From Nitrospira sp. (GTDB lineage: Bacteria; Nitrospirota; Nitrospiria; Nitrospirales; Nitrospiraceae), in contig CP092079.1 of the NCBI GenBank assembly GCA_022226955.1, positions 1,012,015 to 1,076,014 of the forward strand: a DNA stretch of 64,000 nucleotides, read 5' to 3'. Each line of letters begins with the position of its first letter. Position 1 is the stretch's first letter. The notes below the pieces were generated by a model that made no database searches, was not told the origin of the DNA, and worked only from the letters and a program-made list of their open reading frames with translations. The position numbers were made by a program, and so were the translations under genes. Below are positions 1-64,000 of this stretch, piece after piece.

Positions 1-25
1 CGACTAAAATGTGTTCCTTGTCCAT
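1..25 (-). CDS. Start of a probable response regulator (partial, runs off the window)
   Basis: Only the first eight codons are inside the window; they read MDKEHILV. A hydrophobic strand such as HILV directly after a short charged start is how receiver domains of response regulators begin, just before the acidic pocket. The start lies 7 bases after the stop of the upstream lipoprotein gene, and an AGGAG ribosome site overlaps that stop region, so it is the third gene of the kinase-lipoprotein operon. By analogy with the QseE-QseG-QseF (GlrK-YfhG-GlrR) set the product would be a sigma-54-dependent regulator. That identity is inference, since the rest of the gene is not visible. Confidence 0.6.
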
Positions 26-32
26 AGGCTCC

Positions 33-806
33 TTACTGCGCGGGCGCGGGATCCGGCACGGGAACGGGCGCGGGCGCTGATGGCGGGCGAATCGGTCGAA
101 CCTTCTCTCGCATTTCTTGATCGATCCGCTTCAATGCCTCCAATTGGCTTGAAAGCTCCTCGATCTTCTTATCGCGTTCCATCACTTGTTTCTGAAATGC
201 GTGAACGGATCCTTGCTCGGAAGCGGTTTTCTGACCGTCTTTGTCCTTTTTCAACGTCAATGTCTCGATCTTTCGTTCTTGATCGGCAATCTGCCGTTGC
301 AGCGCGTCAATCGTTTGCGCATCGACATCCTTCGTCGCACGTAGCTGCTGCATGATCACTTCACGATCAAGCAAATCCCGCACCAGGCGATCCGTTGTTT
401 GACTGAAAGAGCTATTCGCGTCGGCCAAAGCAGAAGCCGAGAGCACGGCCTGCATCCACGAAGGGTCCTTCGAACCACTTCCATCTTGCAACAGTTTTAA
501 CCACGCTTTACTGGAGGCGGCTAACTGACTTTTGGGCGCAACGGCGAGAACTTTTCCAAAGTATTTTTCAGCAACTTCGCGGCTTTCGTACAATCCTAAG
601 AGGCCACGGGTAAAATACGCATGGTCGCATGAACTCGTTTCGTTGCACTTCTGAACTATGGCGTCCTGCTTCTTTGCAAATGCCTGATAGAGCTTGGATT
701 CTCCTGAGTCGACATGAAAAAACGGCTGATTCAGCGGCAATGGCGATCCCCAGCTCGCGCATCCGCCTACCACAAGAGAAAGAATCCATAATGCGGCACT
801 CTTCAT
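33..806 (-). CDS. QseG/YfhG-like outer-membrane lipoprotein
   Basis: A 257-residue exported lipoprotein. A short hydrophobic signal ends in the lipobox VVGGC with Cys16 as the acylated residue. The middle (about 30-130) has helical, TPR-like character, with a conserved-looking Cys pair in a segment about chain processing. Residues about 140-235 form a heptad-rich coiled coil, and the tail is Pro/Ala-rich. I chose the ATG at 806 because AAGGTG lies just upstream; a GTG at 812 is also possible. It sits two to eight bases after the sensor-kinase stop and directly before a probable response regulator. That is the position of QseG, which tunes the QseE kinase in enterobacteria. Function by context only. 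Confidence 0.7.
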   Translation of the reverse strand: MKSAALWILSLVVGGCASWGSPLPLNQPFFHVDSGESKLYQAFAKKQDAIVQKCNETSSCDHAYFTRGLLGLYESREVAEKYFGKVLAVAPKSQLAASSKAWLKLLQDGSGSKDPSWMQAVLSASALADANSSFSQTTDRLVRDLLDREVIMQQLRATKDVDAQTIDALQRQIADQERKIETLTLKKDKDGQKTASEQGSVHAFQKQVMERDKKIEELSSQLEALKRIDQEMREKVRPIRPPSAPAPVPVPDPAPAQ

Positions 807-814
807 AGTCACCT

Positions 815-2287
815 TCAGTTTGTCCCGCCAGATTTGGTTAACCGTAGGATAAACCGTACAGTCGTTCCTTTTCCAGCCTCACCCTCAATCCAGATCCGGC
901 CACTATGAGCTTCCACAATTTTCTTTGCCAGCGCTAATCCAAGACCGCTTCCAACGGAGGCATTCTTGGCCTTATTTCGCCCTTGATAAAACCGCTCAAA
1001 AATATGCGGGAGATCTTCCGATGCGATGCCGGGCCCGGCATCGGAGACCGACACCTCCAAAACCCCCGCTTTATGATCGGGAACCATGTGCAGCTTAACG
1101 ATGCCGCCTTCGGGGCTGAATTTCAAGGCATTGGATAAGAGATTGTCCAATACTTGTTCAATGCGCGGCGCATCGGCCTTCACCCACAACCGTTCTTTTA
1201 AGGGCTCCATCAGAAGCTGAACGTGCTTGGAGTCAGCCAAGAGACTCACCTTATTAACGGAAATATCTGCGACTCTATTCAGATCGATCGGAACGATCCG
1301 ATATTCCATCATCCCGGCTTCCATCTTAGACAGATCGAGAATCGTTGAAATCAGGTGAATCAACCGCCGGCTGCTATCGGCCATAATCCTCAGCGTCGTC
1401 CGCTGCTCTTGAAGGAGCGGCCCTGGGATTTCATCGAGGAGTAGATGAGTCCCTTCCTGGATAGAAGCCATCGGCGTGCGCAGTTCGTGCGAGACGTGGG
1501 CGAGAAACTCCGACTTCATGTCGTCCAGTTCTTGAAGCTTTCCCCCCATCCAGTTCACCGTATCGACCAGATCGCGCAGCTCCGACGGTGCGGTAATTTC
1601 CAAGGGCGTCCCGAACTTTCCCTGCCCGATCAGCTTGATATGCCCCTGCAATTGACGCAGTGGCCGCAAGATACTGTAGCTGGCAATTCCCGCGAGGCCA
1701 AGCCCGAAGACCAAGGCAACCAAGACCAACTGCTCCGTGACGGCCTCCGCCCGCGCCGCGCTGGCGCGCGATTCGCTGACCCCCACACTCACTCGGGCCT
1801 CATGCACATCGATATAGCTTTGAATCGTCGCAGACATCCGATCCATGATAGCATCTCGACGGTTCTCATATCCTCCCTTATGGCCACCCACCCGATCGCC
1901 GGATGGCTCGAATTCATTATGAAAAAGAACTAGACGCTCTTGAAGCAGCTGCCCGGCCTCTTGAAGCAGCATGATGGCATGAGGAGCGATTTCGCGATCG
2001 CGGAGATGCTGCAGGTTTCTCTGGAACTCTTCAACCTCTTCATTAAAGTTTGTCAGGAATGCCTTATCTTTCGTCGCCAGATATTTTTTCTCGCTGTTGA
2101 GTTGCGCAAACAACGACTCGTGCAGCCGCTTGGCCGCTTCCACCGCGGGATAGTGCACCGACGCCATTTCTGTACTGAGAGCCGTGAGCTGGCGAAGCTG
2201 GAATAAGGCATAGAGATTGACTCCTGCCATCACGATAATAATCACAAGACAGGTGAGAACTAATCGCCCAAATATTGAGAGTCTCAT
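815..2287 (-). CDS. Membrane sensor histidine kinase (QseE/GlrK-like)
   Basis: A 490-residue inner-membrane histidine kinase. Membrane segments are at about 7-29 and 186-207 and enclose a mainly helical periplasmic sensor of about 155 residues. A HAMP linker follows (about 208-260). The HisKA box contains SHELRTP with the phosphorylated His at 267. The ATPase domain shows the N box (DNLLSNALKF), G1 (DAGPGI), F (FERFYQ) and G2 (GSGLGLAL) motifs, so it should be an active kinase. It is the first gene of a tight operon with a lipoprotein and a probable response regulator. The stimulus is not evident from the sequence. The architecture matches QseE/GlrK, but many two-component kinases share it. 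Confidence 0.9.
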   Translation of the reverse strand: MRLSIFGRLVLTCLVIIIVMAGVNLYALFQLRQLTALSTEMASVHYPAVEAAKRLHESLFAQLNSEKKYLATKDKAFLTNFNEEVEEFQRNLQHLRDREIAPHAIMLLQEAGQLLQERLVLFHNEFEPSGDRVGGHKGGYENRRDAIMDRMSATIQSYIDVHEARVSVGVSESRASAARAEAVTEQLVLVALVFGLGLAGIASYSILRPLRQLQGHIKLIGQGKFGTPLEITAPSELRDLVDTVNWMGGKLQELDDMKSEFLAHVSHELRTPMASIQEGTHLLLDEIPGPLLQEQRTTLRIMADSSRRLIHLISTILDLSKMEAGMMEYRIVPIDLNRVADISVNKVSLLADSKHVQLLMEPLKERLWVKADAPRIEQVLDNLLSNALKFSPEGGIVKLHMVPDHKAGVLEVSVSDAGPGIASEDLPHIFERFYQGRNKAKNASVGSGLGLALAKKIVEAHSGRIWIEGEAGKGTTVRFILRLTKSGGTN

Positions 2288-2491
2288 AATCTGAAAAGCC
2301 TTCGCCCGGTCAAAAAAAATCGATCAGAATCAGCGTGTAGGCAAAACCATACGCCACTTTCACTTGTTGCGACAACCCTTGCGGCACGGCCTTTCGTGCA
2401 TTCCAGCATGTTGGATGGAATCTCTCCGTCTCGCATCCCCTCAAACATGCAGTGGGAGCGCGTTCCGCGGGAACAGTAGCAAGTCGATCCG

Positions 2492-3322
2492 TTATCGACC
2501 GCTATCGAATCGACGGGCGAACTCGCGCTGCCGGCGAGAAGAGCGGTGGAGTAATGCAAAGAGGTGGCCGCGAAACAGGAGAATGCTCATCGCGACAGGA
2601 GGAGTAAGAAGAATCGCCAACACCCAGTAGGCGTCAGCAGGAATTCCAAGATAGGCAAACCATCCCCCGAGAATCGTGAAGGGAAGGATCAGAAGCTGAA
2701 AAAAATCGAGCCCGGCTCCCCGACCTAGACGGCTTGAGAGTCTGATAAATTGCTCAAACCCGGATGGCGACAAGGCGACAGGCAGAATCAGCAGCCCAAA
2801 CGGCACAAACCATTCGATCCAATTCTCCAACACAAATTCATAGCAGGTCTTCAGTACCTCTAGCGGAGAATCCTGCCGTACCTGATAAATCACCTCCGGC
2901 GCCGGATTCAGCAAAATGAAGAGCAGCAGAAGCACCGCCGACGAGAGAAATTGGCCATAGGGATTCGCTTGAGTGCCCATATCGAGAGCCATGATAGGGA
3001 GCCACAACACAAACCCGACTCCGATCACTTCCCAAAAGTAGCTTCCGAGACTGTCCTGGATGTCCTGCAAGTGAAGCGAACGGGTGCCGCTGAGCGATTG
3101 CTCGATCAGCGAAAGCGTCGCCCCCACCAACAGCGCATTGAGGGCTCCAAGAAGAAACCCTCCCACGATTCCCAATGAACCCGCGAATTGAGACACCCCG
3201 ACAAAGAGCAGCGCGAATCCCACCAGCGCGATCATGGCCACCCAGCCATGGCGGAGCGAACGCACCGTAGCCGCACCCGCTTGCCGGTAGAGATCGATCA
3301 ACGAAGACACCTGGTTCGACAT
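2492..3322 (-). CDS. Polytopic membrane protein of unknown function
   Basis: A 276-residue protein with six or seven hydrophobic segments. They include two near the N terminus with Gly-rich helices, central ones around residues 110-150, a Pro-containing pair around 170-190, and two close to the C terminus. The tail is short and basic (RRQREFARRF). I do not recognise the family. No signal peptide or soluble domain is seen. The start follows an AAGGAG ribosome site in the region divergent from clpB. About 200 bases without a convincing gene separate it from the kinase gene downstream, so the two may not be co-transcribed. Confidence 0.75.
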   Translation of the reverse strand: MSNQVSSLIDLYRQAGAATVRSLRHGWVAMIALVGFALLFVGVSQFAGSLGIVGGFLLGALNALLVGATLSLIEQSLSGTRSLHLQDIQDSLGSYFWEVIGVGFVLWLPIMALDMGTQANPYGQFLSSAVLLLLFILLNPAPEVIYQVRQDSPLEVLKTCYEFVLENWIEWFVPFGLLILPVALSPSGFEQFIRLSSRLGRGAGLDFFQLLILPFTILGGWFAYLGIPADAYWVLAILLTPPVAMSILLFRGHLFALLHRSSRRQREFARRFDSGR

Positions 3323-3477
3323 AAGGAGAACTCACCGCCTCATTGAATGGCACAACCGAATCATAGCAACCAGCTCGACAATGAAAACCCTCGCCGGTGA
3401 CAGAACATTGCACCATAGTCTGGAATGGCCAGCCGGTCAAGAACTGGCTCGGTAAAGAGAGAATCTCTCCGCATGGC

Positions 3478-3505
3478 TTGACCGGCGATGATCGATGATT
3501 ATTAA
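3478..3505 (+). promoter_or_regulatory. Possible sigma-70-type promoter of clpB
   Basis: TTGACC at 3478-3483 and TATTAA at 3500-3505 are separated by 16 bases and lie 43 bases before the clpB start. No CIRCE element (TTAGCACTC-N9-GAGTGCTAA) was seen in the 3323-3547 region. Motif match only. Confidence 0.25.
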
Positions 3506-3547
3506 AGAGGCATCGGCACCTCATGCACCTGTCGAGGAGGAATTTCC

Positions 3548-6148
3548 GTGGATATGAACAACATGACCGTGAAACTTCAAGAAGCCCTGCAAACGGCCTC
3601 GGCCTATGCCATGCGCCGCAATCATCAGGGCATCGATGTCGAACACTTGCTACTCGCTCTTCTCGATCAAGAAGGCGGAACGACCTCTGCCCTGCTGGAG
3701 CAAGCCGGCATCGCGCTGCCGGCGGTTCGCCAGGCGGCAGAGCAGGCGCTCGGCAAGCTGCCGCAAGTCCAAGGGGCGAGCGGCGGGCCTGGGCAAGTAC
3801 ATGTCACCAATCGGCTGAGCCAAGTGCTCGCCAAGGCCGAGGACGAAAAAGCGGCATTGAAAGACGACTATCTCAGCGTCGAACATGTGCTGCTGGCGAT
3901 GGTGCAAGAAGGCGGCATTTTCAAAAAGCTGGGCCTGACCAGGGATCGATTGCTATCCGGCCTGCAGCAAGTCCGCGGCAATCAACGCGTCACGTCTCAA
4001 GACCCTGAGAGCACCTACCAGTCGCTTGAAAAATATGGCCGCGATCTGACCAAGGCGGCAGGGCAGGGAAAGCTGGACCCCGTCATCGGGCGGGACGACG
4101 AAATTCGCCGTGTCATTCAAATTCTCTCCCGGCGCACCAAGAACAATCCTGTCCTGATCGGTGAGCCCGGCGTGGGCAAGACGGCCATTGTCGAAGGCCT
4201 CGCCATCCGAATTGTCAAAGGCGATGTCCCGGAAGGACTGAAACAGAAACGAGTGATTACGCTGGACATGGGCGCACTCGTGGCCGGCGCGAAGTTCCGC
4301 GGCGAATTCGAAGAACGGCTCAAAGCCGTGCTCAAGGAAATCCAGTCCTCGCAAGGGCAAATATTACTGTTCATCGACGAACTGCACACCGTCGTCGGCG
4401 CGGGCGCGGCCGAAGGATCGATGGATGCGGCCAACCTGCTCAAGCCCATGCTCGCGCGGGGCGAGTTGCACCTCATCGGCGCCACCACGCTCGATGAATA
4501 CCGCAAACACATTGAGAAAGATGCGGCGCTCGAACGGCGGTTTCAGACTGTCATGGTCGATCAACCGTCGGTCGAAGATACAATTTCGATTCTGCGAGGA
4601 TTGAAAGAGCGGTACGAAGTGCATCATGGGGTGCGCATCAAGGACAGCGCGCTGGTAGCGGCGGCCAAGTTGTCAAACCGGTACATCGCAGACCGCTTCC
4701 TGCCGGACAAAGCCATCGACCTGGTCGATGAAGCGGCGGCGCGGTTGCGAACTGAAATCGACAGCCTGCCGGCTGAACTCGATGAGGCCTCCCGTAAAGT
4801 GCTTCAACTGGAGATCGAGCGCGAAGCCCTCCGGAAAGAGAAGGATCAGGCGAGCGTCGCGCGATTAGCCACACTCGAAACGGAACTAGCCGAGAAGCAG
4901 AGCACCGTTCACACGCTCAAAACTCAATGGGAGTCCGAGAAAGCGTCTGTCGGACGCCTGAGTAAAACGCGGGAAGCCATCGAGGATATCAAACAGAAGA
5001 TCGAACAGGCCGAGCGCGCCTACGACCTCAACCGCGTGGCGGAACTCCGCTACGGAGACTTGCCCCGCCTGGAACGGGAACTCGCCATCGAGCAAACGTC
5101 CTTGGGGAAAAAGCAGGATCAGAACCGGCTGCTCAAGGAAGACGTCGATGAGGACGAGATCGCCGCCGTCGTCAGCCGCTGGACCGGCATCCCGGTTTCG
5201 CGGTTACTGGAAGGCGAATCCGATAAGCTGCTCAAGCTCGAAGACCTGCTGCACCAACGAGTCATTGGGCAGGATGAAGGCGTGCGCGCGGTAGCCGATG
5301 CGGTGCTGCGAGCGCGATCCGGCATCAAAGACCCCAACCGGCCGATCGGATCGTTCCTTTTTCTCGGGCCGACCGGCGTCGGCAAGACCGAACTGGCGCG
5401 CGCGCTGGCTGCCGTGCTCTTCGACGATGAAAATAATCTGATCCGTATCGACATGTCGGAATATATGGAAAAGCACACGGTCGCCCGCCTGATCGGCGCG
5501 CCGCCCGGCTATGTGGGCTTCGAGGAAGGCGGCCAGCTGACTGAAGCGGTGCGTCGCCGCCCCTTCTCCGTGGTGCTCTTCGATGAAATCGAAAAAGCGC
5601 ACCAGGATGTCTTCAACGTGTTTTTACAAATCTTGGACGATGGCCGGCTGACCGACTCTCAAGGCCGGACGGTCGACTTTAAAAATACCGTCCTGATCAT
5701 GACGTCGAATATCGGCAGCCCGCAGATCCTTGAGGCGCAACAGACCGGCGCTTCTTACGATGCGATGCGAGCGGTGGTCATGGCAGAACTCCGGCAGCAT
5801 TTCCGCCCGGAATTCCTGAATCGCGTGGACGAAACCGTGGTCTTCCATCCGCTCGCCACGGCGCAGTTAGTCAAGATTGTGGAGATTCAGCTGGAGCGAT
5901 TGCGGGGACGGCTCGCCGAGCGGCGCATTCAGCTGGCCATCACCCCGGCGGCACTCGCCTATCTGGGGGAGCGCGGCTACGATCCGATCTACGGCGCGCG
6001 GCCGCTCAAGCGGCTGATTCAGCAAGAACTGGAAACGCCGCTCGCACGGCTCTTGGTCAAGGGGGAATTGCGGGACGGCGAAACCGCCTCCGTGGATCGA
6101 AGCGACAAGGGCTTGGCGATTATTCCAACGGTGACGGCGGAAGGCTGA
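3548..6148 (+). CDS. clpB: ATP-dependent protein disaggregase ClpB
   Basis: An 866-residue hexameric AAA+ disaggregase, the usual length for ClpB. It solubilises aggregated proteins together with DnaK. The double Clp_N repeat covers about 1-150. The first ATPase domain has Walker A GEPGVGKT at 205-212. A long coiled-coil middle domain (about 400-530) distinguishes ClpB from ClpA and ClpC. The second ATPase domain has GPTGVGKT at 607-614, the sensor/arginine region and a ClpB D2 C-terminal domain. The start is the GTG at 3548, seven bases after a strong GAGGAGG site; an ATG at 3554 is poorly spaced. The gene stands alone, divergent from a membrane-protein gene and convergent with the next one. 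Confidence 0.98.
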
Positions 6149-6172
6149 TCGATCGACCGATCGGCCTTCCGC
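6137..6172. terminator. Strong hairpin between convergent genes
   Basis: A 15-bp stem (6137-6151 with 6158-6172, one G-U pair) closes a six-base loop. It contains the clpB stop codon and touches the stop of the facing gene. Position and stability suggest a bidirectional terminator, but there is no T tract on either side. Confidence 0.45.
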
Positions 6173-6597
6173 TAGCCGAGCTTGACCGCGCCGCCGTTCA
6201 CATCCTGCGTCGTGCCGCTGGCGCGTAGCTTGTCGATTTTCCATTCCTTCGACGAGACTTCCAAGCTGTGGCCTTTCATTGTGGGAAACTCTCCCTTTGA
6301 AAACACCACCACATTCGGCGCCTTCACGTCGAACTGCAATAACACTTTTCCCGAAGCCGACTCTTTCAACGTCACGGTCTTGGGCGTTTTGCTCACATCG
6401 TAGGCACGCCGCTCGTTAAACATGATCGTGCTATCGACCAGCTTCACGAGCATCTTCCCCGTCTGGTCGAACAGCGCGAAACTCAGCAAGATGGATCCGG
6501 TCGACGGATGCTGCCCGACTTGGATAAGCGGCACGCCTTCGACTTCAATCGTGCCATCCGTATTGCGATAGAGATTCGATCCGACTTCAAGATCCAT
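6172..6597 (-). CDS. Hypothetical protein, 141 residues
   Basis: A soluble, mostly beta-strand protein with alternating hydrophobic residues and no signal peptide, membrane segment or cysteine. It contains repeated short strands such as SILLSFALFD and KVLLQFDV, which suggests a beta-sandwich. I do not recognise the family. The gene is convergent with clpB, sharing a hairpin at its 3' end. It follows a small membrane-protein gene on the same strand by about 40 bases, so it may belong to the comM transcript. An AGGGGAACC stretch precedes the ATG. Confidence 0.65.
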   Translation of the reverse strand: MDLEVGSNLYRNTDGTIEVEGVPLIQVGQHPSTGSILLSFALFDQTGKMLVKLVDSTIMFNERRAYDVSKTPKTVTLKESASGKVLLQFDVKAPNVVVFSKGEFPTMKGHSLEVSSKEWKIDKLRASGTTQDVNGGAVKLG

Positions 6598-6639
6598 GGT
6601 TCCCCTCGTATGACCGGCCGTCAGTAAAAAATGACTCGT

Positions 6640-6843
6640 TTATGATTTTTTGATGCGATCGAGAATCAAGGCGATGCAGCCTCCAAGGAGACCGCCGCCA
6701 ATAATGGTGGTGAGCAGTTCTGCCAGCTTTAGCGTCCAGACCGACCCCTGGGCCTGCATGACATCGCGAATGCCGCCTTGCAGCATCAGCACCGAGAGCG
6801 CCATCGTCGCTCCGACAATAAACCACCATGCAAAAACTTTCAT
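6640..6843 (-). CDS. Small two-helix membrane protein
   Basis: A 67-residue protein with one hydrophobic helix at the N terminus (WWFIVGATMALSVL) and a second Gly-rich helix near the C terminus (IIGGGLLGGCIALIL), ending in a basic DRIKKS tail. The start is either the ATG at 6843 or an in-frame GTG at 6855; a GAG lies closer to the ATG. It follows comM by under 20 bases on the same strand and is probably co-transcribed with it. The family is not recognised. Small size means the call rests on hydrophobic pattern and operon position. Confidence 0.55.
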   Translation of the reverse strand: MKVFAWWFIVGATMALSVLMLQGGIRDVMQAQGSVWTLKLAELLTTIIGGGLLGGCIALILDRIKKS

Positions 6844-6861
6844 CGTACTCAGCACGTTGCG

Positions 6862-8391
6862 TCACACCTCAATGGCCCGGTCAAGCGCCCGATACTGAAT
6901 GGCTTCCGCCACATGAATGGCCTCAATCTTATCAGAGCCGGCCAAATCAGCAATGGTTCTGGCCACCCGCACAATCCGCCCATGCGCGCGAGCCGACAGA
7001 TTGAGCCTGGCCATAGCCTGTTCCAGCAACTCTTGAGGTCCAGCCGCGAGCCCACAATACCGCTTCACGAGTCTGGGCTTCAACTGGGCGTTCGTGTAAA
7101 TCCCCTGATCCCGATACCGCGCCTGTTGCCGCGCCCGCGCCGCCAGCACTCGGGCGCGAATGGCGGCGGAGCTTTCTGCCGGAGGCTGTTCATGGCGCAA
7201 CTCTCGAATCGGCACCGGCGGCACCTCCAAATGCAGGTCCAGCCGGTCGAGCAAGGGGCCCGACAGTTTGGCGCGATAGCGGCGAATCTGCGGCCCCGTA
7301 CAGACGCAGGGTCGGGAGCGGTCGCCATAATACCCGCAGGGACAAGGATTCATCGCGGCAATCAACATAAACCGGGCCGGATACCGGATCGTTCCGCTGG
7401 CCCTGGTCAGCGTCACCTGGCCGTCTTCGAGCGGTTGCCGCAATCCTTCCAGCACAGGCCGCTTGAACTCCGGCGACTCGTCCAGAAAAAGCACGCCGTT
7501 GTGCGCAAGCGACACCTCGCCCGGTTTCGGAACCGCCCCGCCGCCGACGAGGCCGGCATCTGAAATACTATGATGCGGAGCGCGAAAGGGCCGGACCATC
7601 AGCAAGGGGCGATCCGGCGTCAGCTGTCCCGCAACGCTATGCACTCTGGCCGTTTCAATCGCTTCATCCAGCTCCATGATCGGCAGGATCGACGGCAGCC
7701 GTCGCGCCAGCATCGTCTTGCCCGATCCCGGCGGCCCCACCATCAGAAGATTGTGGCCGCCGGCCGCCGCCACTTCCAACGCCCGCTTCGCGTGATCCTG
7801 TCCGCGCACTTCGGCATAATCGTCATCGTCCGCCGGCCGTAACGCTTCAAGATGGCTCACATTCGACACGCAGGCCGCGAGCCCCTGCCTTCCACTCAGA
7901 AACTCGACGGCTTCCGGCAACGTGTGCAGCGGATAGACCTGCACGCCGTCAACAAGCGCCGCTTCTGCCCCGTTCGCGGCGGGCAAAAGCAAGTCATACG
8001 TTTTTCGGCAGGCCAATCCGAACGATAACGCGCCGGTGATGGGCTTGATGCGCCCGTCCAGCGAGAGTTCTCCCAATAGGACTCGCCGATCCAGCGCCTC
8101 CTGCGGAATGACTTCTTCCGCAACGAGAATCCCAATGGCAATGGCCAGATCGAGCCCTGACCCTTCTTTCTTGATGCCCGCGGGAGCGAGATTGACGGTA
8201 ATACGTTTGGCGGGAAAATGAAATCCGGTGTTCTTCAGCGCGGCACGGACGCGATCCCGGCTTTCTCTGACCGTCGCATCCGGCAACCCCACCACGGAGA
8301 ATTGAGGAAGCCCTCCGGAAATGTCGACTTCGACGTCGACAAGATGAGCCTCCAGCCCCACGAGCGCAGCACTCGCGACCTTGGCCAGCAT
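6862..8391 (-). CDS. comM: YifB/ComM family AAA+ ATPase (Mg-chelatase-like)
   Basis: A 509-residue ATPase of the YifB/ComM family, which acts as a branch-migration helicase helping integrate incoming DNA in naturally competent bacteria. The N-terminal Lon-protease-like fold carries GGLPQFSVVGLPD and the VNLAPAGIKKEGSGLDL block. The Mg-chelatase-type AAA+ domain has Walker A GPPGSGKT around residues 215-222 and Walker B LFLDE. Cysteines of the insert (CPCGYYGD, CVC) match the family. The C-terminal Mg_chelatase_C domain contains LNLSARAHGRI. Length is typical. It is divergent from an exported-protein gene and followed by a small membrane protein. No other competence genes lie nearby. Confidence 0.95.
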   Translation of the reverse strand: MLAKVASAALVGLEAHLVDVEVDISGGLPQFSVVGLPDATVRESRDRVRAALKNTGFHFPAKRITVNLAPAGIKKEGSGLDLAIAIGILVAEEVIPQEALDRRVLLGELSLDGRIKPITGALSFGLACRKTYDLLLPAANGAEAALVDGVQVYPLHTLPEAVEFLSGRQGLAACVSNVSHLEALRPADDDDYAEVRGQDHAKRALEVAAAGGHNLLMVGPPGSGKTMLARRLPSILPIMELDEAIETARVHSVAGQLTPDRPLLMVRPFRAPHHSISDAGLVGGGAVPKPGEVSLAHNGVLFLDESPEFKRPVLEGLRQPLEDGQVTLTRASGTIRYPARFMLIAAMNPCPCGYYGDRSRPCVCTGPQIRRYRAKLSGPLLDRLDLHLEVPPVPIRELRHEQPPAESSAAIRARVLAARARQQARYRDQGIYTNAQLKPRLVKRYCGLAAGPQELLEQAMARLNLSARAHGRIVRVARTIADLAGSDKIEAIHVAEAIQYRALDRAIEV

Positions 8392-8506
8392 GGAACGTCA
8401 CACCTTTCTGTGCCCGACGGAAGCGGATTATAGAAACTCTATAAACGCGTTGCAAGAGAACGCTGGACGGCCAATACATCGGGTAGCTGCCCTCCCCATA
8501 AGACTG

Positions 8507-8512
8507 TATAAT
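8507..8512 (+). promoter_or_regulatory. Consensus -10 box (TATAAT), possibly of a leaderless gene
   Basis: TATAAT lies 7 bases before the ATG at 8520. If it is used, transcription would start at or within a base or two of that ATG. The -35 region is weak. The reading frame also has an ATG at 8511, overlapping this box, which would then be untranscribed. Confidence 0.35.
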
Positions 8513-8519
8513 GCGCGGC

Positions 8520-9161
8520 ATGCCGCGTTCACGCCGATGCGTTGCCCCGTTTTCGTTGCCGTCTCTCTCTATCGCACGCGCGATTCTTGCGGCTCTCACT
8601 CTCGGCGGATTCGCCCTGTTTGGCTGGACCGGACAGGCCTGGGCTCACTCGACCTCGAACGCCGTGCCCGTCCAGTCACAACGACCTTCTAACACTGCCT
8701 CGCCTCACATTGGCTCGGCCATGGCAGTGCTCGCCACCTTGCAGGATGCGGACGTCCTGCCGCCAGAAAACACGCCGGAAGCGAATCACATTATCCGGTT
8801 CGTCATCCAGTTTCAGTCAGTCTTCACCAAAAGCGACGACCCAGTGGTGCAGGCGTTTGTCCGGCAGGCGTTCGCCCCGGCGGATGAGGCCAGAGCCTTG
8901 GATATCGTCAGAAGTCTTCGCACAACTGGATGGACCGCCGAATTCCTGGAACGGTTGTCCGATGAAGAAGCGCGGCGCTCGACTGAAGAAATTCAACAAC
9001 TCGCTCATGGGTTCGCGCCGTTTAATCTGTCGGTCGCGGATTTTCACCGGTTCATGCAGTTGGTGAGGGACGCCCGGCAGGCCTTTCGCACACGCGGTCT
9101 CGAGTTCCAGCAGATATTTTCATCACGCAGAAAGGAGATGCCAGGGGCAGGAACCAGTTAG
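8520..9161 (+). CDS. Exported hypothetical protein
   Basis: A 213-residue protein with an N-terminal basic stretch, a hydrophobic signal segment (ARAILAALTLGGFALFGW) and a probable cleavage after QAWA. The mature part is mostly helical and acidic with many Phe and Gln and no cysteine. A central pattern of DEARRSTEEIQQL and FNLSVADFHRFMQL suggests an all-helical soluble fold. I do not know the family. The start is uncertain: ATG 8520 is preferred because the in-frame ATG 8511 overlaps a consensus -10 box. It is divergent from comM and separated by about 50 bases from the next gene on the same strand. Confidence 0.65.
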   Translation: MPRSRRCVAPFSLPSLSIARAILAALTLGGFALFGWTGQAWAHSTSNAVPVQSQRPSNTASPHIGSAMAVLATLQDADVLPPENTPEANHIIRFVIQFQSVFTKSDDPVVQAFVRQAFAPADEARALDIVRSLRTTGWTAEFLERLSDEEARRSTEEIQQLAHGFAPFNLSVADFHRFMQLVRDARQAFRTRGLEFQQIFSSRRKEMPGAGTS

Positions 9162-9213
9162 TGTCCGATGAAGAGTTCGGAATCAGTTCAGGCAACACAC
9201 GAAGGAGGAAGTC

Positions 9214-9450
9214 ATGGCAACACGCGCGTACATCCTAATCAAGGTCAAAGCCGGGAAGACCAAGGACGTGGTCCAGGCGCTCAAGAGAATTTCCGGAGTG
9301 GAACAGGCCCACTCCTGCTTCGGCCGGCCGGATATTTTCGTCTTTATTAACGTGCAAGACGAGCGAACGCTGTCCGACGTTGTCATTACCAAAGTCCATG
9401 CCATTGAAGGCGTCGAAGAAACCGATACCCACATCGTCGCGGATGCCTAA
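9214..9450 (+). CDS. Stand-alone Lrp/AsnC ligand-binding (RAM) domain protein
   Basis: A 78-residue protein consisting only of the alpha-beta RAM domain found at the C terminus of Lrp/AsnC regulators. It starts with ATRAYILIKVKAG, has the KRISGVEQAHSCFGRPD stretch where the ligand loop lies, and ends with VEGVEETDTHIV-type strands. There is no DNA-binding helix-turn-helix. Such stand-alone domains form dimers or decamers that bind amino acids and are thought to act as sensors or effectors. An AAGGAGG site six bases before the ATG supports the start. Target and ligand are unknown. Confidence 0.85.
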   Translation: MATRAYILIKVKAGKTKDVVQALKRISGVEQAHSCFGRPDIFVFINVQDERTLSDVVITKVHAIEGVEETDTHIVADA

Positions 9451-9492
9451 ACAGGACGCGGCGAGTGAATGGGCTCGCCGCGAACGCTGCCC

Positions 9493-10488
9493 CTATGCCT
9501 GCAAGGGTAGTGTGATGGTCGCGCCATTCGCCTCGGCGGATCGGTAGCAGGCTTCGGCAATTTCGACGGCGCGGCAGCCGTCTTCACCGGTAACCGGCAT
9601 GGGAATCTGCCGCCGCAGCGCATCTAAAAACTCCCGCAGCGTGGTGAGCACCGTCGGGCTCTGTGGCATCGGCCATTCCTCGCTGCGGGAGGCGCTGTCC
9701 GTATACCGGAGATGCCGGTTTGTCCAATCGGCGATAAGCTGCCCGCCTGGACCGGTGACCTCAGCCCGCCCCACCCGTCCCTCAGCCACCCGCGCAACCT
9801 CAATGCCGCAACGCACCCCGCCGACTGTTTGAAGCTGCACCTGCGCCAAGGTCTCCGGATGAACCGGGGGAACACGATCCAACACACACTGCACCGTATG
9901 AATTTCTTCTCCGGTCAACAGGCGCGCTAAATCGAGCATATGCACGCCGAATTCCAAGAGCGCTCCGCGCCGGCCGTATCCATCCGCATGATTCGCGCTC
10001 CGGCCTTTCGTCTCAATGCGGCTCGTCAACGCCAGTTGCGCAGGCCGGCCGATCCGTGGAATGGCGGCCAGAAGCGACTGGATGGTGGCATCGAACCGGA
10101 GCGTCTGCGCTGTCATCAACGGAACCCCCGCCCGCTCCGCCGCCTCGACCATCGCGCGCGCGTCGCGATAGCTGGTCGCCAGCGGTTTTTCGATGAGCAC
10201 CGGCTTCCCCGCCGCGACCGCTGCAAGACAGAGATCTTTATGAAGGACCGGCGGAACAACGAGGATCACCGCATCGACCAGCGGATCGGCAATCAGCTGC
10301 TCGGGCCGCCCATAGATCGCGATGCCCTCGCTTCCAGGCACGTCAAGCCCCTGCTCGGGATGTTGGCGGCAGACCGCCTGCAACCTGGCATCGGAAATAT
10401 CATGAATCGCATGCCGGGCATAGCGCAGGCCATGGCGCCCGGCGCCGATCAAACCCAGGCCGATGGTTGACGGTAACAACATGTTCAC
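9493..10488 (-). CDS. Gfo/Idh/MocA family NAD(P)-dependent oxidoreductase
   Basis: A 331-residue enzyme of the Gfo/Idh/MocA family. The Rossmann nucleotide site is GLGLIGAGRHGLRYARH near the N terminus. The family EKPLA motif, whose Lys helps catalysis, falls at about residue 97. The C-terminal alpha-beta substrate domain has the FGVHMLDLARLLTGEE block; its His is typical of the proton-relay region. Length is normal. Substrates in this family are sugars, inositols or sugar nucleotides, and the sequence alone does not tell which. The gene is monocistronic, convergent with the RAM-domain gene and divergent from the hydrolase gene. Confidence 0.9.
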   Translation of the reverse strand: MNMLLPSTIGLGLIGAGRHGLRYARHAIHDISDARLQAVCRQHPEQGLDVPGSEGIAIYGRPEQLIADPLVDAVILVVPPVLHKDLCLAAVAAGKPVLIEKPLATSYRDARAMVEAAERAGVPLMTAQTLRFDATIQSLLAAIPRIGRPAQLALTSRIETKGRSANHADGYGRRGALLEFGVHMLDLARLLTGEEIHTVQCVLDRVPPVHPETLAQVQLQTVGGVRCGIEVARVAEGRVGRAEVTGPGGQLIADWTNRHLRYTDSASRSEEWPMPQSPTVLTTLREFLDALRRQIPMPVTGEDGCRAVEIAEACYRSAEANGATITLPLQA

Positions 10489-10642
10489 TCCTCGCTCCGC
10501 ACTGTAGACAGGATAGCTATTCCGGTCAATCCGTTCAGGAGGCGACCGTCCGTTGACATTCCCGCGAACGGTTCCCTATAGTCGCCATCTTGGTCGATTG
10601 AAAATAGCTGTTCTGAAATAGGGCTGGAAAGGGCTGCGCACC

Positions 10643-11446
10643 ATGACCACGACACATTCGGCGCCGTTCACGTTAAATCAAATCGGAACAGGCATCGCCC
10701 GGTTTCCGAGCGGCGTGCCGATCCCAACCCATAGCGATGCGATGGTAGACCCGTACATCAAGACTCGCATGCCGAAAGAAGTGCAGGTCGAAACGATCCT
10801 CTTTTGGCCACAGCAGGAAAAAACTCTTTTCCCAAGTCTTGTGCTGCTGCACGACCGATGGGGATTGACCGGGCAAATCAAGGATCTTGGCGCCCGCCTG
10901 GCCTGTGAAGGCTACGTGGTGGTGATTCCCAATCTTTATGGCAGAATCGGCGGCATGGTCACCGCCAACGACGAAGTCGGCGAGGCCCTCATGGCGAAGA
11001 TCGACGAGACGCTGGTGCTGCGGGACATCAATTCCTGCTGCGAATTCCTCAACACCAAAGATTTCACGAAACGGAACATCCATGGAGTGGTCGGCTATGG
11101 CATGGGAGCCTCGCTGGCGCTCCGCTTCGCGACCCAACGGAAGCGATTGCGCGCGACGGTGGCGTACTATGGAAAAATGTTCCAGCCTCGGGAGCTGATG
11201 AAAGACGCCGTCTCCCCGATCCTCTACCATCAAGCCGGGCGAGATACCTGGGCGACCGCGGACCATGCCGACCACTTGCGCGCCGCCGCCGCTGAATATG
11301 GTAAGAAAGTCGAGATCGCCACGTACCCCGATGCGCCGCATGCTTTTTGTAATGAAATGAGACCCGACTCCTATCGCGCGGATACCACCGCCACGGCCTG
11401 GGAACGCTCAGCTCTGTTTCTCAAAACCTGCTTCCAAGGAACCTAG
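10643..11446 (+). CDS. Dienelactone-hydrolase-like protein without the usual nucleophile
   Basis: A 267-residue alpha/beta-hydrolase of the dienelactone hydrolase (DLH) family. The fold is clear: LLHDRWGL at the oxyanion loop, the nucleophile elbow VVGYGMGAS, a GRDTWA acid loop and the PDAPHAF histidine motif near the C terminus. In active DLHs the elbow reads GYCxGG with a nucleophilic Cys; here that residue is Gly, and the early Glu is Asp or Arg. It is therefore unlikely to hydrolyse dienelactone by the known mechanism and may bind a ligand or be non-catalytic. The N terminus has about 45 extra residues and no signal peptide. Divergent from the oxidoreductase gene. Confidence 0.8.
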   Translation: MTTTHSAPFTLNQIGTGIARFPSGVPIPTHSDAMVDPYIKTRMPKEVQVETILFWPQQEKTLFPSLVLLHDRWGLTGQIKDLGARLACEGYVVVIPNLYGRIGGMVTANDEVGEALMAKIDETLVLRDINSCCEFLNTKDFTKRNIHGVVGYGMGASLALRFATQRKRLRATVAYYGKMFQPRELMKDAVSPILYHQAGRDTWATADHADHLRAAAAEYGKKVEIATYPDAPHAFCNEMRPDSYRADTTATAWERSALFLKTCFQGT

Positions 11447-11489
11447 CGGACATCCATCACTGTCGCATCCATTCCGATCTTGGTGAGCT

Positions 11490-12392
11490 ATGAATCGATG
11501 CCTGAACATGGCAGGTCTTTTCCTCAGTCTGCTGACGGCAGCATCCGGTTATGCCGCAGACTCCTCCTCTGGGCCGGCGGAACTCTTGCCGGTCGTACAG
11601 GCGCAGGCCACGGCACTGGAAGCGGTATCGGATAACGCCGCGGCGGTGGCTCTCTTCGCAGCGAAAATTGGACCGGCCCTGGGACTCCATGACGTCGCCA
11701 GTACGCTCGCCGCAAAAAACATCCCTCCGAAAATCGCCAAAGAGCTGGGAGTCCAAGAACTGGCGGCCTCCGCCCAACGACTTGTCGCCGACTTAGCAGC
11801 CTGGCAAACGGCCGACCGTGTGATGCAGACCCTGAGTGAGCCCGCAAATCCCATTATCGCACCGGCGGCCACATCGGTGGCTTGGATCCAGACGGCGGCA
11901 TCCATCCCTTCCCTCGCCCTCATGACGAAGGAATTCACGCAGACAGCCGAACCGAAAGCTGATGCCGCCGCAGCCGATCGCACAACACTTGCCCTGTCGG
12001 CGGGACGACTCGCGCTCGATGCGCAACAGCGGGCCATCGCGGAATGGTGGCACCTCAAAACCTGGAAAGATCGTGTGCGGACGGTGCGCGGGCGCAACAA
12101 GCTCTGCGGCACCTGGCAATGGATTATTCACAATCACCAGCAACATCATCAGGAGCAGAAGCTTGCCATACTCCTTCCTCCTCCAGGGGCTGACTATCCC
12201 CTGCCTCCAGGCCTGGTCGAGACCGTGGTGCTCGGTGAGAATGTCTATCTCCGTTGGGAAAGCAACGGTCAGATCCAGGAAGACAGTCTGCAATTCACCA
12301 AAGAAGGGAAAGGCCTGGAAGGCACCTTCGTAAACTCGCAAGGCGGATGGGGATCGATCAGCGGGAAACGAACCAGCGACTGCAAACCCTAA
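11490..12392 (+). CDS. Exported hypothetical protein
   Basis: A 300-residue protein with a signal peptide ending around SGYAAD. Residues 25-190 are Ala-rich and helical. The C-terminal 90 residues are different: they contain LCGTWQWIIHNHQQHHQEQK, then strands with charged turns that look like a small beta barrel of the kind seen in lipocalin-like or DUF-type sensor domains (GTWQW...VYLRWES...LEGTFVNSQGGWGSISGKR). Two Cys flank this domain. I do not recognise the family. The start has GGTGAG just upstream. It lies about 40 bases after the hydrolase gene on the same strand. Confidence 0.7.
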   Translation: MNRCLNMAGLFLSLLTAASGYAADSSSGPAELLPVVQAQATALEAVSDNAAAVALFAAKIGPALGLHDVASTLAAKNIPPKIAKELGVQELAASAQRLVADLAAWQTADRVMQTLSEPANPIIAPAATSVAWIQTAASIPSLALMTKEFTQTAEPKADAAAADRTTLALSAGRLALDAQQRAIAEWWHLKTWKDRVRTVRGRNKLCGTWQWIIHNHQQHHQEQKLAILLPPPGADYPLPPGLVETVVLGENVYLRWESNGQIQEDSLQFTKEGKGLEGTFVNSQGGWGSISGKRTSDCKP

Positions 12393-12413
12393 CGCTACAG
12401 CCTCCTCGCAGAC

Positions 12414-12815
12414 TCACTCTTGCGTGGGCACATTCTCGCGCCACACATACCAGCCGAAGAGACTCCACCCCGTGATAAATGCCACGCCCCCAATCGGCGT
12501 CACGGCGCCTAACCAGCGAATACCCAGCAACGACACACCGTAGAGGCTTCCGCAAAAGAGCACGATCCCGGCCGCGAAACACCAGCCGGCGCGCGCCATC
12601 TGAGGACGATTCAACAGCTGCCCGGCCAATCCAACCGCGATCATTCCCAAGGCATGATACATCTGATAGCGGGCGGCCGTTTCAAACACCGCCAGCTGCG
12701 GCGGCTCCAATACCGACTTCAAGAGATGCGCGCCAAACGCGCCCGCGGCAACGGCCAATGCGGCGGCAAGGCTCCCAATCGCAACAAGTATTCGGTAGGA
12801 TCTGCGTGACTGCAT
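12414..12815 (-). CDS. DUF423/YgdD family membrane protein
   Basis: A 133-residue inner-membrane protein with four hydrophobic helices. The family hallmarks are visible: AGAFGAHLLK near residue 25, FETAARYQMYHALGMI in the second helix region and GAVTPIGGVAFITGW in the last. The Arg-Tyr-Met-His stretch is the most conserved part of DUF423 (YgdD, related to eukaryotic TMEM256). Function is unknown for the family. The gene is convergent with the exported protein upstream and divergent from the zinc-ribbon gene. Confidence 0.9.
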   Translation of the reverse strand: MQSRRSYRILVAIGSLAAALAVAAGAFGAHLLKSVLEPPQLAVFETAARYQMYHALGMIAVGLAGQLLNRPQMARAGWCFAAGIVLFCGSLYGVSLLGIRWLGAVTPIGGVAFITGWSLFGWYVWRENVPTQE

Positions 12816-12889
12816 GATGATCTCGCGGTATGCTAGCCCTGTCGTAACGCTTGTTCGACTGCATTGTAGCAGACTGCAGGAAACACCAC

Positions 12890-13444
12890 ATGCCCATTGA
12901 ATGCCCCCGATGTCTTCAGACGAATCCCGACTCTTCGCTCTCCTGCGACTGCGGTCACGACCTCACGGCGCTCATCCGGCGCCGCTTAATGCTGCGCGAG
13001 GGTCAACCGCCCTCCTCAAGCAGTCAAATGCTTGAAAAACCGCTGACCCACTGGCACTTCTCAATCGGCGTGGCCATCATCGGCGTGCTCCTCATCGCAG
13101 GAGAAGGCATTCGCCTGAAACTCGATCTCGGCTCTCGCGTAACCTCACAGCTCGTCATCGACAGCGTCATGATCGGACTCACCGATTTAGCGGGGGCACT
13201 GGGAGTCGGCGCCCTGGCCTGGATAATCGTGTGGGTGATCCGCTCGTATGACGAAGGCCGTTTCCGTCCTTGTCCCAAACGCACGACGCTAGGGACCACC
13301 ATCTGCGCGGCCGCCCTCATCTTCCTCGCCCGCTTAACGCCTCCGGATATTGCCAGCTATTATTTTAATCAAGGGCTGGTCTATCTCGCGATCGGCATCC
13401 CCATCTATTTCGCCGGATCGCGCCACTGGCTAGGCAAGTGGTAA
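12890..13444 (+). CDS. Zinc-ribbon membrane protein
   Basis: A 184-residue protein starting MPIECPRCLQTNPDS and followed by CDCGHDL, giving a four-cysteine zinc ribbon in the first 30 residues. After a short linker there are four hydrophobic helices (about 50-70, 90-115, 140-160 and 165-180). The ribbon is predicted to face the cytoplasm. I chose the ATG at 12890 because AGGA sits eight bases upstream; an in-frame TTG further up is less likely. Function is unknown. It is divergent from the DUF423 gene. Confidence 0.75.
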   Translation: MPIECPRCLQTNPDSSLSCDCGHDLTALIRRRLMLREGQPPSSSSQMLEKPLTHWHFSIGVAIIGVLLIAGEGIRLKLDLGSRVTSQLVIDSVMIGLTDLAGALGVGALAWIIVWVIRSYDEGRFRPCPKRTTLGTTICAAALIFLARLTPPDIASYYFNQGLVYLAIGIPIYFAGSRHWLGKW

Positions 13445-13527
13445 CCGCTACCCGGCCGCAACCCTATAAGAGCATGTCAATAAAAAGACTCCCGCCCTCT
13501 CAGACACAAGGACAGACACTCCCATAG

Positions 13528-13826
13528 TTAGAACCATGTGCATCCTGATCCTGGTGCACGTATATTAAACTGTTCTTCGTCTTCCCATACTTCTTCTACG
13601 GATAACTCCCACGGATCATTTGCTTCGTTGCAGACTAAAGCATCTATTTCTGCCCTAACCAAGGCCTGAACTCTGATGCTGGCTTCTTGTTGATCCGCGG
13701 CCTCTACAAATCGTGTAGTGAAAAAACATCTACACTCAATTTCTGGCTTTTGAGCCTACCAAGAGGCCGTTTTTCCACTTTAACAATACATCCTGCTCCT
13801 TCCACCATCACAGCATATTTCGGCAT
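13528..13826 (-). pseudogene. Frameshifted small conserved-looking gene (about 99 residues when joined)
   Basis: An ATG at 13826 follows a strong GGAGGAG site and opens a frame MPKYAVMVEGAG...KVEKRPLGR that stops after 40 codons. The -1 frame takes over inside the same region and reads FFTTRFVEAADQQEAS, then NEANDPWELSVEEVWEDEEQ, ending GSGCTWF before a TAA at 13528-13530. Joining the two frames needs one extra base, plausibly in the A4 or T6 runs (13710-13755 region). The result resembles small bacterial hypothetical proteins with a KVL-EG start, a central FTTRFVEA and an acidic end, as I remember them. It may be a real broken gene, a sequencing or assembly error in a homopolymer, or a slippage site. 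Confidence 0.6.
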
Positions 13827-13903
13827 GCAAAATCTCCTCCGGAATGACACTTCAAGAGCGCCGATCAGAACCAAAGAATCGAAAGCCTTTTCTCAGGAGG
13901 CGT

Positions 13904-14287
13904 TTAGTCGCAAACACCATCGATCAACGGGTCGCAGACGAGAGTGCCGATTGTCTGAGGGCGCATGTAGGTGGAGGCGGGATCCTGGGAACCCAGCGCC
14001 CCCTTGATGGACAGGCCTCCCGGCATTCCAGGTAAACCTCTTCCAGCAGAATTTAATGAACCGGGTTTTGTAGAGCTTGGGATGGTTCCCATCCCCTGTA
14101 CGGTCGTCGATTGGGGTGACGAGGTCGAGGGAACGGCACCGGTGCCACCGGATGGATCCAGGCTATTTTGAAGGCTGAGTGACGACGGGTTCTGCGGATT
14201 CGCTGCGCCTGAACTGTTTTGCGCGAGCGCTGAAGAGACGCCGCTCTGCAGCAGAATGGGAAGAGCAAGCAGAAGAATTCGAATCAT
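13904..14287 (-). CDS. Exported low-complexity hypothetical protein
   Basis: A 127-residue protein with a clear signal peptide (IRILLLALPILLQSG, cleavage near ALAQ). The mature region is rich in Ser, Gly, Pro and Asn with no obvious fold. It ends with two cysteines in LVCDPLIDGVCD, which could form a disulfide in the periplasm. I do not recognise it. It lies just downstream of the tRNA-Leu gene on the same strand and upstream of the frameshifted gene. Confidence 0.6.
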   Translation of the reverse strand: MIRILLLALPILLQSGVSSALAQNSSGAANPQNPSSLSLQNSLDPSGGTGAVPSTSSPQSTTVQGMGTIPSSTKPGSLNSAGRGLPGMPGGLSIKGALGSQDPASTYMRPQTIGTLVCDPLIDGVCD

Positions 14288-14348
14288 TGGGACATCCCGC
14301 TCTTGTGCGTATCTGCGAACCGGCCGGACTCACATCCAACAATGTTCG

Positions 14349-14435
14349 TGGTGCGCGAGGCGGGAATTGAACCCGCACGCCATTGCTGACCCAGGATTTT
14401 AAGTCCTGTGCGTCTGCCGATTCCGCCACTCGCGC
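14349..14435 (-). tRNA. tRNA-Leu (anticodon UAA)
   Basis: An 87-base gene with encoded CCA. The acceptor stem GCGCGAG pairs with CTCGCGC. The D arm is GTGGCGGAATCGGCAGAC, the usual leucine form. The anticodon stem CAGGA/TCCTG encloses CTTAAAA (anticodon TAA). A long variable arm typical of tRNA-Leu and the GCGGGTTCAATTCCCGC T arm follow. Confidence 0.97.
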
Positions 14436-14539
14436 ATGCCGCGCAGTGTAGCGGGAATGTTGCGTGAGCCGCAACACAGAAACAGTGTTTGCACCCGCCA
14501 AGTGTTGAACGCATCGGTTGCGCTGCCGAAACGAAGGCC

Positions 14540-14577
14540 TAGGTTGAGCGAGAGTCGCAGACTCTTCGCTCAACCTA
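14540..14577. terminator. Long hairpin downstream of the YtxH-like gene
   Basis: TAGGTTGAGCGAGAGT (14540-14555) pairs with 14561-14577 over 16 bp with one bulged base and a 5-base loop (CGCAG). It lies 35 bases after the stop of the minus-strand gene at 14612. It is a likely terminator, though the following bases are only mildly T-rich. Confidence 0.45.
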
Positions 14578-14611
14578 CAGCCTCGACCATCGTCTGCTAT
14601 CGGCCACGGCA

Positions 14612-14872
14612 TTAGGCCGCTTCAACGACCGGCCTGGTCTCGCGGCGCTGCACTAACTGGCGGCCGCGATTCATGACATCCTGCACGCCGGTCTGGACAT
14701 TACGGCTCCAGCGCGTCGCCTGCACCTGCGCCTTCTTGGCATACCGGCCAAGGTCGCGGCGCGTCTCCGCTCCCGATTTCGGCGCGAACAACAATCCCAA
14801 TCCGGCTCCGATCACGGCTCCACCGGCAATCATCGCGGCCACCTTGGCTGCTTGCTTTCCCTGTTCCGACAT
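14612..14872 (-). CDS. YtxH-like protein
   Basis: An 86-residue protein with one Gly/Ala-rich membrane helix (AAMIAGGAVIGAGLGLLFAPKSG) followed by the ETRRDLGRYAKKAQ segment. The GxxLGLLFAPKSGxxTR block is the signature of the YtxH family, small membrane-anchored proteins linked in other bacteria to general stress. The rest is a basic amphipathic helix. I chose the ATG at 14872, which has AGGAGG seven bases upstream; longer in-frame starts lack a site. It is a single gene followed by a hairpin. Confidence 0.8.
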   Translation of the reverse strand: MSEQGKQAAKVAAMIAGGAVIGAGLGLLFAPKSGAETRRDLGRYAKKAQVQATRWSRNVQTGVQDVMNRGRQLVQRRETRPVVEAA

Positions 14873-15208
14873 CGCGCGCCTCCTGGTTCTTGGTGAACGT
14901 TTGTGAGGATCTCTATCATCCCCTCCTGGACGATGGATACAGCAGATACCGTGCCAGAACCTATCCACTGTAATTCCGCCGGAATTTCCTCACGTCAGCG
15001 TTCTACAATTAGGACCGTCTCATGAAGGGTGCCGTTTTCTCTACAGGGTGCAACACACCCGTTACAGAAATCTCACAGTCTTCGGCCTATCGCGGTAAAT
15101 CAGCCCCAGCATTGGTCTCACGGCGCTTGCCGTTCTACCCTTCCCCCTCATCTTGCTTTGAAACTGCGTCTTCCCTATGATCCCGGCCAGTCAATTACTG
15201 GAGGTCTC
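14873..15208. other. Intergenic region between the YtxH-like gene and lgt
   Basis: About 336 bases between divergent genes. I see no convincing small gene or RNA. It must hold the promoters of both genes, but no strong -35/-10 pair was found. Confidence 0.5.
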
Positions 15209-16036
15209 ATGGGTTCGTTTGCCGCGCTCCCCTATCCGCATATCGATCCGGTGTTTCTCGATCTCGGTCCGCTCCAGTTCCGCTGGTATGGCTTGATGTA
15301 TCTGATCGGACTCACCGCCGCTTACTTCCTGATTCGCCGCAGAGTCCGCGAACAGCAGATTCCGCTCACTCCGGATCAGATCTACGACATGGTCGTCTTT
15401 GCGGCCTTCGGCGTGTTTATTGGCGGCCGCATTGGCTACACCTTGTTTTATAACTTTTCCTACTATGCCCAGAATCCCTTGAAGATCTTGGCGGTGTGGG
15501 AAGGCGGCATGTCGTTCCATGGCGGCCTCATCGGCACAATCATCGCCCTGGTCTGGTTCAGCAAACGGCAAGGACTGCCGGTGTACACCATTGCGGACTT
15601 GGCTGCCGGGGTCACTCCTATCGGACTGGGATGCGGCCGGCTCGGCAACTTTATCAATGGAGAGCTGTTCGGACGCGCCACCGATGTGGAATGGTGCATG
15701 GTCTTCCCGGCGGGAGGACCGGCTTGCCGCCATCCTTCGCAGCTCTATGAAGCTGGACTGGAAGGCGTTCTCTTGTTCACGATTCTCTGGTTGCTCGCGC
15801 GCACGTCACCGCCACCAGGGTCGCTGTGCTGGACATTCATCGCCGGCTACGGCGTCAGCCGCATGATCGTGGAATTAGTGCGGGAACCCGATCAGCATAT
15901 CGGCTTTGTGCTAGGGCCGATCACCATGGGCCAAATGCTATCGGCCCCCATGGTCATGCTGGGCCTGTTCATGCTGGTGTGGGGCTATCACAAACGGTCG
16001 CTGGAACGCTCGCGGTCCATGCCGCATCCTCAATAG
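15209..16036 (+). CDS. lgt: Prolipoprotein diacylglyceryl transferase
   Basis: A 275-residue, seven-helix inner-membrane enzyme. It moves diacylglycerol from phosphatidylglycerol to the lipobox cysteine of prolipoproteins, the first step of lipoprotein maturation. The catalytic-region motifs are present: RWYGLMYL near the N terminus, GGRIGYTLFYN, MSFHGGLIG with the conserved His, and the family signature GRLGNFINGELFGR. HPSQLYEA near the fifth helix and GYGVSRMIVELVREPD complete it. The ATG at 15209 has TGGAGG five bases upstream. Several lipoproteins in this window are its substrates, and lnt at 31.2 kb is the last enzyme of the same pathway. Confidence 0.97.
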   Translation: MGSFAALPYPHIDPVFLDLGPLQFRWYGLMYLIGLTAAYFLIRRRVREQQIPLTPDQIYDMVVFAAFGVFIGGRIGYTLFYNFSYYAQNPLKILAVWEGGMSFHGGLIGTIIALVWFSKRQGLPVYTIADLAAGVTPIGLGCGRLGNFINGELFGRATDVEWCMVFPAGGPACRHPSQLYEAGLEGVLLFTILWLLARTSPPPGSLCWTFIAGYGVSRMIVELVREPDQHIGFVLGPITMGQMLSAPMVMLGLFMLVWGYHKRSLERSRSMPHPQ

Positions 16037-16410
16037 GGCATCTCGTCGTCACTCAACCCGACGTGGTGCCCCAGCTCATGCACTAAGGTGTCGGCGATTT
16101 CTTGCACCATCTCCGCTTCGCTGTCGCATTGCCGGAGAATCGGCCCGCGATAGAGCGAGATCTGCGCCGGTGCCTGGCCTTCCGCGCGAAAGAACGACTC
16201 TTCGCTCAGCGGGAGACCTTGGTACAGGCCGAGCAACTCCTCCCCTTCCTCCATCGCTAAATCCCGCCGCACCGACGCAGGCGGCTCATCTTCTACGACC
16301 ACGGCCACGGTATCGAGCAACCGGGCATACTCAGCGGGCAATGCGGCCATCGCCTGCTGAACGACCTCGGAGAAAGACTCCACCGACATGCGGTAATGAG
16401 ACCCGGCCAT
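16030..16410 (-). CDS. Zincin-like metallopeptidase family protein
   Basis: A 126-residue protein of the small zincin family (PF06262-like, possible Zn-dependent peptidases). The C terminus carries HELGHHVGLSDDEM, containing the HExxH zinc motif and a following Asp/Glu ligand. The preceding QISLYRGPI strand and ALPAEYARLLDTVAVVVED block are typical. Substrate is unknown. The start is either the first codon at 16410 or an ATG at 16389; neither has a clear ribosome site. Its last seven bases overlap the end of lgt on the opposite strand. Confidence 0.85.
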   Translation of the reverse strand: MAGSHYRMSVESFSEVVQQAMAALPAEYARLLDTVAVVVEDEPPASVRRDLAMEEGEELLGLYQGLPLSEESFFRAEGQAPAQISLYRGPILRQCDSEAEMVQEIADTLVHELGHHVGLSDDEMPY

Positions 16411-16533
16411 GCTTAGAACCGCTGGCCAGGCGTAGGATCCAGATAGGATTTCTGCCGAATGTAGTGCAAACTCGTTTCTCTGAGAGATAAAGAATCCCAG
16501 GGCGTGACAGAGAGCCGCATGATCCGCCTCCTC

Positions 16534-19500
16534 TTACAGTTCATAGCCGACGGCACAACGCAGGAACAAGAGTTGCGCGGATATCGCCGATACGCCTAAG
16601 CTGTTTTTGGCGGCAGCCTTATAGAGTGCCATCTGATCTCGATACCGCTCCGCCCGCTCAGGCACATCCTTCTCAGTCACCAGGTCAGTCTTATAGTCCC
16701 CAATCCAGATTCGGCCGTCAAGGCGGTAGATGACATCCATCACGCCATGCGCAATCTGCCCCTCGCCCCACGGCATGGCGAACGGCACTTCACGACCCAA
16801 CATCGTGGCCGAGGCCAGCTGCCGATACAACTCAGACCCAGCAAAGCTTTCGAAAACTTCGCGTAACGACTCGGCAATGGCCGGCATCAGCCCGGCTTGT
16901 TCCGTGGTCAATACCTGCTGCGTCATAGACTCGATTCGATCGAGCAATTCATGAGAAGGCGTGCGGAAATCCCATTGCTCAAGAAGACGATGGGCTACGA
17001 TTCCGACAAGCTTTCCGACCTCTCGATCCGCTCCACCCCCGGAAGCGCGGACCGGGCGAGGCCGCTTGTCTTGTCCGAGCGTGCTGGGAATCAGATAGCG
17101 AGGCGTCCGGCGAGCCGCCTCCCAACGATCATTCCGCGCGCGCCACAATTCGGCGACGGTATCGGAATCGAGCGCGCCGACAGTCGCTCCCACCTCAGCA
17201 GGCGGACGCGAACGACGGTGAGACGGCGCCATCGTCGTCCGATGGGGTATCGTAGAGGAGCCGATTGTGAGCGCTTCGGTTTCAGCAGCCCCCACCACAC
17301 CCTCACCAATCTCTTGCAGCATCCCCAAAACGGTTTCCCCGGCGGCGCGACCCATCATCCCTCCGGACAATACGAGCAGATCCTTCGCTCTGGTCATGCC
17401 GACATAGAGCACGCGCCGCCGCTCGGCCTCTTCCCTGAGCTTCTGTTTCTCCTGCACCAGCACGGCACCGAAATTATGCACGCCGCCCAGCGAGAGGCCG
17501 TATGACCCGCTCGACCAATCGAATGTCACGAGGGGCGCCCCTCGATCCCTTCCGCTCCCCTGATGCAGGCCTGGCAAAACGACAATGGGAAACTCCAGCC
17601 CTTTGGCTTTATGAATCGTCAACACCTGAATGGCATTGGACGATTCCTCGGACAAGGGACTCTCGGCCTCGTCCGGCTGTTCATCAAGACGGGCAACCAT
17701 CAGCTCCACAAACCCGCTCAATGTCAGATGCGGGCGATCGGACAATGACGCCGCCGTCTGTTTGACCTTCAGCAAGTTTGCGACGGCCTGCTCCCCATGC
17801 ACCGAAGCCGCGGCAATCTCAAGAATGGGCAGCCGGTCGAATATGAGGTCCAGCACATCCGCCAACGGCAACGCCCCGACCTGCCGATGCAACCAAGCGA
17901 GATGCCCATATAGGCGTCGTATGGCCGACGCCTCGGGATGCTCCCATCCTGATAGCGACTCGAGTCGCAGATACTCGAACCCGTTGATCTGGCGCAGCTC
18001 GTAAAGCGCGCGATCCGACAACCCGCCCAACGGGCTTCGCAGCACGCCCGCCAGCGCCACATGGTCGTGCGGGTGATCCAACAGACGGATCACATTCATC
18101 AGGTCGATCACTTCCTGTCGCCGGTAAAAATGCTTCTCGCCTTCGATGACATAGGAAAGCCCATACCGGCGCAAGGCATCCACATAGGTGTCGGCTTGCG
18201 TCAGCTTCCGAAAGAGCAAGGCAACATGCCCCGGCTTGACCTGCGGACGGCTCAAGACGTCCTCCGCGAGCCATCGCGCCAAGGTTTCCCCTTCTGCTCG
18301 CGTTGCGCCGGCGGCGTCGAAGGCCCGCTCGTCAGACGCCGGCAGCGTCACCTGCACGCGCACCCCAGCATCGAAACTTGAGGGACGCCGCTGCGGCTGC
18401 ACTTCCAGCCTGACATTGGCCGGCTGGACCAGCGGCTGCCGTTCAAACAAACGGTCGAACACATCGTTCACTGGGCCTAATACCGCCGCGTCGCTCCGAA
18501 AATTAGTGGTCAGCGTCTGAACGACTCCTCCATCCTCTTCAATTTTCTGCACAACGCGATCGAACGCCTCAATATCGGCTCGCCGGAACGCATAGATCGA
18601 TTGTTTGGGGTCACCGACGATGAAGAGTTTCCCCGGTTCCAAGGCCATCTTCTGCCAGGTTGAGGCCTGAGAACCGGCGCGTTCGGAAATCGCAAGCATA
18701 AGCTCGTACTGAACAGGATCGGTGTCTTGAAACTCATCCACCAACACCGCGCGATAGTCCTGCTTAATCCGCTCACGGATGGCTCGATGGTCCCGTAACA
18801 GCGTGCGCGCCCGAGCGAGTAACCCATCGAACGACACCCATCCCTTCAATCTGAACGAGAGGCGAACGTCAGAGATCAGCGGCTCAAGAAGAGTCAATGT
18901 ATGCTTGAAGAAGTCACTATTAACCGATTGATATTCCTGCGCTGTATGAATAATTGAACGAGCCGATTCAAATTCATCGTTGTCCCATCCGGCAACGGGA
19001 TTGCCCAGATCTTTCTTGAGCACATCGCGGTCGGCAACGGATAGAGCCTGGATACCGGCCACTCCCTGATCGACGATGGCTTTCATCATGTTTACGGCGG
19101 CCGCCAGCATCTGTTCGATCTTCCGCCGCTTCGGCCGGTCATGCGCATCAAGAAGCCGTTGCCCGCGTTCATACGATTGCCGCACCCACTCAACGAGCGT
19201 AGGACTCAGCGTCGCGTCATCGATCTGCGCCCGCACGGCCCCCACATCGACCAACTCGCTGCACAGCGCGCGCGCCAAGGCGCGCATCTCGTCCACCGTG
19301 GCGAGGCTCAAGGCCTTCCGCCACTGATGATGATGAGAGCCCAGCCGGCCCAACTCCCGGTCAATCCAGATCTCCCAGGCCATTCCAAAATGCTCTTCGA
19401 ATCTGAGTCCGTCATCTTCCTGAAAGGCCGGGTCTACGCCACCCTCAAGCGGATAGAGCCTCAAGACATGGGCCGCGAAACTATGCAGCGTGCCAATCTG

Positions 19501-19875
19501 TCCCTTTTCAAGATCCCGGAGGGCACCTGCCGCCCTGGCCGCGATCTCATCCGTCGAAAGCCCGTAGCGCTGGCGCAGATCCGCCAGCGAGACCGCCCCG
19601 CCATCCGCAGCCCGCGCCGCATCGGCCTCAGGATGGGCCAAGACCGTCAACCGTTCCCGCAGCCGGATCTTCATCTCCGTCGCCGCTTTATTCGTAAAGG
19701 TCAACGCGACGATCTGAGTCACCGTCACCGGATGGGGCTCCTTCATCAGGAGATGCACCAGTCGATTGACGAGCAAGGTCGTCTTGCCGGTGCCGGCGCC
19801 GGCCACGACGACCACATTCCGGTCGAACGTCGTCTCAGCCAAATGACGGGCTTGGCGATCAGGAATCGGTTCCAC
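16534..19875 (-). CDS. addA: AddA/RexA helicase-nuclease subunit
   Basis: About 1113 residues, a UvrD-type superfamily I helicase fused to a C-terminal RecB-like nuclease. With AddB it resects double-strand breaks and loads RecA, replacing RecBCD. Visible motifs: Walker A AGAGTGKTT near the N terminus; motif Ia TFTNKAATEMK; motif II VDEFQDTDPVQ; motif III GDPKQSIYAFRRAD; motif IV TTNFRSD; motif V IHKAKGLEFP; motif VI YVGMTRAKD; and the nuclease metal residues in WIGDYKTD. The start is the GTG at 19875, which has GGAGGAG five bases before it; it overlaps the end of addB by 17 bases. Translational coupling is likely. Confidence 0.92.
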   Translation of the reverse strand: MEPIPDRQARHLAETTFDRNVVVVAGAGTGKTTLLVNRLVHLLMKEPHPVTVTQIVALTFTNKAATEMKIRLRERLTVLAHPEADAARAADGGAVSLADLRQRYGLSTDEIAARAAGALRDLEKGQIGTLHSFAAHVLRLYPLEGGVDPAFQEDDGLRFEEHFGMAWEIWIDRELGRLGSHHHQWRKALSLATVDEMRALARALCSELVDVGAVRAQIDDATLSPTLVEWVRQSYERGQRLLDAHDRPKRRKIEQMLAAAVNMMKAIVDQGVAGIQALSVADRDVLKKDLGNPVAGWDNDEFESARSIIHTAQEYQSVNSDFFKHTLTLLEPLISDVRLSFRLKGWVSFDGLLARARTLLRDHRAIRERIKQDYRAVLVDEFQDTDPVQYELMLAISERAGSQASTWQKMALEPGKLFIVGDPKQSIYAFRRADIEAFDRVVQKIEEDGGVVQTLTTNFRSDAAVLGPVNDVFDRLFERQPLVQPANVRLEVQPQRRPSSFDAGVRVQVTLPASDERAFDAAGATRAEGETLARWLAEDVLSRPQVKPGHVALLFRKLTQADTYVDALRRYGLSYVIEGEKHFYRRQEVIDLMNVIRLLDHPHDHVALAGVLRSPLGGLSDRALYELRQINGFEYLRLESLSGWEHPEASAIRRLYGHLAWLHRQVGALPLADVLDLIFDRLPILEIAAASVHGEQAVANLLKVKQTAASLSDRPHLTLSGFVELMVARLDEQPDEAESPLSEESSNAIQVLTIHKAKGLEFPIVVLPGLHQGSGRDRGAPLVTFDWSSGSYGLSLGGVHNFGAVLVQEKQKLREEAERRRVLYVGMTRAKDLLVLSGGMMGRAAGETVLGMLQEIGEGVVGAAETEALTIGSSTIPHRTTMAPSHRRSRPPAEVGATVGALDSDTVAELWRARNDRWEAARRTPRYLIPSTLGQDKRPRPVRASGGGADREVGKLVGIVAHRLLEQWDFRTPSHELLDRIESMTQQVLTTEQAGLMPAIAESLREVFESFAGSELYRQLASATMLGREVPFAMPWGEGQIAHGVMDVIYRLDGRIWIGDYKTDLVTEKDVPERAERYRDQMALYKAAAKNSLGVSAISAQLLFLRCAVGYEL

Positions 19876-22800
19876 GCGACTCCTCCGACACACGTTGCAG
19901 ACGAAGACTTTTTTGCGCTTTCACATCGTCCGATCGATAGGACCGCCACCAGGACGGTTGGTGTTCCCGACGGCAGACGACACGGAATTCACACTGTTCA
20001 CAATAGGTATCGGGCAGAATAAAAAACCGGCCGGCCTGAAGGCCGGTGATGAGCAGCCGCAGCGTCTGCTGAATCTGCCGCCCCAGCTCACCAGACAGCG
20101 CGGCGGCCTCGAAGGTCGATCGCGCAATGGACGACTCCCACTGCGGCGCCAGAAACATGAATTGCACATCGCCGGGCGGAGGCATGCCAGGCATGAGCAG
20201 GCGGGCATATAGCGGGGGCTGAAGGCGATACCCTCGGATGGCGGATTGCAGCAAATTGCGATCCTCCGATTTCATCGATCCGCCGGTCTTGAACTTATAG
20301 TCGATGATGCGAATCGCGCCGGTATCTCGATGCCTGTCGACCCGATCGACACGTCCCAAAATTTTTACCGATGCAGACGGATTGGGCAGGACTTCAGTTA
20401 TCGCACCCTCGGCATCCAGCTCGAAGGCAACCGGCATAAACGGCGCCTCGGCATAGGCGTCCGCATCCGTATCGACCGCGGCGGTGATCAGCGTGACGAC
20501 CTGTTCCTTCGCCAACTCCCACAATAGGTAATGGCCGGTGCGATGACGCGCCTCGCAATCCTGCGCCGCCAAATCCACGGCCGAGCGAATACACCACTCC
20601 ATCGTGTCGTCTGTCACCGGCTCGGCCGGCCATCCGGTCGGCAGAAGCTGCTCGTAACAACGCTTCAAGGCCCCATGGCACAGCGCGCCCAGTAATGCCG
20701 CATCCGGTTCCTGCGAGACCGTCCATCGCACCGACTCCAGTCGCAAGACATCGGCAGCAAAATACTGAAACGGGCACCGGGCATAGCGTTCCAGCGGCGT
20801 CGGAGCCAATCCGCGCTCGCGCAGGCGGGACCAATAGGCATCGAGCGGGCCGGTCAATCCGTCGTAGGCATTCAACAGCGGCGCATCGCGCTCGATCTCT
20901 GCCAGCGCGCCCATGGCATGCTGAAACCCTTCGCTCTCGCGGCCGGCCGCCTGCAGCAACGCCGATGGGTCCTGTCCGCGCATCGCCATCCATTGAGCGA
21001 GTTCGGTCGGCGGCAGCAAGCGCTGCAACGCGGGACGCTGTGCGATGCGATCCGTCAACCGCCGCGGCACCGCCTCAGTCATCCGCCCATCGAGGCCGAA
21101 CCGCTCGATGGCCTCGTTGAGAAAAGGAGAGGCCGCCAGTGCGCGACCGGACTCGTCGGCCCGCTGATACGACAGATAGAGCCGGCGGGCCGCGCCCTGG
21201 ACGAGCAATTCAAACAGCAAGGCTTCTTCCTCGTAGCCGCCCAGCTTTTCATCGATCTTGAATCCCAGCGTCGCATCGAGCACCCGCCGATGCCAGTCGC
21301 GGAGAAACGCATCTTCACGGATATACCGTGGAAACAGTTTTTCATTCAGCCCCAGAACAATCACTGCCTTAAAAGACAGGCCGCGCGCAGCCATGGCATC
21401 GACGACGCTCACGCCGCGATGCGCCACCGGCTCCAGCGGAATCATGGTCCGTTCAAACGTGCTGGTCAGGAGATCGACAAAGTCGGCCCAAGACATCTCT
21501 TCCCCGAGCAACTCCAACGTCTCCAGCGTCGCCCACACGCCATCGATGGCACTCCAAACCGCCATCAACCGGACCTGGAATGGATCCGGATCGGCCGCTT
21601 CACCGTCATCTGGATACAACAGATGAAGGCGCGCCAAGCGGCGAGAGGCAGCGATCAATTGACCGGCGGTCCCTCGTTGAGGCAAGGCTAAACAATCGTC
21701 CAGCAATTGGGCGATCACCCGCCACAGCAGCGTCACGACATCGGCGGCAATGTCCACTCCATCGACCGCCGCCCCTTGTTCTTCGCCGTCCGCGGACTCC
21801 AGCGTCATCGTCGAGGCCTGCGCCAACCGCTTCCACTCTTCGACGCCGCGGGTAATCTGCAAGTTCGGCACGACCATTTTCCATTGTTCCGGCCGATACC
21901 CAGCGGCATCCTGCGCGAGCAGATCCGAGGCAAAGAGCGGAGAGGTCACGACATCCAGCATGGCCGTGCGATAGAAATCGTTGAGCGGCAAGGTCAGCAG
22001 TTGCAGCAAAACTTTGCACAGCGGTTCCTGCATCAGCGGCCGGCCGGCCGTCGACGAAAATGGAATGCGATAGCGATCGAACACACTCGACAGAAGGGTC
22101 CGATAGGGATCCAGCGTGCGGGCAACCACCCCAATATCCTCAAACCGATACCCGTTAGTCTCGACAAGGTCGAGAATCGTCCGGCAGGCCGAGGCGAGCT
22201 CTTCCTCCGTTCCGATGACGCTGCGCACCGATACAACGACGCGCGCCTCGGCCGCCGGTTCGCCGGGATCAGGCAACCGTACGATTGTGTCCTGGCTGGC
22301 CGCGCGCGGTTGAATGTACCGGTCGAAAAATCGCCGGGCAAAACCCCAGGCTGTTCCCTGTTCGATGGGAAAGAACAGCGTCGCGGGAATAGCCGCGCTG
22401 ACAGCCTCGAATAAGGACAGTTGCACTTGCGTCAGATCGTAGAACCCGTAATAGAATGCCTGCCGCAAGGAACCCAAGAACGGCGAATGATCGGCTTCCG
22501 GAATCAGCGACTCGGCCAAATCGTCGGGCGTGCCGATGCCCAAGGCCTTTCCCGCGCTCTCAACGGCGGCATGCAATGAGAATAATGCCTCCAACCAGGC
22601 GCGATCCTCCTGGTCGAAGCAGCCCTCTTCAAGTCCGCGCAAGGCGACGGCGGGATCGACGCCGGCATCTTTCAAGTCTCGAATCGTCGACCAGAGCGCG
22701 CCCCACAGGCCAGACGACTGCCCGAGCTGTTGCAGCGGCGCTAAGCCGGAGAGCCGGACTTGCACCAGCTGCCGAATCAACTGTTCAAAAAACAGATCGC

Positions 22801-23065
22801 CGACGACGTGCAACGGAGATTGCGCGAGACGGCTCCGCCGCTCATCCGCCAGGCGGAGCACCAATTGATGGAAGGTCATGAAGTGGATATTGAGGGTGGC
22901 GCGTAACTCACCGGCCAACACCTCGCGCACACGGGCAAGAAGCGGCGTCGACGGCACTAGAATGGCGAGCGGAGCGAACGGATCCTGCGCCTTGGCGAAC
23001 CTGACCTGCTCGACAAGCGCAGCTTCAAGAGACGGATGAAAACGGCCGGCAATGACGCGGAGCAT
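19859..23065 (-). CDS. addB: AddB/RexB nuclease subunit with Fe-S cluster
   Basis: A 1068-residue partner of AddA. The N-terminal helicase-like half has lost its Walker A lysine (ILVPSTPLLARV), as usual for AddB, where it reads Chi-like sequences rather than unwinding. The C-terminal PD-(D/E)XK nuclease shows IRIIDYKFKTG. Four cysteines fit the AddB iron-sulfur site: one in RCPFQYFAA before the nuclease motif and three in CEQCEFRVVC after it. It is the first gene of the addBA pair and overlaps addA. Length is typical. Upstream on the same strand are a zinc-ribbon protein and a thioredoxin-like protein. Confidence 0.88.
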   Translation of the reverse strand: MLRVIAGRFHPSLEAALVEQVRFAKAQDPFAPLAILVPSTPLLARVREVLAGELRATLNIHFMTFHQLVLRLADERRSRLAQSPLHVVGDLFFEQLIRQLVQVRLSGLAPLQQLGQSSGLWGALWSTIRDLKDAGVDPAVALRGLEEGCFDQEDRAWLEALFSLHAAVESAGKALGIGTPDDLAESLIPEADHSPFLGSLRQAFYYGFYDLTQVQLSLFEAVSAAIPATLFFPIEQGTAWGFARRFFDRYIQPRAASQDTIVRLPDPGEPAAEARVVVSVRSVIGTEEELASACRTILDLVETNGYRFEDIGVVARTLDPYRTLLSSVFDRYRIPFSSTAGRPLMQEPLCKVLLQLLTLPLNDFYRTAMLDVVTSPLFASDLLAQDAAGYRPEQWKMVVPNLQITRGVEEWKRLAQASTMTLESADGEEQGAAVDGVDIAADVVTLLWRVIAQLLDDCLALPQRGTAGQLIAASRRLARLHLLYPDDGEAADPDPFQVRLMAVWSAIDGVWATLETLELLGEEMSWADFVDLLTSTFERTMIPLEPVAHRGVSVVDAMAARGLSFKAVIVLGLNEKLFPRYIREDAFLRDWHRRVLDATLGFKIDEKLGGYEEEALLFELLVQGAARRLYLSYQRADESGRALAASPFLNEAIERFGLDGRMTEAVPRRLTDRIAQRPALQRLLPPTELAQWMAMRGQDPSALLQAAGRESEGFQHAMGALAEIERDAPLLNAYDGLTGPLDAYWSRLRERGLAPTPLERYARCPFQYFAADVLRLESVRWTVSQEPDAALLGALCHGALKRCYEQLLPTGWPAEPVTDDTMEWCIRSAVDLAAQDCEARHRTGHYLLWELAKEQVVTLITAAVDTDADAYAEAPFMPVAFELDAEGAITEVLPNPSASVKILGRVDRVDRHRDTGAIRIIDYKFKTGGSMKSEDRNLLQSAIRGYRLQPPLYARLLMPGMPPPGDVQFMFLAPQWESSIARSTFEAAALSGELGRQIQQTLRLLITGLQAGRFFILPDTYCEQCEFRVVCRREHQPSWWRSYRSDDVKAQKSLRLQRVSEESRGTDS

Positions 23066-23178
23066 CAGAGGCAGTGGCGGATGATGAGCGATAGGCGACG
23101 AGCAACCCTCAGAAGGGCTGAACCTGGACGAACGTCTTGGTTATCGCTCATCACGGACTATCCCTCACCTCGCAAAAC

Positions 23179-23337
23179 CTAGCCTGTCTCGGGACCCAGC
23201 AACTCTCCGTTGCAGTCGATGCAGGCCCAGTCGCCGTCAATAAACTTCATCGGATCGCCGCAGATCGGACAATCCGGCGGCGGCCCCTTGTCGTAAATCG
23301 GCAGATCCGGCAATTCGAAATCGTCGTCGTCAACCAT
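23179..23337 (-). CDS. Small zinc-ribbon protein (52 residues)
   Basis: A short frame starting MVDDDDFELPDLPIYD, then CPICGDP and, 14 residues on, CIDCNGELLG, giving a compact four-cysteine zinc ribbon. It ends at TAG 23179-23181. The acidic N terminus and CPxCG/CxxCNGEL spacing resemble small zinc-finger proteins often annotated near DNA-related genes. The ribosome site is weak (GAG about ten bases upstream). It lies 113 bases before addB on the same strand and just downstream of a palindromic repeat. Composition and cysteine pattern make it credible despite its size. Confidence 0.65.
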   Translation of the reverse strand: MVDDDDFELPDLPIYDKGPPPDCPICGDPMKFIDGDWACIDCNGELLGPETG

Positions 23338-23356
23338 TGAAGATCTGCTCATTTCT

Positions 23357-23482
23357 CAGGATGCTCAACATGCACCATCCAGCTAGGCCGCAGGGGACGC
23401 AAGAACCGCCGGCGTACCCTTGGGGTACGTTGAGGATTCTTGCGAGCCGAGAACGAAGCTGGTGGTCATGTTCAGCATCCTG
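23357..23482. repeat. REP/MITE-like nested palindromic element
   Basis: A 126-base intergenic element with outer 16-base inverted arms (23357-23372 and 23467-23482, 15 of 16 paired). Inside are CGCAAGAA/TTCTTGCG (23398-23405, 23437-23444) and a central GTACCC-TTG-GGGTAC hairpin (23414-23428). Nesting of three inverted pairs is characteristic of mobile palindromic repeats. Copies elsewhere in the genome are expected but not visible here. Confidence 0.65.
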
Positions 23483-23486
23483 TTTA

Positions 23487-23750
23487 TTATTCGCGCGGCT
23501 TCATTTTCAGTAACAACGCCTTTTCGGCGCTTTCTCTGCTCGGAACACCGACGAACGTCAGCCGTCCGTCGATAATCGTCGCGGGCACGGCCCGCACTGA
23601 ATGGCGGTTGGCCAATTCCTGACCGTCCGGCGTCGTGATATCGACTTCGCGATAGGAGAAACTGTATTTCACCCGCAGCTGCTTCCACAGGCTCTTGGCT
23701 GACGGGCAGGCTCCGCAGCTTGGCGACACCAACAACATGATACTCGGCAT
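23487..23750 (-). CDS. Thioredoxin/glutaredoxin-like protein
   Basis: An 87-residue minimal thioredoxin fold. It starts with a hydrophobic strand MPSIMLLVSPSCGAC; Cys12 and Cys15 in SCGAC form the CxxC redox motif. The cis-proline loop AVPATII is present, followed by the last strand GRLTFVG. There is no signal peptide, so it is cytoplasmic. It could reduce disulfides or assist a metal or Fe-S protein; the partner is not evident. It is on the same strand as, and between, the helicase gene and the zinc-ribbon/addBA genes, separated from the latter by the palindromic element. Confidence 0.85.
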   Translation of the reverse strand: MPSIMLLVSPSCGACPSAKSLWKQLRVKYSFSYREVDITTPDGQELANRHSVRAVPATIIDGRLTFVGVPSRESAEKALLLKMKPRE

Positions 23751-23840
23751 AACTGATCTCCAGGAAAATCGATGGGGAATCTTAACACTCAGCGGAATGA
23801 GGGGGCAAGCCGAGAGCCAGCAGGAGTTTTCGGCATACGG

Positions 23841-25400
23841 TTATCGTTTGCCGTCATAGCCTTTGTCTTGCCAGCGCTCCAGGAGTTGAATGCGCTTCTG
23901 CAGCTGATCGGTCGTCGCTTGATCGACACGCCCTCCGGTCCGCGCGATCAATTCCGCGTTGAGCCGCCGGTGGTCCACGCCGGTTTTTCTCGCCACCGAC
24001 GCCACCAAGAGACGATGTGTCTCGCGCAAATCCAATTTGCGTTCGTGCAGCGATACGGCAACATCCACCGCCGGCGCATCGCCCTCCTCGCGCGGATCCT
24101 CTTCGCCGATGAGCGAGTCGAGCTTCGCCACGGCATTCAACGGCATATACTCTTTCACACTCGATACGGTCACCCGTCCGAATAAGTCCCGCTGCCCCGC
24201 CGGCATGATGTCTTCCAACACATGATCGCGCTCGGCTTTGATTTGCCGCGCGTAGTGGACCAGGATCGGATCTTTGGGCAAGTAGAGCCAGGCTCGTTGC
24301 GGTTTGGGCATCCCATCCTGCATGCGTACGAACCGCCCAACCACCTGCCGAAAATACATCTCCGTCAGCACGTTAGTCCCGTAGACTCCGACCCGTAATC
24401 GCGGAATGTCCACGCCTTCGCTCACCATGTTCACCGCGACCAGCCAGGCTTGGCTTTTATGATCGGAATAGGCCGCGATAGTCCGTGACGCGCCCGGATC
24501 GTCCGAGACGGCGACGACAGCCTTGGTGCCGGTGATTTTCCCAATCAGCTCGGAGACCCATCGGGCATGGTCCTGGTCCATGGCGACAATCAATCCGCCG
24601 GCATCGGCCTGTTCTTCCTTGCGCAGCCTGACCAGCTGCTTGTGCGCGTCGGTAATGACCGGGCCCAGCCAGGACTCTTGTAGCAGCGCCGTCTTTAACC
24701 GCTCGCGTTGGAGATCGAACTTTAATCCATCCTCGAAGGTCGCCGTATGCTCGCGGCCGTCGGAGAGCCAGGTCAATTCGCCTTCATAGCTGGGAAAGAC
24801 AATCGGCCGGCACACACTGTCGCGAATGGCTTCCGTATAGCCGTACGCAAAGTCCGCGCGGCTCTCGCCCTGCTCATACCGGATGAAGGGAATCGGATTA
24901 TTGTCGGAACGAAACGGCGTGCCGGAGAGAATCAGGCGGAACAGGGCCGGATCGAAGGCCTGGCGCAGCGCTTTTCCCCAGTGCTTGCCGTCTCCTGCAT
25001 GGTGCAACTCATCCAGAATGAGCAACGTCGGCTTGCTGGTGCAGGCCCGTTGAAAGATCGCCGGAGCGAGACTGACTTGCTGATAGGTCACGACGGCGCC
25101 GTGATAATCGGAGGCTTCGCTGGCTTGATCGTTCGTCAGCGTCGGATCGAGTTGCAACCCGATTTTCCCGGCCGCCTCCGACCATTGCGTGCGGAGATGA
25201 TTCGTCGGGCAGACGACCAGAATACGGCGCGCGGCGCCCTTGGCGAAAAACTCATGCGCAACGCGCAGGGCAAAACGGGTCTTCCCCGCCGCCGGCGTCG
25301 CCATGGCGAGAAAGTCCGCGGTCTGATGGCTTTGAACGGCAATGAGCGCGCGCCGCTGCCAGTCGCGTAGCGGAGCCGTCCAGGGAGGTAGCGTCTTCAT
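23841..25400 (-). CDS. Superfamily II DEAD/DEAH-type helicase
   Basis: A 519-residue SF2 helicase of the SSL2/RadD-like type. Motifs: LRDWQRRAL Q-like segment; Walker A ATPAAGKTRFAL with the GKT lysine near residue 40; motif Ia VVCPTNHLRTQW; motif II DELHH at about 130; motif III LSGTPFRSD; and motif VI QVVGRFVRMQ. The C-terminal 130 residues are helical and carry no obvious nuclease. It likely remodels DNA using ATP. It lies 15 bases after topoisomerase VI subunit A on the same strand, which suggests a joint role in DNA topology or repair. The specific reaction is unknown. Confidence 0.85.
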   Translation of the reverse strand: MKTLPPWTAPLRDWQRRALIAVQSHQTADFLAMATPAAGKTRFALRVAHEFFAKGAARRILVVCPTNHLRTQWSEAAGKIGLQLDPTLTNDQASEASDYHGAVVTYQQVSLAPAIFQRACTSKPTLLILDELHHAGDGKHWGKALRQAFDPALFRLILSGTPFRSDNNPIPFIRYEQGESRADFAYGYTEAIRDSVCRPIVFPSYEGELTWLSDGREHTATFEDGLKFDLQRERLKTALLQESWLGPVITDAHKQLVRLRKEEQADAGGLIVAMDQDHARWVSELIGKITGTKAVVAVSDDPGASRTIAAYSDHKSQAWLVAVNMVSEGVDIPRLRVGVYGTNVLTEMYFRQVVGRFVRMQDGMPKPQRAWLYLPKDPILVHYARQIKAERDHVLEDIMPAGQRDLFGRVTVSSVKEYMPLNAVAKLDSLIGEEDPREEGDAPAVDVAVSLHERKLDLRETHRLLVASVARKTGVDHRRLNAELIARTGGRVDQATTDQLQKRIQLLERWQDKGYDGKR

Positions 25401-25415
25401 GGCGGGGGACGGCGA

Positions 25416-26519
25416 CTAATCGATCCAATCTTTTTCTTTGAGTTTTCTCGGCAGATACTTTTTGGTCAGATACTGGAAATCTTTATTCGCCAATGAGTCC
25501 AGCTCGTACTTCAGTCCGCTGGTCAGCATGCGCTTGATCTCCGCCTGCCAGGCCGGCTTCTGGAACCATTGGTAGTTCATCAGCTCCTTTGCACGCGCAA
25601 TATCCTTCTCGTTCAACTTGATCCCGACATTGCGCGGCAACTCGTACCGCTCCGGATCGGCGGACGACAGACCGATGAATTTGGCTTTCGGAATCGCCAT
25701 GCGCTGACTCTCGAACGCAAGATTGATCGAGCCCTGTTTGATCACGGAATAAATGTAGTATCCCCAAGGATCGTTATCGACCAGCACATACACCGGCAAC
25801 TTGTGCTCTTCATGAAGCCGTCTCGCCAGGCGGCGGACTCCGCGCGGCGGCTGGCCGTTGCCGGTCAGGAGGACACAGTTATACCGCCGCCAAAACTTAT
25901 CCTCCGACAGACGATTCCACTGCGTCCCTTTTTCCACCAGCAAGAGAAAATCTGCGGTGCAGCGGCGGATTTCCAGATACTCCGGTTCGACAATCGAGGG
26001 AACGGAGTAGCCGCCCTTGCCGAGCTTGGCGCAATCCACCCGGTCGCCGTCATCGCCGAACACGACCGGCCCGACGATGCTGCCGCTGTTTTCCGCGCGC
26101 ACATGCAGCTCTTCCCGCAAGGCCGCGAGTGACACCTCCAGGTCCTCGATGACCGGGTCCGATTCGTCTTGCGTGTCGAACGTGTTCTCGTGGGAGTCTT
26201 GAATGGTGTGTTTCGTACGATAGTAAATTTCCCGCAACGACGTCGTCAGATCCGCGCGCTGCAATTCGGACAGGGCATCGGCAACCAACACCGTCTGCAT
26301 GAACTTCTTAGCCATGCCGACGTTGAAGAATGACCGGGCCTGTTTCTTACTCCCCATTTCAATGAGCCCTTTGCGCTCATTGAAGGAGACGTTCGACAAG
26401 GCGCGAATGGGAATCGCGAACGTCGGGTCTTTTGACCGGTCTGCCGCCGCAACGACAATGTCCGCCAGGCCGATGAGCTTCTTTTCGACAGCGGTCGTCT
26501 TTTTCTGTTTCGTCGCCAT
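25416..26519 (-). CDS. top6A: DNA topoisomerase VI subunit A
   Basis: A 367-residue Spo11/Top6A family protein, the DNA-cleaving subunit of type IIB topoisomerase VI. The 5Y-CAP winged-helix domain holds LREIYYRTK with the catalytic tyrosine at 99 or 100. The Toprim domain has the metal Glu in LLVEKGTQWN and the DxD in VLVDNDPWGYYI. Both halves of the active site are intact. The following gene upstream is top6B, only six bases away. Topoisomerase VI is typical of archaea and plants and occurs in few bacterial lineages, so this is a probable old transfer. Confidence 0.93.
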   Translation of the reverse strand: MATKQKKTTAVEKKLIGLADIVVAAADRSKDPTFAIPIRALSNVSFNERKGLIEMGSKKQARSFFNVGMAKKFMQTVLVADALSELQRADLTTSLREIYYRTKHTIQDSHENTFDTQDESDPVIEDLEVSLAALREELHVRAENSGSIVGPVVFGDDGDRVDCAKLGKGGYSVPSIVEPEYLEIRRCTADFLLLVEKGTQWNRLSEDKFWRRYNCVLLTGNGQPPRGVRRLARRLHEEHKLPVYVLVDNDPWGYYIYSVIKQGSINLAFESQRMAIPKAKFIGLSSADPERYELPRNVGIKLNEKDIARAKELMNYQWFQKPAWQAEIKRMLTSGLKYELDSLANKDFQYLTKKYLPRKLKEKDWID

Positions 26520-26525
26520 GCGGTG

Positions 26526-28556
26526 TTACTTCTTTCCTCTCGGCGCAGCCTTCTTATCCAGTTTCGTCGATTTCCCCTTCGGCTTCTTGTCCGTGGCTCC
26601 CTTATCGGTGGACAAAGCCGGCGGTGGCGCATTCCCCTTCTTGTCTTTTGGCGTAGAGGAATCTGCCTTATGCGGCGTGATAACCATGGTCTCCGCCGCC
26701 GGTGCGACCGATGCCTGCACCTGCGTGGCCAGTTCAATTTCGCCTTCCACGCCTTCGGCGGTCACAATGATCGAATGGGGCAAGCCTTCCGGCCCCGCGC
26801 CGGTTTTCCCCAGCGCTTCATCTGTTTTGAGGCCGCCTGTGCGGGACGTGGCAATCTTCTGGAGCTGCGCTTTCAACTTCTCTTTGGCAAGAGTGCCGCC
26901 CTTGAGACGATTGCAGGCGTCCACCACTTCTTCGATGTAGAGCTCGAAAATGTTGCGCCGCCGAAATTCGCTGGCCGCGCGCTCCCGCCGCCGCAGGAAC
27001 AACCCCAACCGCCGGCCGCACTCGCGCAACGCGAGGGTAATTTCTTTCTGGATCTCATCGTAGTCCGCAATGGCTTCCTTCGATTCACTCGTGAACGGCA
27101 CCCACACCGATGCCATATGCACGAAGATCACCATCGGTCCGCCCGGCAAGGCGCCGCGCGACTGCGTCACGCCATAATTCTTCCACGACGTACCGAGCAC
27201 GGCCTTGAATGTGGAGCAGGCAGACTGTTGATAGAGCAGCGGAACCCGGTTCGCATAACGGATTACGCGGGCAAGTTCTGAATCCGTCTCCTCATCCTCG
27301 CCTTCCGCTTTCGGCATGGTGGGTTGTTTCGGCTTGGTCTGATCTTCCGGCCTGTGGCCAAACGCCAACCCGGCTTCGATGATAAAGGGATTGCCCCGAT
27401 AGACCGCCGGTGGCCGGCTCACGGCCGTGTAAAACTCGCCTTTGATCTGCTTATATAACCCCGAAAGAATCGCCCGCTCGCCGATCGGAGAAATACAGTT
27501 CGTCGGCGGCGCCATGATCTTGGTGGTTTGAATGGTCTGATAGAGCGTTTCCGCGGCCGGCCCCTTCAGGTCACGCGGCTTCAGGTTCGGAGAAACCTTG
27601 GCAGCCTTGCAGATCTCATCCGCCAGTTGCGGCGAGACCCGGCAGAAATCGCCGGACAGGAAGCTGGAGACTGAATGGCCCTTGCTGTCCTGCAGCATCT
27701 TCAGCAACATGCCGAACTCGATGCCATAAGGATGCGGTTTGATCTCCCGGGGGGACGGCGGCAGCTCGTGGTACGTGCGGGGATATTCCCTCGTCTCGCC
27801 TTCCGGGGGAGAATAGATCAGCCGCACATGCGGATTGGCGATGGACGTCTGCTCCAGCCATTCGTCGACTGACGCCCGGCCCTTTTGATATTTGCCCTCG
27901 ACCTCGATCGAAACCTGCGTGCCTTGCGGCTGGCTCCATTCAATCTGTTTATTTTCATGAACGAGCGGCTCGTTCTTCTTCGTATCGATTTGCACTTCAA
28001 AATAATGGGCAACCGCCTTCGGCCCGGTGCGGGAAATAATCTTGACCGGTTTCCCCGTCGTCAGTTGCCCGTACATGCCCGCGGCTGAAATCCCAATGCC
28101 CTGCTGGCCCCGGCTCATCCGCATGCGGTGGAACTTCGAGCCATAGAGCAGCTTCGCGAAGATCCGTGGGATATGCTGGCGGACGATGCCCGGCCCGTTG
28201 TCCGTGACCGTGATGCGGAATCTGGAGGCCTGACTGGGTGCGACCGGCGCGCCGTTGGACACCACCTCCAGCTTGACGGTGACTTCCGGAAGAATCCCGG
28301 CTTCTTCGCAAGCATCGAGCGCGTTATCGACCGCTTCCTTCACGCACGTCAGCAACGCCTTGCGCGGGTTATCGAACCCGAGCAAATGCCGGTTCTTGGT
28401 AAAGAACTCGGAGACGGAAATTTCCCGCTGGCGCGCCCCCATCTCGGCGGCGGTTACCTGTTGAACCGGTTTGGCGGCAGCCTTCTTCTGACCGGCTGAT
28501 TCAGAAACGGATTGAGCGGCAGACGCAGACTTCACAACCGAACGCACAGTGGCCAT
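26526..28556 (-). CDS. top6B: DNA topoisomerase VI subunit B
   Basis: A 676-residue GHKL ATPase subunit of topoisomerase VI. ATP binding closes the clamp that passes one duplex through another. The Bergerat fold shows CVKEAVDNALDACEEAG (N box), VTDNGPGI (G1) and GQQGIGISAAGMYGQ (G2). A helix-two-turns-helix region and transducer domain follow, with the switch lysine region near residue 480-500. The last 100 residues are Lys/Pro/Ala-rich, a tail not needed in archaeal enzymes. The ATG at 28556 follows GAGAGGGTGA. It is the first gene of a top6B-top6A-helicase operon and borders the DnaA-box region. Confidence 0.94.
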   Translation of the reverse strand: MATVRSVVKSASAAQSVSESAGQKKAAAKPVQQVTAAEMGARQREISVSEFFTKNRHLLGFDNPRKALLTCVKEAVDNALDACEEAGILPEVTVKLEVVSNGAPVAPSQASRFRITVTDNGPGIVRQHIPRIFAKLLYGSKFHRMRMSRGQQGIGISAAGMYGQLTTGKPVKIISRTGPKAVAHYFEVQIDTKKNEPLVHENKQIEWSQPQGTQVSIEVEGKYQKGRASVDEWLEQTSIANPHVRLIYSPPEGETREYPRTYHELPPSPREIKPHPYGIEFGMLLKMLQDSKGHSVSSFLSGDFCRVSPQLADEICKAAKVSPNLKPRDLKGPAAETLYQTIQTTKIMAPPTNCISPIGERAILSGLYKQIKGEFYTAVSRPPAVYRGNPFIIEAGLAFGHRPEDQTKPKQPTMPKAEGEDEETDSELARVIRYANRVPLLYQQSACSTFKAVLGTSWKNYGVTQSRGALPGGPMVIFVHMASVWVPFTSESKEAIADYDEIQKEITLALRECGRRLGLFLRRRERAASEFRRRNIFELYIEEVVDACNRLKGGTLAKEKLKAQLQKIATSRTGGLKTDEALGKTGAGPEGLPHSIIVTAEGVEGEIELATQVQASVAPAAETMVITPHKADSSTPKDKKGNAPPPALSTDKGATDKKPKGKSTKLDKKAAPRGKK

Positions 28557-29068
28557 TCACCCTCTCGCAGCAGCAGATGGAAAAGTGGGCGGCATTGTAC
28601 CCAGATTGTCCCACCGAAAAACCCCTCGTAGCAGGATCGAAAACGACCTGATGGCAAAGAGCAGATTCGCAGGCAGACTGGCGAGCCGCCGACACGCTGT
28701 TAGGGTGGGAGGAGCACGCACCTACCGAGGATCAGCAGGTACGGCGGAGATCTCGGGAGAGCATTAGGCTTCCCAGTACAAGCTGGTCATGCACACCGCT
28801 CTCACACTCAACCCCCTTATGAACCATATTCCCCCGGGGCGTTAACTCCCCCCACATGACTAGACTAGGCCCATGACAGGAGTGAGTCAAGAGCACACCT
28901 GCCGATAGGAGTGAATACTCGCACGACACTCTGCCAGAATACTCGACGCGATCGCTTGGCGGCAGAAACGCTGCGATCGCTTCAAGAAATTTCTGTGTCC
29001 CCTGTGCAGAAACCTGTTTCAGAAATAGCAAGAGCCGACCGAACAAACCCGACGATTTCAGTGCAGAC

Positions 29069-29109
29069 TGAAATAATATTTTTGACGGAAGAATAAAAAT
29101 ATTATTTCA
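29069..29109. repeat. AT-rich palindrome, 15-bp arms
   Basis: The arm at 29069-29083 (TGAAATAATATTTTT) is perfectly repeated in inverse at 29095-29109 around an 11-base spacer. It is almost pure A/T, so it melts easily. It could act as a DNA unwinding element next to the DnaA boxes, or as an operator. Confidence 0.6.
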
Positions 29110-29224
29110 CCGCGCACTATTCGTAGCCGCTACGTGAATGAATGCGCCGGACCCCTCAAAAACCAACTACTTCCACGTTACATCTTTCATTCAGCACTCA
29201 ATCAATGGATAACTCCCCAACTTC

Positions 29225-29233
29225 TGTGGATAA
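29225..29233 (-). promoter_or_regulatory. DnaA box, perfect TTATCCACA
   Basis: Reads TGTGGATAA on the plus strand, the exact complement of the consensus. A second, weaker TGGATAA lies at 29206-29212. Confidence 0.7.
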
Positions 29234-29369
29234 CACTGTGCATGAGCGTCCTGTTGTCGTTGAAATGGCTGATTTGAGCAGTTCAATGAGCTGATTGCCT
29301 AATAAATAGGCATTGTGCCTCAATCGACTGACCCCCTATATTTAGCGGCTTGACGGATGATTCTTTTTC

Positions 29370-29378
29370 TTTTCCACA
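29370..29378 (+). promoter_or_regulatory. DnaA box variant TTTTCCACA
   Basis: One mismatch to TTATCCACA at the third position, within the same cluster as the perfect box at 29225. Confidence 0.5.
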
Positions 29379-29461
29379 ATCCCTGGGCGATATGGATTCA
29401 GAAGCGACCGACTGATCGAAACCAATTTGTCTAGGGCCTAATAGTCCCAATTCAGCCCCAC

Positions 29462-29470
29462 TTATGCACA
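29462..29470 (+). promoter_or_regulatory. DnaA box variant TTATGCACA
   Basis: One mismatch to the consensus (C to G at position 5). This variant is commonly bound by DnaA in other bacteria. Confidence 0.5.
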
Positions 29471-29485
29471 GCAACCGGCCCCCTC

Positions 29486-29494
29486 TGTGGAGAA
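29486..29494 (-). promoter_or_regulatory. DnaA box variant TTCTCCACA
   Basis: Reads TGTGGAGAA on the plus strand, one mismatch to the consensus, 15 bases after the TTATGCACA box and on the other strand. Confidence 0.45.
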
Positions 29495-29548
29495 ACCATC
29501 AGAATTTCGTGAATATTTTGGCCTTTTCGTTGAAATCGGCGGTCATCG

Positions 29549-29725
29549 CTATTTTTTTCGATAGACATTCAATCCAACTTTTTCTTCGCGCCCCGGAATC
29601 GTCACATTACCTTCTGTTGAAGCGATGATAATGGTCTTTCCCGATGAAGAGGGGCCAAACTCTTTCGATAGATCAACTTTCATTGTCAGAATGGTTCCCT
29701 CGACGGTCATCTCAACATTCTTCAT
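29549..29725 (-). CDS. Small conserved-looking protein (58 residues)
   Basis: A short frame with AGGAG six bases before the ATG. The product starts MKNVEMTVEGTILTMKVDLS, continues KEFGPSSSGKTIIIASTEGN and ends GLNVYRKK. The SGKTIIIASTEGN part is a pattern I recall from a family of tiny bacterial proteins of unknown function; it is not a true P-loop, since no G-4x-GK spacing exists. It looks like a single small beta sheet. It lies at the edge of the DnaA-box region, on the minus strand. Not previously in reach of minimum-length gene callers. Confidence 0.75.
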   Translation of the reverse strand: MKNVEMTVEGTILTMKVDLSKEFGPSSSGKTIIIASTEGNVTIPGREEKVGLNVYRKK

Positions 29726-29971
29726 TGTCTTCTCCTTTCAAAAAAAGATAAACATCGCAGGCATGAGTCTCCTGCGATATTGATCTGCTCTACGCTCTGT
29801 CTGAAAGACTGTCAATCGGCAGGGTCCGGCGTCATCCTTCTTGAGACCCCATTCCCATCTAAGATCCGCAAGCAATCGCGCTGCGCTCCTCAGTCTCAGC
29901 ATCAAGAGATGACGGTCCAATACCGATAGCGCTATGATCGTGTGGCCAGCCTCTACTTGCGAAAGGATAGG

Positions 29972-30481
29972 ATGATGTCTGAGTCAATGACCAATAAAGC
30001 CGTAGACGAGGCATGGACGACACTAGCGCAGGAGGTGCGCACCGGCGTGCTTCTCACGATGCGCAATGGGAAACCCTTCGGCTCGCACGTGCCATATATA
30101 TTGGGGGAGAATTGGACCAGGGCCTATCTGCATCTGAGCCGGCTGGCGTTGCACACTCAGCACTTGCTTCAAGATCCGCAGGTATCGCTCTTTCTCTCTG
30201 AACCCGATCACCCCGAGAAGAACCCGCTGGCCCTGCGCAGGATGAATCTGCAAGGCACCGCCATCATCCTGTCGGCGGAAACACCCGCGCACACAACAAT
30301 CAAGGAACGCTACCTCGCGCGATTTCCAAAATCCGCCATGATGTTCGGATTTGCTGACTTTTCACTGTGGGAACTTCAGTTGCAGGACGCCCATCTGGTG
30401 CTGGGGTTCGGCCAGGCCTATCAAGCAACCGCCAGCTCCCCTGAGCTATGGACTCACCAGCAACCGGAGCGAAAGAAATAA
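29972..30481 (+). CDS. Pyridoxamine 5'-phosphate oxidase-like FMN-binding protein
   Basis: About 169 residues with the split-barrel flavin fold of the PNPOx-like family, closest in style to HugZ-type or general FMN-binding oxidases. Features are the EVRTGVLLTMRNGKPFGSHVPY strand pair, a long stretch with PQVSLFLSEPD, and RMNLQGTAIIL, which form the barrel and flavin contacts. The C-terminal FADFSLWELQLQDAHLVLGFGQA segment resembles the domain that places a His in HugZ. The start is the ATG at 29972 (AAGGATAG just upstream); the next codons also offer ATG. Physiological substrate unknown. Confidence 0.8.
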   Translation: MMSESMTNKAVDEAWTTLAQEVRTGVLLTMRNGKPFGSHVPYILGENWTRAYLHLSRLALHTQHLLQDPQVSLFLSEPDHPEKNPLALRRMNLQGTAIILSAETPAHTTIKERYLARFPKSAMMFGFADFSLWELQLQDAHLVLGFGQAYQATASSPELWTHQQPERKK

Positions 30482-30499
30482 GAGGACGATGGAAGGAGA

Positions 30500-30748
30500 C
30501 TACCGGCGCGGCTTTCGCAGGAACGAGGAGGCAACCGCTCCCAAGGCAAGACCGCCCAAGAAGGTGAGACCGAGAATCATAAGCGCAAACCCCGGCGTGT
30601 CTCGCTCAGCCTCACGGACATACCGTTCGGCCTGAGTGCCCACTGAGGCTTCTCCTCCCATCCAAATCGCCGCGTCATCCACTGGCGCCAGGGCCGGTTG
30701 TGAGAATGACGCGATCCGTATCTTGCGGGGTTGATTCAACTCGTCCAT
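30500..30748 (-). CDS. Small single-helix membrane protein
   Basis: An 82-residue protein with a soluble, slightly acidic N-terminal half and one C-terminal membrane helix (FALMILGLTFLGGLALGAVASSFL) capped by a basic RKPRR. This tail-anchored arrangement points to the inner membrane with the N terminus in the cytoplasm. The family is not recognised. It follows the TIGR04073-type gene on the same strand by about 27 bases and may be in the same transcript. Confidence 0.6.
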   Translation of the reverse strand: MDELNQPRKIRIASFSQPALAPVDDAAIWMGGEASVGTQAERYVREAERDTPGFALMILGLTFLGGLALGAVASSFLRKPRR

Positions 30749-30775
30749 TAGACTCCCTCGAAAAATATGCTGTGC

Positions 30776-31165
30776 CTACTGACTGCCGGTCTCGGTCGTG
30801 TCCGATGAATCCTCGGACTCCCAGGCATAGGCCGGCGTCATCATCGGTTCATACGTCGGCAGCGGGATGGGGAAGGTCGCCGTCTCCACGACACCGGCGA
30901 CGGTGCGCGCGAAAAACATTCCAATGCCGTCGAACGGACCGCGCAACAGGCCACTCACCCAGCCTTCAGTAGTCCCAACTTCGTAAATCTGCCGAGGAAC
31001 CTCGATCCACCCCGTCGAAAGATTCACGACGCCTCGAATGAGCTTCCCGGAGATCTGGTCGCCGACAGCCTGCGGCTCGTCCGCATACACCGGAACGCCC
31101 GTCATGAGACTTGCGGCCAGCATTGCAGGCAAGACCCACATCGCCACACTCGTCCGAGTCAGCAA
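30776..31165 (-). CDS. TIGR04073-type exosortase-associated exported protein
   Basis: About 129 residues. After a signal-like segment (MWVLPAMLAASLMTGVPVYA) the mature part carries GKLIRGVVNLSTGWIEVPRQ, then GPFDGIGMFFARTVAGVVET and FPIPLPTYEPMMTPAY. This is the block order of the TIGR04073 family, found in genomes with an exosortase/PEP-CTERM sorting system. The start is unsure: a TTG at 31165 has GAAGGCG just upstream, an ATG at 31141 is also possible. The longer frame would run into lnt on the other strand. No exosortase is in this window. Confidence 0.75.
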   Translation of the reverse strand: MLTRTSVAMWVLPAMLAASLMTGVPVYADEPQAVGDQISGKLIRGVVNLSTGWIEVPRQIYEVGTTEGWVSGLLRGPFDGIGMFFARTVAGVVETATFPIPLPTYEPMMTPAYAWESEDSSDTTETGSQ

Positions 31166-31223
31166 TTTGCGCCTTCTATCGATTCCTTGCAAGTCGAAAT
31201 CGCTTTCGTTATGGTACCGCACG

Positions 31224-32852
31224 ATGGATCGAATGCGTGCGCGCCAGCTCATTCTTGCCTGCATCAGCGGCTTTCTGCTTCCTCTGTGCTTCCCGAAATT
31301 CGAGCTGGGTCTCCTCGCATGGGTTGTCATGATTCCCCTCCACATTGCTCTCGACTCGTCGACAAGGCGGCGAGCCTTTTGGATTGGATGCCTGGCAGGG
31401 ACCATTGGATTCACCGGAATTATGGCCTGGGTCGTCACGTCGATGACCACCTATGGGAAGGTCCCTCTTCCCATCAGCTACGCCATTCTCCTCCTGCTCA
31501 CAGCCTACCTTGGACTCTACGTCGGAATCTATAGCTGGAGCGTGGTTTGGCTGCGCGAGTTTTTACCACGATACGGAATTATTTTCGCCCCCTGTGTGTG
31601 GGTCTCGCTCGAACTGCTCAGGACCTACGCACTGTCCGGATTTCCCTGGAGCTTGCTGGGCTACTCGCAATATCGCGAACTGGAAATCATCCAAGTCGCC
31701 GACCATCTCGGGGTCTATGGCATCTCTTTTCTGATTATCCTCGTGAATCTCACGCTAGCCGAACTGCTGCTGTGGCTGATGCCGTTCTTCCGCGGATTCC
31801 GCCCGAAGAAACTGCCGTGGGAACTGGTCACGGTCACAAGTCTTCTCATGTTCTTGACCTACGGGTACGGCACATCGCTCCTTGACGGATCGGCGCAGAC
31901 CGCGGCGAAGGGAATCGTGACCATCGGATTGGTGCAACCCAACATCGATCAAGCGGTGAAATGGAACGGCGCCTATCGAGACGAAACCATGCAGCGATTC
32001 GACCGCCTCACCACCCAATTGGGCCAGGCCACCGACATGATCGTCTGGCCCGAAGCCGCCACGCCGTTTATCTTCGAGCGGGAGAAAGACTATCAACTCC
32101 AGCTTATGGCCCTGGCAGGCCGGGTTCACACCCCAATCCTATTCGGCAGCCCGGCGCTGCGATTTTATCCGGACCGCCGCCCCTATTTATTGAACAGCGC
32201 CTACCTCCTGTCGGACGACGGCGCCCTCCTTGGCCGGTACGACAAACATCACTTAGTCCCCTTCGGGGAATACATTCCGCTGAAGTCCTCGCTGCTATTT
32301 TTTCTCGATAAGCTCGTCGAAGGCATCGGCGACTTCGAGGCAGGCCCAGGCGGAACGACCTTAACGCTGACGCCGAAGGCCACGCTGCGGGAAGACGGCA
32401 CGTCCATTCCGTCCCGCCCCCTGAAGTTCGGCATCGCCATTTGCTATGAAGTGATTTTCCCCGATCTGATCCGGCAGATTGCGAACAACGGCGCTGAGTT
32501 TCTGGTGACCATTACCAACGACGGATGGTTCGGCAATTCCTCGGCGCCCGCTCAGCACTTTTCCATGGTGGTCTTTCGCTCGGTCGAAAATCATCTGGCG
32601 TTCGCGCGCTCTGCCAACACCGGCATCACCGGCGCCGTCGATCCCTACGGACGCATCCTGCATGCCACCGGGCTCTTCACGGAAGACGCCGTTCAGGTAA
32701 CGATCCCCGTCTGGCAGCCGCGTACGTTCTACAGCCGGCACGGGGATGTGTTTGCCTACGGCTGTGTGATAATCTGTGCGCTGTTGTGCCTGATCAGCCT
32801 GCTCCGTCCGAAAGAGCCGGTACACGGCACCACCGCCATCACTCCAGTGTAA
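31224..32852 (+). CDS. lnt: Apolipoprotein N-acyltransferase
   Basis: A 542-residue inner-membrane enzyme. It adds the third acyl chain to lipoproteins, after Lgt and signal peptidase II. The N-terminal half has six to seven membrane helices. The nitrilase-like periplasmic domain contains the catalytic triad: Glu in IVWPEAATPF, Lys in YDKHHLVPFGEYIP and Cys in GIAICYEVIFPDL. A last helix closes the C terminus. The start at 31224 matches the family N terminus (RQLILACISGFLLPLCFPKF); an ATG nine bases on is possible and neither has a strong ribosome site. The next gene is prfB, 18 bases away, so they are likely co-transcribed. Confidence 0.95.
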   Translation: MDRMRARQLILACISGFLLPLCFPKFELGLLAWVVMIPLHIALDSSTRRRAFWIGCLAGTIGFTGIMAWVVTSMTTYGKVPLPISYAILLLLTAYLGLYVGIYSWSVVWLREFLPRYGIIFAPCVWVSLELLRTYALSGFPWSLLGYSQYRELEIIQVADHLGVYGISFLIILVNLTLAELLLWLMPFFRGFRPKKLPWELVTVTSLLMFLTYGYGTSLLDGSAQTAAKGIVTIGLVQPNIDQAVKWNGAYRDETMQRFDRLTTQLGQATDMIVWPEAATPFIFEREKDYQLQLMALAGRVHTPILFGSPALRFYPDRRPYLLNSAYLLSDDGALLGRYDKHHLVPFGEYIPLKSSLLFFLDKLVEGIGDFEAGPGGTTLTLTPKATLREDGTSIPSRPLKFGIAICYEVIFPDLIRQIANNGAEFLVTITNDGWFGNSSAPAQHFSMVVFRSVENHLAFARSANTGITGAVDPYGRILHATGLFTEDAVQVTIPVWQPRTFYSRHGDVFAYGCVIICALLCLISLLRPKEPVHGTTAITPV

Positions 32853-32870
32853 GTCGAAAGGACGCTTGTC

Positions 32871-34011
32871 ATGTTAGAAGAGGTGCGGAGCCGCGTGCAG
32901 ACAGTCGGAGCCCAGGTCTCGGAACTACGGGGGCATCTTTGACCTCGCTCGCATGACCGCCGAGCTCGAAGAGCTCGAAGCCAAGATGGGCGTCCCGACC
33001 TTCTGGAACGACACCAAATCGGCCGCATCGACCAGCAGAAAAAAAGTCACCCTTGAGCGCGAACTCATCCAATGGCGCGAGATCGAGACGAAACTCGGCG
33101 ACCTTCAGGCCATGCTGGAACTGGCGGAGGAAAGCCAGGATGCTGGGCTTGAACAAGAACTGACGACCGAGCTGCACCGGCTGGAAGCCACGCTGGCCAC
33201 ACTCCGCGTCGAAATGCTCCTCTCCGGAGAGCTCGATTCGAACAATGCGATCATGGCCATTCATCCGGGCGCCGGAGGCACGGAATCGCAAGATTGGGCG
33301 CAGATGCTCCTGCGCATGTACGTCCGATGGGCCGAAACAAAAAAATTCAAAATCGAAACCCTGGACATGTTGCATGGCGACGAAGCCGGCATTAAAAGCG
33401 TGACGATCTCCGTCACCGGCCCCTATGCCTACGGCTATCTGAAAGCTGAAGCCGGCGTGCATCGCCTGGTGCGGATTTCTCCCTTCGATGCCAACAAGCG
33501 TCGCCATACGTCCTTTGCCTCCGTCTTCGTCTATCCGGAACTCAACGAAGACATCGATGTGGTCATCGACGACAAAGACCTGCGCATCGACACCTTTCGC
33601 GCCGGAGGCGCCGGCGGGCAGAACGTGAATAAGGTAGAAACCGCGATCCGGATTACACACCTTCCCACCAACATCGTCGTGCAATGCCAGAACGAGCGAT
33701 CGCAACTTCAAAATCGCAACGGCGCGATGAAGATTTTGAAAGCCCGTCTCTTCGAGGTGGAGCAAAAAAAGAAAGAGGCAGAATTCAACGCCATCGTCGG
33801 CGAGAAAAAAGAGATCGGCTGGGGCAGTCAGATCCGTTCCTATGTCTTTCAGCCCTATCAAATGGTCAAGGATCATCGGACTGCCCATGAGACCGGGAAC
33901 GTGGCGGCGGTCATGGACGGCGACCTCAACGCATTTATTGAAGCCTATCTGAAGAAGAAGATGGCTGGCGCCCTTTTAGCGCCGACCACGGCCGGAGCGG
34001 ACGAGGATTAA
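32871..34011 (+). CDS. prfB: Peptide chain release factor 2 (programmed +1 frameshift)
   Basis: Release factor 2 recognises UGA and UAA stop codons. The first 23 codons run from the ATG at 32871 (AAGGA upstream) to an in-frame TGA at 32940-32942; translation then continues in the +1 frame from 32941 to 34011, giving about 379 residues. The tripeptide anticodon is SPF in [10 protein letters not shown], as for RF2, and GGQ is in [12 protein letters not shown]. Length is close to the usual 365. The frameshift makes the level of RF2 control its own synthesis. It lies between lnt and lysS, the common prfB-lysS order. Confidence 0.97.
32928..32943 (+). promoter_or_regulatory. Programmed +1 ribosomal frameshift site of prfB
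   Basis: CGGGGGCATCTTTGAC: an internal Shine-Dalgarno-like GGGGG three bases before the slippery CTT, then the TGA stop and a C. This is the canonical RF2 recoding arrangement. Slippage from CTT to TTT moves to GAC and avoids the stop. Confidence 0.95.
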
Positions 34012-34028
34012 CAGGACAGGGAACGATC

Positions 34029-35510
34029 ATGGATGAACTCAACGAACAGCGGCAGCAACGCATCAAGAAGCTCGACCAACTGCGGGCCGGCGGCGTGGCG
34101 CCCTACGGCACGCGATTCGAGATCAAAGACCGCGCCGGGCAGCTCATCAAGTTGCATGGTGAAAAATCCAAGGAAGTCCTAGAGGCCGAGAAAGTCAGCT
34201 GTACTTTTGCCGGACGCGTGGTTGCCTTGCGTCGGTTCGGCAAAGCCGGATTTGCGGTCTTGCAGGACGGCGCGGACCGGTTGCAGGTCTACCTCAAGAA
34301 AGATCTCCTCACCGAGCAAGCCTATATGGTGACGGAACAACTCGACCTGGGCGACTGGATCGGCGTAACCGGCACGCTCTTCCGCACGAAAACGAATGAG
34401 TTCACCGTGGAAGTGCGCGAACTCACCTTCTTGAGCAAAGCCCTGCGGCCATTGCCTGAAAAATGGCACGGACTCACCGACGTGGAAACGCGCTACCGGC
34501 AACGCTATGTCGATCTGATTGCCAATCCCGATGTCCACGGCATCTTCGCCATCCGCAGCCAAATCATCGCCGGCATCCGCGCCTACCTAATCGAGCGCGG
34601 ATTCCTGGAAGTCGAAACCCCGATGATGCACCCGATCCCCGGCGGCGCGGCGGCCAAACCCTTTGTGACGCATCATAACGCGCTCGGCGTCGATCTCTAT
34701 TTGCGCATTGCGCCGGAGCTGTACCTCAAGCGGCTCATCGTGGGCGGATTTCCACGCGTGTTTGAAATCAATCGCAACTTCCGCAACGAGGGCATCTCGA
34801 CAATCCACAATCCTGAATTTACGATGCTGGAGTTTTACGTCTCCTACGCGGACTACCAGGATTTGATCGCACTGACCGAGGACATGGTCTCCAGCCTGGC
34901 TCAGCAACTGCTCGGCAAAACCGTCATCGAATACCAAGGCAAGGAGATCACGCTCACGTCGCCCTGGCGCCGCTGGTCCTACCATCAGTCGATCCTGGAA
35001 GTGAACAAGCTGGATGCGTCCGTTCTCCAGGACCGAGACAAGGCCGCCGCCGCGGCAAAAGCCCTCGGCCTTCACATCGATCCCAAAGCCACGCTTTTCA
35101 ATATTGTGAACGAGATCTTCGAGGAGACCGTCGAACCGAACCTCATTCAACCGACCTTCATCACCGATTACCCGATTGAGATCTCTCCCCTCGCGCGGCG
35201 AAAAGATACGAACCCATCCCTCACCGACCGGTTTGAGCTCTACATCGCCGGACGGGAAATCGCGAATGCGTTCTCCGAGTTGAACGACCCACTCGACCAA
35301 CGAGAACGGTTCGAAGGCCAGGCCGCGCAGCGCGAAGCCGGAGACGAAGAAGCCCATCTCGTGGATGAGGACTTCTTGCGCGCCCTGGAATACGGCATGC
35401 CGCCGACCGCCGGTGAAGGCATCGGGATCGACCGCCTCATTATGCTGTTCACCAATCAAGCCTCGATCCGCGACGTCGTCCTCTTCCCCCAACTCCGGCC
35501 GGAGAAATAA
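34029..35510 (+). CDS. lysS: Lysyl-tRNA synthetase (class II)
   Basis: A 493-residue class II enzyme that charges tRNA-Lys. The N-terminal OB fold (about 55-140) reads CTFAGRVVALRRFGKAGFAVLQDG. The catalytic domain has motif 2 FEINRNFRNEG followed by NPEFTMLEFY, and motif 3 GIGIDRLIMLFTNQASIRDV, ending FPQLRPE. Length is standard. It starts 17 bases after prfB, preceded by GACAGGGA. Because LysRS and RF2 are adjacent, translation functions are clustered here. No split or duplication is seen. Confidence 0.98.
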   Translation: MDELNEQRQQRIKKLDQLRAGGVAPYGTRFEIKDRAGQLIKLHGEKSKEVLEAEKVSCTFAGRVVALRRFGKAGFAVLQDGADRLQVYLKKDLLTEQAYMVTEQLDLGDWIGVTGTLFRTKTNEFTVEVRELTFLSKALRPLPEKWHGLTDVETRYRQRYVDLIANPDVHGIFAIRSQIIAGIRAYLIERGFLEVETPMMHPIPGGAAAKPFVTHHNALGVDLYLRIAPELYLKRLIVGGFPRVFEINRNFRNEGISTIHNPEFTMLEFYVSYADYQDLIALTEDMVSSLAQQLLGKTVIEYQGKEITLTSPWRRWSYHQSILEVNKLDASVLQDRDKAAAAAKALGLHIDPKATLFNIVNEIFEETVEPNLIQPTFITDYPIEISPLARRKDTNPSLTDRFELYIAGREIANAFSELNDPLDQRERFEGQAAQREAGDEEAHLVDEDFLRALEYGMPPTAGEGIGIDRLIMLFTNQASIRDVVLFPQLRPEK

Positions 35511-35516
35511 TCGACC

Positions 35517-36794
35517 ATGGCAATGCCGTATGAAATCTTTGTCGGACTGCGCTATCTGCGTGCCAAGCGGCGCAACCGTACGATCTCGCTCAATACCTTC
35601 GTCTCGATCGCCGGCATTACGCTCGGTGTGGCCGCGCTGATCGGCACCGTCGGCATTATGACCGGATTCAAGGAAGACATTCAGGCCAAGATCCTCGGCA
35701 CGACCGCCCATATCATTGTGCAAGACCGGATGAAAGACGGCATGGGCGACTACGAACCGACGACAAAACAAATTGAAGCCGTCCAGGATGTCGTCGCGGC
35801 TACGCCCTTCGTCCTCAAGCAAGTGCTCTTGACCACGCCCAACGGAGTGCAAGGCATCGTCCTCCGCGGGATCGATCCTCAACGGGAAGGCCAGGTCACC
35901 GAACTTGCCAAGAATCTCGGAACCGGCGAGCTGTCGGACCTGAGCAAACCGGTCACCATAAAACAGCCGCCGGCCGATGACCCAACCGGTCCGGCCGTCG
36001 AAACAGAAAAGCCGGGCATCATTCTCGGCAAAGAACTCGCCATGCGCCTCGGCGCATTCGTGGGCGATACGGTCAACGTGGTATCGCCGGTCGGCCCGAT
36101 CAGCGCGATGGGCATGGTACCGAAGATTCGCACCTTTGCCGTCGTCGGCCTCTTTCACTCCGGCATGTACGAATACGATTCCTCCCTAGCCTATATCGAT
36201 CTCGCCGAAGCGCAGAAATTCTTCAACATGGGCGCGACCGTTTCGGGCATCGAAGTCAAAGTTACCGACGTCTTCAGTGCCAACGACATCGCCCACGATA
36301 TCGAAGGCTCGCTGGGATTCGTGTACAGCGCCAGAGATTGGATGCAGATGAACCGCAATCTCTTTTCAGCGCTCAAGCTGGAAAAGACCATGATGTTCCT
36401 TCTGCTGGTCCTGATCACCATCGTCGCCTCGTTCAATATCGTCAGCACCCTCACGATGATCGTGACGGAAAAACAAAAAGAGATCGCGATTCTGAAAGCC
36501 ATGGGCGCCACGCGCAAAAGCATCCGGCGCATCTTCATGCTGAACGGCCTGATCATCGGCTTCAGCGGCACGGCCATCGGCATTCCCCTGGGCTACGCCT
36601 TTCTCTGGCTTATTCAGACCTTTTGGAGCTTCGATCCAACGGTCTACTACATCTCTCGCATTCCGGTGCATGTCCAGGCACTCGATGTCCTGCTCGTCGC
36701 CAGCTCCGCTATTTTCATCAGCTTCGCCGCCACCGTCTATCCATCCCTCCAGGCGGCCAAACTCGAACCAGTCGCGGCACTGCGATACGAATGA
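35517..36794 (+). CDS. LolC/LolE-family lipoprotein-releasing permease
   Basis: A 425-residue permease with four membrane helices: one after the N terminus (TFVSIAGITLGVAALIGTVGI), then a large periplasmic MacB-like domain (about 55-280), and three at the C terminus. The N-terminal FVGLRYLRAKRRNRTISLNTF segment is a LolC/E signature. With LolD it extracts mature lipoproteins from the inner membrane for LolA. The single gene suggests a homodimeric LolCD2-type (LolF-like) transporter. It overlaps lolD by four bases (ATGA), so the two are translationally coupled. Confidence 0.92.
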   Translation: MAMPYEIFVGLRYLRAKRRNRTISLNTFVSIAGITLGVAALIGTVGIMTGFKEDIQAKILGTTAHIIVQDRMKDGMGDYEPTTKQIEAVQDVVAATPFVLKQVLLTTPNGVQGIVLRGIDPQREGQVTELAKNLGTGELSDLSKPVTIKQPPADDPTGPAVETEKPGIILGKELAMRLGAFVGDTVNVVSPVGPISAMGMVPKIRTFAVVGLFHSGMYEYDSSLAYIDLAEAQKFFNMGATVSGIEVKVTDVFSANDIAHDIEGSLGFVYSARDWMQMNRNLFSALKLEKTMMFLLLVLITIVASFNIVSTLTMIVTEKQKEIAILKAMGATRKSIRRIFMLNGLIIGFSGTAIGIPLGYAFLWLIQTFWSFDPTVYYISRIPVHVQALDVLLVASSAIFISFAATVYPSLQAAKLEPVAALRYE

Positions 36795-37501
36795 GCGCCA
36801 TGACCACATCCATGCCACAAGCCAGCGAACAGCACCCAATGATCCGCATTACGAACCTTCACAAGTCCTTCACCATGGGATCGCAAGAACTCACCGTACT
36901 CAAAGGTATCGATCTGGACATCCCTCGCGGGCAGATGGTGGCCATTGTCGGGGCCTCCGGCGCCGGGAAAAGCACGATGCTCCACATCATGGGCATGCTC
37001 GACCGTCCGACAAAAGGCACCGTCTACTTCGACAATCAAGACCTCTTTCAGATGTCCGAAGCGCAGCAGGCCGAATTCCGCAACCGCCGCATCGGCTTCG
37101 TCTTTCAATTCCATCACCTCTTGCCGGAATTCACGGCGCTGGAAAATGCCTGCATGCCGGCGCTCATCCAACGGCGTCCGCTCGAAGAGATCGAGCAGGA
37201 AGCCACCGTCCTGTTGCAAGAAGTCGGACTGGGTCGCCGGCTCCATCATAAGCCAGGAGAATTGTCCGGCGGCGAACAGCAGCGGGTCGCCGTCGCCCGG
37301 GCGCTGCTGCAGAAGCCCGATCTTGTTCTCGCCGATGAGCCGACTGGCAATCTCGACACCCAGACAGGCGAGTCTCTCTTCGGCCTGCTGCGGGATCTGA
37401 ACCGGACCCGCAAGACCACCTTTATTATTGTCACGCACAACGACAAGCTCTCCTCCCAGTCCGACCGCATCATTCACATGCAAGACGGCATGATCGTCTA
37501 A
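36791..37501 (+). CDS. lolD: Lipoprotein-releasing ABC ATPase LolD
   Basis: A 236-residue ABC ATPase energising lipoprotein release. Walker A is GASGAGKST, the signature is LSGGEQQR, Walker B is LVLADEPTGNLD and the His loop is IIVTHNDK. The FVFQFHHLLPEFTALENA Q-loop region fits the LolD/MacB/FtsE group. The start at 36791 overlaps the permease stop. Together with lgt and lnt, the window covers three of the steps in lipoprotein maturation and sorting. A fairly long N-terminal extension (about 16 residues) precedes the conserved start MIRITNLHKSF. Confidence 0.94.
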   Translation: MSAMTTSMPQASEQHPMIRITNLHKSFTMGSQELTVLKGIDLDIPRGQMVAIVGASGAGKSTMLHIMGMLDRPTKGTVYFDNQDLFQMSEAQQAEFRNRRIGFVFQFHHLLPEFTALENACMPALIQRRPLEEIEQEATVLLQEVGLGRRLHHKPGELSGGEQQRVAVARALLQKPDLVLADEPTGNLDTQTGESLFGLLRDLNRTRKTTFIIVTHNDKLSSQSDRIIHMQDGMIV

Positions 37502-37578
37502 GCCTTGACGGATGTGGCCGAGCCCCCTAGACTGCAAAATATTACGGAGTCCTTCGAGCGTCACACGAGGTACGGCCA

Positions 37579-38706
37579 ATGAAACAGGTATTGATTCGAG
37601 CCCTTGGGCTCATCACTCTCCTCTGTATTCCGCATCACGCCTTGGCCGTGGAATTTGCCACCATCGGCCCCCGCGCCGCCGGCATGGGCGGTGCCGGTGT
37701 CGCCATCACTACGGATGCGCTCGCCACCTACTGGAATCCAGCCGGCCTAGCCATGACGCAGACAGTGGATATTCGATTGCAAGCGACCGGCCAAGGCGTC
37801 GATCGCCATGGAGTCCGCCAAGCGTTGCAGGACATTGAAGATTTAGACAAGAACAATACGGCAGCGAATCTCAACCGCGCACAAGATTTGGCGAATCGAC
37901 TCAACCGGCCAGGCGCGTCGTTATCGGCAAGCGGTGCCGCAGGACTCTACTTCAAAGGACATTTTGGCGAGCATGCCTTCGGATTTAACCTGTCGGATGT
38001 GGCAACCGCTGGAAGCTTCTTATCCCGACAGGTGACAAGGCAAGACAATGGCGGGCGAGTCACCTTCGATGGACAGATGGCACTGCGCGGTCTTGAAGCC
38101 AGACAGGCGGCCTTCTCCTATGCCTACGCCTTTGCCGACAAGACCTTTGCCATCGGTGTCACGGCAAAAGCCATTCAAGGAGCCGCCTATGCCGGCTCAG
38201 TAACTATTAATGGGCAGGACATCACGCTCTCCGAGAGTTTCGGCAAATCGAAACTCTCGACCGCCTTCAGTGTCGATGTCGGCGCCATCTACCGTCCCGC
38301 TTCCTGGTTGCGACTCGGTATTGTTGCGAAGGACCTGACTCAACCTGAATTCGATGCTCCAGACGGAACCAAATACAAGATGCTGCCGCAAGTGCGTGGC
38401 GGAATCGCCGTCAACCCCTACTCGTCGCTGACGTTAACGGCCGACATGGATGTGACGTCGAACAAGACCTTTGTTCCTGGAATCAAAAGCCAGGTGCTGA
38501 GCGTCGGCGTCGAGCAAACAATGTTGAATGAGTTTCTCTCGCTCCGCGCCGGAGCCTATAAAAATGTGCAGGATGCGGCCGCGACAATTACCCCGACCGC
38601 GGGCATTGGCCTGAGGGTCTTTGCCTTCAGAGTCGATATCGGTGGCGGGTACGACTTCCGTGAGCGCGGCGCGCTGGCATCTGGTTCTCTCTCTTTGACA
38701 TTCTAA
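37579..38706 (+). CDS. TraF/PorV-like outer-membrane beta-barrel protein
   Basis: A 375-residue exported protein with signal peptide ending at HALA. The start of the mature part carries ATIGPRAAGMGGAGVAITTDA followed by YWNPAGLAM, the hallmark of the TraF_2/PorV/FadL-like barrels. Many amphipathic strands follow, and the last residues SLSLTF end in Phe, as required for BAM-dependent insertion. An inserted helix around 75-110 (DKNNTAANLNRAQDLANRL) is a common plug-like feature. Substrate unknown. It lies about 77 bases after lolD and 16 bases before a lipoprotein gene. Confidence 0.85.
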   Translation: MKQVLIRALGLITLLCIPHHALAVEFATIGPRAAGMGGAGVAITTDALATYWNPAGLAMTQTVDIRLQATGQGVDRHGVRQALQDIEDLDKNNTAANLNRAQDLANRLNRPGASLSASGAAGLYFKGHFGEHAFGFNLSDVATAGSFLSRQVTRQDNGGRVTFDGQMALRGLEARQAAFSYAYAFADKTFAIGVTAKAIQGAAYAGSVTINGQDITLSESFGKSKLSTAFSVDVGAIYRPASWLRLGIVAKDLTQPEFDAPDGTKYKMLPQVRGGIAVNPYSSLTLTADMDVTSNKTFVPGIKSQVLSVGVEQTMLNEFLSLRAGAYKNVQDAAATITPTAGIGLRVFAFRVDIGGGYDFRERGALASGSLSLTF

Positions 38707-38722
38707 TGGTATACTGAGAAAC

Positions 38723-39343
38723 ATGATGTTGCTGAATAGACCGTTTCGACAGATTCTACTGACCGCGACAGTCCTCCTCACCGTCGCCGGTTGCGGAGGC
38801 CTTCAAGAAACCTGGGAAGGCCCAGGCGCGAAGGTCTTTCGTCCTCAATCGATCGCGGTGCTGCCTCCGATGGCCAGCCAATACGACAGCGCGCGCGAAG
38901 ACATTCAGGAAGTCCTGGCGGGATCGCTCAGTAAGACCGGGCGCATCGAGCGGGTCGTTCCGGCCGAGCAAGTCACCGATATTTTTCAAGCCTCGAAAGA
39001 AGCATTCGATTCGCTGGTGTTCTATTTTTCACGTTTGGAGATGACCGGGCAATCCGACAAAGATGCCGCCATCAAGCTGGGGAAATCGCTGAATGTCGAA
39101 TCGTTTCTCGTGATCCGGATCAATGCCTGGGAATATTCGAGAAAAGAAGGCGACAACGTCGGACGAGTCGGGCTGAGCATGCGTCTCGTCGACGCCACGA
39201 CTGGAACGACCGTCTGGAAGGCCAGGCACGAGAAAGCCAGCAGCTATATGTTCTTCAAACCGAATTTGAAGGATGTGGCGGCCGAATTAACCGATGAGAT
39301 GATTAAATACATGCCGCCGTCAACCAGTTCAGGCCGGCGATAG
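38723..39343 (+). CDS. Putative lipoprotein, GNA1162/DUF799-like
   Basis: A 206-residue lipoprotein. The signal runs to the lipobox TVAGC. The mature part has RPQSIAVLPPMASQYDSA, an N-terminal strand-loop typical of CsgG/GNA1162-like lipoproteins, followed by alternating helices and strands and a second strand pair VGLSMRLVDATTGTTVWKAR. These proteins bind to the outer-membrane inner leaflet; the specific job is unknown. It follows the barrel gene by 16 bases. The assignment to DUF799 is by overall pattern and is moderate. Confidence 0.7.
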   Translation: MMLLNRPFRQILLTATVLLTVAGCGGLQETWEGPGAKVFRPQSIAVLPPMASQYDSAREDIQEVLAGSLSKTGRIERVVPAEQVTDIFQASKEAFDSLVFYFSRLEMTGQSDKDAAIKLGKSLNVESFLVIRINAWEYSRKEGDNVGRVGLSMRLVDATTGTTVWKARHEKASSYMFFKPNLKDVAAELTDEMIKYMPPSTSSGRR

Positions 39344-39387
39344 TTCGACTCCTGCTCTCCGCCAGTCTCGCCGAACTCCAAGATCTC

Positions 39388-40197
39388 TTACCTAGACACC
39401 TGATTCATCGCCGTTTTCAAGGACGAGACGAACCGGCCGACGTGCGCCGGCATATCCGGCGACTGCTGATGCGCCGCAATCTGCTTGACGATCGCGCTCC
39501 CGACGATGACCCCGTCCGCCATTGCCGACACCTGCGCGGCATCGTCCGGGGTTGAGACTCCAAACCCAACCGCCACTGAAACCTTCGTGACTTTCTTGAT
39601 CTTGCCGACGTTCTTGCCGACTTCCGCCATATTTTGAATCTTGGCCCCGGTAATGCCGGTGAGCGACACATAGTAGAGAAAGCCTTGCGACTCCTTGGCG
39701 ACATATTCCCGCCGCTCCGTCGTGCTGGTTGGCGCCAACAGGAAAATCAGCCGCAGCCCCGCCGCCGCCGCCGGGCCTTTCAACGGCCCCGCTTCGTCGG
39801 GTGGCATATCGGGCACGATTAACCCATCGACTCCCGCCTCTCCTGCCGCACGGCAAAACGTATCCAGCCCCATGGCATGGATCGAGTTGTAGTAGACCAT
39901 CAACACCATCGGCACCTGCGTTCTGGTCCGAAGCGACGCCATCATGGCCAGGATCTTCCGGAGAGACGTGCCGCTTCGCAAGCCCCGCTCGGCCGCCAGC
40001 TGAATGACCGGGCCATCGGCAATGGGGTCCGAAAAAGGCACCCCCAATTCAATGATGTCCGCCCCTGCCTGCTCGATCTCCAACACCAGCCGCTCAGTGT
40101 CGGCCAGCGTGGGATCGCCGGCCATCAGATAGGCAATCAAGGCTTTCTTCTTCGCCTGGCGCAACCGCTGAAAGGCCGATTCGATCCGTCCGGTCAT
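39388..40197 (-). CDS. trpA: Tryptophan synthase alpha subunit
   Basis: A 269-residue TIM barrel that cleaves indole-3-glycerol phosphate to indole for TrpB. Catalytic residues are in place: Glu in [17 protein letters not shown] and Asp in [11 protein letters not shown]. The GITGAKIQ and [10 protein letters not shown] phosphate loops are present. It is the last gene of the trp operon and overlaps trpB by four bases (ATGA), consistent with the tight alpha-beta complex. Length is standard. Confidence 0.97.
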
Positions 40198-41387
40198 AGC
40201 GTCACTCCTCGCATCCGCGCCACTTGCTGCACATCCTTGTCTCCACGGCCGGAAAGATTGGCGATGATGACGCTGGACTTTTTCAACGTCGGCGCCAGCT
40301 TGATAACTTCAGCGATGGCATGAGCGCTTTCCAGCGCCGGCACAATTCCTTCCGCCGTCGCCAGCAGATCGAATGCCGCCATCGCTTCATCATCGGTCGC
40401 GTACGTGTACTGAATGCGTTTCAAATCGTGATACAGGCTGTGCTCCGGTCCCACCGCCGCATAATCCAGCCCCGCCGAGACCGAATGCGTTAAATTAATC
40501 TGGCCATCCTCATCCTGGAGGAGATAGGTCATCGTGCCTTGCAGCACGCCGGGCTTTCCCCCGAAGAATCGCGCCGCATGCTTTCCGCTTTCGATACCAG
40601 TGCCTCCCGCCTCAACGCCGATCATCTTGACCTTCTTGTCGCCAAGAAAGGCATGAAATAATCCAATCGAATTGCTCCCTCCACCGACACAGGCCACCAG
40701 ATAGTCCGGCAGCTTTCCTTCCGCGGCAAGAATCTGCTTACGGGCTTCCTGCCCGATGATCGCCTGAAAGTCACGAATCATCATCGGATAGGGATGCGCG
40801 CCCAGCACCGACCCGAGGATGTAATGCGTCGTGCGCACATTCGTCGTCCAGTCGCGCATGGCCTCGCTGATGGCGTCCTTGAGCGTCCGGCTCCCGGCAT
40901 CGACGCCGGTGACTTTCGCTCCGAGCAAGCGCATGCGGAACACGTTCAGCGCCTGCCGCTGCATATCCTCGGTGCCCATGTAAATTTCGCATTCCAGGCC
41001 AAACATCGCAGCCGCCGTCGCGGTGGCGACGCCATGCTGACCCGCGCCGGTTTCGGCGATGATCCTGGGCTTCTTCATTCGCATAGCCAGCAACACCTGG
41101 CCGATCGCATTGTTAATTTTGTGCGCGCCGGTGTGGCAAAGGTCTTCCCGCTTCAGATAGATCTTGGCTCCGCCCAGCTTCTTAGTCAGCCGGGAGGCAT
41201 GGTAGAGCGATGTCGGCCGGCCGACATATTGCTTGAGATAATAGGCCAGCTCCGCGCGGAAGCCGCGATCTTTTCTGGCTGCCGCATATTCCTGCTCCAG
41301 TTCAAGCAGCGCCGGCATGAGCGTTTCCGGCACATAGCGGCCGCCATAGGGGCCGAATCGTCCATGGCTGTCGGGAACTTTCTTCAT
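40194..41387 (-). CDS. trpB: Tryptophan synthase beta subunit
   Basis: A 397-residue PLP enzyme joining indole and serine into tryptophan. The PLP lysine is Lys90 in [25 protein letters not shown] is the next conserved block, with the catalytic Glu, and [11 protein letters not shown] binds the phosphate. I chose the ATG at 41387, beginning [21 protein letters not shown], which matches TrpB1-type N termini. An upstream in-frame extension is not supported. It lies 47 bases after the trpF stop and overlaps trpA. Confidence 0.97.
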
Positions 41388-41434
41388 TGCGCGCTTCAAT
41401 CCTTTCAGAAGATGACGGAGTATAAACGGGCGCT

Positions 41435-42061
41435 TCAGACCGACACAAGCCGGGCGGCTCGAATGAAGGCCTGTACCTTGGCATGATCTTTCTGGCCTGG
41501 CCGCAGCTCCACCCCGCTGCTCACATCGACGCCATATGGACGGACTTGCCGAATGGCCTCTCCCACATTCTCGGGAGTGAGCCCACCGGCAAGAAGCACC
41601 CGCGACGCGCGCGCCGCTTCGGCCGCCAAGGTCCAGTCGATAGTCTGTCCCGTGCCACCGTAGGCCTGATCGGAAAAAGCATCCAGGACAAATGCGCGGA
41701 CGTTTGCGCGCCCTTGAAACTCGGCCAGCGCCAAAAACGACCCGCGGTCTTTGAGCCGCAGGGCTTTCATGGACGGACGCCCGAGCCCTTCGCAGTAGGC
41801 CGCCGACTCGTCGCCATGCAGCTGCGCCACGGTCAACCCACACTCATCCATCAGGCGCCGGACAACGGCGGCCTCTTCGTTCACAAATACGCCGACCGCC
41901 GCCACGAAGAGCGGGAGTCCGTCGATGATTCGCTTGACGGCTGCCGCTTCGACGAAACGCGGACTCTTGCGATACATGATAAAGCCGAGCGCATCGGCTC
42001 CAGCCTCGACGGCGATCCGCGCATCGTCTTCGTTGGTGATCCCGCAGATTTTTATGTTCAC
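41435..42061 (-). CDS. trpF: Phosphoribosylanthranilate isomerase
   Basis: A 208-residue TIM barrel catalysing the Amadori step of tryptophan synthesis. The start [14 protein letters not shown] carries the catalytic Cys, and DVSSGVE near the C terminus is the phosphate/Asp region; LHGDES and [13 protein letters not shown] are typical. The start is taken as the GTG at 42061, 31 bases after the trpC stop; a longer frame overlaps trpC and does not match the family. No strong ribosome site is seen, so translation may depend on coupling with trpC. Confidence 0.93.
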
Positions 42062-42092
42062 GTGGATGGCGTCGCTTTCATTGGAACCGGCA

Positions 42093-42902
42093 TCACACCG
42101 TGGTCCCGCGCAATTCGGCAATCTTCTTCTCGATACTCTCGGACTTAATCAGCGACTCTCCGACCAGCATGGCATGCACACCGGCTTCGGCCAATTTCAC
42201 CACATGATCCCGCGTGTGGATGCCGCTTTCGCTGACAATGATCTTGTCGGACGGAATGCGCGCCGCCAAGCGGAAGGTCACTCCGAGATCCGTTGTAAAG
42301 GTCTTAAGGTCCCGATTATTGATGCCGATCAGGCGGGCCGTCGGAATCCATTCCAACACCGTATCCAGTTCGCGCTCATGATGCGTCTCGAACAGCGTGT
42401 CCATCTTCAATTCGGTGGCAAGAGCGTGAAAGTCGATGAGCTGGCGTTTCTCCAGCGCCGCCACAATCAAAAGCACCGCATCGGCGCCATGCGCCCTGGC
42501 TTCATAAAACTGGATATCCCCTACCATAAATTCTTTGTCCAGCGCCGGCATGGGAAGGGCTTTTTTGATCTCAGCCAGATAACTCAGGTCGCCCTGGAAG
42601 AAATCCTTATCGGTCAAGACCGACAAGGCGGAGGCCCCATGGTCATGGTACGAACGGGCGATGCGAAGATAGTCGAAATTTTCGGAAAACTCCGGGCGCA
42701 ACAGGCCAAGGCTCGGCGAGGCTTTCTTCACCTCCGCAATCAGCGCCGGGCTCGACGCCGTCCGCGTGGCATCGAGCGTCACGGCAAACCCCATGGGCGG
42801 CGGCGCATCTCGAATAGCCGATTTCAGATCCGCCAGATAGCCGCGGCTCTGCTTGTGCCGAAGTTCCGCTTTTTTATGCTCAAGAATCTGATCCAGAATC
42901 AT
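42093..42902 (-). CDS. trpC: Indole-3-glycerol phosphate synthase
   Basis: A 269-residue TIM barrel that closes the indole ring. Key residues are visible: PALIAEVKKASPSLG with the catalytic Lys, LTDKDFFQGDLSYL, KEFMVGDIQFYEA, INNRDLKTF and SESGIHTRD. It stands between trpD and trpF, separated from trpD by three bases. It is not fused with TrpF as in enterobacteria. Standard length. Confidence 0.97.
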   Translation of the reverse strand: MILDQILEHKKAELRHKQSRGYLADLKSAIRDAPPPMGFAVTLDATRTASSPALIAEVKKASPSLGLLRPEFSENFDYLRIARSYHDHGASALSVLTDKDFFQGDLSYLAEIKKALPMPALDKEFMVGDIQFYEARAHGADAVLLIVAALEKRQLIDFHALATELKMDTLFETHHERELDTVLEWIPTARLIGINNRDLKTFTTDLGVTFRLAARIPSDKIIVSESGIHTRDHVVKLAEAGVHAMLVGESLIKSESIEKKIAELRGTTV

Positions 42903-42905
42903 GCG

Positions 42906-43922
42906 TCATGCCACCTTGTTCGTCCAGGCCACGAGTCGATCAAGCTTGTCCGCCGCAGCGCCCGAGTCGAGCGCCTGCCGGGCGATCCGCAATCCGTCTT
43001 GCAACGTCCTGGCCTGCTGCCCCGCGACAATGGCAGCCGCGGCATTCAGACAGACGATGTCGCGTTTCGGCCCTTTCTTCCCTTGCAGAATGTCTCGCGC
43101 GATCCGGGCATTCTCTTCCGGTGTTCCCCCGGCGATTTCCTTTTTATGGACACGGGGCAGATCGACTTCCTCGGGCGTGACAAAATAGTTCGACACCACC
43201 CCGCTTTTCCCTTCGGAGACTTTCGTCCGATCGCAAATCGTCAGCTCATCGAGGCCGTCCATCCCGTGCAAGACGAAGCAATGTTGAGATCCCAGCTGCA
43301 CCAGCACTTTGGCCATGACGTCCGTCAGATTCGCATCGTAGACGCCAAGCACTTGGTGCGTGGCCCCGGCAGGATTGGTCAACGGGCCGAGGACATTCAA
43401 GAGCGTGCGAATTCCCATCTCCTGTCTCGATCCGGCGCAGGCTTTCATCGCGCCATGAAAGAGCGGGGCAAACAGGAAACCGATGCCGACTTCATCGATG
43501 CAATCCGCCACGCGCGCCGGCTGAAGATCGATCTTCACGCCGAGGGCGCTCAATACGTCCGCGCTCCCCGACTTGGACGACACCGACCGATTTCCATGTT
43601 TAGCCACCGTCAGTCCGGCGCCCGCCACCACAAACGCCGCCGTCGTCGAGATATTGAACGTATGCCCGCCGTCGCCGCCGGTGCCGCAGGTATCGAGGAC
43701 GATCGCGCTGCCTACTTGGATGCGCGCGGCGCGGGCGCGCATCGCGCGGGCCGAACCGGCAATCTCATCCACTGTCTCGCCTTTCTGGCGAAGCCCCATG
43801 AGATACGCGCCGATCTGCGCCGGGGTGGCCGCGCCGTCCATAATCTCGGACAGCACCTCTTCCGCTTCCTGTTCAGAAAGGTCGATGCGGTCGGCCAGTT
43901 TCGCGATGGCGTCTTTGATCAT
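42906..43922 (-). CDS. trpD: Anthranilate phosphoribosyltransferase
   Basis: A 338-residue enzyme transferring phosphoribose to anthranilate. The PRPP loop CGTGGDGGHTFNIST is intact, and AKHGNRSVSSKSGSADVLSALG follows, giving the anthranilate-side residues. The N-terminal four-helix domain (SEQEAEEVLSEIMDGAATPAQ) is normal. It is third in the operon, about 23 bases after trpG. Not fused to TrpG. Confidence 0.97.
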   Translation of the reverse strand: MIKDAIAKLADRIDLSEQEAEEVLSEIMDGAATPAQIGAYLMGLRQKGETVDEIAGSARAMRARAARIQVGSAIVLDTCGTGGDGGHTFNISTTAAFVVAGAGLTVAKHGNRSVSSKSGSADVLSALGVKIDLQPARVADCIDEVGIGFLFAPLFHGAMKACAGSRQEMGIRTLLNVLGPLTNPAGATHQVLGVYDANLTDVMAKVLVQLGSQHCFVLHGMDGLDELTICDRTKVSEGKSGVVSNYFVTPEEVDLPRVHKKEIAGGTPEENARIARDILQGKKGPKRDIVCLNAAAAIVAGQQARTLQDGLRIARQALDSGAAADKLDRLVAWTNKVA

Positions 43923-43945
43923 GGGAAACGGATAATCCGGTCAGG

Positions 43946-44509
43946 CTAGAGTTTTAAGAAGTTTCTCAGCAGGTCTTTCCCGGCCTTCGTCAAAATCGAT
44001 TCCGGATGGAACTGCACGCCTTCGACCGCCAAGGTCCGGTGCCGCAATCCCATAATTTCGCCTTCGACGGTCCTGGCAGAGATCTCCAGGCAATCGGGAA
44101 GATTTGCGGGATTCACCAGCAGCGAATGGTACCGCGTCGCCTCGAAGGGATTCGGCAACCCATGGAAGATCGTTTTCCCGTCATGCGAAATCATCGAGGT
44201 CTTGCCATGCATCAAGCGTTGCGCACGAATCACTTCACCGCCGAATGCCACTCCGAGCGATTGGTGTCCTAAACACACACCGAGAATCGGCATGCGCCCG
44301 GCGAATTGGCGGATCGTCTCGACGGACACACCGGCTTCATTCGGCGTGCAAGGGCCAGGCGAAATGACAATCCGGTCCGGCCGCAAGTCTTCGATCTGCT
44401 GCACCGTGATCTTGTCGTTCCGATACACACGGACATCTTCGCCCAACTCGCCGAGATACTGCACCAGGTTGTAGGTAAAGGAGTCGTAATTATCGATCAT
44501 CAAGAGCAT
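43946..44509 (-). CDS. trpG: Anthranilate synthase glutamine amidotransferase subunit
   Basis: A 187-residue class I glutaminase supplying ammonia to TrpE. The nucleophile Cys79 is in [10 protein letters not shown]; the His-Glu pair is in [11 protein letters not shown] near the C terminus. The start is [14 protein letters not shown] at 44509, four bases after the trpE stop, with GGAG upstream. In many bacteria this subunit also serves PabA in folate synthesis; no pabB is visible here. Confidence 0.96.
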
Positions 44510-44513
44510 GACG

Positions 44514-46010
44514 CTACTCCAACCCCTGCTCGGCCAACTCAATGGCTTTCATCATGGCGCGGGCTTTATTGCAGGTCTCTTCGTATTCGTGTTCTGGATT
44601 CGAGTCCGCCACAATCCCGGCGCCGGATTGAATGAACGCGCGCCGCTTGGAGACCACGATGGTGCGGATATTGATGCACATATCCATATTGCCGGAGAAG
44701 CTGAAATAGCCCACGGCGCCGGCATAGGGCCCCCGCCTGGTCGGTTCCAGTTCCTCGATGATTTCCATCGCGCGAATTTTGGGAGCGCCCGACACCGTCC
44801 CGGCCGGGAAACAGGCTTGCAACACATCATAGATGGTCTTCCCGGAGGCCAGCCGGCCGCTCACGTTGGACACGATATGCATCACATGCGAGTACCGCTC
44901 GACATTCATCAGCGACTCGACCATAACGGAGCCGCTCTCGACCACCCGCCCGACATCGTTCCGGCCCAGGTCCACGAGCATGATATGCTCGGCCCGCTCC
45001 TTCTGATCGGCCAGCAGGCGGCGCTCCAATTGCGCGTCTTCCTCCGCGGTGGCGCCGCGACGGCGCGTCCCGGCAATCGGCCGGACGGACACCTGGCCGT
45101 CTTCGCACCGCACCAGAATTTCAGGAGAGGATCCCACCAGTTCGACGCCCGCAATCCTGAGGTAATACATGTATGGGGACGGATTGACGACCCGCAGTGC
45201 GCGATAGAGCTGAAACGGCGTCGTATGGAGCTTCGTGTCCCAGCGCTGCGAGAGCACGCACTGGAAGATGTCGCCGGCCTTGATGTATTCCTGCGTCTGG
45301 CTGACCATCTTCTCGAAATCGGCCTTGCTCATATTCGGCGTGAACGTAATCGGCGTCCGCCGGCGCTTGGACGGCGTCCGCCGAAGCGGACGGCGCAGCC
45401 GGGCAATCATGCGCTCGATCCTCGCGGTGGCTTGCCGGTAGGCCAGGCGGACCGCCCGTTCCGATTGCGACGCGACATGGGCATTGGCAACGACTTTGAT
45501 CTTTTGCGCGACATTGTCGAAAATCAGCAGCGTATCGGTCAGGAGGAACGCAAACTCCGGAAGATCGAGACTCTCTTTCCGGCGAAACGCGATCTGCTCG
45601 AACGTACTCACCATGTCGTACCCGAGATAGCCCACGGCGCCGCCCACAAACCGAGGCAGACCTGGAACGGTCACCGGGCGGTACGTCTCCATGAATTCCC
45701 TGAGCCTGGCGAGCGGGTCGCCATTGGAGGGAATGCGGCGGCTGCGCTTCCCCTGCTTGATCACTAAATCGCCGCGATCCTCCAGCATGAGAATCGGCGA
45801 TCCGCTGCCTAGAAACGAATAGCGGGCCCACTTTTCTCCGCCCTGCACGCTCTCCAGCAAATAGGCCGATGGGCCGTGATCGATCTTGGCAAATGCCGAG
45901 ACAGGCGTCTCATAGTCGGCCAGGATTTCCCGGTACAACGGAATGAGATTGCCGTCCTTCGCATACCGGCGAAACTCGTCCAGGCTGAGTGAATACGTTG
46001 GCGTGGCCAT
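44514..46010 (-). CDS. trpE: Anthranilate synthase component I
   Basis: A 498-residue chorismate-using enzyme, the committed step of tryptophan synthesis. The N-terminal regulatory region has [21 protein letters not shown], where LLES is the tryptophan-feedback motif. The catalytic part shows [36 protein letters not shown] and [18 protein letters not shown]. Feedback inhibition is likely intact. It begins nine bases after the LysM lipoprotein gene. No leader peptide or attenuator was noticed before it. Confidence 0.97.
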
Positions 46011-46019
46011 GCCGAGGAG

Positions 46020-46649
46020 TTACTCCACCCCGACGATCAGCTTCTGACCGACTTCAATAATATCGTCCGACAGCTTGTTCCACTTTTTCAATTTATCGAT
46101 CGAGACCCCATAGGTCCGGCTGACGCGAAACAACGTTTCACCCGGCTTGACCAAGTGAATGGTGCTTCCGGTCTTGGCCATTGACTTCGCGGCTTCCGCA
46201 GAGGCAGCCAGGCTAGGCATGCTTTTCGCTGAATCCTGCATGAGCGCATCCGCCTCGCGCGACAGCGACGCCAGCTCATCGACCTTCTTGAGCTTCGCAG
46301 CCGGCGCCCCTTTCCGCATATCCTGCATCGCCTTCCGCTCCAGCATCGCCGATTCCTTGATCGCTTCGGTTTCTTCCTGGAGCCGCCCCATCTGTTCGCG
46401 CGCCGATTGCACCTGGGCCGTCAATTCGCGATTCCGCGCCTCGAATTCAACCAATTCCTTCTTTGTCCGCTTGGCTTCGCTATCGAGCTCCGCCGTCCGC
46501 TTTTCTTCCTGGGCCAGCAAACGCTGGAAATTCAAGCTCCGCGCCTTTTCCGCATTGTACTTTTCTTCCAGCACCATGCAGCCGCTGAGCAGCATTGCGC
46601 CGCACAGCACGAGGACCGCGGAACCCACCATTTTGCAAGTTTGATTCAT
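46020..46649 (-). CDS. LysM-domain lipoprotein heading the trp operon
   Basis: A 209-residue lipoprotein. The signal ends with the lipobox LLSGC. Residues about 30-105 form a long coiled coil (AEKARSLNFQRLLAQEEKRT and following heptads). A linker follows, then one C-terminal LysM domain (HLVKPGETLFRVSRTYGVSI...VGQKLIVG), which binds peptidoglycan. I chose the ATG at 46649, eight bases after GGAGGGGC. Its stop is nine bases before trpE on the same strand, so it is likely co-transcribed with tryptophan genes. A functional link is not obvious; shared promoter use is the simple explanation. Confidence 0.85.
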   Translation of the reverse strand: MNQTCKMVGSAVLVLCGAMLLSGCMVLEEKYNAEKARSLNFQRLLAQEEKRTAELDSEAKRTKKELVEFEARNRELTAQVQSAREQMGRLQEETEAIKESAMLERKAMQDMRKGAPAAKLKKVDELASLSREADALMQDSAKSMPSLAASAEAAKSMAKTGSTIHLVKPGETLFRVSRTYGVSIDKLKKWNKLSDDIIEVGQKLIVGVE

Positions 46650-47109
46650 CACTCGACGCCCCTCCATCTTCATTGTCCATCTCCGCCGACGGATCGTCAC
46701 TGCACCCAATCGGCTGACCCTACCCCTCTCTGATACTCGGTCCTCGTATAACATTCCGCACAACAGGCGGACCACTAAGAATACGGTCCAACGCTGTGAA
46801 AGTCAAAGCGAATTGGGGCGGACTTATGGGGCATGCGACAACCTTCCGCTGGGCGGACACACCAGCGATGCCCGGCGAATGCGCACGACACCGGATCATC
46901 TCCTCACATCTCAATGGTCGCCTCGCGATTCCCTCCTCGCCAGTTCCACGATTCATCGCCCTGGCCATAAAAAACTATGAGCGAAACCATCTACGATGGT
47001 ATACTCACATCTCTTGAGACAATGGTGTTCGTGCTCCGATTCCATTGGGCTCGTATCGACCACACAACGCTTCGATCGCCAAATCAGACAGCATACAAGG
47101 GACCAACCA
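46650..47109. other. Intergenic region between the trp operon and an exported-protein gene
   Basis: About 460 bases between divergent genes. TATACT occurs at 47000-47005, 105 bases before the plus-strand gene, without a good -35. I see no trp attenuator structure, tRNA or convincing small gene. Confidence 0.4.
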
Positions 47110-48264
47110 ATGAAGGCGTTTTTCACTCTCATCGGCGGCATACTTGTGAGCTGCCTCTTTGCGGGGCACGCGCTTGCGCAATCGGCACTCGTCCATATTC
47201 AAGGCGACGAGGGAAACCGCGAGGCCTATTTCGCCGACTTCCGCGTGGTATTCAATCGAACCCCCGTCGACAAAATCCTTGGCCCAATTCAGGTGCGGGA
47301 ACTAGATACCACAATCGTCTACGAACATCCCGACAAGCCGGAATTCAGCGATTTGCGGCTCCAATTCGAATGCGTTGCCAAACAGACTTTCGACGGCAAG
47401 AATATTCCACAGCCAGCGTTCGATGCGCCGGTCAGGGTGCGGGTGGGAGAAGGCAGTTGGAAACTGCGACGGGAAGACATTAAAAGCGAGAATTTGCCGG
47501 CCGGCGAATGGCGGACATCCTCCTCACCAGTCCTGCTCAAGCTGCACAAGGTCGCGTGCAACCAAGATGTGTTGCGCAGTGCCGTGATCAAAGCCGCCAA
47601 GGCCAAGAATGTGGACCTCTTTCGGAAAGACATGGAAACCATCGGGCTCCCCAACGACCTCCAACTCATTAGCCAGAATAGCCCCCCGGACTATCTGACC
47701 TTTGCCTGGACCGTCTTATGGGTTGGGGCCAACCGCCCGGACCCCACGGGGAAATGGTCGCGCCGCCCGACCAAGAAAGAGACGGAAGAATATCAGGTCA
47801 AGATGGAGCAGCTCAAAAAGCAATATGACCAAGTGGCGTCAGGAATGAAATCGGAACTCTTGGCCAACATCAAGAAGATGGATGCGGAATCCGCGTTTAA
47901 GAAGTTGGCCGCAGACATCCGAGGGGGAAGACAGCTGTCGCGAAACGAATTCCATATGTTGACGGTGTGGGAAGGCAAAACGGAAACCGATGTGGGAGCA
48001 ACCATGGGAACACCCATTCCATCCACTGCCGGCAAACTGAGCTTTCTCAGCTACGGCAACGAGTTCGACAATCGCGTGATCGTCGGCAATCGACAGGGCG
48101 CGGTGTGGGAAGAAGGGTTGTATGAACATTGCAACGTGCAATTCGTCATGCATCCCGACAGCAACAACATGCCTCGGGTTGTCGATGTGCGAATATGGGC
48201 AGGGTCGAATCAGATCGGTAAAGTGCGGTTTGCCTGCGATGGATTATTGGAAGTTCCTAAATAA
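47110..48264 (+). CDS. Exported hypothetical protein
   Basis: A 384-residue protein with a signal peptide (FFTLIGGILVSCLFAGHALA) cleaved near LAQ. The mature part has an N-terminal beta domain (to about 150) with one disulfide-capable Cys pair, a central helical stretch rich in Lys/Glu, and a C-terminal part with GNEFDNRVIVGNRQGAVWEE and two cysteines. I do not recognise the family. The ATG at 47110 follows AAGGGA. The next gene, also exported, starts 10 bases after it, so they form a two-gene unit. Confidence 0.75.
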   Translation: MKAFFTLIGGILVSCLFAGHALAQSALVHIQGDEGNREAYFADFRVVFNRTPVDKILGPIQVRELDTTIVYEHPDKPEFSDLRLQFECVAKQTFDGKNIPQPAFDAPVRVRVGEGSWKLRREDIKSENLPAGEWRTSSSPVLLKLHKVACNQDVLRSAVIKAAKAKNVDLFRKDMETIGLPNDLQLISQNSPPDYLTFAWTVLWVGANRPDPTGKWSRRPTKKETEEYQVKMEQLKKQYDQVASGMKSELLANIKKMDAESAFKKLAADIRGGRQLSRNEFHMLTVWEGKTETDVGATMGTPIPSTAGKLSFLSYGNEFDNRVIVGNRQGAVWEEGLYEHCNVQFVMHPDSNNMPRVVDVRIWAGSNQIGKVRFACDGLLEVPK

Positions 48265-48274
48265 GAGGTCAAAG

Positions 48275-48919
48275 ATGAAGATGCTCCCGCTACTGGTACT
48301 CCCATTGTGCGTGGCCGCCGGTCTAGCGCAGGCTGGATCCTACGATCCCATGGACGATTTGGTCTCGACCGCCAAAAAGGAAATCAACGCGAAGGACGCC
48401 ATCGACACGTCCAAAAACAAAGTACTCAACGACCCGAGACGAGAGAAAATGGAACGCGGGTTCTGGCAGTTTTTTCAAGGCAAGCAAGGAGCGAAACCCG
48501 GTGAGGCTTGCACCGCTGTGTATTGGCAAAAGGATCAGATGATTAGCATCGTCGGCCCAGGCGGCGACTATAAAGGCGCCTTGCTTGGATTTATTGCGGT
48601 GAATCCAGCTCCCTCCTTCCCTCGTCCGGATAATCCCAAGGATACACAGAAGATCAAGGTCACCTTGACACAGGGCACCGATGCGCCAGAAACGGTGACC
48701 GTCTTCAATTCCACCATCGCGCAGAGTTCCGATCAACTGCTATTTGCAGTGCCCACGATTGAAGCCGCACTCGCCGGAATGGAAGACAAGCTAAATTTTA
48801 AAATCGATTATGCGGGCACGAAGGTGTTTGAACTTGAATGGCATTCGGGCCTTGCCGCGCGCGACGTCCTGAAGCAATGCCTCAAGGGCGAATCAGTCGC
48901 CGGCAAAGAAGTGCTGTAG
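48275..48919 (+). CDS. Exported hypothetical protein
   Basis: A 214-residue protein with signal peptide MLPLLVLPLCVAAGLAQA. The mature part contains CTAVYWQKDQMISIVGPGGDYKGALLGF and a beta-rich C-terminal half ending with a Cys in KQCLKGE. Its pattern suggests a periplasmic beta-sandwich with a possible disulfide between the two Cys. It starts 10 bases after the preceding exported-protein gene, with AAGAGG upstream. Family unknown. Confidence 0.75.
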   Translation: MKMLPLLVLPLCVAAGLAQAGSYDPMDDLVSTAKKEINAKDAIDTSKNKVLNDPRREKMERGFWQFFQGKQGAKPGEACTAVYWQKDQMISIVGPGGDYKGALLGFIAVNPAPSFPRPDNPKDTQKIKVTLTQGTDAPETVTVFNSTIAQSSDQLLFAVPTIEAALAGMEDKLNFKIDYAGTKVFELEWHSGLAARDVLKQCLKGESVAGKEVL

Positions 48920-49084
48920 CGCACAGTCGTGGTTTGCCGACTCATAGAACAAAACAAAGACTCTCGATCATTTCTTTCCGACCTAGCTGAGAGGCCAAGA
49001 AACTTTGACCACTCAGAGCGAGCTTGTTATCATGGGTTCATCACTGCGTCAGTAAGAAGAAGATCGAGCTTAGAGAGGGAGATC

Positions 49085-49309
49085 ATGCGCTACGAAAGAA
49101 TAAGCATTGACCCGCAGGTCTGTAGCGGGAAACCTTGCATTCGTGGCACGCGAATTATGGTGACGAATCTTCTTGGGCTCATCGCCGGCGGTTACTCGAA
49201 CGAACGAATTCTTCAGACGTACCCAGAGTTGACCCGCGAGGATCTCGCCGCCGCCCTGGATTACGTGAGTCAGGTCGTCGATGAAGACAAAGTAATTCCT
49301 CGTGCCTGA
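49085..49309 (+). CDS. DUF433 antitoxin (VapB-like)
   Basis: A 74-residue protein with the DUF433 winged-helix fold. It opens YERISIDPQVCSGKPCIRGTRI, the conserved GKPxIRGTRI block, and goes on through LLGLIAGGYSNERILQTYPEL to AALDYVSQV. In type II modules such proteins act as antitoxin and operator-binding regulator. GAGGGAG lies seven bases upstream of the ATG at 49085. It overlaps the toxin gene by eight bases. Confidence 0.9.
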   Translation: MRYERISIDPQVCSGKPCIRGTRIMVTNLLGLIAGGYSNERILQTYPELTREDLAAALDYVSQVVDEDKVIPRA

Positions 49310-49676
49310 CGCCTTCACCGTACTGCTGGATCAAAACATTCCCCGCGCTGTTGCCGCGTGGCTCCGAATTCAACGCCCTAAGTGGACCATCTACCACACT
49401 TCGGATGTCTCCCTGTCAGGACGGTCCGATGGAGAACTGTTTGCCTGGTCTCAGAAACGGCAGGCACTCATCATCACGTTTGATGAAGATTTCGCAGACC
49501 AACGGACATTTCCAGTCGGTTTTCACGCTGGCATCATCCGCTTACGAGTCTGGCCCACCACCATCGAAGAAACCCAAACCGCCCTTGCACGGCTACTCAC
49601 CGAAATTCCCGACACAGAGCTCGCACGCGCACTCGTAATTATAGACCGCGAAGCCATCAGAATCCGGCGAGTCTAA
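49302..49676 (+). CDS. DUF5615 PIN-like toxin
   Basis: A 124-residue PIN-like ribonuclease of the DUF5615 group. The first acidic residue is in VLLDQNIPRAVAAWL; the second acidic cluster is ALIITFDEDFAD; the fold continues with GIIRLRVWPT. These place the metal-binding carboxylates. It starts at a GTG at 49302 inside the antitoxin gene. DUF433/DUF5615 pairs are common mobile toxin-antitoxin modules; this one lies at the edge of the accessory region. Confidence 0.88.
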   Translation: MPDAFTVLLDQNIPRAVAAWLRIQRPKWTIYHTSDVSLSGRSDGELFAWSQKRQALIITFDEDFADQRTFPVGFHAGIIRLRVWPTTIEETQTALARLLTEIPDTELARALVIIDREAIRIRRV

Positions 49677-49834
49677 ATCAGCACCCATCCCCAAGTCTCA
49701 TAATATTGCAGGACGAATCAGGCATCGGTCCTATAAAGTAGAGATTGACCTCTCCGGCCCCACCCCCAGCGGATCTTCACTCAAAAACCGCTACAGCCGA
49801 GGATGGTAATACAGTCCGCTCCAGGGGTCCATAC

Positions 49835-49854
49835 GGGGTCAGGTCTTGTAATCA
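49835..49854 (+). repeat. Left inverted terminal repeat of the transposase element
   Basis: GGGGTCAGGTCTTGTAATCA. It matches the complement of 50716-50735 at 19 of 20 positions. A second GGGGTC lies 11 bases to the left. The stop codon of the transposase frame falls inside this repeat. Confidence 0.75.
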
Positions 49855-50688
49855 CACATCCGCTGCTTCCGCTTGCTTCAACCGGCGGCTCACGGTCGCC
49901 GGATGGACGCCCAGATGCGCCGCAATCTCGGCCAGCCGATACCCATACTGCCGAGAGGCGGTTTGGATGAGCTGGGCCTGTCCGTCTGTCCGCTGAAACA
50001 GCACACGCAACGACGGACGCTGGGCCTGCGTCTGTCGGCGGGGAATGTCCCGAATGACGCGATTGGGCTGGTGCTGCTCGATAAAAGCCTCCGAACCCAG
50101 ATAGATCTGCCTCGTCACCTGCTCCCAAGGCCGCGAGCCATTGCGTCCCTCCGCGACAAAGGTCCGGTACCGCGCCTGAGCCGCTCCCACACGCGGGCCG
50201 AAGTGGCCGAGAATTCAGTCGGTCGTCAGCCAGGCCGGAGCCGCCGCCTCCCCCACCGTCGCCCGATAACTACTCCACGCCCACAGCCGAGGATGCGTCA
50301 CCATCTTGGCCCGCACCGGATTGAGCACCACATAGCGGCAGAGTTCCAAGAGATGCGCCTCTTTCTCCACCAAGATGGCGGTGAAGCGCCCTTGCAAGAG
50401 ATGCCCGCCCCGCTGATGGCGGCGGTTATAGGTTTGCGTGTACCGGCCATTGAGCTGGCGCATCCCGAGCGAGAGGGTGGGCTGAGGCGTTTCAATCAGG
50501 AGATGGTAGTGGTTATCCATCAAACAATAGGCATGACAGAGCCAGCCATACCGATCGACGACATGGGCGAGCAGCGCGAGGAAGGCCGTGCGGTCCCGGT
50601 CATCCGTCACGATAGCCTGGCGGGCATTGCCGCGACTGGTCACATGGTAGACGGCACCGGGAAATTCCAGACGAAGGGGACGAGCCAT
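49852..50688 (-). pseudogene. REP-associated tyrosine transposase (Y1/IS200-like), interrupted by one stop
   Basis: The frame encodes a Y1 transposase with C-terminal extension. It starts MARPLRLEFPGAVYHVTSRG; the HUH pair is His60/His62 in MDNHYHLLIE; the catalytic Tyr is Tyr119 in CRYVVLNPVRA. A TGA at 50215-50217 interrupts after LTTD, and the same frame continues ILGHFGPR and then GAAQARYRTF to a helix-turn-helix (LAEIAAHLGVHPATVSRRL) that probably recognises the palindromic ends. A single TGG to TGA change explains the stop, so the intact protein was about 278 residues. The 157-residue N-terminal part alone keeps the whole catalytic domain. Confidence 0.85.
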
Positions 50689-50715
50689 GGCGGAAATCTA
50701 GCAGCGCCCCCTATA

Positions 50716-50735
50716 TGATTGCAAGACCTGACCCC
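50716..50735 (-). repeat. Right inverted terminal repeat of the transposase element
   Basis: TGATTGCAAGACCTGACCCC, the partner of 49835-49854. It is followed by a perfect 12-base tandem repeat (GACCCCATTTTA at 50730-50741 and 50742-50753). Confidence 0.75.
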
Positions 50736-51065
50736 ATTTTAGACCCCATTTTAGGCATTGGTGGACGTCTCGGGGAATGATTCCTGACACCCTCACCCTC
50801 TCCCGTCAACAGCTTTGCAGCCTTGCCATCTACGCACATTTCAGATAGCTTTCCTATAATTTAATATGAGAGAAATCACATCTTCTGAAAACAGCCTAGT
50901 TTCTGACCTCATTAGAGAAAAGATTCACTATAGGAGGGGTTGAATATCTCACCTGAAAAATCCGCAAGGCAATTGCAGCCGATACAAAAGGAATCCAGAC
51001 AGCGGAAAAACACGGGCGAAGTTGTAGGCCGCCGTAGGAGCATTTGAAAATAGAAGGAGGGTACG
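50736..51065. other. AT-rich region upstream of the first DUF2235 gene
   Basis: About 330 bases, visibly richer in A/T than the chromosome around it. TATAAT at 50855-50860 has no good -35 partner at 17 bases. AGGAGGGG at 50932-50939 precedes a 35-codon frame starting with TTG. Confidence 0.4.
50940..51047 (+). CDS. Possible small open frame upstream of the DUF2235 lipoprotein gene
   Basis: A TTG-initiated frame of 35 residues directly behind AGGAGGGG. The product is basic and polar (Lys/Arg/Gln-rich) and ends 18 bases before the DUF2235 lipoprotein start. The site-to-start distance is very short, so a real gene is doubtful; it may be a leader. Unrecognised. Confidence 0.2.
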   Translation: MNISPEKSARQLQPIQKESRQRKNTGEVVGRRRSI

Positions 51066-52394
51066 ATGAAAGCCATTCTACTTATTATCAGCATTGTTGC
51101 GCTAGCTGGGTGCACTACATCTCCAATGCTGGCTGGGGAAAATGGATATCCTGGAATCTGCAAAGAGTTTATGGCGGAAGCTGTAGATGAACTTGATGAT
51201 AGTTACTTAGCAAATCGAGATTTATGGGAAACGTTTAATAAACGATATGAGAAGGATTCGGGGCGAAGACTCGTCGTGTTCATGGATGGTACGGGGAACG
51301 ATAAGTCAAACCACACAAATGTAAGAAAGCTATATAGATTGGCAGTGCAGCAGGCATGCAGTGGGCAGCCCGTTATTCCCTATTATGACAAGGGTGTTGG
51401 CGCGAAATGGTTTGATAGAGTCCGGGGCGGTTTGGGTGGGAGGGGGACGAGTCTTAATATTCGACAGGCCTATAGATTTTTGGTGGAGTCGTACAAACCC
51501 GACGATGAGATCTATCTCATCGGATTCAGTAGAGGTGCATTTACCGCAAGATCTCTGAATGGATTTATTGAGCTCGCAGGCCTGATCGATAAGAAAACGA
51601 TTACACCTCGGTGGTACGATGGGGGGCATGTACCGGGAGTCTCCAGCCTTCACCTAACGGTAAAGGCCATTTACGACGTCTATCAGACTAAGTATGACGG
51701 CATCCCAGACTTCGAGAAGCGCTTGAAAGCAAAGCTTGAGGATGAAGAATATGATCTGGGCGTCAAATCGTACAAGGTAAAAGTCTCGGCTATCGGTGTG
51801 TTCGATACAGTCCCGGCCCTTGGCATATTGCAAGATGATGAGCCTGACTCGCACCGGCTGGACTTGTATGCCACGCAGGGATTCCATGCGCTTTCCCTCG
51901 ATGAGCAGCGAGACGCCTTTCGACTCCTCAGATTTGACCCTTTGCGACTTGACGGTGATCAACAACTCTCAGAAGTTTGGTTTGCCGGAGTGCACTCAGA
52001 TGTCGGCGGCAGCTATTCGATGAGCTATGATTGCGTAGCCGCTGACGGCTTTGCAGGCTTGGCGACGACGCCACTCAATTGGATGATCAGAAAGCTTGAT
52101 GGGTTTCGGATATTTCCAGAAGAGAAACAATATGTGGAGTGTGTAAAGGGTCGAATGCATGATGAATATTTCGATGGAGTGCATTTTATTTATGAAAACA
52201 TGGGAGCATTTCAGAGAAAGCCAAGGCCCGGAGATTCTGTTCATAGTAGCGTTGTTAAGAGAATGAGCGAGGAGCCTTTGTGTAGGCCGCATGAGAAGCG
52301 AGAACCAGGGGGACACTATTACTTCATGAGTCGTCCTAACCCGAAAGATATCGCTGACTATTTCAGACAGAATTCCCTGAACATTGTCGACTAA
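51066..52394 (+). CDS. DUF2235 alpha/beta-hydrolase lipoprotein
   Basis: A 442-residue protein of the DUF2235 family, which includes type VI secretion phospholipase effectors of the Tle1 group. A lipobox ALAGC puts the acylated residue at Cys16. The hydrolase starts with RRLVVFMDGTGND (about 68-80); the nucleophile elbow GFSRGAFTAR has Ser155. IGVFDTVPALG provides an Asp region, and FAGVHSDVGGSY gives the His/Asp loop. AAGGAGG is five bases before the ATG. The lipid anchor would keep it at a membrane rather than secreted. Codon use is AT-rich compared with neighbours, suggesting transfer. Confidence 0.9.
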   Translation: MKAILLIISIVALAGCTTSPMLAGENGYPGICKEFMAEAVDELDDSYLANRDLWETFNKRYEKDSGRRLVVFMDGTGNDKSNHTNVRKLYRLAVQQACSGQPVIPYYDKGVGAKWFDRVRGGLGGRGTSLNIRQAYRFLVESYKPDDEIYLIGFSRGAFTARSLNGFIELAGLIDKKTITPRWYDGGHVPGVSSLHLTVKAIYDVYQTKYDGIPDFEKRLKAKLEDEEYDLGVKSYKVKVSAIGVFDTVPALGILQDDEPDSHRLDLYATQGFHALSLDEQRDAFRLLRFDPLRLDGDQQLSEVWFAGVHSDVGGSYSMSYDCVAADGFAGLATTPLNWMIRKLDGFRIFPEEKQYVECVKGRMHDEYFDGVHFIYENMGAFQRKPRPGDSVHSSVVKRMSEEPLCRPHEKREPGGHYYFMSRPNPKDIADYFRQNSLNIVD

Positions 52395-52451
52395 TAGAAA
52401 TAACTAGCTACAACTCACTTTCATAAGCCTGACAACATTGCGGCTCTGCAA

Positions 52452-52574
52452 ATGAACACAGTATGGCTATTGATTCAAATCATCCTCCTATCAATATGCT
52501 CACGAGCTACTGATTTGCTGACGACGCCATTTCGACAGAAGCTACAGGAGACCTCATGGGACGCAATTTGGTGA
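52452..52574 (+). CDS. Possible 40-residue leader peptide overlapping the second DUF2235 gene
   Basis: An ATG-started frame with a hydrophobic, signal-like N terminus (NTVWLLIQIILLSICSRA) that overlaps the start of the next gene by 19 bases. It has no clear ribosome site, so it may be chance. If real, it would be coupled to the downstream hydrolase. Confidence 0.2.
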   Translation: MNTVWLLIQIILLSICSRATDLLTTPFRQKLQETSWDAIW

Positions 52575-54121
52575 TTTGTTGCGACGGCACGGGGAATATT
52601 TGGGGTAGCAACAGTGACACCAATGTCGTAAAACTTGCTCGAATCCTTCTGAAAAGCAATACACAAATCCTCTACTACGACCCCGGGGTTGGAACTAGCA
52701 ATAGCTACCCGGCAATAGGACGAATAAGCCAAATCAAATCTCGCGTGAATGAACTCCTGGGCTTGGCCCGTGGTGGAGGGATTTATGAGAATATCGGACA
52801 AGCCTATGGATTTCTCGTGGAACACTATCAGCCTGGTGATCGCGTGTTTCTCTTTGGGTTTTCCCGTGGGGCGTTCACGGCTCGTTGTGTAGGAGGGATG
52901 GTAAATCTATTTGGTATTGTTCGACGTGGCGCTGAGACGATGATCCCCACGTTGACGCGCATCTACTTTCAGCCCATCGAAGGGGTTGGGGGAACAGGGA
53001 AAACACGGAAAGAATATGGCGATGACATTCGTGCGGTCTTTGCGCCTGGAGGGCACGATGCACGCATACACTTCTTAGGGGTTTGGGACACTGTCAGTAC
53101 GGTTGGAGGACTTCCAGGATCAAAGAAAAACATTACCAGTTCAGGCACGATCTTAGGGAAGAACTATGATCACGTGAGGCACGCAGTAGCGTCTAGCGAA
53201 TACCGCTTTGCTTATGCTCCCAGGCTGTTCACGGATGACAACTTTGACCATGGCACAACCTCTTTGCAGCAACTTTGGTTTGCAGGTGCTCATAGTGATA
53301 TTGGTGGCTCATATGATGAAGATGGGTTATCAAATTGCAGCTTAAAGTGGATGGTTGAGGAGGCAGTTGCAAAGGGATTACAATGTGATTCTTCGATGGC
53401 TGCAGGTATTCGGCCTGATCCATTGGGACTTGCCCACGATCAAGTTTTTCTGCAACCTTTGTGGACGTTGACCGGCTTACGAACCCGCCTAATTCCTTCT
53501 GGGGCAATCAAACACAAATCATTTATATTGCGAGAGGAGACAGCAGTTGCGGGAAAACCACTCAAGTCGCAATGGAAGACTTTTGGCTCTAATCCTCTAG
53601 CCATTGGGTCCGTCAGCGCAGCGATTATGATGTTCGTAGTGGTGGATTTCTTGGGTGGCTGGGCTTGCCTGAATAGCTGTGCGCCAGAGTTTAATATGGC
53701 GGTACTGCAGTCATTTCTCAGCCCTTTCGGAAATACGGATGTTTTCGATACCATCGATAGTTTCAGAATGACTATACGATATGCCGCAGACTATTTCTTC
53801 ATCATCACCTATACACTTGCGATATGTTGGATATTGATCTATGCCCGGCGTGCTCTTGCCGATCGGAGTGGCAATGCCAAACTACATAGCTTTGCTCATT
53901 GGGGAAGCGTCATTCCTCTTTGGACCCTCATATCCAGTGACATCCTCGAGAATGGGGTGACGATTTATTTACTCAACCAGGAAGCAGGAGCCCGTGCAAG
54001 TCATGTGGGTCTGACCATGTTTTTGACAGCCTTTACGACAATCAAACTGCTGTCACTCGCAACACTCTTCTGCTTTTCTGTTTGGCTGTGTGGATATTGC
54101 CTGAGCAAGGCACCGCGCTAG
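52556..54121 (+). CDS. DUF2235 alpha/beta-hydrolase with C-terminal membrane domain
   Basis: A 521-residue protein. The N-terminal hydrolase begins NLVICCDGTGNIWG; the nucleophile elbow GFSRGAFTAR has Ser103; FLGVWDTVSTVGG and FAGAHSDIGGSYDEDG provide the acid and His regions. From about residue 350 the chain has four hydrophobic segments (AIMMFVVVDFLGG, FFIITYTLAICWILIY, VIPLWTLISSDIL, LLSLATLFCFSVWLCGY), so the enzyme is fixed to the inner membrane. It is a divergent paralogue of the preceding lipoprotein. AGGAG precedes the ATG at five bases. AT-rich codon use again suggests acquisition. Confidence 0.9.
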   Translation: MGRNLVICCDGTGNIWGSNSDTNVVKLARILLKSNTQILYYDPGVGTSNSYPAIGRISQIKSRVNELLGLARGGGIYENIGQAYGFLVEHYQPGDRVFLFGFSRGAFTARCVGGMVNLFGIVRRGAETMIPTLTRIYFQPIEGVGGTGKTRKEYGDDIRAVFAPGGHDARIHFLGVWDTVSTVGGLPGSKKNITSSGTILGKNYDHVRHAVASSEYRFAYAPRLFTDDNFDHGTTSLQQLWFAGAHSDIGGSYDEDGLSNCSLKWMVEEAVAKGLQCDSSMAAGIRPDPLGLAHDQVFLQPLWTLTGLRTRLIPSGAIKHKSFILREETAVAGKPLKSQWKTFGSNPLAIGSVSAAIMMFVVVDFLGGWACLNSCAPEFNMAVLQSFLSPFGNTDVFDTIDSFRMTIRYAADYFFIITYTLAICWILIYARRALADRSGNAKLHSFAHWGSVIPLWTLISSDILENGVTIYLLNQEAGARASHVGLTMFLTAFTTIKLLSLATLFCFSVWLCGYCLSKAPR

Positions 54122-54160
54122 TAACCGACAAGCCAAGGGGTTTGACCGACTCCTAGGCCT

Positions 54161-55162
54161 ATGTTACCGTCCCCTCCATGGACACAATTTTTCAGAGTCA
54201 TTGCCTCCATGGATAACCGCTCGCGAACCACGTCTGCCAGAACCATCTCTGTGCAGGGCATCACGCTGCATCTGGCCCAGCCGATGGCCACGCTTCAGGA
54301 ATGGATCGGCAGCCGGGAACCGCTGCAACAGCTCCTCGCCTGCTGGCTCAGCGTCGATCCGCGCGATCTTCCCCTGTCGCCTCGCATTACCGGCCCTCCG
54401 GGCATCGGCAAAACGACGTTGGCGATGTCGGGCGCCAAGGAACGCAAGCAAGATCTCTATGTCTTTCAATGCACTGCCGATACGCGTCCGGAAGATCTGC
54501 TGATCACGCCGGTGCTGGCCGAATCGGGCGCCATCGCCTATCACGCCTCTCCGCTGGTGACGGCCGTGCTCACCGGGAGCATCTGCGTCCTGGATGAAGG
54601 CAACCGGATGAACGAGAAGAGCTGGGCCTCTCTCGCCTCCTTGCTCGACCACCGCCGCTGCGTCGAGTCGATCATCGCCGGCATTCAAATCGAAGCCCAC
54701 GAAGACTTCCGCTGTTGCGTCACCATGAATGAAGATGCCTCCACGTACGAAGTGCCGGACTATATGCTTTCCCGGCTGCAACCGACGCTCGGCCTTGGCT
54801 TTCCCTCGCGCCAGGATGAAATGGCGATCCTCCGCTACCATCTTCCCTTTGCCAAGGACGAGATCCTGAGCATCGCCGTCAGCTTCCTCCAAGACGCGCA
54901 TCAGTTGAATTTGGACTATTCGATTCGCGATGGGCTGCATCTCATCCAATACGCCGTTAAACGGCTGGCCCAGGACGCAGCCCATCCCGTCGCGCTCGAC
55001 CGCATCTGGCAGGAAGCGCTGCTGAAAGTCCTCGGCGCCGAGTCGTTGGATTTGGAAGAACAGTCGAAGCGGAGAACGCGCGCGATGGGAGACCACACAC
55101 TGCCCAAAGGCTTCGGCGATTTCTTCTTCGGAGAAGACGACCCTCTACACCCAGGGCGCTGA
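54161..55162 (+). CDS. MoxR-type AAA+ ATPase
   Basis: A 333-residue ATPase of the MoxR/AAA_5 group. Walker A is [13 protein letters not shown]; Walker B is [14 protein letters not shown], with Asp-Glu followed by Asn as in MoxR proteins; the sensor strand is [10 protein letters not shown]. The C-terminal lid helices follow from about 230. The start is either 54161 or the ATG at 54209; neither has a good ribosome site. Such ATPases usually work with a VWA protein, but none is here. The next gene begins immediately after this stop codon, so the partner is probably the 641-residue protein. Confidence 0.85.
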
Positions 55163-57088
55163 ATGTCTCGCTTGACGCCGACCGACGCACAGATTCTCCA
55201 CCTGTCGCCGCGCATCGATCTCCTTCCCATCCTCCACGGCAGCGGCGACATTGCGCAAGAAGTGCGCGAAATCCTGATCGGAAAACAATACGACTGCCTC
55301 GCCGTCCCTCTCCCGCCTTCCGTGGAAGCCTGTGTCGAACAGGCCGTCAATCGGCTCCCCGAGATCAGCCTGGTCGTCTTGTCGGAACCGGCACAAGATG
55401 AAAAGGCTCGCGTCAGCATGATCCCCATTGATCCCTGCCAAGCCGTCATCATGGGCATCCGTGTCGCGATGGGCGAATCCATCCCTCGCGCATATATCGA
55501 TCGCGAAGTCGCTAAATTTGAACCGATTCCCTTCGCCGGGCCTGATCCCTATGCCGTCAAATCCGTCTCGCTGCCGAAGCTGGCGGCGGCCACGCTGCCG
55601 TCTCTCGCCAGGCCGGCTCCCGGCTCGCAGCAACAGCAGCGGATCGATTGGATGGCCTTTCGCCTCCATGAGCTGGAGCTGGATCATGCCACTATCCTCT
55701 GCCTCTGTCATATCACCGACTGGCCTTGGCTCCGTGCGGCCTATCAAGCCAACGTTCCATACGAGAGGCCTGAGTCAACAACGGGACGGCCGGTTCGTTG
55801 CAGCGTCAACCGCAACTCTCTCTACTTCGCATTGGGAGAACTTCCCTTTCTCACAACCCTGTATGAACGCCGCCGTGAAACGCTACACTCCGATTGGAAT
55901 CTTGCCATTGACGGAGTGAAGGAACTCCTTATTGAGACAAGGGCACGTTGGATTGAGCATCACCGGGCAGAAGGGGCCTCCATTCCCGATTGGGTGACGC
56001 CGCAGATCCTTCAAGTCCTCTTGCAGTACGTGCGAAATCTCACGTTGCTCGAGCGTCGGCTGACGCCGTCGCTCTATTCACTCATCGTCGCCGCCAAGCA
56101 AACGGCCGGGGACGACTTCGCCGTGACACTCCTCAAAACAGCCAAGAGCTATGACTATCAGGAAGAGCACGAGCATCCTCGGCTCGACTCCATTACCGTG
56201 GGACTCGGTGAAGTGGAATTGCCCGATGGCACTCTCGCCGCCGCCACCAACCGCCTGCAGGGGCCGCCGCTCGTCTGGCGAGAGTTGTCGTTGAAGCCAA
56301 AGCCGGACCGGAAGACCAGCCGCCGCTGGTCCCATCTCTGGAACCCGCAACGGCAATGTTCCTGGCCTCCCGAAGATCAAAAGATTGAAAGTTTCACCAC
56401 TCATGTGCGCGCCCAGGCGGCCGCGCTCATCGGCGCGGATTTGGCCAAGACGGAAAAGTTTACGACGTCGATGAAGGATGGACTGGATCTGCGTGAAAGT
56501 CTGCGCCGATGGCTAGGTGGGAAACGACCGGCCGGTTCATCGCCCGCCAATGCCCTGAACGCCCTGCCGCGCATGGATCTCTACGTGCGGGAAATCCCAC
56601 CAGCCCGCGGGAATGTGGAGGCGGTGATCTTTCTCTTCGACACTCCCGCCGATCCGCTGACCTATTCCTGGCAAGCGACCTGGTTTGCCGAACATCAGGA
56701 AGAATCCACGCTCTGTTTTTACGCGACCCCTTTCGCCAATGATATGGTTGGGCCCGGTATTGCCCAATCGCGTTATGGCGGCGCCTTCTTTCTGTTTCCA
56801 CCCCGCCCCATTGCCGACATCTGGAGCGATCCTCTGCTGGCATTTGCGACCACGCTGGAAGAACGGCTGATTGCGGCGGCAGCGGCTCACAGTCCGGAAC
56901 GCCACATCGCACTCGTCACGCCCATCCCGCCACGCGCCCGCTGGCGGAGGATCGCCAAGCAATTCGGCAAGACGCTCGTTCCCATTCCGCTGTCCAGATT
57001 TTCGAGCCAGACACTCGACCGGCTCCGTCGCTTTCACGTGCTCAACGGCCATGAGATCAGAAGCTATGCCGCCAGATTTATTCGATAA
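55163..57088 (+). CDS. Large protein of unknown function paired with the MoxR ATPase
   Basis: A 641-residue soluble protein without signal peptide or membrane helix. The first 130 residues have a ChaN/TraB-like flavour (DLLPILHGSGDIAQEVREIL then YDCLAVPLPPSVEACVEQAV), a pattern also seen in large proteins found beside MoxR ATPases. Residues about 150-460 are helical with many Trp and Arg; the C-terminal third is an alpha/beta unit (VEAVIFLFDTP, ALVTPIPPRARWRRIAKQF). The ATG follows the ATPase stop with zero spacing. Its end overlaps the ligA start. I cannot name the family; the ChaN/TraB resemblance is weak. Confidence 0.7.
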   Translation: MSRLTPTDAQILHLSPRIDLLPILHGSGDIAQEVREILIGKQYDCLAVPLPPSVEACVEQAVNRLPEISLVVLSEPAQDEKARVSMIPIDPCQAVIMGIRVAMGESIPRAYIDREVAKFEPIPFAGPDPYAVKSVSLPKLAAATLPSLARPAPGSQQQQRIDWMAFRLHELELDHATILCLCHITDWPWLRAAYQANVPYERPESTTGRPVRCSVNRNSLYFALGELPFLTTLYERRRETLHSDWNLAIDGVKELLIETRARWIEHHRAEGASIPDWVTPQILQVLLQYVRNLTLLERRLTPSLYSLIVAAKQTAGDDFAVTLLKTAKSYDYQEEHEHPRLDSITVGLGEVELPDGTLAAATNRLQGPPLVWRELSLKPKPDRKTSRRWSHLWNPQRQCSWPPEDQKIESFTTHVRAQAAALIGADLAKTEKFTTSMKDGLDLRESLRRWLGGKRPAGSSPANALNALPRMDLYVREIPPARGNVEAVIFLFDTPADPLTYSWQATWFAEHQEESTLCFYATPFANDMVGPGIAQSRYGGAFFLFPPRPIADIWSDPLLAFATTLEERLIAAAAAHSPERHIALVTPIPPRARWRRIAKQFGKTLVPIPLSRFSSQTLDRLRRFHVLNGHEIRSYAARFIR

Positions 57089-59132
57089 TCTTTCACCGTC
57101 CCGTCGACCGGGCGCCTCTGCGCCGGTCCAAGAACAGCTCAACTGGCTCCGTCAGGAAATTCGCCAGCATGACTATCTCTATTACGTCAAAGACCGGCCG
57201 GACATTTCCGACGGCGACTACGATCGGCTGTTCAAAGACCTGAGCGATCTCGAAGCCGCCCATCCAGAATTAGTGACGGACGATTCTCCGACTCAACGAG
57301 TCGGCGCGCCACCGTTGGCGGCACTGGGTAAAGTCACGCATGAACGGCCGATGCTCAGCCTCGACTCCATTGTCGATCAGGCCGATGTCCTGGCATTCGA
57401 TCAGCGGATGAAACGGGAGCTGGAACACCAGCAGATCGAATACACAGTCGAACCGAAATTCGACGGCCTTTCCATCGAACTGGTCTACGAGCAGGGCCGG
57501 CTGGTTCGCGGATCCACCAGAGGCGACGGAACAACCGGCGAAGATGTGACGGTCAATCTGCGGACGATTCGTTCTCTGCCTCTTCACTTGCGCGGCGATA
57601 CAGCCCCCCCCGTCCATCTGGCTGTGCGTGGCGAAGTCTATATGAAACTGGACGACTTTCATGGATTGAACCGAACCATGACAGAGCGCGGCGACGAGGC
57701 ATTTGCCAACCCACGGAACGCCGCCGCCGGTTCTCTTCGCCAGCTCGACTCGAATATCACGGCGGCCCGCCCGTTAGTCGTCACCTGCTACGAGATCATG
57801 GCCCTGTCCACCAAGCCGCCGGATTCTCATTGGAACGAGCTGGATGCGCTCGCCGAATGGGGGCTTCCCACTCCCAGCCATCGACGCCGCTGTCACACCA
57901 TTGAAGAAGTCATCGCATTTCACGGCGAAACCGAACAGGTGCGCGACAACCTTCCGTATGAAATCGATGGCCTGGTGGTGAAAGTGAATCGCCGGGACTG
58001 GCAGGAACAGCTGGGCTTCAAGTCCCGCAGCCCCCGCTGGGCCATCGCTTTTAAATTCGCCCCACGCAAGGAAATCACGGTCGTGCAGAATATCGTCGTC
58101 TCGGTTGGACGCACTGGCACGCTGACGCCCGTGGCGCTCTTGCGGCCGGTCGAAGTCGGCGGGGTCACGATCAGCCGGGCCACGTTGCACAATGCCGACG
58201 AAGTGGCGCGCAAGGATATCCGCGCGGGCGATACAGTCAAGGTGGAGCGGGCTGGTGACGTGATTCCGGCAATCGCCGAACGAATTCCGGTTCCCGGCGA
58301 AACTCGTTCGGCCCCGTTTGCCATGCCGGACCATTGCCCGGTGTGCGGATCAGCCGTTGGACGGGAAGGTGCCTATTACTACTGCACCGGCCAATTGGGA
58401 TGCATCGCGCAATTAAAAGGCGCCATCGAACATTTCGCCTCCAAGCAGGCGCTCAATATTGAGGGGCTCGGGAAAAAGACGGTCGCGCAACTGGTGGAGC
58501 ATCATCTGGTCGGAAGTTTGGCCGATCTCTATCGTCTGACCCGCGATCAGCTGCTGCCTCTTGAAGGGTTCGCGGAAAAGTCGACCGCATTGCTGCTCGA
58601 TGCCATTGCACAGAGCAAGACCGTGTCGCTAGATCGCTTCCTACTAGGATTGGGAATCCGGCAAGTCGGCCAGCATATTGCCAAGGTGCTCACCAAAGAG
58701 TTTGGGGCGCTGGACGCTATTATGAACGCGGATGATACACGCTTTTTGACGGTCAAAGAAATCGGTCCTGAGATTTCATCCAGCCTGGTCTCCTACTTCC
58801 GCGAAGAATCCAACCGCCGGGCGATTGCCCAGCTCCGTGAACTCGGCATGACCATCCTCGAACAAGCCGAGCTGGCTTCGCCCGAATCGCTTCCTCTTGC
58901 CGGAAAAACCTTTGTCTTCACCGGCGGACTGAACCGCTTTAGCCGCGATGAAGCCAAAGCTCTCGTCGAGCGATTGGGAGGCGCCATTGGCTCAAGCGTG
59001 AGCAAGCGAACGTCGTTTGTCGTTGCCGGCCACGATCCTGGGTCGAAACTCGATCAGGCGCAAAAGCTGGGAATTGCGGTGTTGAGCGAACAGGATTTTG
59101 CTGAACTGGTCGGAGAAGGACTGCCAGGCTAA
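57066..59132 (+). CDS. ligA: NAD-dependent DNA ligase
   Basis: A 688-residue ligase that seals nicks using NAD+. Domain Ia has YYVKDRPDISDGDYD; the adenylated Lys131 is in EPKFDGLSIELVY. The OB fold follows (about 330-400). The zinc finger is CPVCGSAV and CTGQLGC; HhH repeats (NIEGLGKKTVAQL, LLPLEGFAEKSA) and the C-terminal BRCT domain (GKTFVFTGGLNRFSRDEA) complete it. I chose the ATG at 57066 beginning MPPDLFDNLS; it overlaps the previous gene by 23 bases. Standard length. Confidence 0.97.
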   Translation: MPPDLFDNLSPSRRPGASAPVQEQLNWLRQEIRQHDYLYYVKDRPDISDGDYDRLFKDLSDLEAAHPELVTDDSPTQRVGAPPLAALGKVTHERPMLSLDSIVDQADVLAFDQRMKRELEHQQIEYTVEPKFDGLSIELVYEQGRLVRGSTRGDGTTGEDVTVNLRTIRSLPLHLRGDTAPPVHLAVRGEVYMKLDDFHGLNRTMTERGDEAFANPRNAAAGSLRQLDSNITAARPLVVTCYEIMALSTKPPDSHWNELDALAEWGLPTPSHRRRCHTIEEVIAFHGETEQVRDNLPYEIDGLVVKVNRRDWQEQLGFKSRSPRWAIAFKFAPRKEITVVQNIVVSVGRTGTLTPVALLRPVEVGGVTISRATLHNADEVARKDIRAGDTVKVERAGDVIPAIAERIPVPGETRSAPFAMPDHCPVCGSAVGREGAYYYCTGQLGCIAQLKGAIEHFASKQALNIEGLGKKTVAQLVEHHLVGSLADLYRLTRDQLLPLEGFAEKSTALLLDAIAQSKTVSLDRFLLGLGIRQVGQHIAKVLTKEFGALDAIMNADDTRFLTVKEIGPEISSSLVSYFREESNRRAIAQLRELGMTILEQAELASPESLPLAGKTFVFTGGLNRFSRDEAKALVERLGGAIGSSVSKRTSFVVAGHDPGSKLDQAQKLGIAVLSEQDFAELVGEGLPG

Positions 59133-60409
59133 CTGACAGGGTTGAGCGACGCCACTTCCACAGGGGCGGGAGTTTTTTCTTCTTTATAGATATTGACGCT
59201 GCGGATCGAGCGAGGATCGGCTTCATGCACGACCAGGCGGCAATGAGCAATGTGCAATTCCTCTCCGACTTTGGGAATGCGGCCAAGTTCACCCTGAATA
59301 AGCCCGCCGATGGTCAGCGCTTCATCACCCAGATCGACCTTCAAGAAATCATTGACCTTCCGCACTTCAGTTCTGCCATGGACAAGAATCTGGTTCTTTC
59401 CGATGCGCTTGATCAGCTCTTCGGTAATATCAGTCTCATCGACAATCTCGCCGACCACTTCCTCTAGCAAATCTTCCAAGGTGACAAGCCCCATCACACC
59501 GCCATACTCGTTGACGACGATCCCCATATGGCGTTTTTCCTGCTGAAACTGTTTCATTAAGTCATCGGCCGTCTTCCCGGTCGGCACAAACAACGCCGGA
59601 TGCGCGATATCCCTCAGCCGGGCATCCGAGCGGCCCTTCGCCAGCTCGGTCAAAGCCTTGGTTTTGTATAGCACACCGGTAATGTTATCCAACGTGCCGT
59701 CGTAGACCGGGATGCGGGAATATTTCGAGTTATACAGCAACTCTTGCGCTTCCTTGAGCCGAAGATTTCCATCCAGCGAGAACACATAGATGCGCGGCGT
59801 CATCGCATCTTCAGCGGTAATGTCTTTCAGTTGAAAGACATTTTTAATCATTTTGACTTCTTCCGACTCCAATTCGCCGGCCTTGCCCCCCTCGTCCAGC
59901 ATAATCTTTAGCTCTTCTTCAGTTACCAGCGGCAAGGTCAACCCTTTCCCTCCGGTCAGCCTCTGAATGAGCGGCACCATGAGAAACAGGAGCGGCTTGA
60001 GCAGTATCTGAACGCCATAGACCGGATAGGCCATGTTGAGAGTTACCGGCACCGCGAACTTGGCTGCCAAGGTCTTCGGAATGACGTCGACCGATACCAG
60101 AAGAACAAAGGTCAGGACGCCCACCATTACCGCAACCGCCTCATCGAATACGGTTTTTCCGCCATAGGCATTCAAGGTGATGAAGGTGGCATACATCGGA
60201 ATAGCGGTTCCGACCAACCGGTCTCCGACCAGAATGGTTGAGAGCAGCCGTTGCGGGTCGCTTCGAAGCGTCAACGCCATCGCAGCACGCTTGCTTCCAT
60301 TTTTGGCAAGGGCGCGCAGCCTGGTCTCATTGACCGAAAAGAACCCGATCTCGGCCGTCGAAATAATGGCAGATAACCCTATCAACGCTAGCAGGATTAG
60401 AATATCCAT
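59129..60409 (-). CDS. CorC/HlyC-family (CNNM) membrane protein
   Basis: A 426-residue protein with the DUF21/CNNM membrane domain (helices at about 2-20, 58-80, 90-112, 125-150), two CBS domains (about 205-325) and a C-terminal CorC_HlyC domain. The first helix has [19 protein letters not shown], as in other CNNM proteins, and [18 protein letters not shown] starts the CBS pair; [26 protein letters not shown] closes it. The family is linked to Mg2+ or Co2+ transport and membrane integrity. Its end overlaps ligA by four bases on the other strand. Confidence 0.92.
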
Positions 60410-60689
60410 GAAGACTCTTGATTAGGGACGACGAGCCACAAAGGCCAGCCTGATAGGACAAGTCGCGTGGACTCTGCAGTAGAGAGAGCACAGACTCTCC
60501 CCTGCCTGAACAGACTCAACAGACCATGTGGGAGATAGGAGCAGCATCGGATAATAGATCTATCACACCGACTGAGAAGGGGCAAGAGATCTAAAGAAAC
60601 AGACAGGAATATCAATCAGTTCGATATGCGCCATGCGCCGACGAAATCGGCAAACTCTTGAAAGAAATTTACGCGCCACTACGTACGAT

Positions 60690-61370
60690 CTAGCCGTCGT
60701 CTCTCACGACAAAGGACTGCACGTTATACTGATCGTCCAATCTAGATGAAGCCCTCTGGGCCTCGGCTTCCGTCAAAAATTGCCCTACCTGCACCCGATA
60801 TCGTCTTCCTTCAGACAACTCCACCTGTACGACACGACCGCCCGGATACTCCGCGCCAACCTGATCGAATAGCCCTCGCGCATTCAACGGATCGGCAAAG
60901 GCTCCGACTTGGACTCGTAGCACTCCCATACCTTCCGGTCTGGACTGATACCCAACGACATGAAGCTCAACCTGATCGGTTCCATTTCCGACCATCCCAA
61001 TGGCTTCGGCTCCGGCCAGCGAGAGATCAAGCACCCGTCCTTTGGCAAAGGGGCCACGATCATTAATCCGCACCGTAATCTGCTTCCCCGTAGAAACCGA
61101 CCGCACAACGGCAATAGAACCCAACGGCAAGGTTCGGTGGGCCGCGGTCAGTTTATACATGTCATACCGCTCTCCGTTCGCGGTCTTGTTTCCATGGAAT
61201 CCAGGGCCATACCAGGATGCGACTCCTCGTTCATGGAATCCGACAGGATATCCTGGAAACCGGTGAATCGGAGGCGGTTGGGATTGGCAGGCAGCAAAAA
61301 CCGTACAGACAAAAAGCGCGGCAGCAACGGCCACACAATGTCGGATGGGAACGGGCCTGAAGCCCTTCAT
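60690..61370 (-). CDS. rlpA: Septal-ring lytic transglycosylase RlpA
   Basis: A 226-residue lipoprotein (lipobox VFAAC). The double-psi beta-barrel contains GVASWYGPGFHGNKTANGE, then TAAHRTLPLGS and VRINDRGPFAKGRVLDLSLAGAE, the RlpA catalytic Asp and His region. The C-terminal SPOR domain (about 148-222; LRVQVGAFADPLNARGL) targets naked glycan strands at the division site. It follows the ACT-domain gene by three bases, so the two are translated together. About 280 bases with no visible gene separate it from the CNNM gene downstream. Confidence 0.93.
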   Translation of the reverse strand: MKGFRPVPIRHCVAVAAALFVCTVFAACQSQPPPIHRFPGYPVGFHERGVASWYGPGFHGNKTANGERYDMYKLTAAHRTLPLGSIAVVRSVSTGKQITVRINDRGPFAKGRVLDLSLAGAEAIGMVGNGTDQVELHVVGYQSRPEGMGVLRVQVGAFADPLNARGLFDQVGAEYPGGRVVQVELSEGRRYRVQVGQFLTEAEAQRASSRLDDQYNVQSFVVRDDG

Positions 61371-61373
61371 GGC

Positions 61374-61784
61374 CTAAAACTCATCAAGCGACTGGTCTTG
61401 AAGCAGTGCCAACGCCTTATTCGTGTTCGAGACAGTCAAGACGACGATGGCGCGCTTTCCCTCACGCGACGGAGTGCAGTAGCCACACTTGATGTTGATA
61501 CGATTTTGAGTCAATAATTCCGCCACATCCATGAGCGCGCCTGGTTTATTTTTCAAGCTCAACAACAACGCGGTCTCTTCCTTGAACTTGATCTTCGCGG
61601 CCTTCAACGCTGCCCTGGCCCCTTCAAGGTCCGCCACAAGCAAGCGAAGCTTGCCGGTTCCAGCCACCTCCGGCGCGGAAAACGCCTTGATATTGACCCC
61701 GGCCTCTCCTAAAACAGACGTCACCTTCGCCATCACGCCAGGCTTGCTCTGTCCGCTAATGACTACTTGAGTTGTTGTCGGCAT
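61374..61784 (-). CDS. Tandem ACT-domain protein
   Basis: A 136-residue protein of two ACT domains. The first starts TQVVISGQSKPGVMAKVTSV, the second LLLSLKNKPGALMDVAELLT; both carry the KPG-hydrophobic ligand loop. It lacks any catalytic domain, so it is a small amino-acid-binding sensor or regulator. Ligand is unknown. It is the first gene of a pair with rlpA. A purine-rich stretch precedes the ATG. Confidence 0.88.
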   Translation of the reverse strand: MPTTTQVVISGQSKPGVMAKVTSVLGEAGVNIKAFSAPEVAGTGKLRLLVADLEGARAALKAAKIKFKEETALLLSLKNKPGALMDVAELLTQNRINIKCGYCTPSREGKRAIVVLTVSNTNKALALLQDQSLDEF

Positions 61785-62117
61785 TGGGATTACTCCTCGT
61801 TACAGTCGAGATCAAAGAATAGAGAGGGCTCTGTTATCCTCGCATACTCCGCGAGATCAGTTTTCGTGCTCATCCAGTCTGGAGTCTTTCAGGGGAGACC
61901 AAGATCTATGGAGATGCGTGGTACGCGAACACTGAATAGTCGTTCTGTGGTCTCTTCCCCGGCGCTCATACCGCAATGAGCGCCGAATGGTCGAAACCGA
62001 TGGCCGCACCGTCCCTCGTCTTATTGGACTGCACATACCCCATGGCTTCCACCTGCTCATTCAGACCAACTCCTCTTGCCTGCTCTCAATTCGCACGTGT
62101 ACCAGCAAACGCGTCCG
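61785..62117. other. Intergenic region with one perfect hairpin
   Basis: About 330 bases without a convincing gene. CGGCGCTCAT at 61960-61969 and its exact complement at 61976-61985 form a 10-bp stem with a six-base loop. It is too far from the upstream gene end to be an ordinary terminator and has no T tract. Confidence 0.45.
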
Positions 62118-62525
62118 CTACAGAATCTGCACCACACCGTTCACAAAACCGTACTCATAAATGCTGCTGAACCGGAGTTCCGCTGATGCGGCAATCTTTT
62201 CAGCCTGCGCCCGGTTCCCTCGTGGAATGAGCAAATATATCGGCACCCCCGCGACGGCAGCGCGTTTCCACTTATACTGAGTATCGGGATTCTGAAGCGA
62301 ATCCTCGGTTTCGACTTCGGCCATCCACTGCATACGATTGCCGCGCGGACTGAAGGACCATCCGGCAATATCGGACTGCTGGTCATGATCAGTCCAGGGA
62401 TTATGACCGGACATCGTCCTGATCGTGACCTTGCACTGAAACGCCCGTGCCCATCGCTGAGCCGCCTCGCTGACGACCCGATCGTGAACCGTCTCGATCC
62501 CTTTTTCGCCTAAGACCGTACTCAT
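62118..62525 (-). CDS. Hypothetical protein, possibly nuclease-like
   Basis: A 135-residue soluble protein. After a helical start there are strands with MQWMAEVETEDSLQNPDTQYKW, then PIYLLIPRGNRAQAEKIAA and a short strand SSIYEYGFVNGV. An EVET strand after an upstream Asp, followed by a Lys-rich helix, could mark a PD-(D/E)XK-like fold, but the motif is incomplete and I do not claim activity. GGGAGG lies upstream of the ATG, 17 bases after the nrdJ stop, so it is the second gene of that unit. Confidence 0.65.
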   Translation of the reverse strand: MSTVLGEKGIETVHDRVVSEAAQRWARAFQCKVTIRTMSGHNPWTDHDQQSDIAGWSFSPRGNRMQWMAEVETEDSLQNPDTQYKWKRAAVAGVPIYLLIPRGNRAQAEKIAASAELRFSSIYEYGFVNGVVQIL

Positions 62526-62542
62526 GGATGACCTCCCCTACT

Positions 62543-64000
62543 TCACGAGCACCCATTCGTCGCGCCGCAGCTCACACACTTCAGGCAAGTGCCGTTACGC
62601 ACCATCGTAAACTGTTTGCATTCCGGACAGGGATCGCCTTCATAACCCTTGACCTTGGCGCTCTGTACCTCGGTCAAGGTCAGCGTCTCGCGAATCAGCT
62701 CGACTTTCCGCGCCGCCAGCGCATGGCCGTTTCCGTTTCCATGCTCTTTTGTTCCGTTCCGGCGAATCGGCAGATGCTCCATGCTCACCGACGATTTCGC
62801 CAGCGCAACGATATCCGCTTCCTCGTCCACGCATTCAGGATCCTGCTCGTCCATCTTCATCGAGTCCATCCGCAAGTCTTCTTCTTTTACCTGCGCCAAA
62901 TCGTACCGGTCCAGGTAGGTCACAGCCAGCTCACGGAAAATATAATCGATGATCGAGGTCGACATCTTAATGCGATCATTTAGTTTGACCGGTCCATTCG
63001 GCTCGAAACGGGTAAATACAAACGCTTCAACGAATTCTTCCAGCGGCACGCCATGCTGCAAACCCAAGGAAATCGCAATCGCGAAACAATTCATCAGGCT
63101 CCGAAACGCGGCGCCTTCTTTGTGCATATCCAAGAAGATCTCGCCGACCGTCCCGTCTTCATACTCACCGGTTCGCAAATACAGCTTATGCCCGCCGACA
63201 ATGGCTTTTTGGGTATACCCGTTCCGTCTTCCCGGCAGCGGCCGCCGCTTAGCTAGATAACGAACCAGCACACGCTCCGTGATTTTCTCCGCGGCCGCCG
63301 ATACCGTATCGACAGACGCCTCAACCGCCTTTTCCCCATCGCTCGATGCGCTCAGCGGCTGGCTCAACTTTGACCCGTCCCGATAGAGCGCCACCGCCTT
63401 CACCATGCTCTTCCAGGCAAACTGGTAGGCCGACTTCACCTCGTCAAGCGTCGCCTCCGCCGGCATGTTGATCGTCTTGCTGATCGCGCCGCTGATAAAC
63501 GGTTGCGCGGCGGCCATCATCCGAATATGCGCATCGACATGAATGAAGCGCTGGCCGATCCGGCCGCAACGATTGGCGCAATCGAAGACCGGCAGATGCT
63601 CGGCTTTCAAATGCGGGGCCCCTTCGACCGTCATTGTGCCGCAGCAATATTCGTTGGCCGCGGCAATTTCCTCCTGGGTGAAGCCCAGCGCCTTGAGCAT
63701 ATTGAAGTTCGTTTCAGCCAGCTGTGCATCGGTCAAACCAAGCTTCTCGATGCAAAACGCCTCGCCCAGAGTAAACTTGTTAAATAGAAACGCGATTTCA
63801 AAGGCCTGAACCAGGTTGCTTTCAAGCCGCTCCAGTGCGGCATCGTCAAACCCTTTATTGCGCAAGGTCTCGTGATTGATAAAGGGCGCGCCCTTGAGTG
63901 TCTGAGCGCCGACGCAATAGCGGACGATGTCTTGGATCTGGCTCTCGGAATACCCCATGGTCGTGAGGGCCTGGGGAATGCTCTGGTTGATGATCTTGAA
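62543..64000 (-). CDS. nrdJ: Vitamin B12-dependent ribonucleotide reductase, C-terminal part
   Basis: The frame is open to the window end; about 485 residues of the C-terminal portion are visible. The class II enzyme reduces ribonucleotides using adenosylcobalamin. Visible blocks are [18 protein letters not shown] of the catalytic barrel, [20 protein letters not shown] and a C-terminal extension. The last residues form a zinc site with CPECKQF, then [14 protein letters not shown], whose cysteines reduce the active site. The start is outside the window. It is followed by a small hypothetical gene. Confidence 0.93.

Follow-up and report, generated by a model that had tools for sequence, protein, structure and literature searches.

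The window analysed here is a stretch of 64,000 nucleotides (contig positions 1,012,015-1,076,014) from the genome of a Nitrospira sp. assembled as a single contig of 3,635,119 bases. Within it, a cluster of DnaA boxes is situated between a 6S-like RNA gene, next to the genes of topoisomerase VI, and a 58-codon ORF (Table 1). When at most one mismatch to TTATNCACA was allowed, six DnaA boxes were found within 492 bp, between positions 29003 and 29494, and two of the six were perfect. A preliminary description of this DNA had reported one perfect and three one-mismatch boxes relative to TTATCCACA, all of which we recovered in place. Two others that it had called weaker, at 29003 and 29237, also have a single mismatch to TTATNCACA, but conservation of the box at 29003 was not found in relatives. 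The AT-rich palindrome that it mentioned is present, with 24-nt arms that are 83% complementary, and dnaA is indeed outside the window, as the sole copy is located at contig position 2,154,653. The region had been presented as non-coding, which holds for the part with the boxes, although the 6S-like RNA gene and the 58-codon ORF flank them.

Fewer than one box per kilobase had been expected by chance, in agreement with the 0.35 per kb (at most one mismatch to TTATNCACA) that we counted over 1.28 Mb of the genome. The cluster was the densest in this 1.28 Mb sample, where the runner-up 500-bp stretch had three boxes, and 2000 draws from a local Markov control gave a mean of 0.5 boxes and a maximum of 3, never 6. 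The whole window contained 7 boxes with at most one mismatch to TTATCCACA against 7.0 expected, which is no excess, so the clustering alone is the unusual feature. Perfect copies of TTATCCACA were not enriched genome-wide either, with 11 occurrences versus 9 for the reversed pattern.

Table 1. Features in and around the DnaA-box cluster, in window positions.
Feature	Position	Strand	Remarks
Topoisomerase VI, both subunit genes	25416-28556	-	Widely conserved in Nitrospira
6S-like RNA gene	28707-28853	-	Neighbour, outside the element
DnaA box, one mismatch to TTATNCACA	29003-29011	-	Not conserved
AT-rich palindrome	29060-29118	.	Partly conserved in the four closest relatives compared
Whole conserved element	29214-29527	+	29214 is the first base of TCCCCA; match to model R1 at 29215-29527
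DnaA box, perfect TTATCCACA, first of the tandem pair	29225-29233	-	Core (almost) invariant across the 34 aligned copies
DnaA box TCATGCACA, second of the tandem pair	29237-29245	-	One mismatch to TTATNCACA; TGTG invariant in the 34-copy alignment
Palindrome TTGCCTAATAAATAGGCATT	29295-29314	.	Starts 72-73 bp from the tandem pair in 46 of 47 copies
Second palindrome, imperfect, CCCCCTATATTTAGCGGC	29332-29349	.	CCaCnAnTAATAGTGG in relatives
Box TTTTCCACA	29370-29378	+	One mismatch to TTATCCACA; within a conserved T-rich block
DnaA box TTATGCACA, third conserved box	29462-29470	+	Perfect against TTATNCACA, one mismatch to TTATCCACA; TATNCACA invariant in the 34-copy alignment
DnaA box TTCTCCACA, fourth conserved box	29486-29494	-	One mismatch to TTATCCACA; head-to-head with the third
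58-codon ORF	29549-29725	-	No Pfam hit, no significant NCBIfam hit

Of the neighbouring genes, those of DNA topoisomerase VI encode an enzyme best known from archaea. The 6S-like RNA gene between the topoisomerase VI B gene and the box element is 82-95% conserved in the genus, and a consensus of 12 sequences folds as one rod (-61 kcal/mol). Its score with the Rfam 6S model is 31 bits, below the cut-off of 46.4, and none of the 6S-like loci of 19 relatives passed this cut-off, so Rfam appears to miss the 6S RNA of Nitrospira.

Comparative analysis shows the sequence at 29214-29527 to be one copy of a conserved non-coding DNA element of roughly 300 bases, which a sequence-only model of the element (R1) matched with 136 bits (whole-genome E 1.2e-39). 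The element consists, in this order, of a tandem box pair, a TGCCTA...TAGGCA palindrome, a CCaC...GTGG palindrome, and a head-to-head box pair. In an alignment of 34 copies, the 5′ module reads TCCcCA..tTcTGTGGATAA-N3-TGTG.A..A, the two tandem boxes being 12 bp apart, the middle modules comprise the TGCCTA-TTTTTT-TAGGCAT palindrome, CCaCnAnTAATAGTGG and a T-rich block, and the 3′ module has TATNCACAG with CTGnGGA exactly 22 bp on. These modules are kept between copies and species that are otherwise 40-60% identical, and in many copies similarity runs about 100 bp further beyond the last box. The same boxes are in register in the four closest relatives, while the match at 29370-29378 is, as a DnaA box, confined to this clade, the T-rich block around it being conserved. 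The tandem pair, TNNTNCACA-N3-TTATNCACA, occurred in 58 of 79 Nitrospira genomes and its reversed control pattern in none. The 12-bp tandem pair also directly precedes dnaA in N. moscoviensis and, in a diverged form, in this Nitrospira sp. genome. An RNA gene was rejected as an explanation: Rfam gave no significant match over the boxes, and the element alignment, taken as RNA, showed neither a stable nor a covarying fold, with a consensus energy of -1.9 kcal/mol and no compensatory pair.

The distance between the tandem pair and the third box was 219-220, 227-231 or 237-244 bp, with no copies at 232-236 bp, and these classes are about one helical turn apart. In this Nitrospira sp. genome the distance is 239 bp, as is common in other genera. 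As a crude test of phasing, with shared ancestry ignored throughout, a Rayleigh test with a 10.5-bp period was significant: p was about 3e-19 over the full set of 70 values, 4e-4 when restricted to other genera, and 0.02 with every distance entered once. Independent spacing changes are few. The spacing between the third and fourth boxes was 22 bp in all 43 measurable Nitrospira copies, and the same inner spacing was found in other genera where it could be measured.

Model R1 matched 77 of 79 Nitrospira genomes, including all 49 good ones, with 1-10 matches per genome. Across the order Nitrospirales, matches were present in 134 of the 147 genomes and in 24 of the 29 genera, most of the relatives compared being draft assemblies, and a phylum-wide search returned few, short and weak matches outside the order. 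The genome studied here has one full copy and a weak partial match (contig position 1,178,100, E 0.005). Half-elements with only the tandem pair and the palindromes also exist. Copies within one genome are 45-66% identical and most are closer to counterparts elsewhere (in other species, up to 81%), which suggests that they are old loci, separately maintained. In 17 single-contig genomes, for several of which the chromosome length is known only to two digits, 38 copies were located 62 kb to 2.3 Mb from dnaA. A post hoc look at these distances placed 14 of the 38 at 0.47-0.63 of the half-chromosome from dnaA, with uniformity not clearly rejected (KS p 0.056). Our literature searches gave no description of the element in Nitrospira.

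The preliminary description had raised the possibility that the cluster is an oriC moved away from dnaA, and the dense boxes on both strands, the AT-rich palindrome and the long intergenic region speak in favour of it. However, GC skew, which we sampled along the chromosome, was negative from about 1.0 to 2.49 Mb and became sharply positive near 2.4875 Mb, as at an origin, with a gradual, terminus-like zero crossing around 0.9-0.97 Mb. The cluster, at 1.041 Mb, lies near this diffuse maximum, about 1.45 Mb from the skew minimum and 1.11 Mb from dnaA; a skew minimum elsewhere is among the outcomes that the preliminary description had itself named as refuting an origin. In N. moscoviensis NSP M-1, an isolate, and in the genome G059, skew reaches its minimum at dnaA, where the record starts, and copies of the element are found 0.57 to 2.1 Mb from dnaA. 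The presence of several copies per genome at unrelated loci also argues against an origin. Even though the skew minimum of our genome is itself about 330 kb from dnaA, so that origin and dnaA may be separated here, we consider it exceedingly improbable that the cluster is oriC. We also rejected a terminus-specific element: the element is close to the skew maximum in this genome and in that of N. moscoviensis, but in G059 it is not.

The sharp skew switch at about 2,487,500, 330 kb from dnaA, has no DnaA-box cluster and adjoins a divergent gene pair, a transporter-like ORF and a sigma-factor-like ORF followed by a groES-like one; it would mark either an origin that has been displaced or the breakpoint of an inversion or of the assembly. 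At 3.24-3.635 Mb and at 0-0.25 Mb the skew is of mixed sign, which gives the impression of a rearrangement or misassembly. With the skew disturbed and dnaA 330 kb from its minimum, an inversion or misassembly is possible.

DnaA could also act at this site as a transcription factor for its neighbours, either the 6S-like RNA and topoisomerase VI or the 58-codon ORF. The element does lie between the 6S-like RNA and top6BA genes and the ORF, and the ORF adjoins many copies in other species, including most of an initial set of 30 copies. Yet the element is not upstream of top6B in most Nitrospira, its position is past the 3′ end of the 58-codon ORF, and other copies adjoin unrelated genes, making this role distinctly improbable. 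A function tied to topoisomerase VI was rejected since an array upstream of top6B is limited to the closest relatives, N. moscoviensis and one further MAG. The DNA of the 58-codon ORF retains 74-79% identity in other Nitrospirales families; an ancient linkage of this ORF to the element was rejected because two members of another family have the ORF with no element within about 9 kb. Several non-coding copies per genome at different loci, with palindromes, might instead be remnants of a MITE-like mobile element carrying DnaA boxes, but the low identity of copies within one genome, most of them closer to those of other species, and the limitation of constraint to the modules make such an origin very unlikely. 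Another proposal is that the element holds binding sites for a Nitrospirales protein that organises or segregates the chromosome, as a centromere-like site or a nucleoid anchor, with DnaA as one partner or absent. The two conserved palindromes and the strict geometry, not needed for DnaA boxes alone, are consistent with such a protein, as are the distribution of copies over the chromosome and the half-elements with only the pair and the palindromes. Still, the DnaA boxes hold most of the invariant positions and the same tandem pair is found at the dnaA promoter, so we regard this proposal as rather unlikely.

On balance, we lean towards the reading that 29214-29527 is a copy of a multi-copy non-coding Nitrospirales element that would bind DnaA away from the origin. 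A DnaA-titrating locus, the other suggestion of the preliminary description, is a better candidate than oriC and is strengthened by the order-wide conservation of the element. In an alignment to 1j1v, the structure of E. coli DnaA bound to its box, this genome's DnaA preserves the E. coli DNA-recognition segment (RRS.., FGG.DHTT), suggesting that TTATNCACA should be its site. The genome has a single protein matching the Bac_DnaA family; Hda, and with it the Hda-dependent shut-off of DnaA known in E. coli, is therefore probably absent here, and other forms of DnaA control may weigh more without it.

We propose that DnaA would bind to each box group, the tandem pair and, on a fixed helical face some 240 bp from it, the head-to-head pair, and that HU/IHF-type proteins (four genes of this family are present in the genome) or a protein reading the two palindromes would bend the DNA, bringing both groups into one looped DnaA complex. 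The fixed helical face of the two groups is what suggests the loop. As each copy is replicated, the complex would sequester DnaA or switch it between the ATP and ADP states, and this would influence when oriC fires again. We infer DnaA binding, looping and a role in titration or activity control from sequence, in which titration, ATP hydrolysis and nucleotide exchange are indistinguishable. Some observations count against this reading. In E. coli, the neighbourhood of the origin is enriched in DnaA boxes, as titration would predict (PMC12371093), whereas copies of the Nitrospirales element are mostly far from dnaA. DnaA boxes do not account for the 3′ flank or for the two conserved palindromes, genomes differ in copy number (1 to 10), half-elements occur, and perfect TTATCCACA shows no genome-wide enrichment.

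Among known systems, datA stimulates hydrolysis of DnaA-ATP and DARS stimulates the release of ADP, and their IHF (and Fis) sites are at defined positions. In E. coli, datA contains five DnaA boxes together with an IHF site. DARS1 and DARS2 have a core of three boxes in common, to which DARS2 adds sites for IHF and Fis, and in all three loci the boxes are conserved while the spacers vary (PMC4585315). The Nitrospirales element is likewise a non-coding DnaA-box cluster outside oriC with conserved boxes, but datA is a single locus, studied in E. coli, whereas our element has several copies, two conserved palindromes and the 22-bp head-to-head pair. With DARS it shares a non-coding position away from the origin and conserved boxes with variable spacers, but the number and arrangement of boxes differ. 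According to the account in PMC5295017 (citing Okumura 2012), B. subtilis has six DnaA-box clusters outside oriC, and their joint deletion leads to early initiation. Several clusters per chromosome occur in relatives, and this genome has one full copy and the weak partial match; as far as that account extends, the B. subtilis loci are described as box clusters and no shared fixed-geometry element is reported (PMC5295017). The element resembles oriC and the dnaA promoter in its DnaA boxes and in the 12-bp tandem pair found upstream of N. moscoviensis dnaA, but it is off the skew minimum and multi-copy. The best reading appears to be that it is akin to datA, DARS and the Bacillus clusters by position and content, and we do not class it as datA or DARS, which are defined by biochemical activities, nucleotide exchange in the case of DARS. 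Compared with all of them, it is multi-copy and order-wide. More tentatively, and with less than even confidence, we suggest that it could be an order-wide, helically phased DnaA nucleoprotein element that acts with a partner protein of its own. It would then differ from datA, DARS and the Bacillus clusters in make-up and perhaps also in function, for instance by organising the chromosome or timing replication along its arms.

Most of what is known about the control of DnaA outside the origin comes from E. coli and B. subtilis, and a conserved, easily recognised element in almost all genomes of an order of slow-growing nitrite oxidisers would be an independent case of such control. DnaA-box clustering alone would misplace oriC in Nitrospira, and the natural variation in copy number and spacing of the element may offer a test of whether DnaA titration sets the timing of replication.
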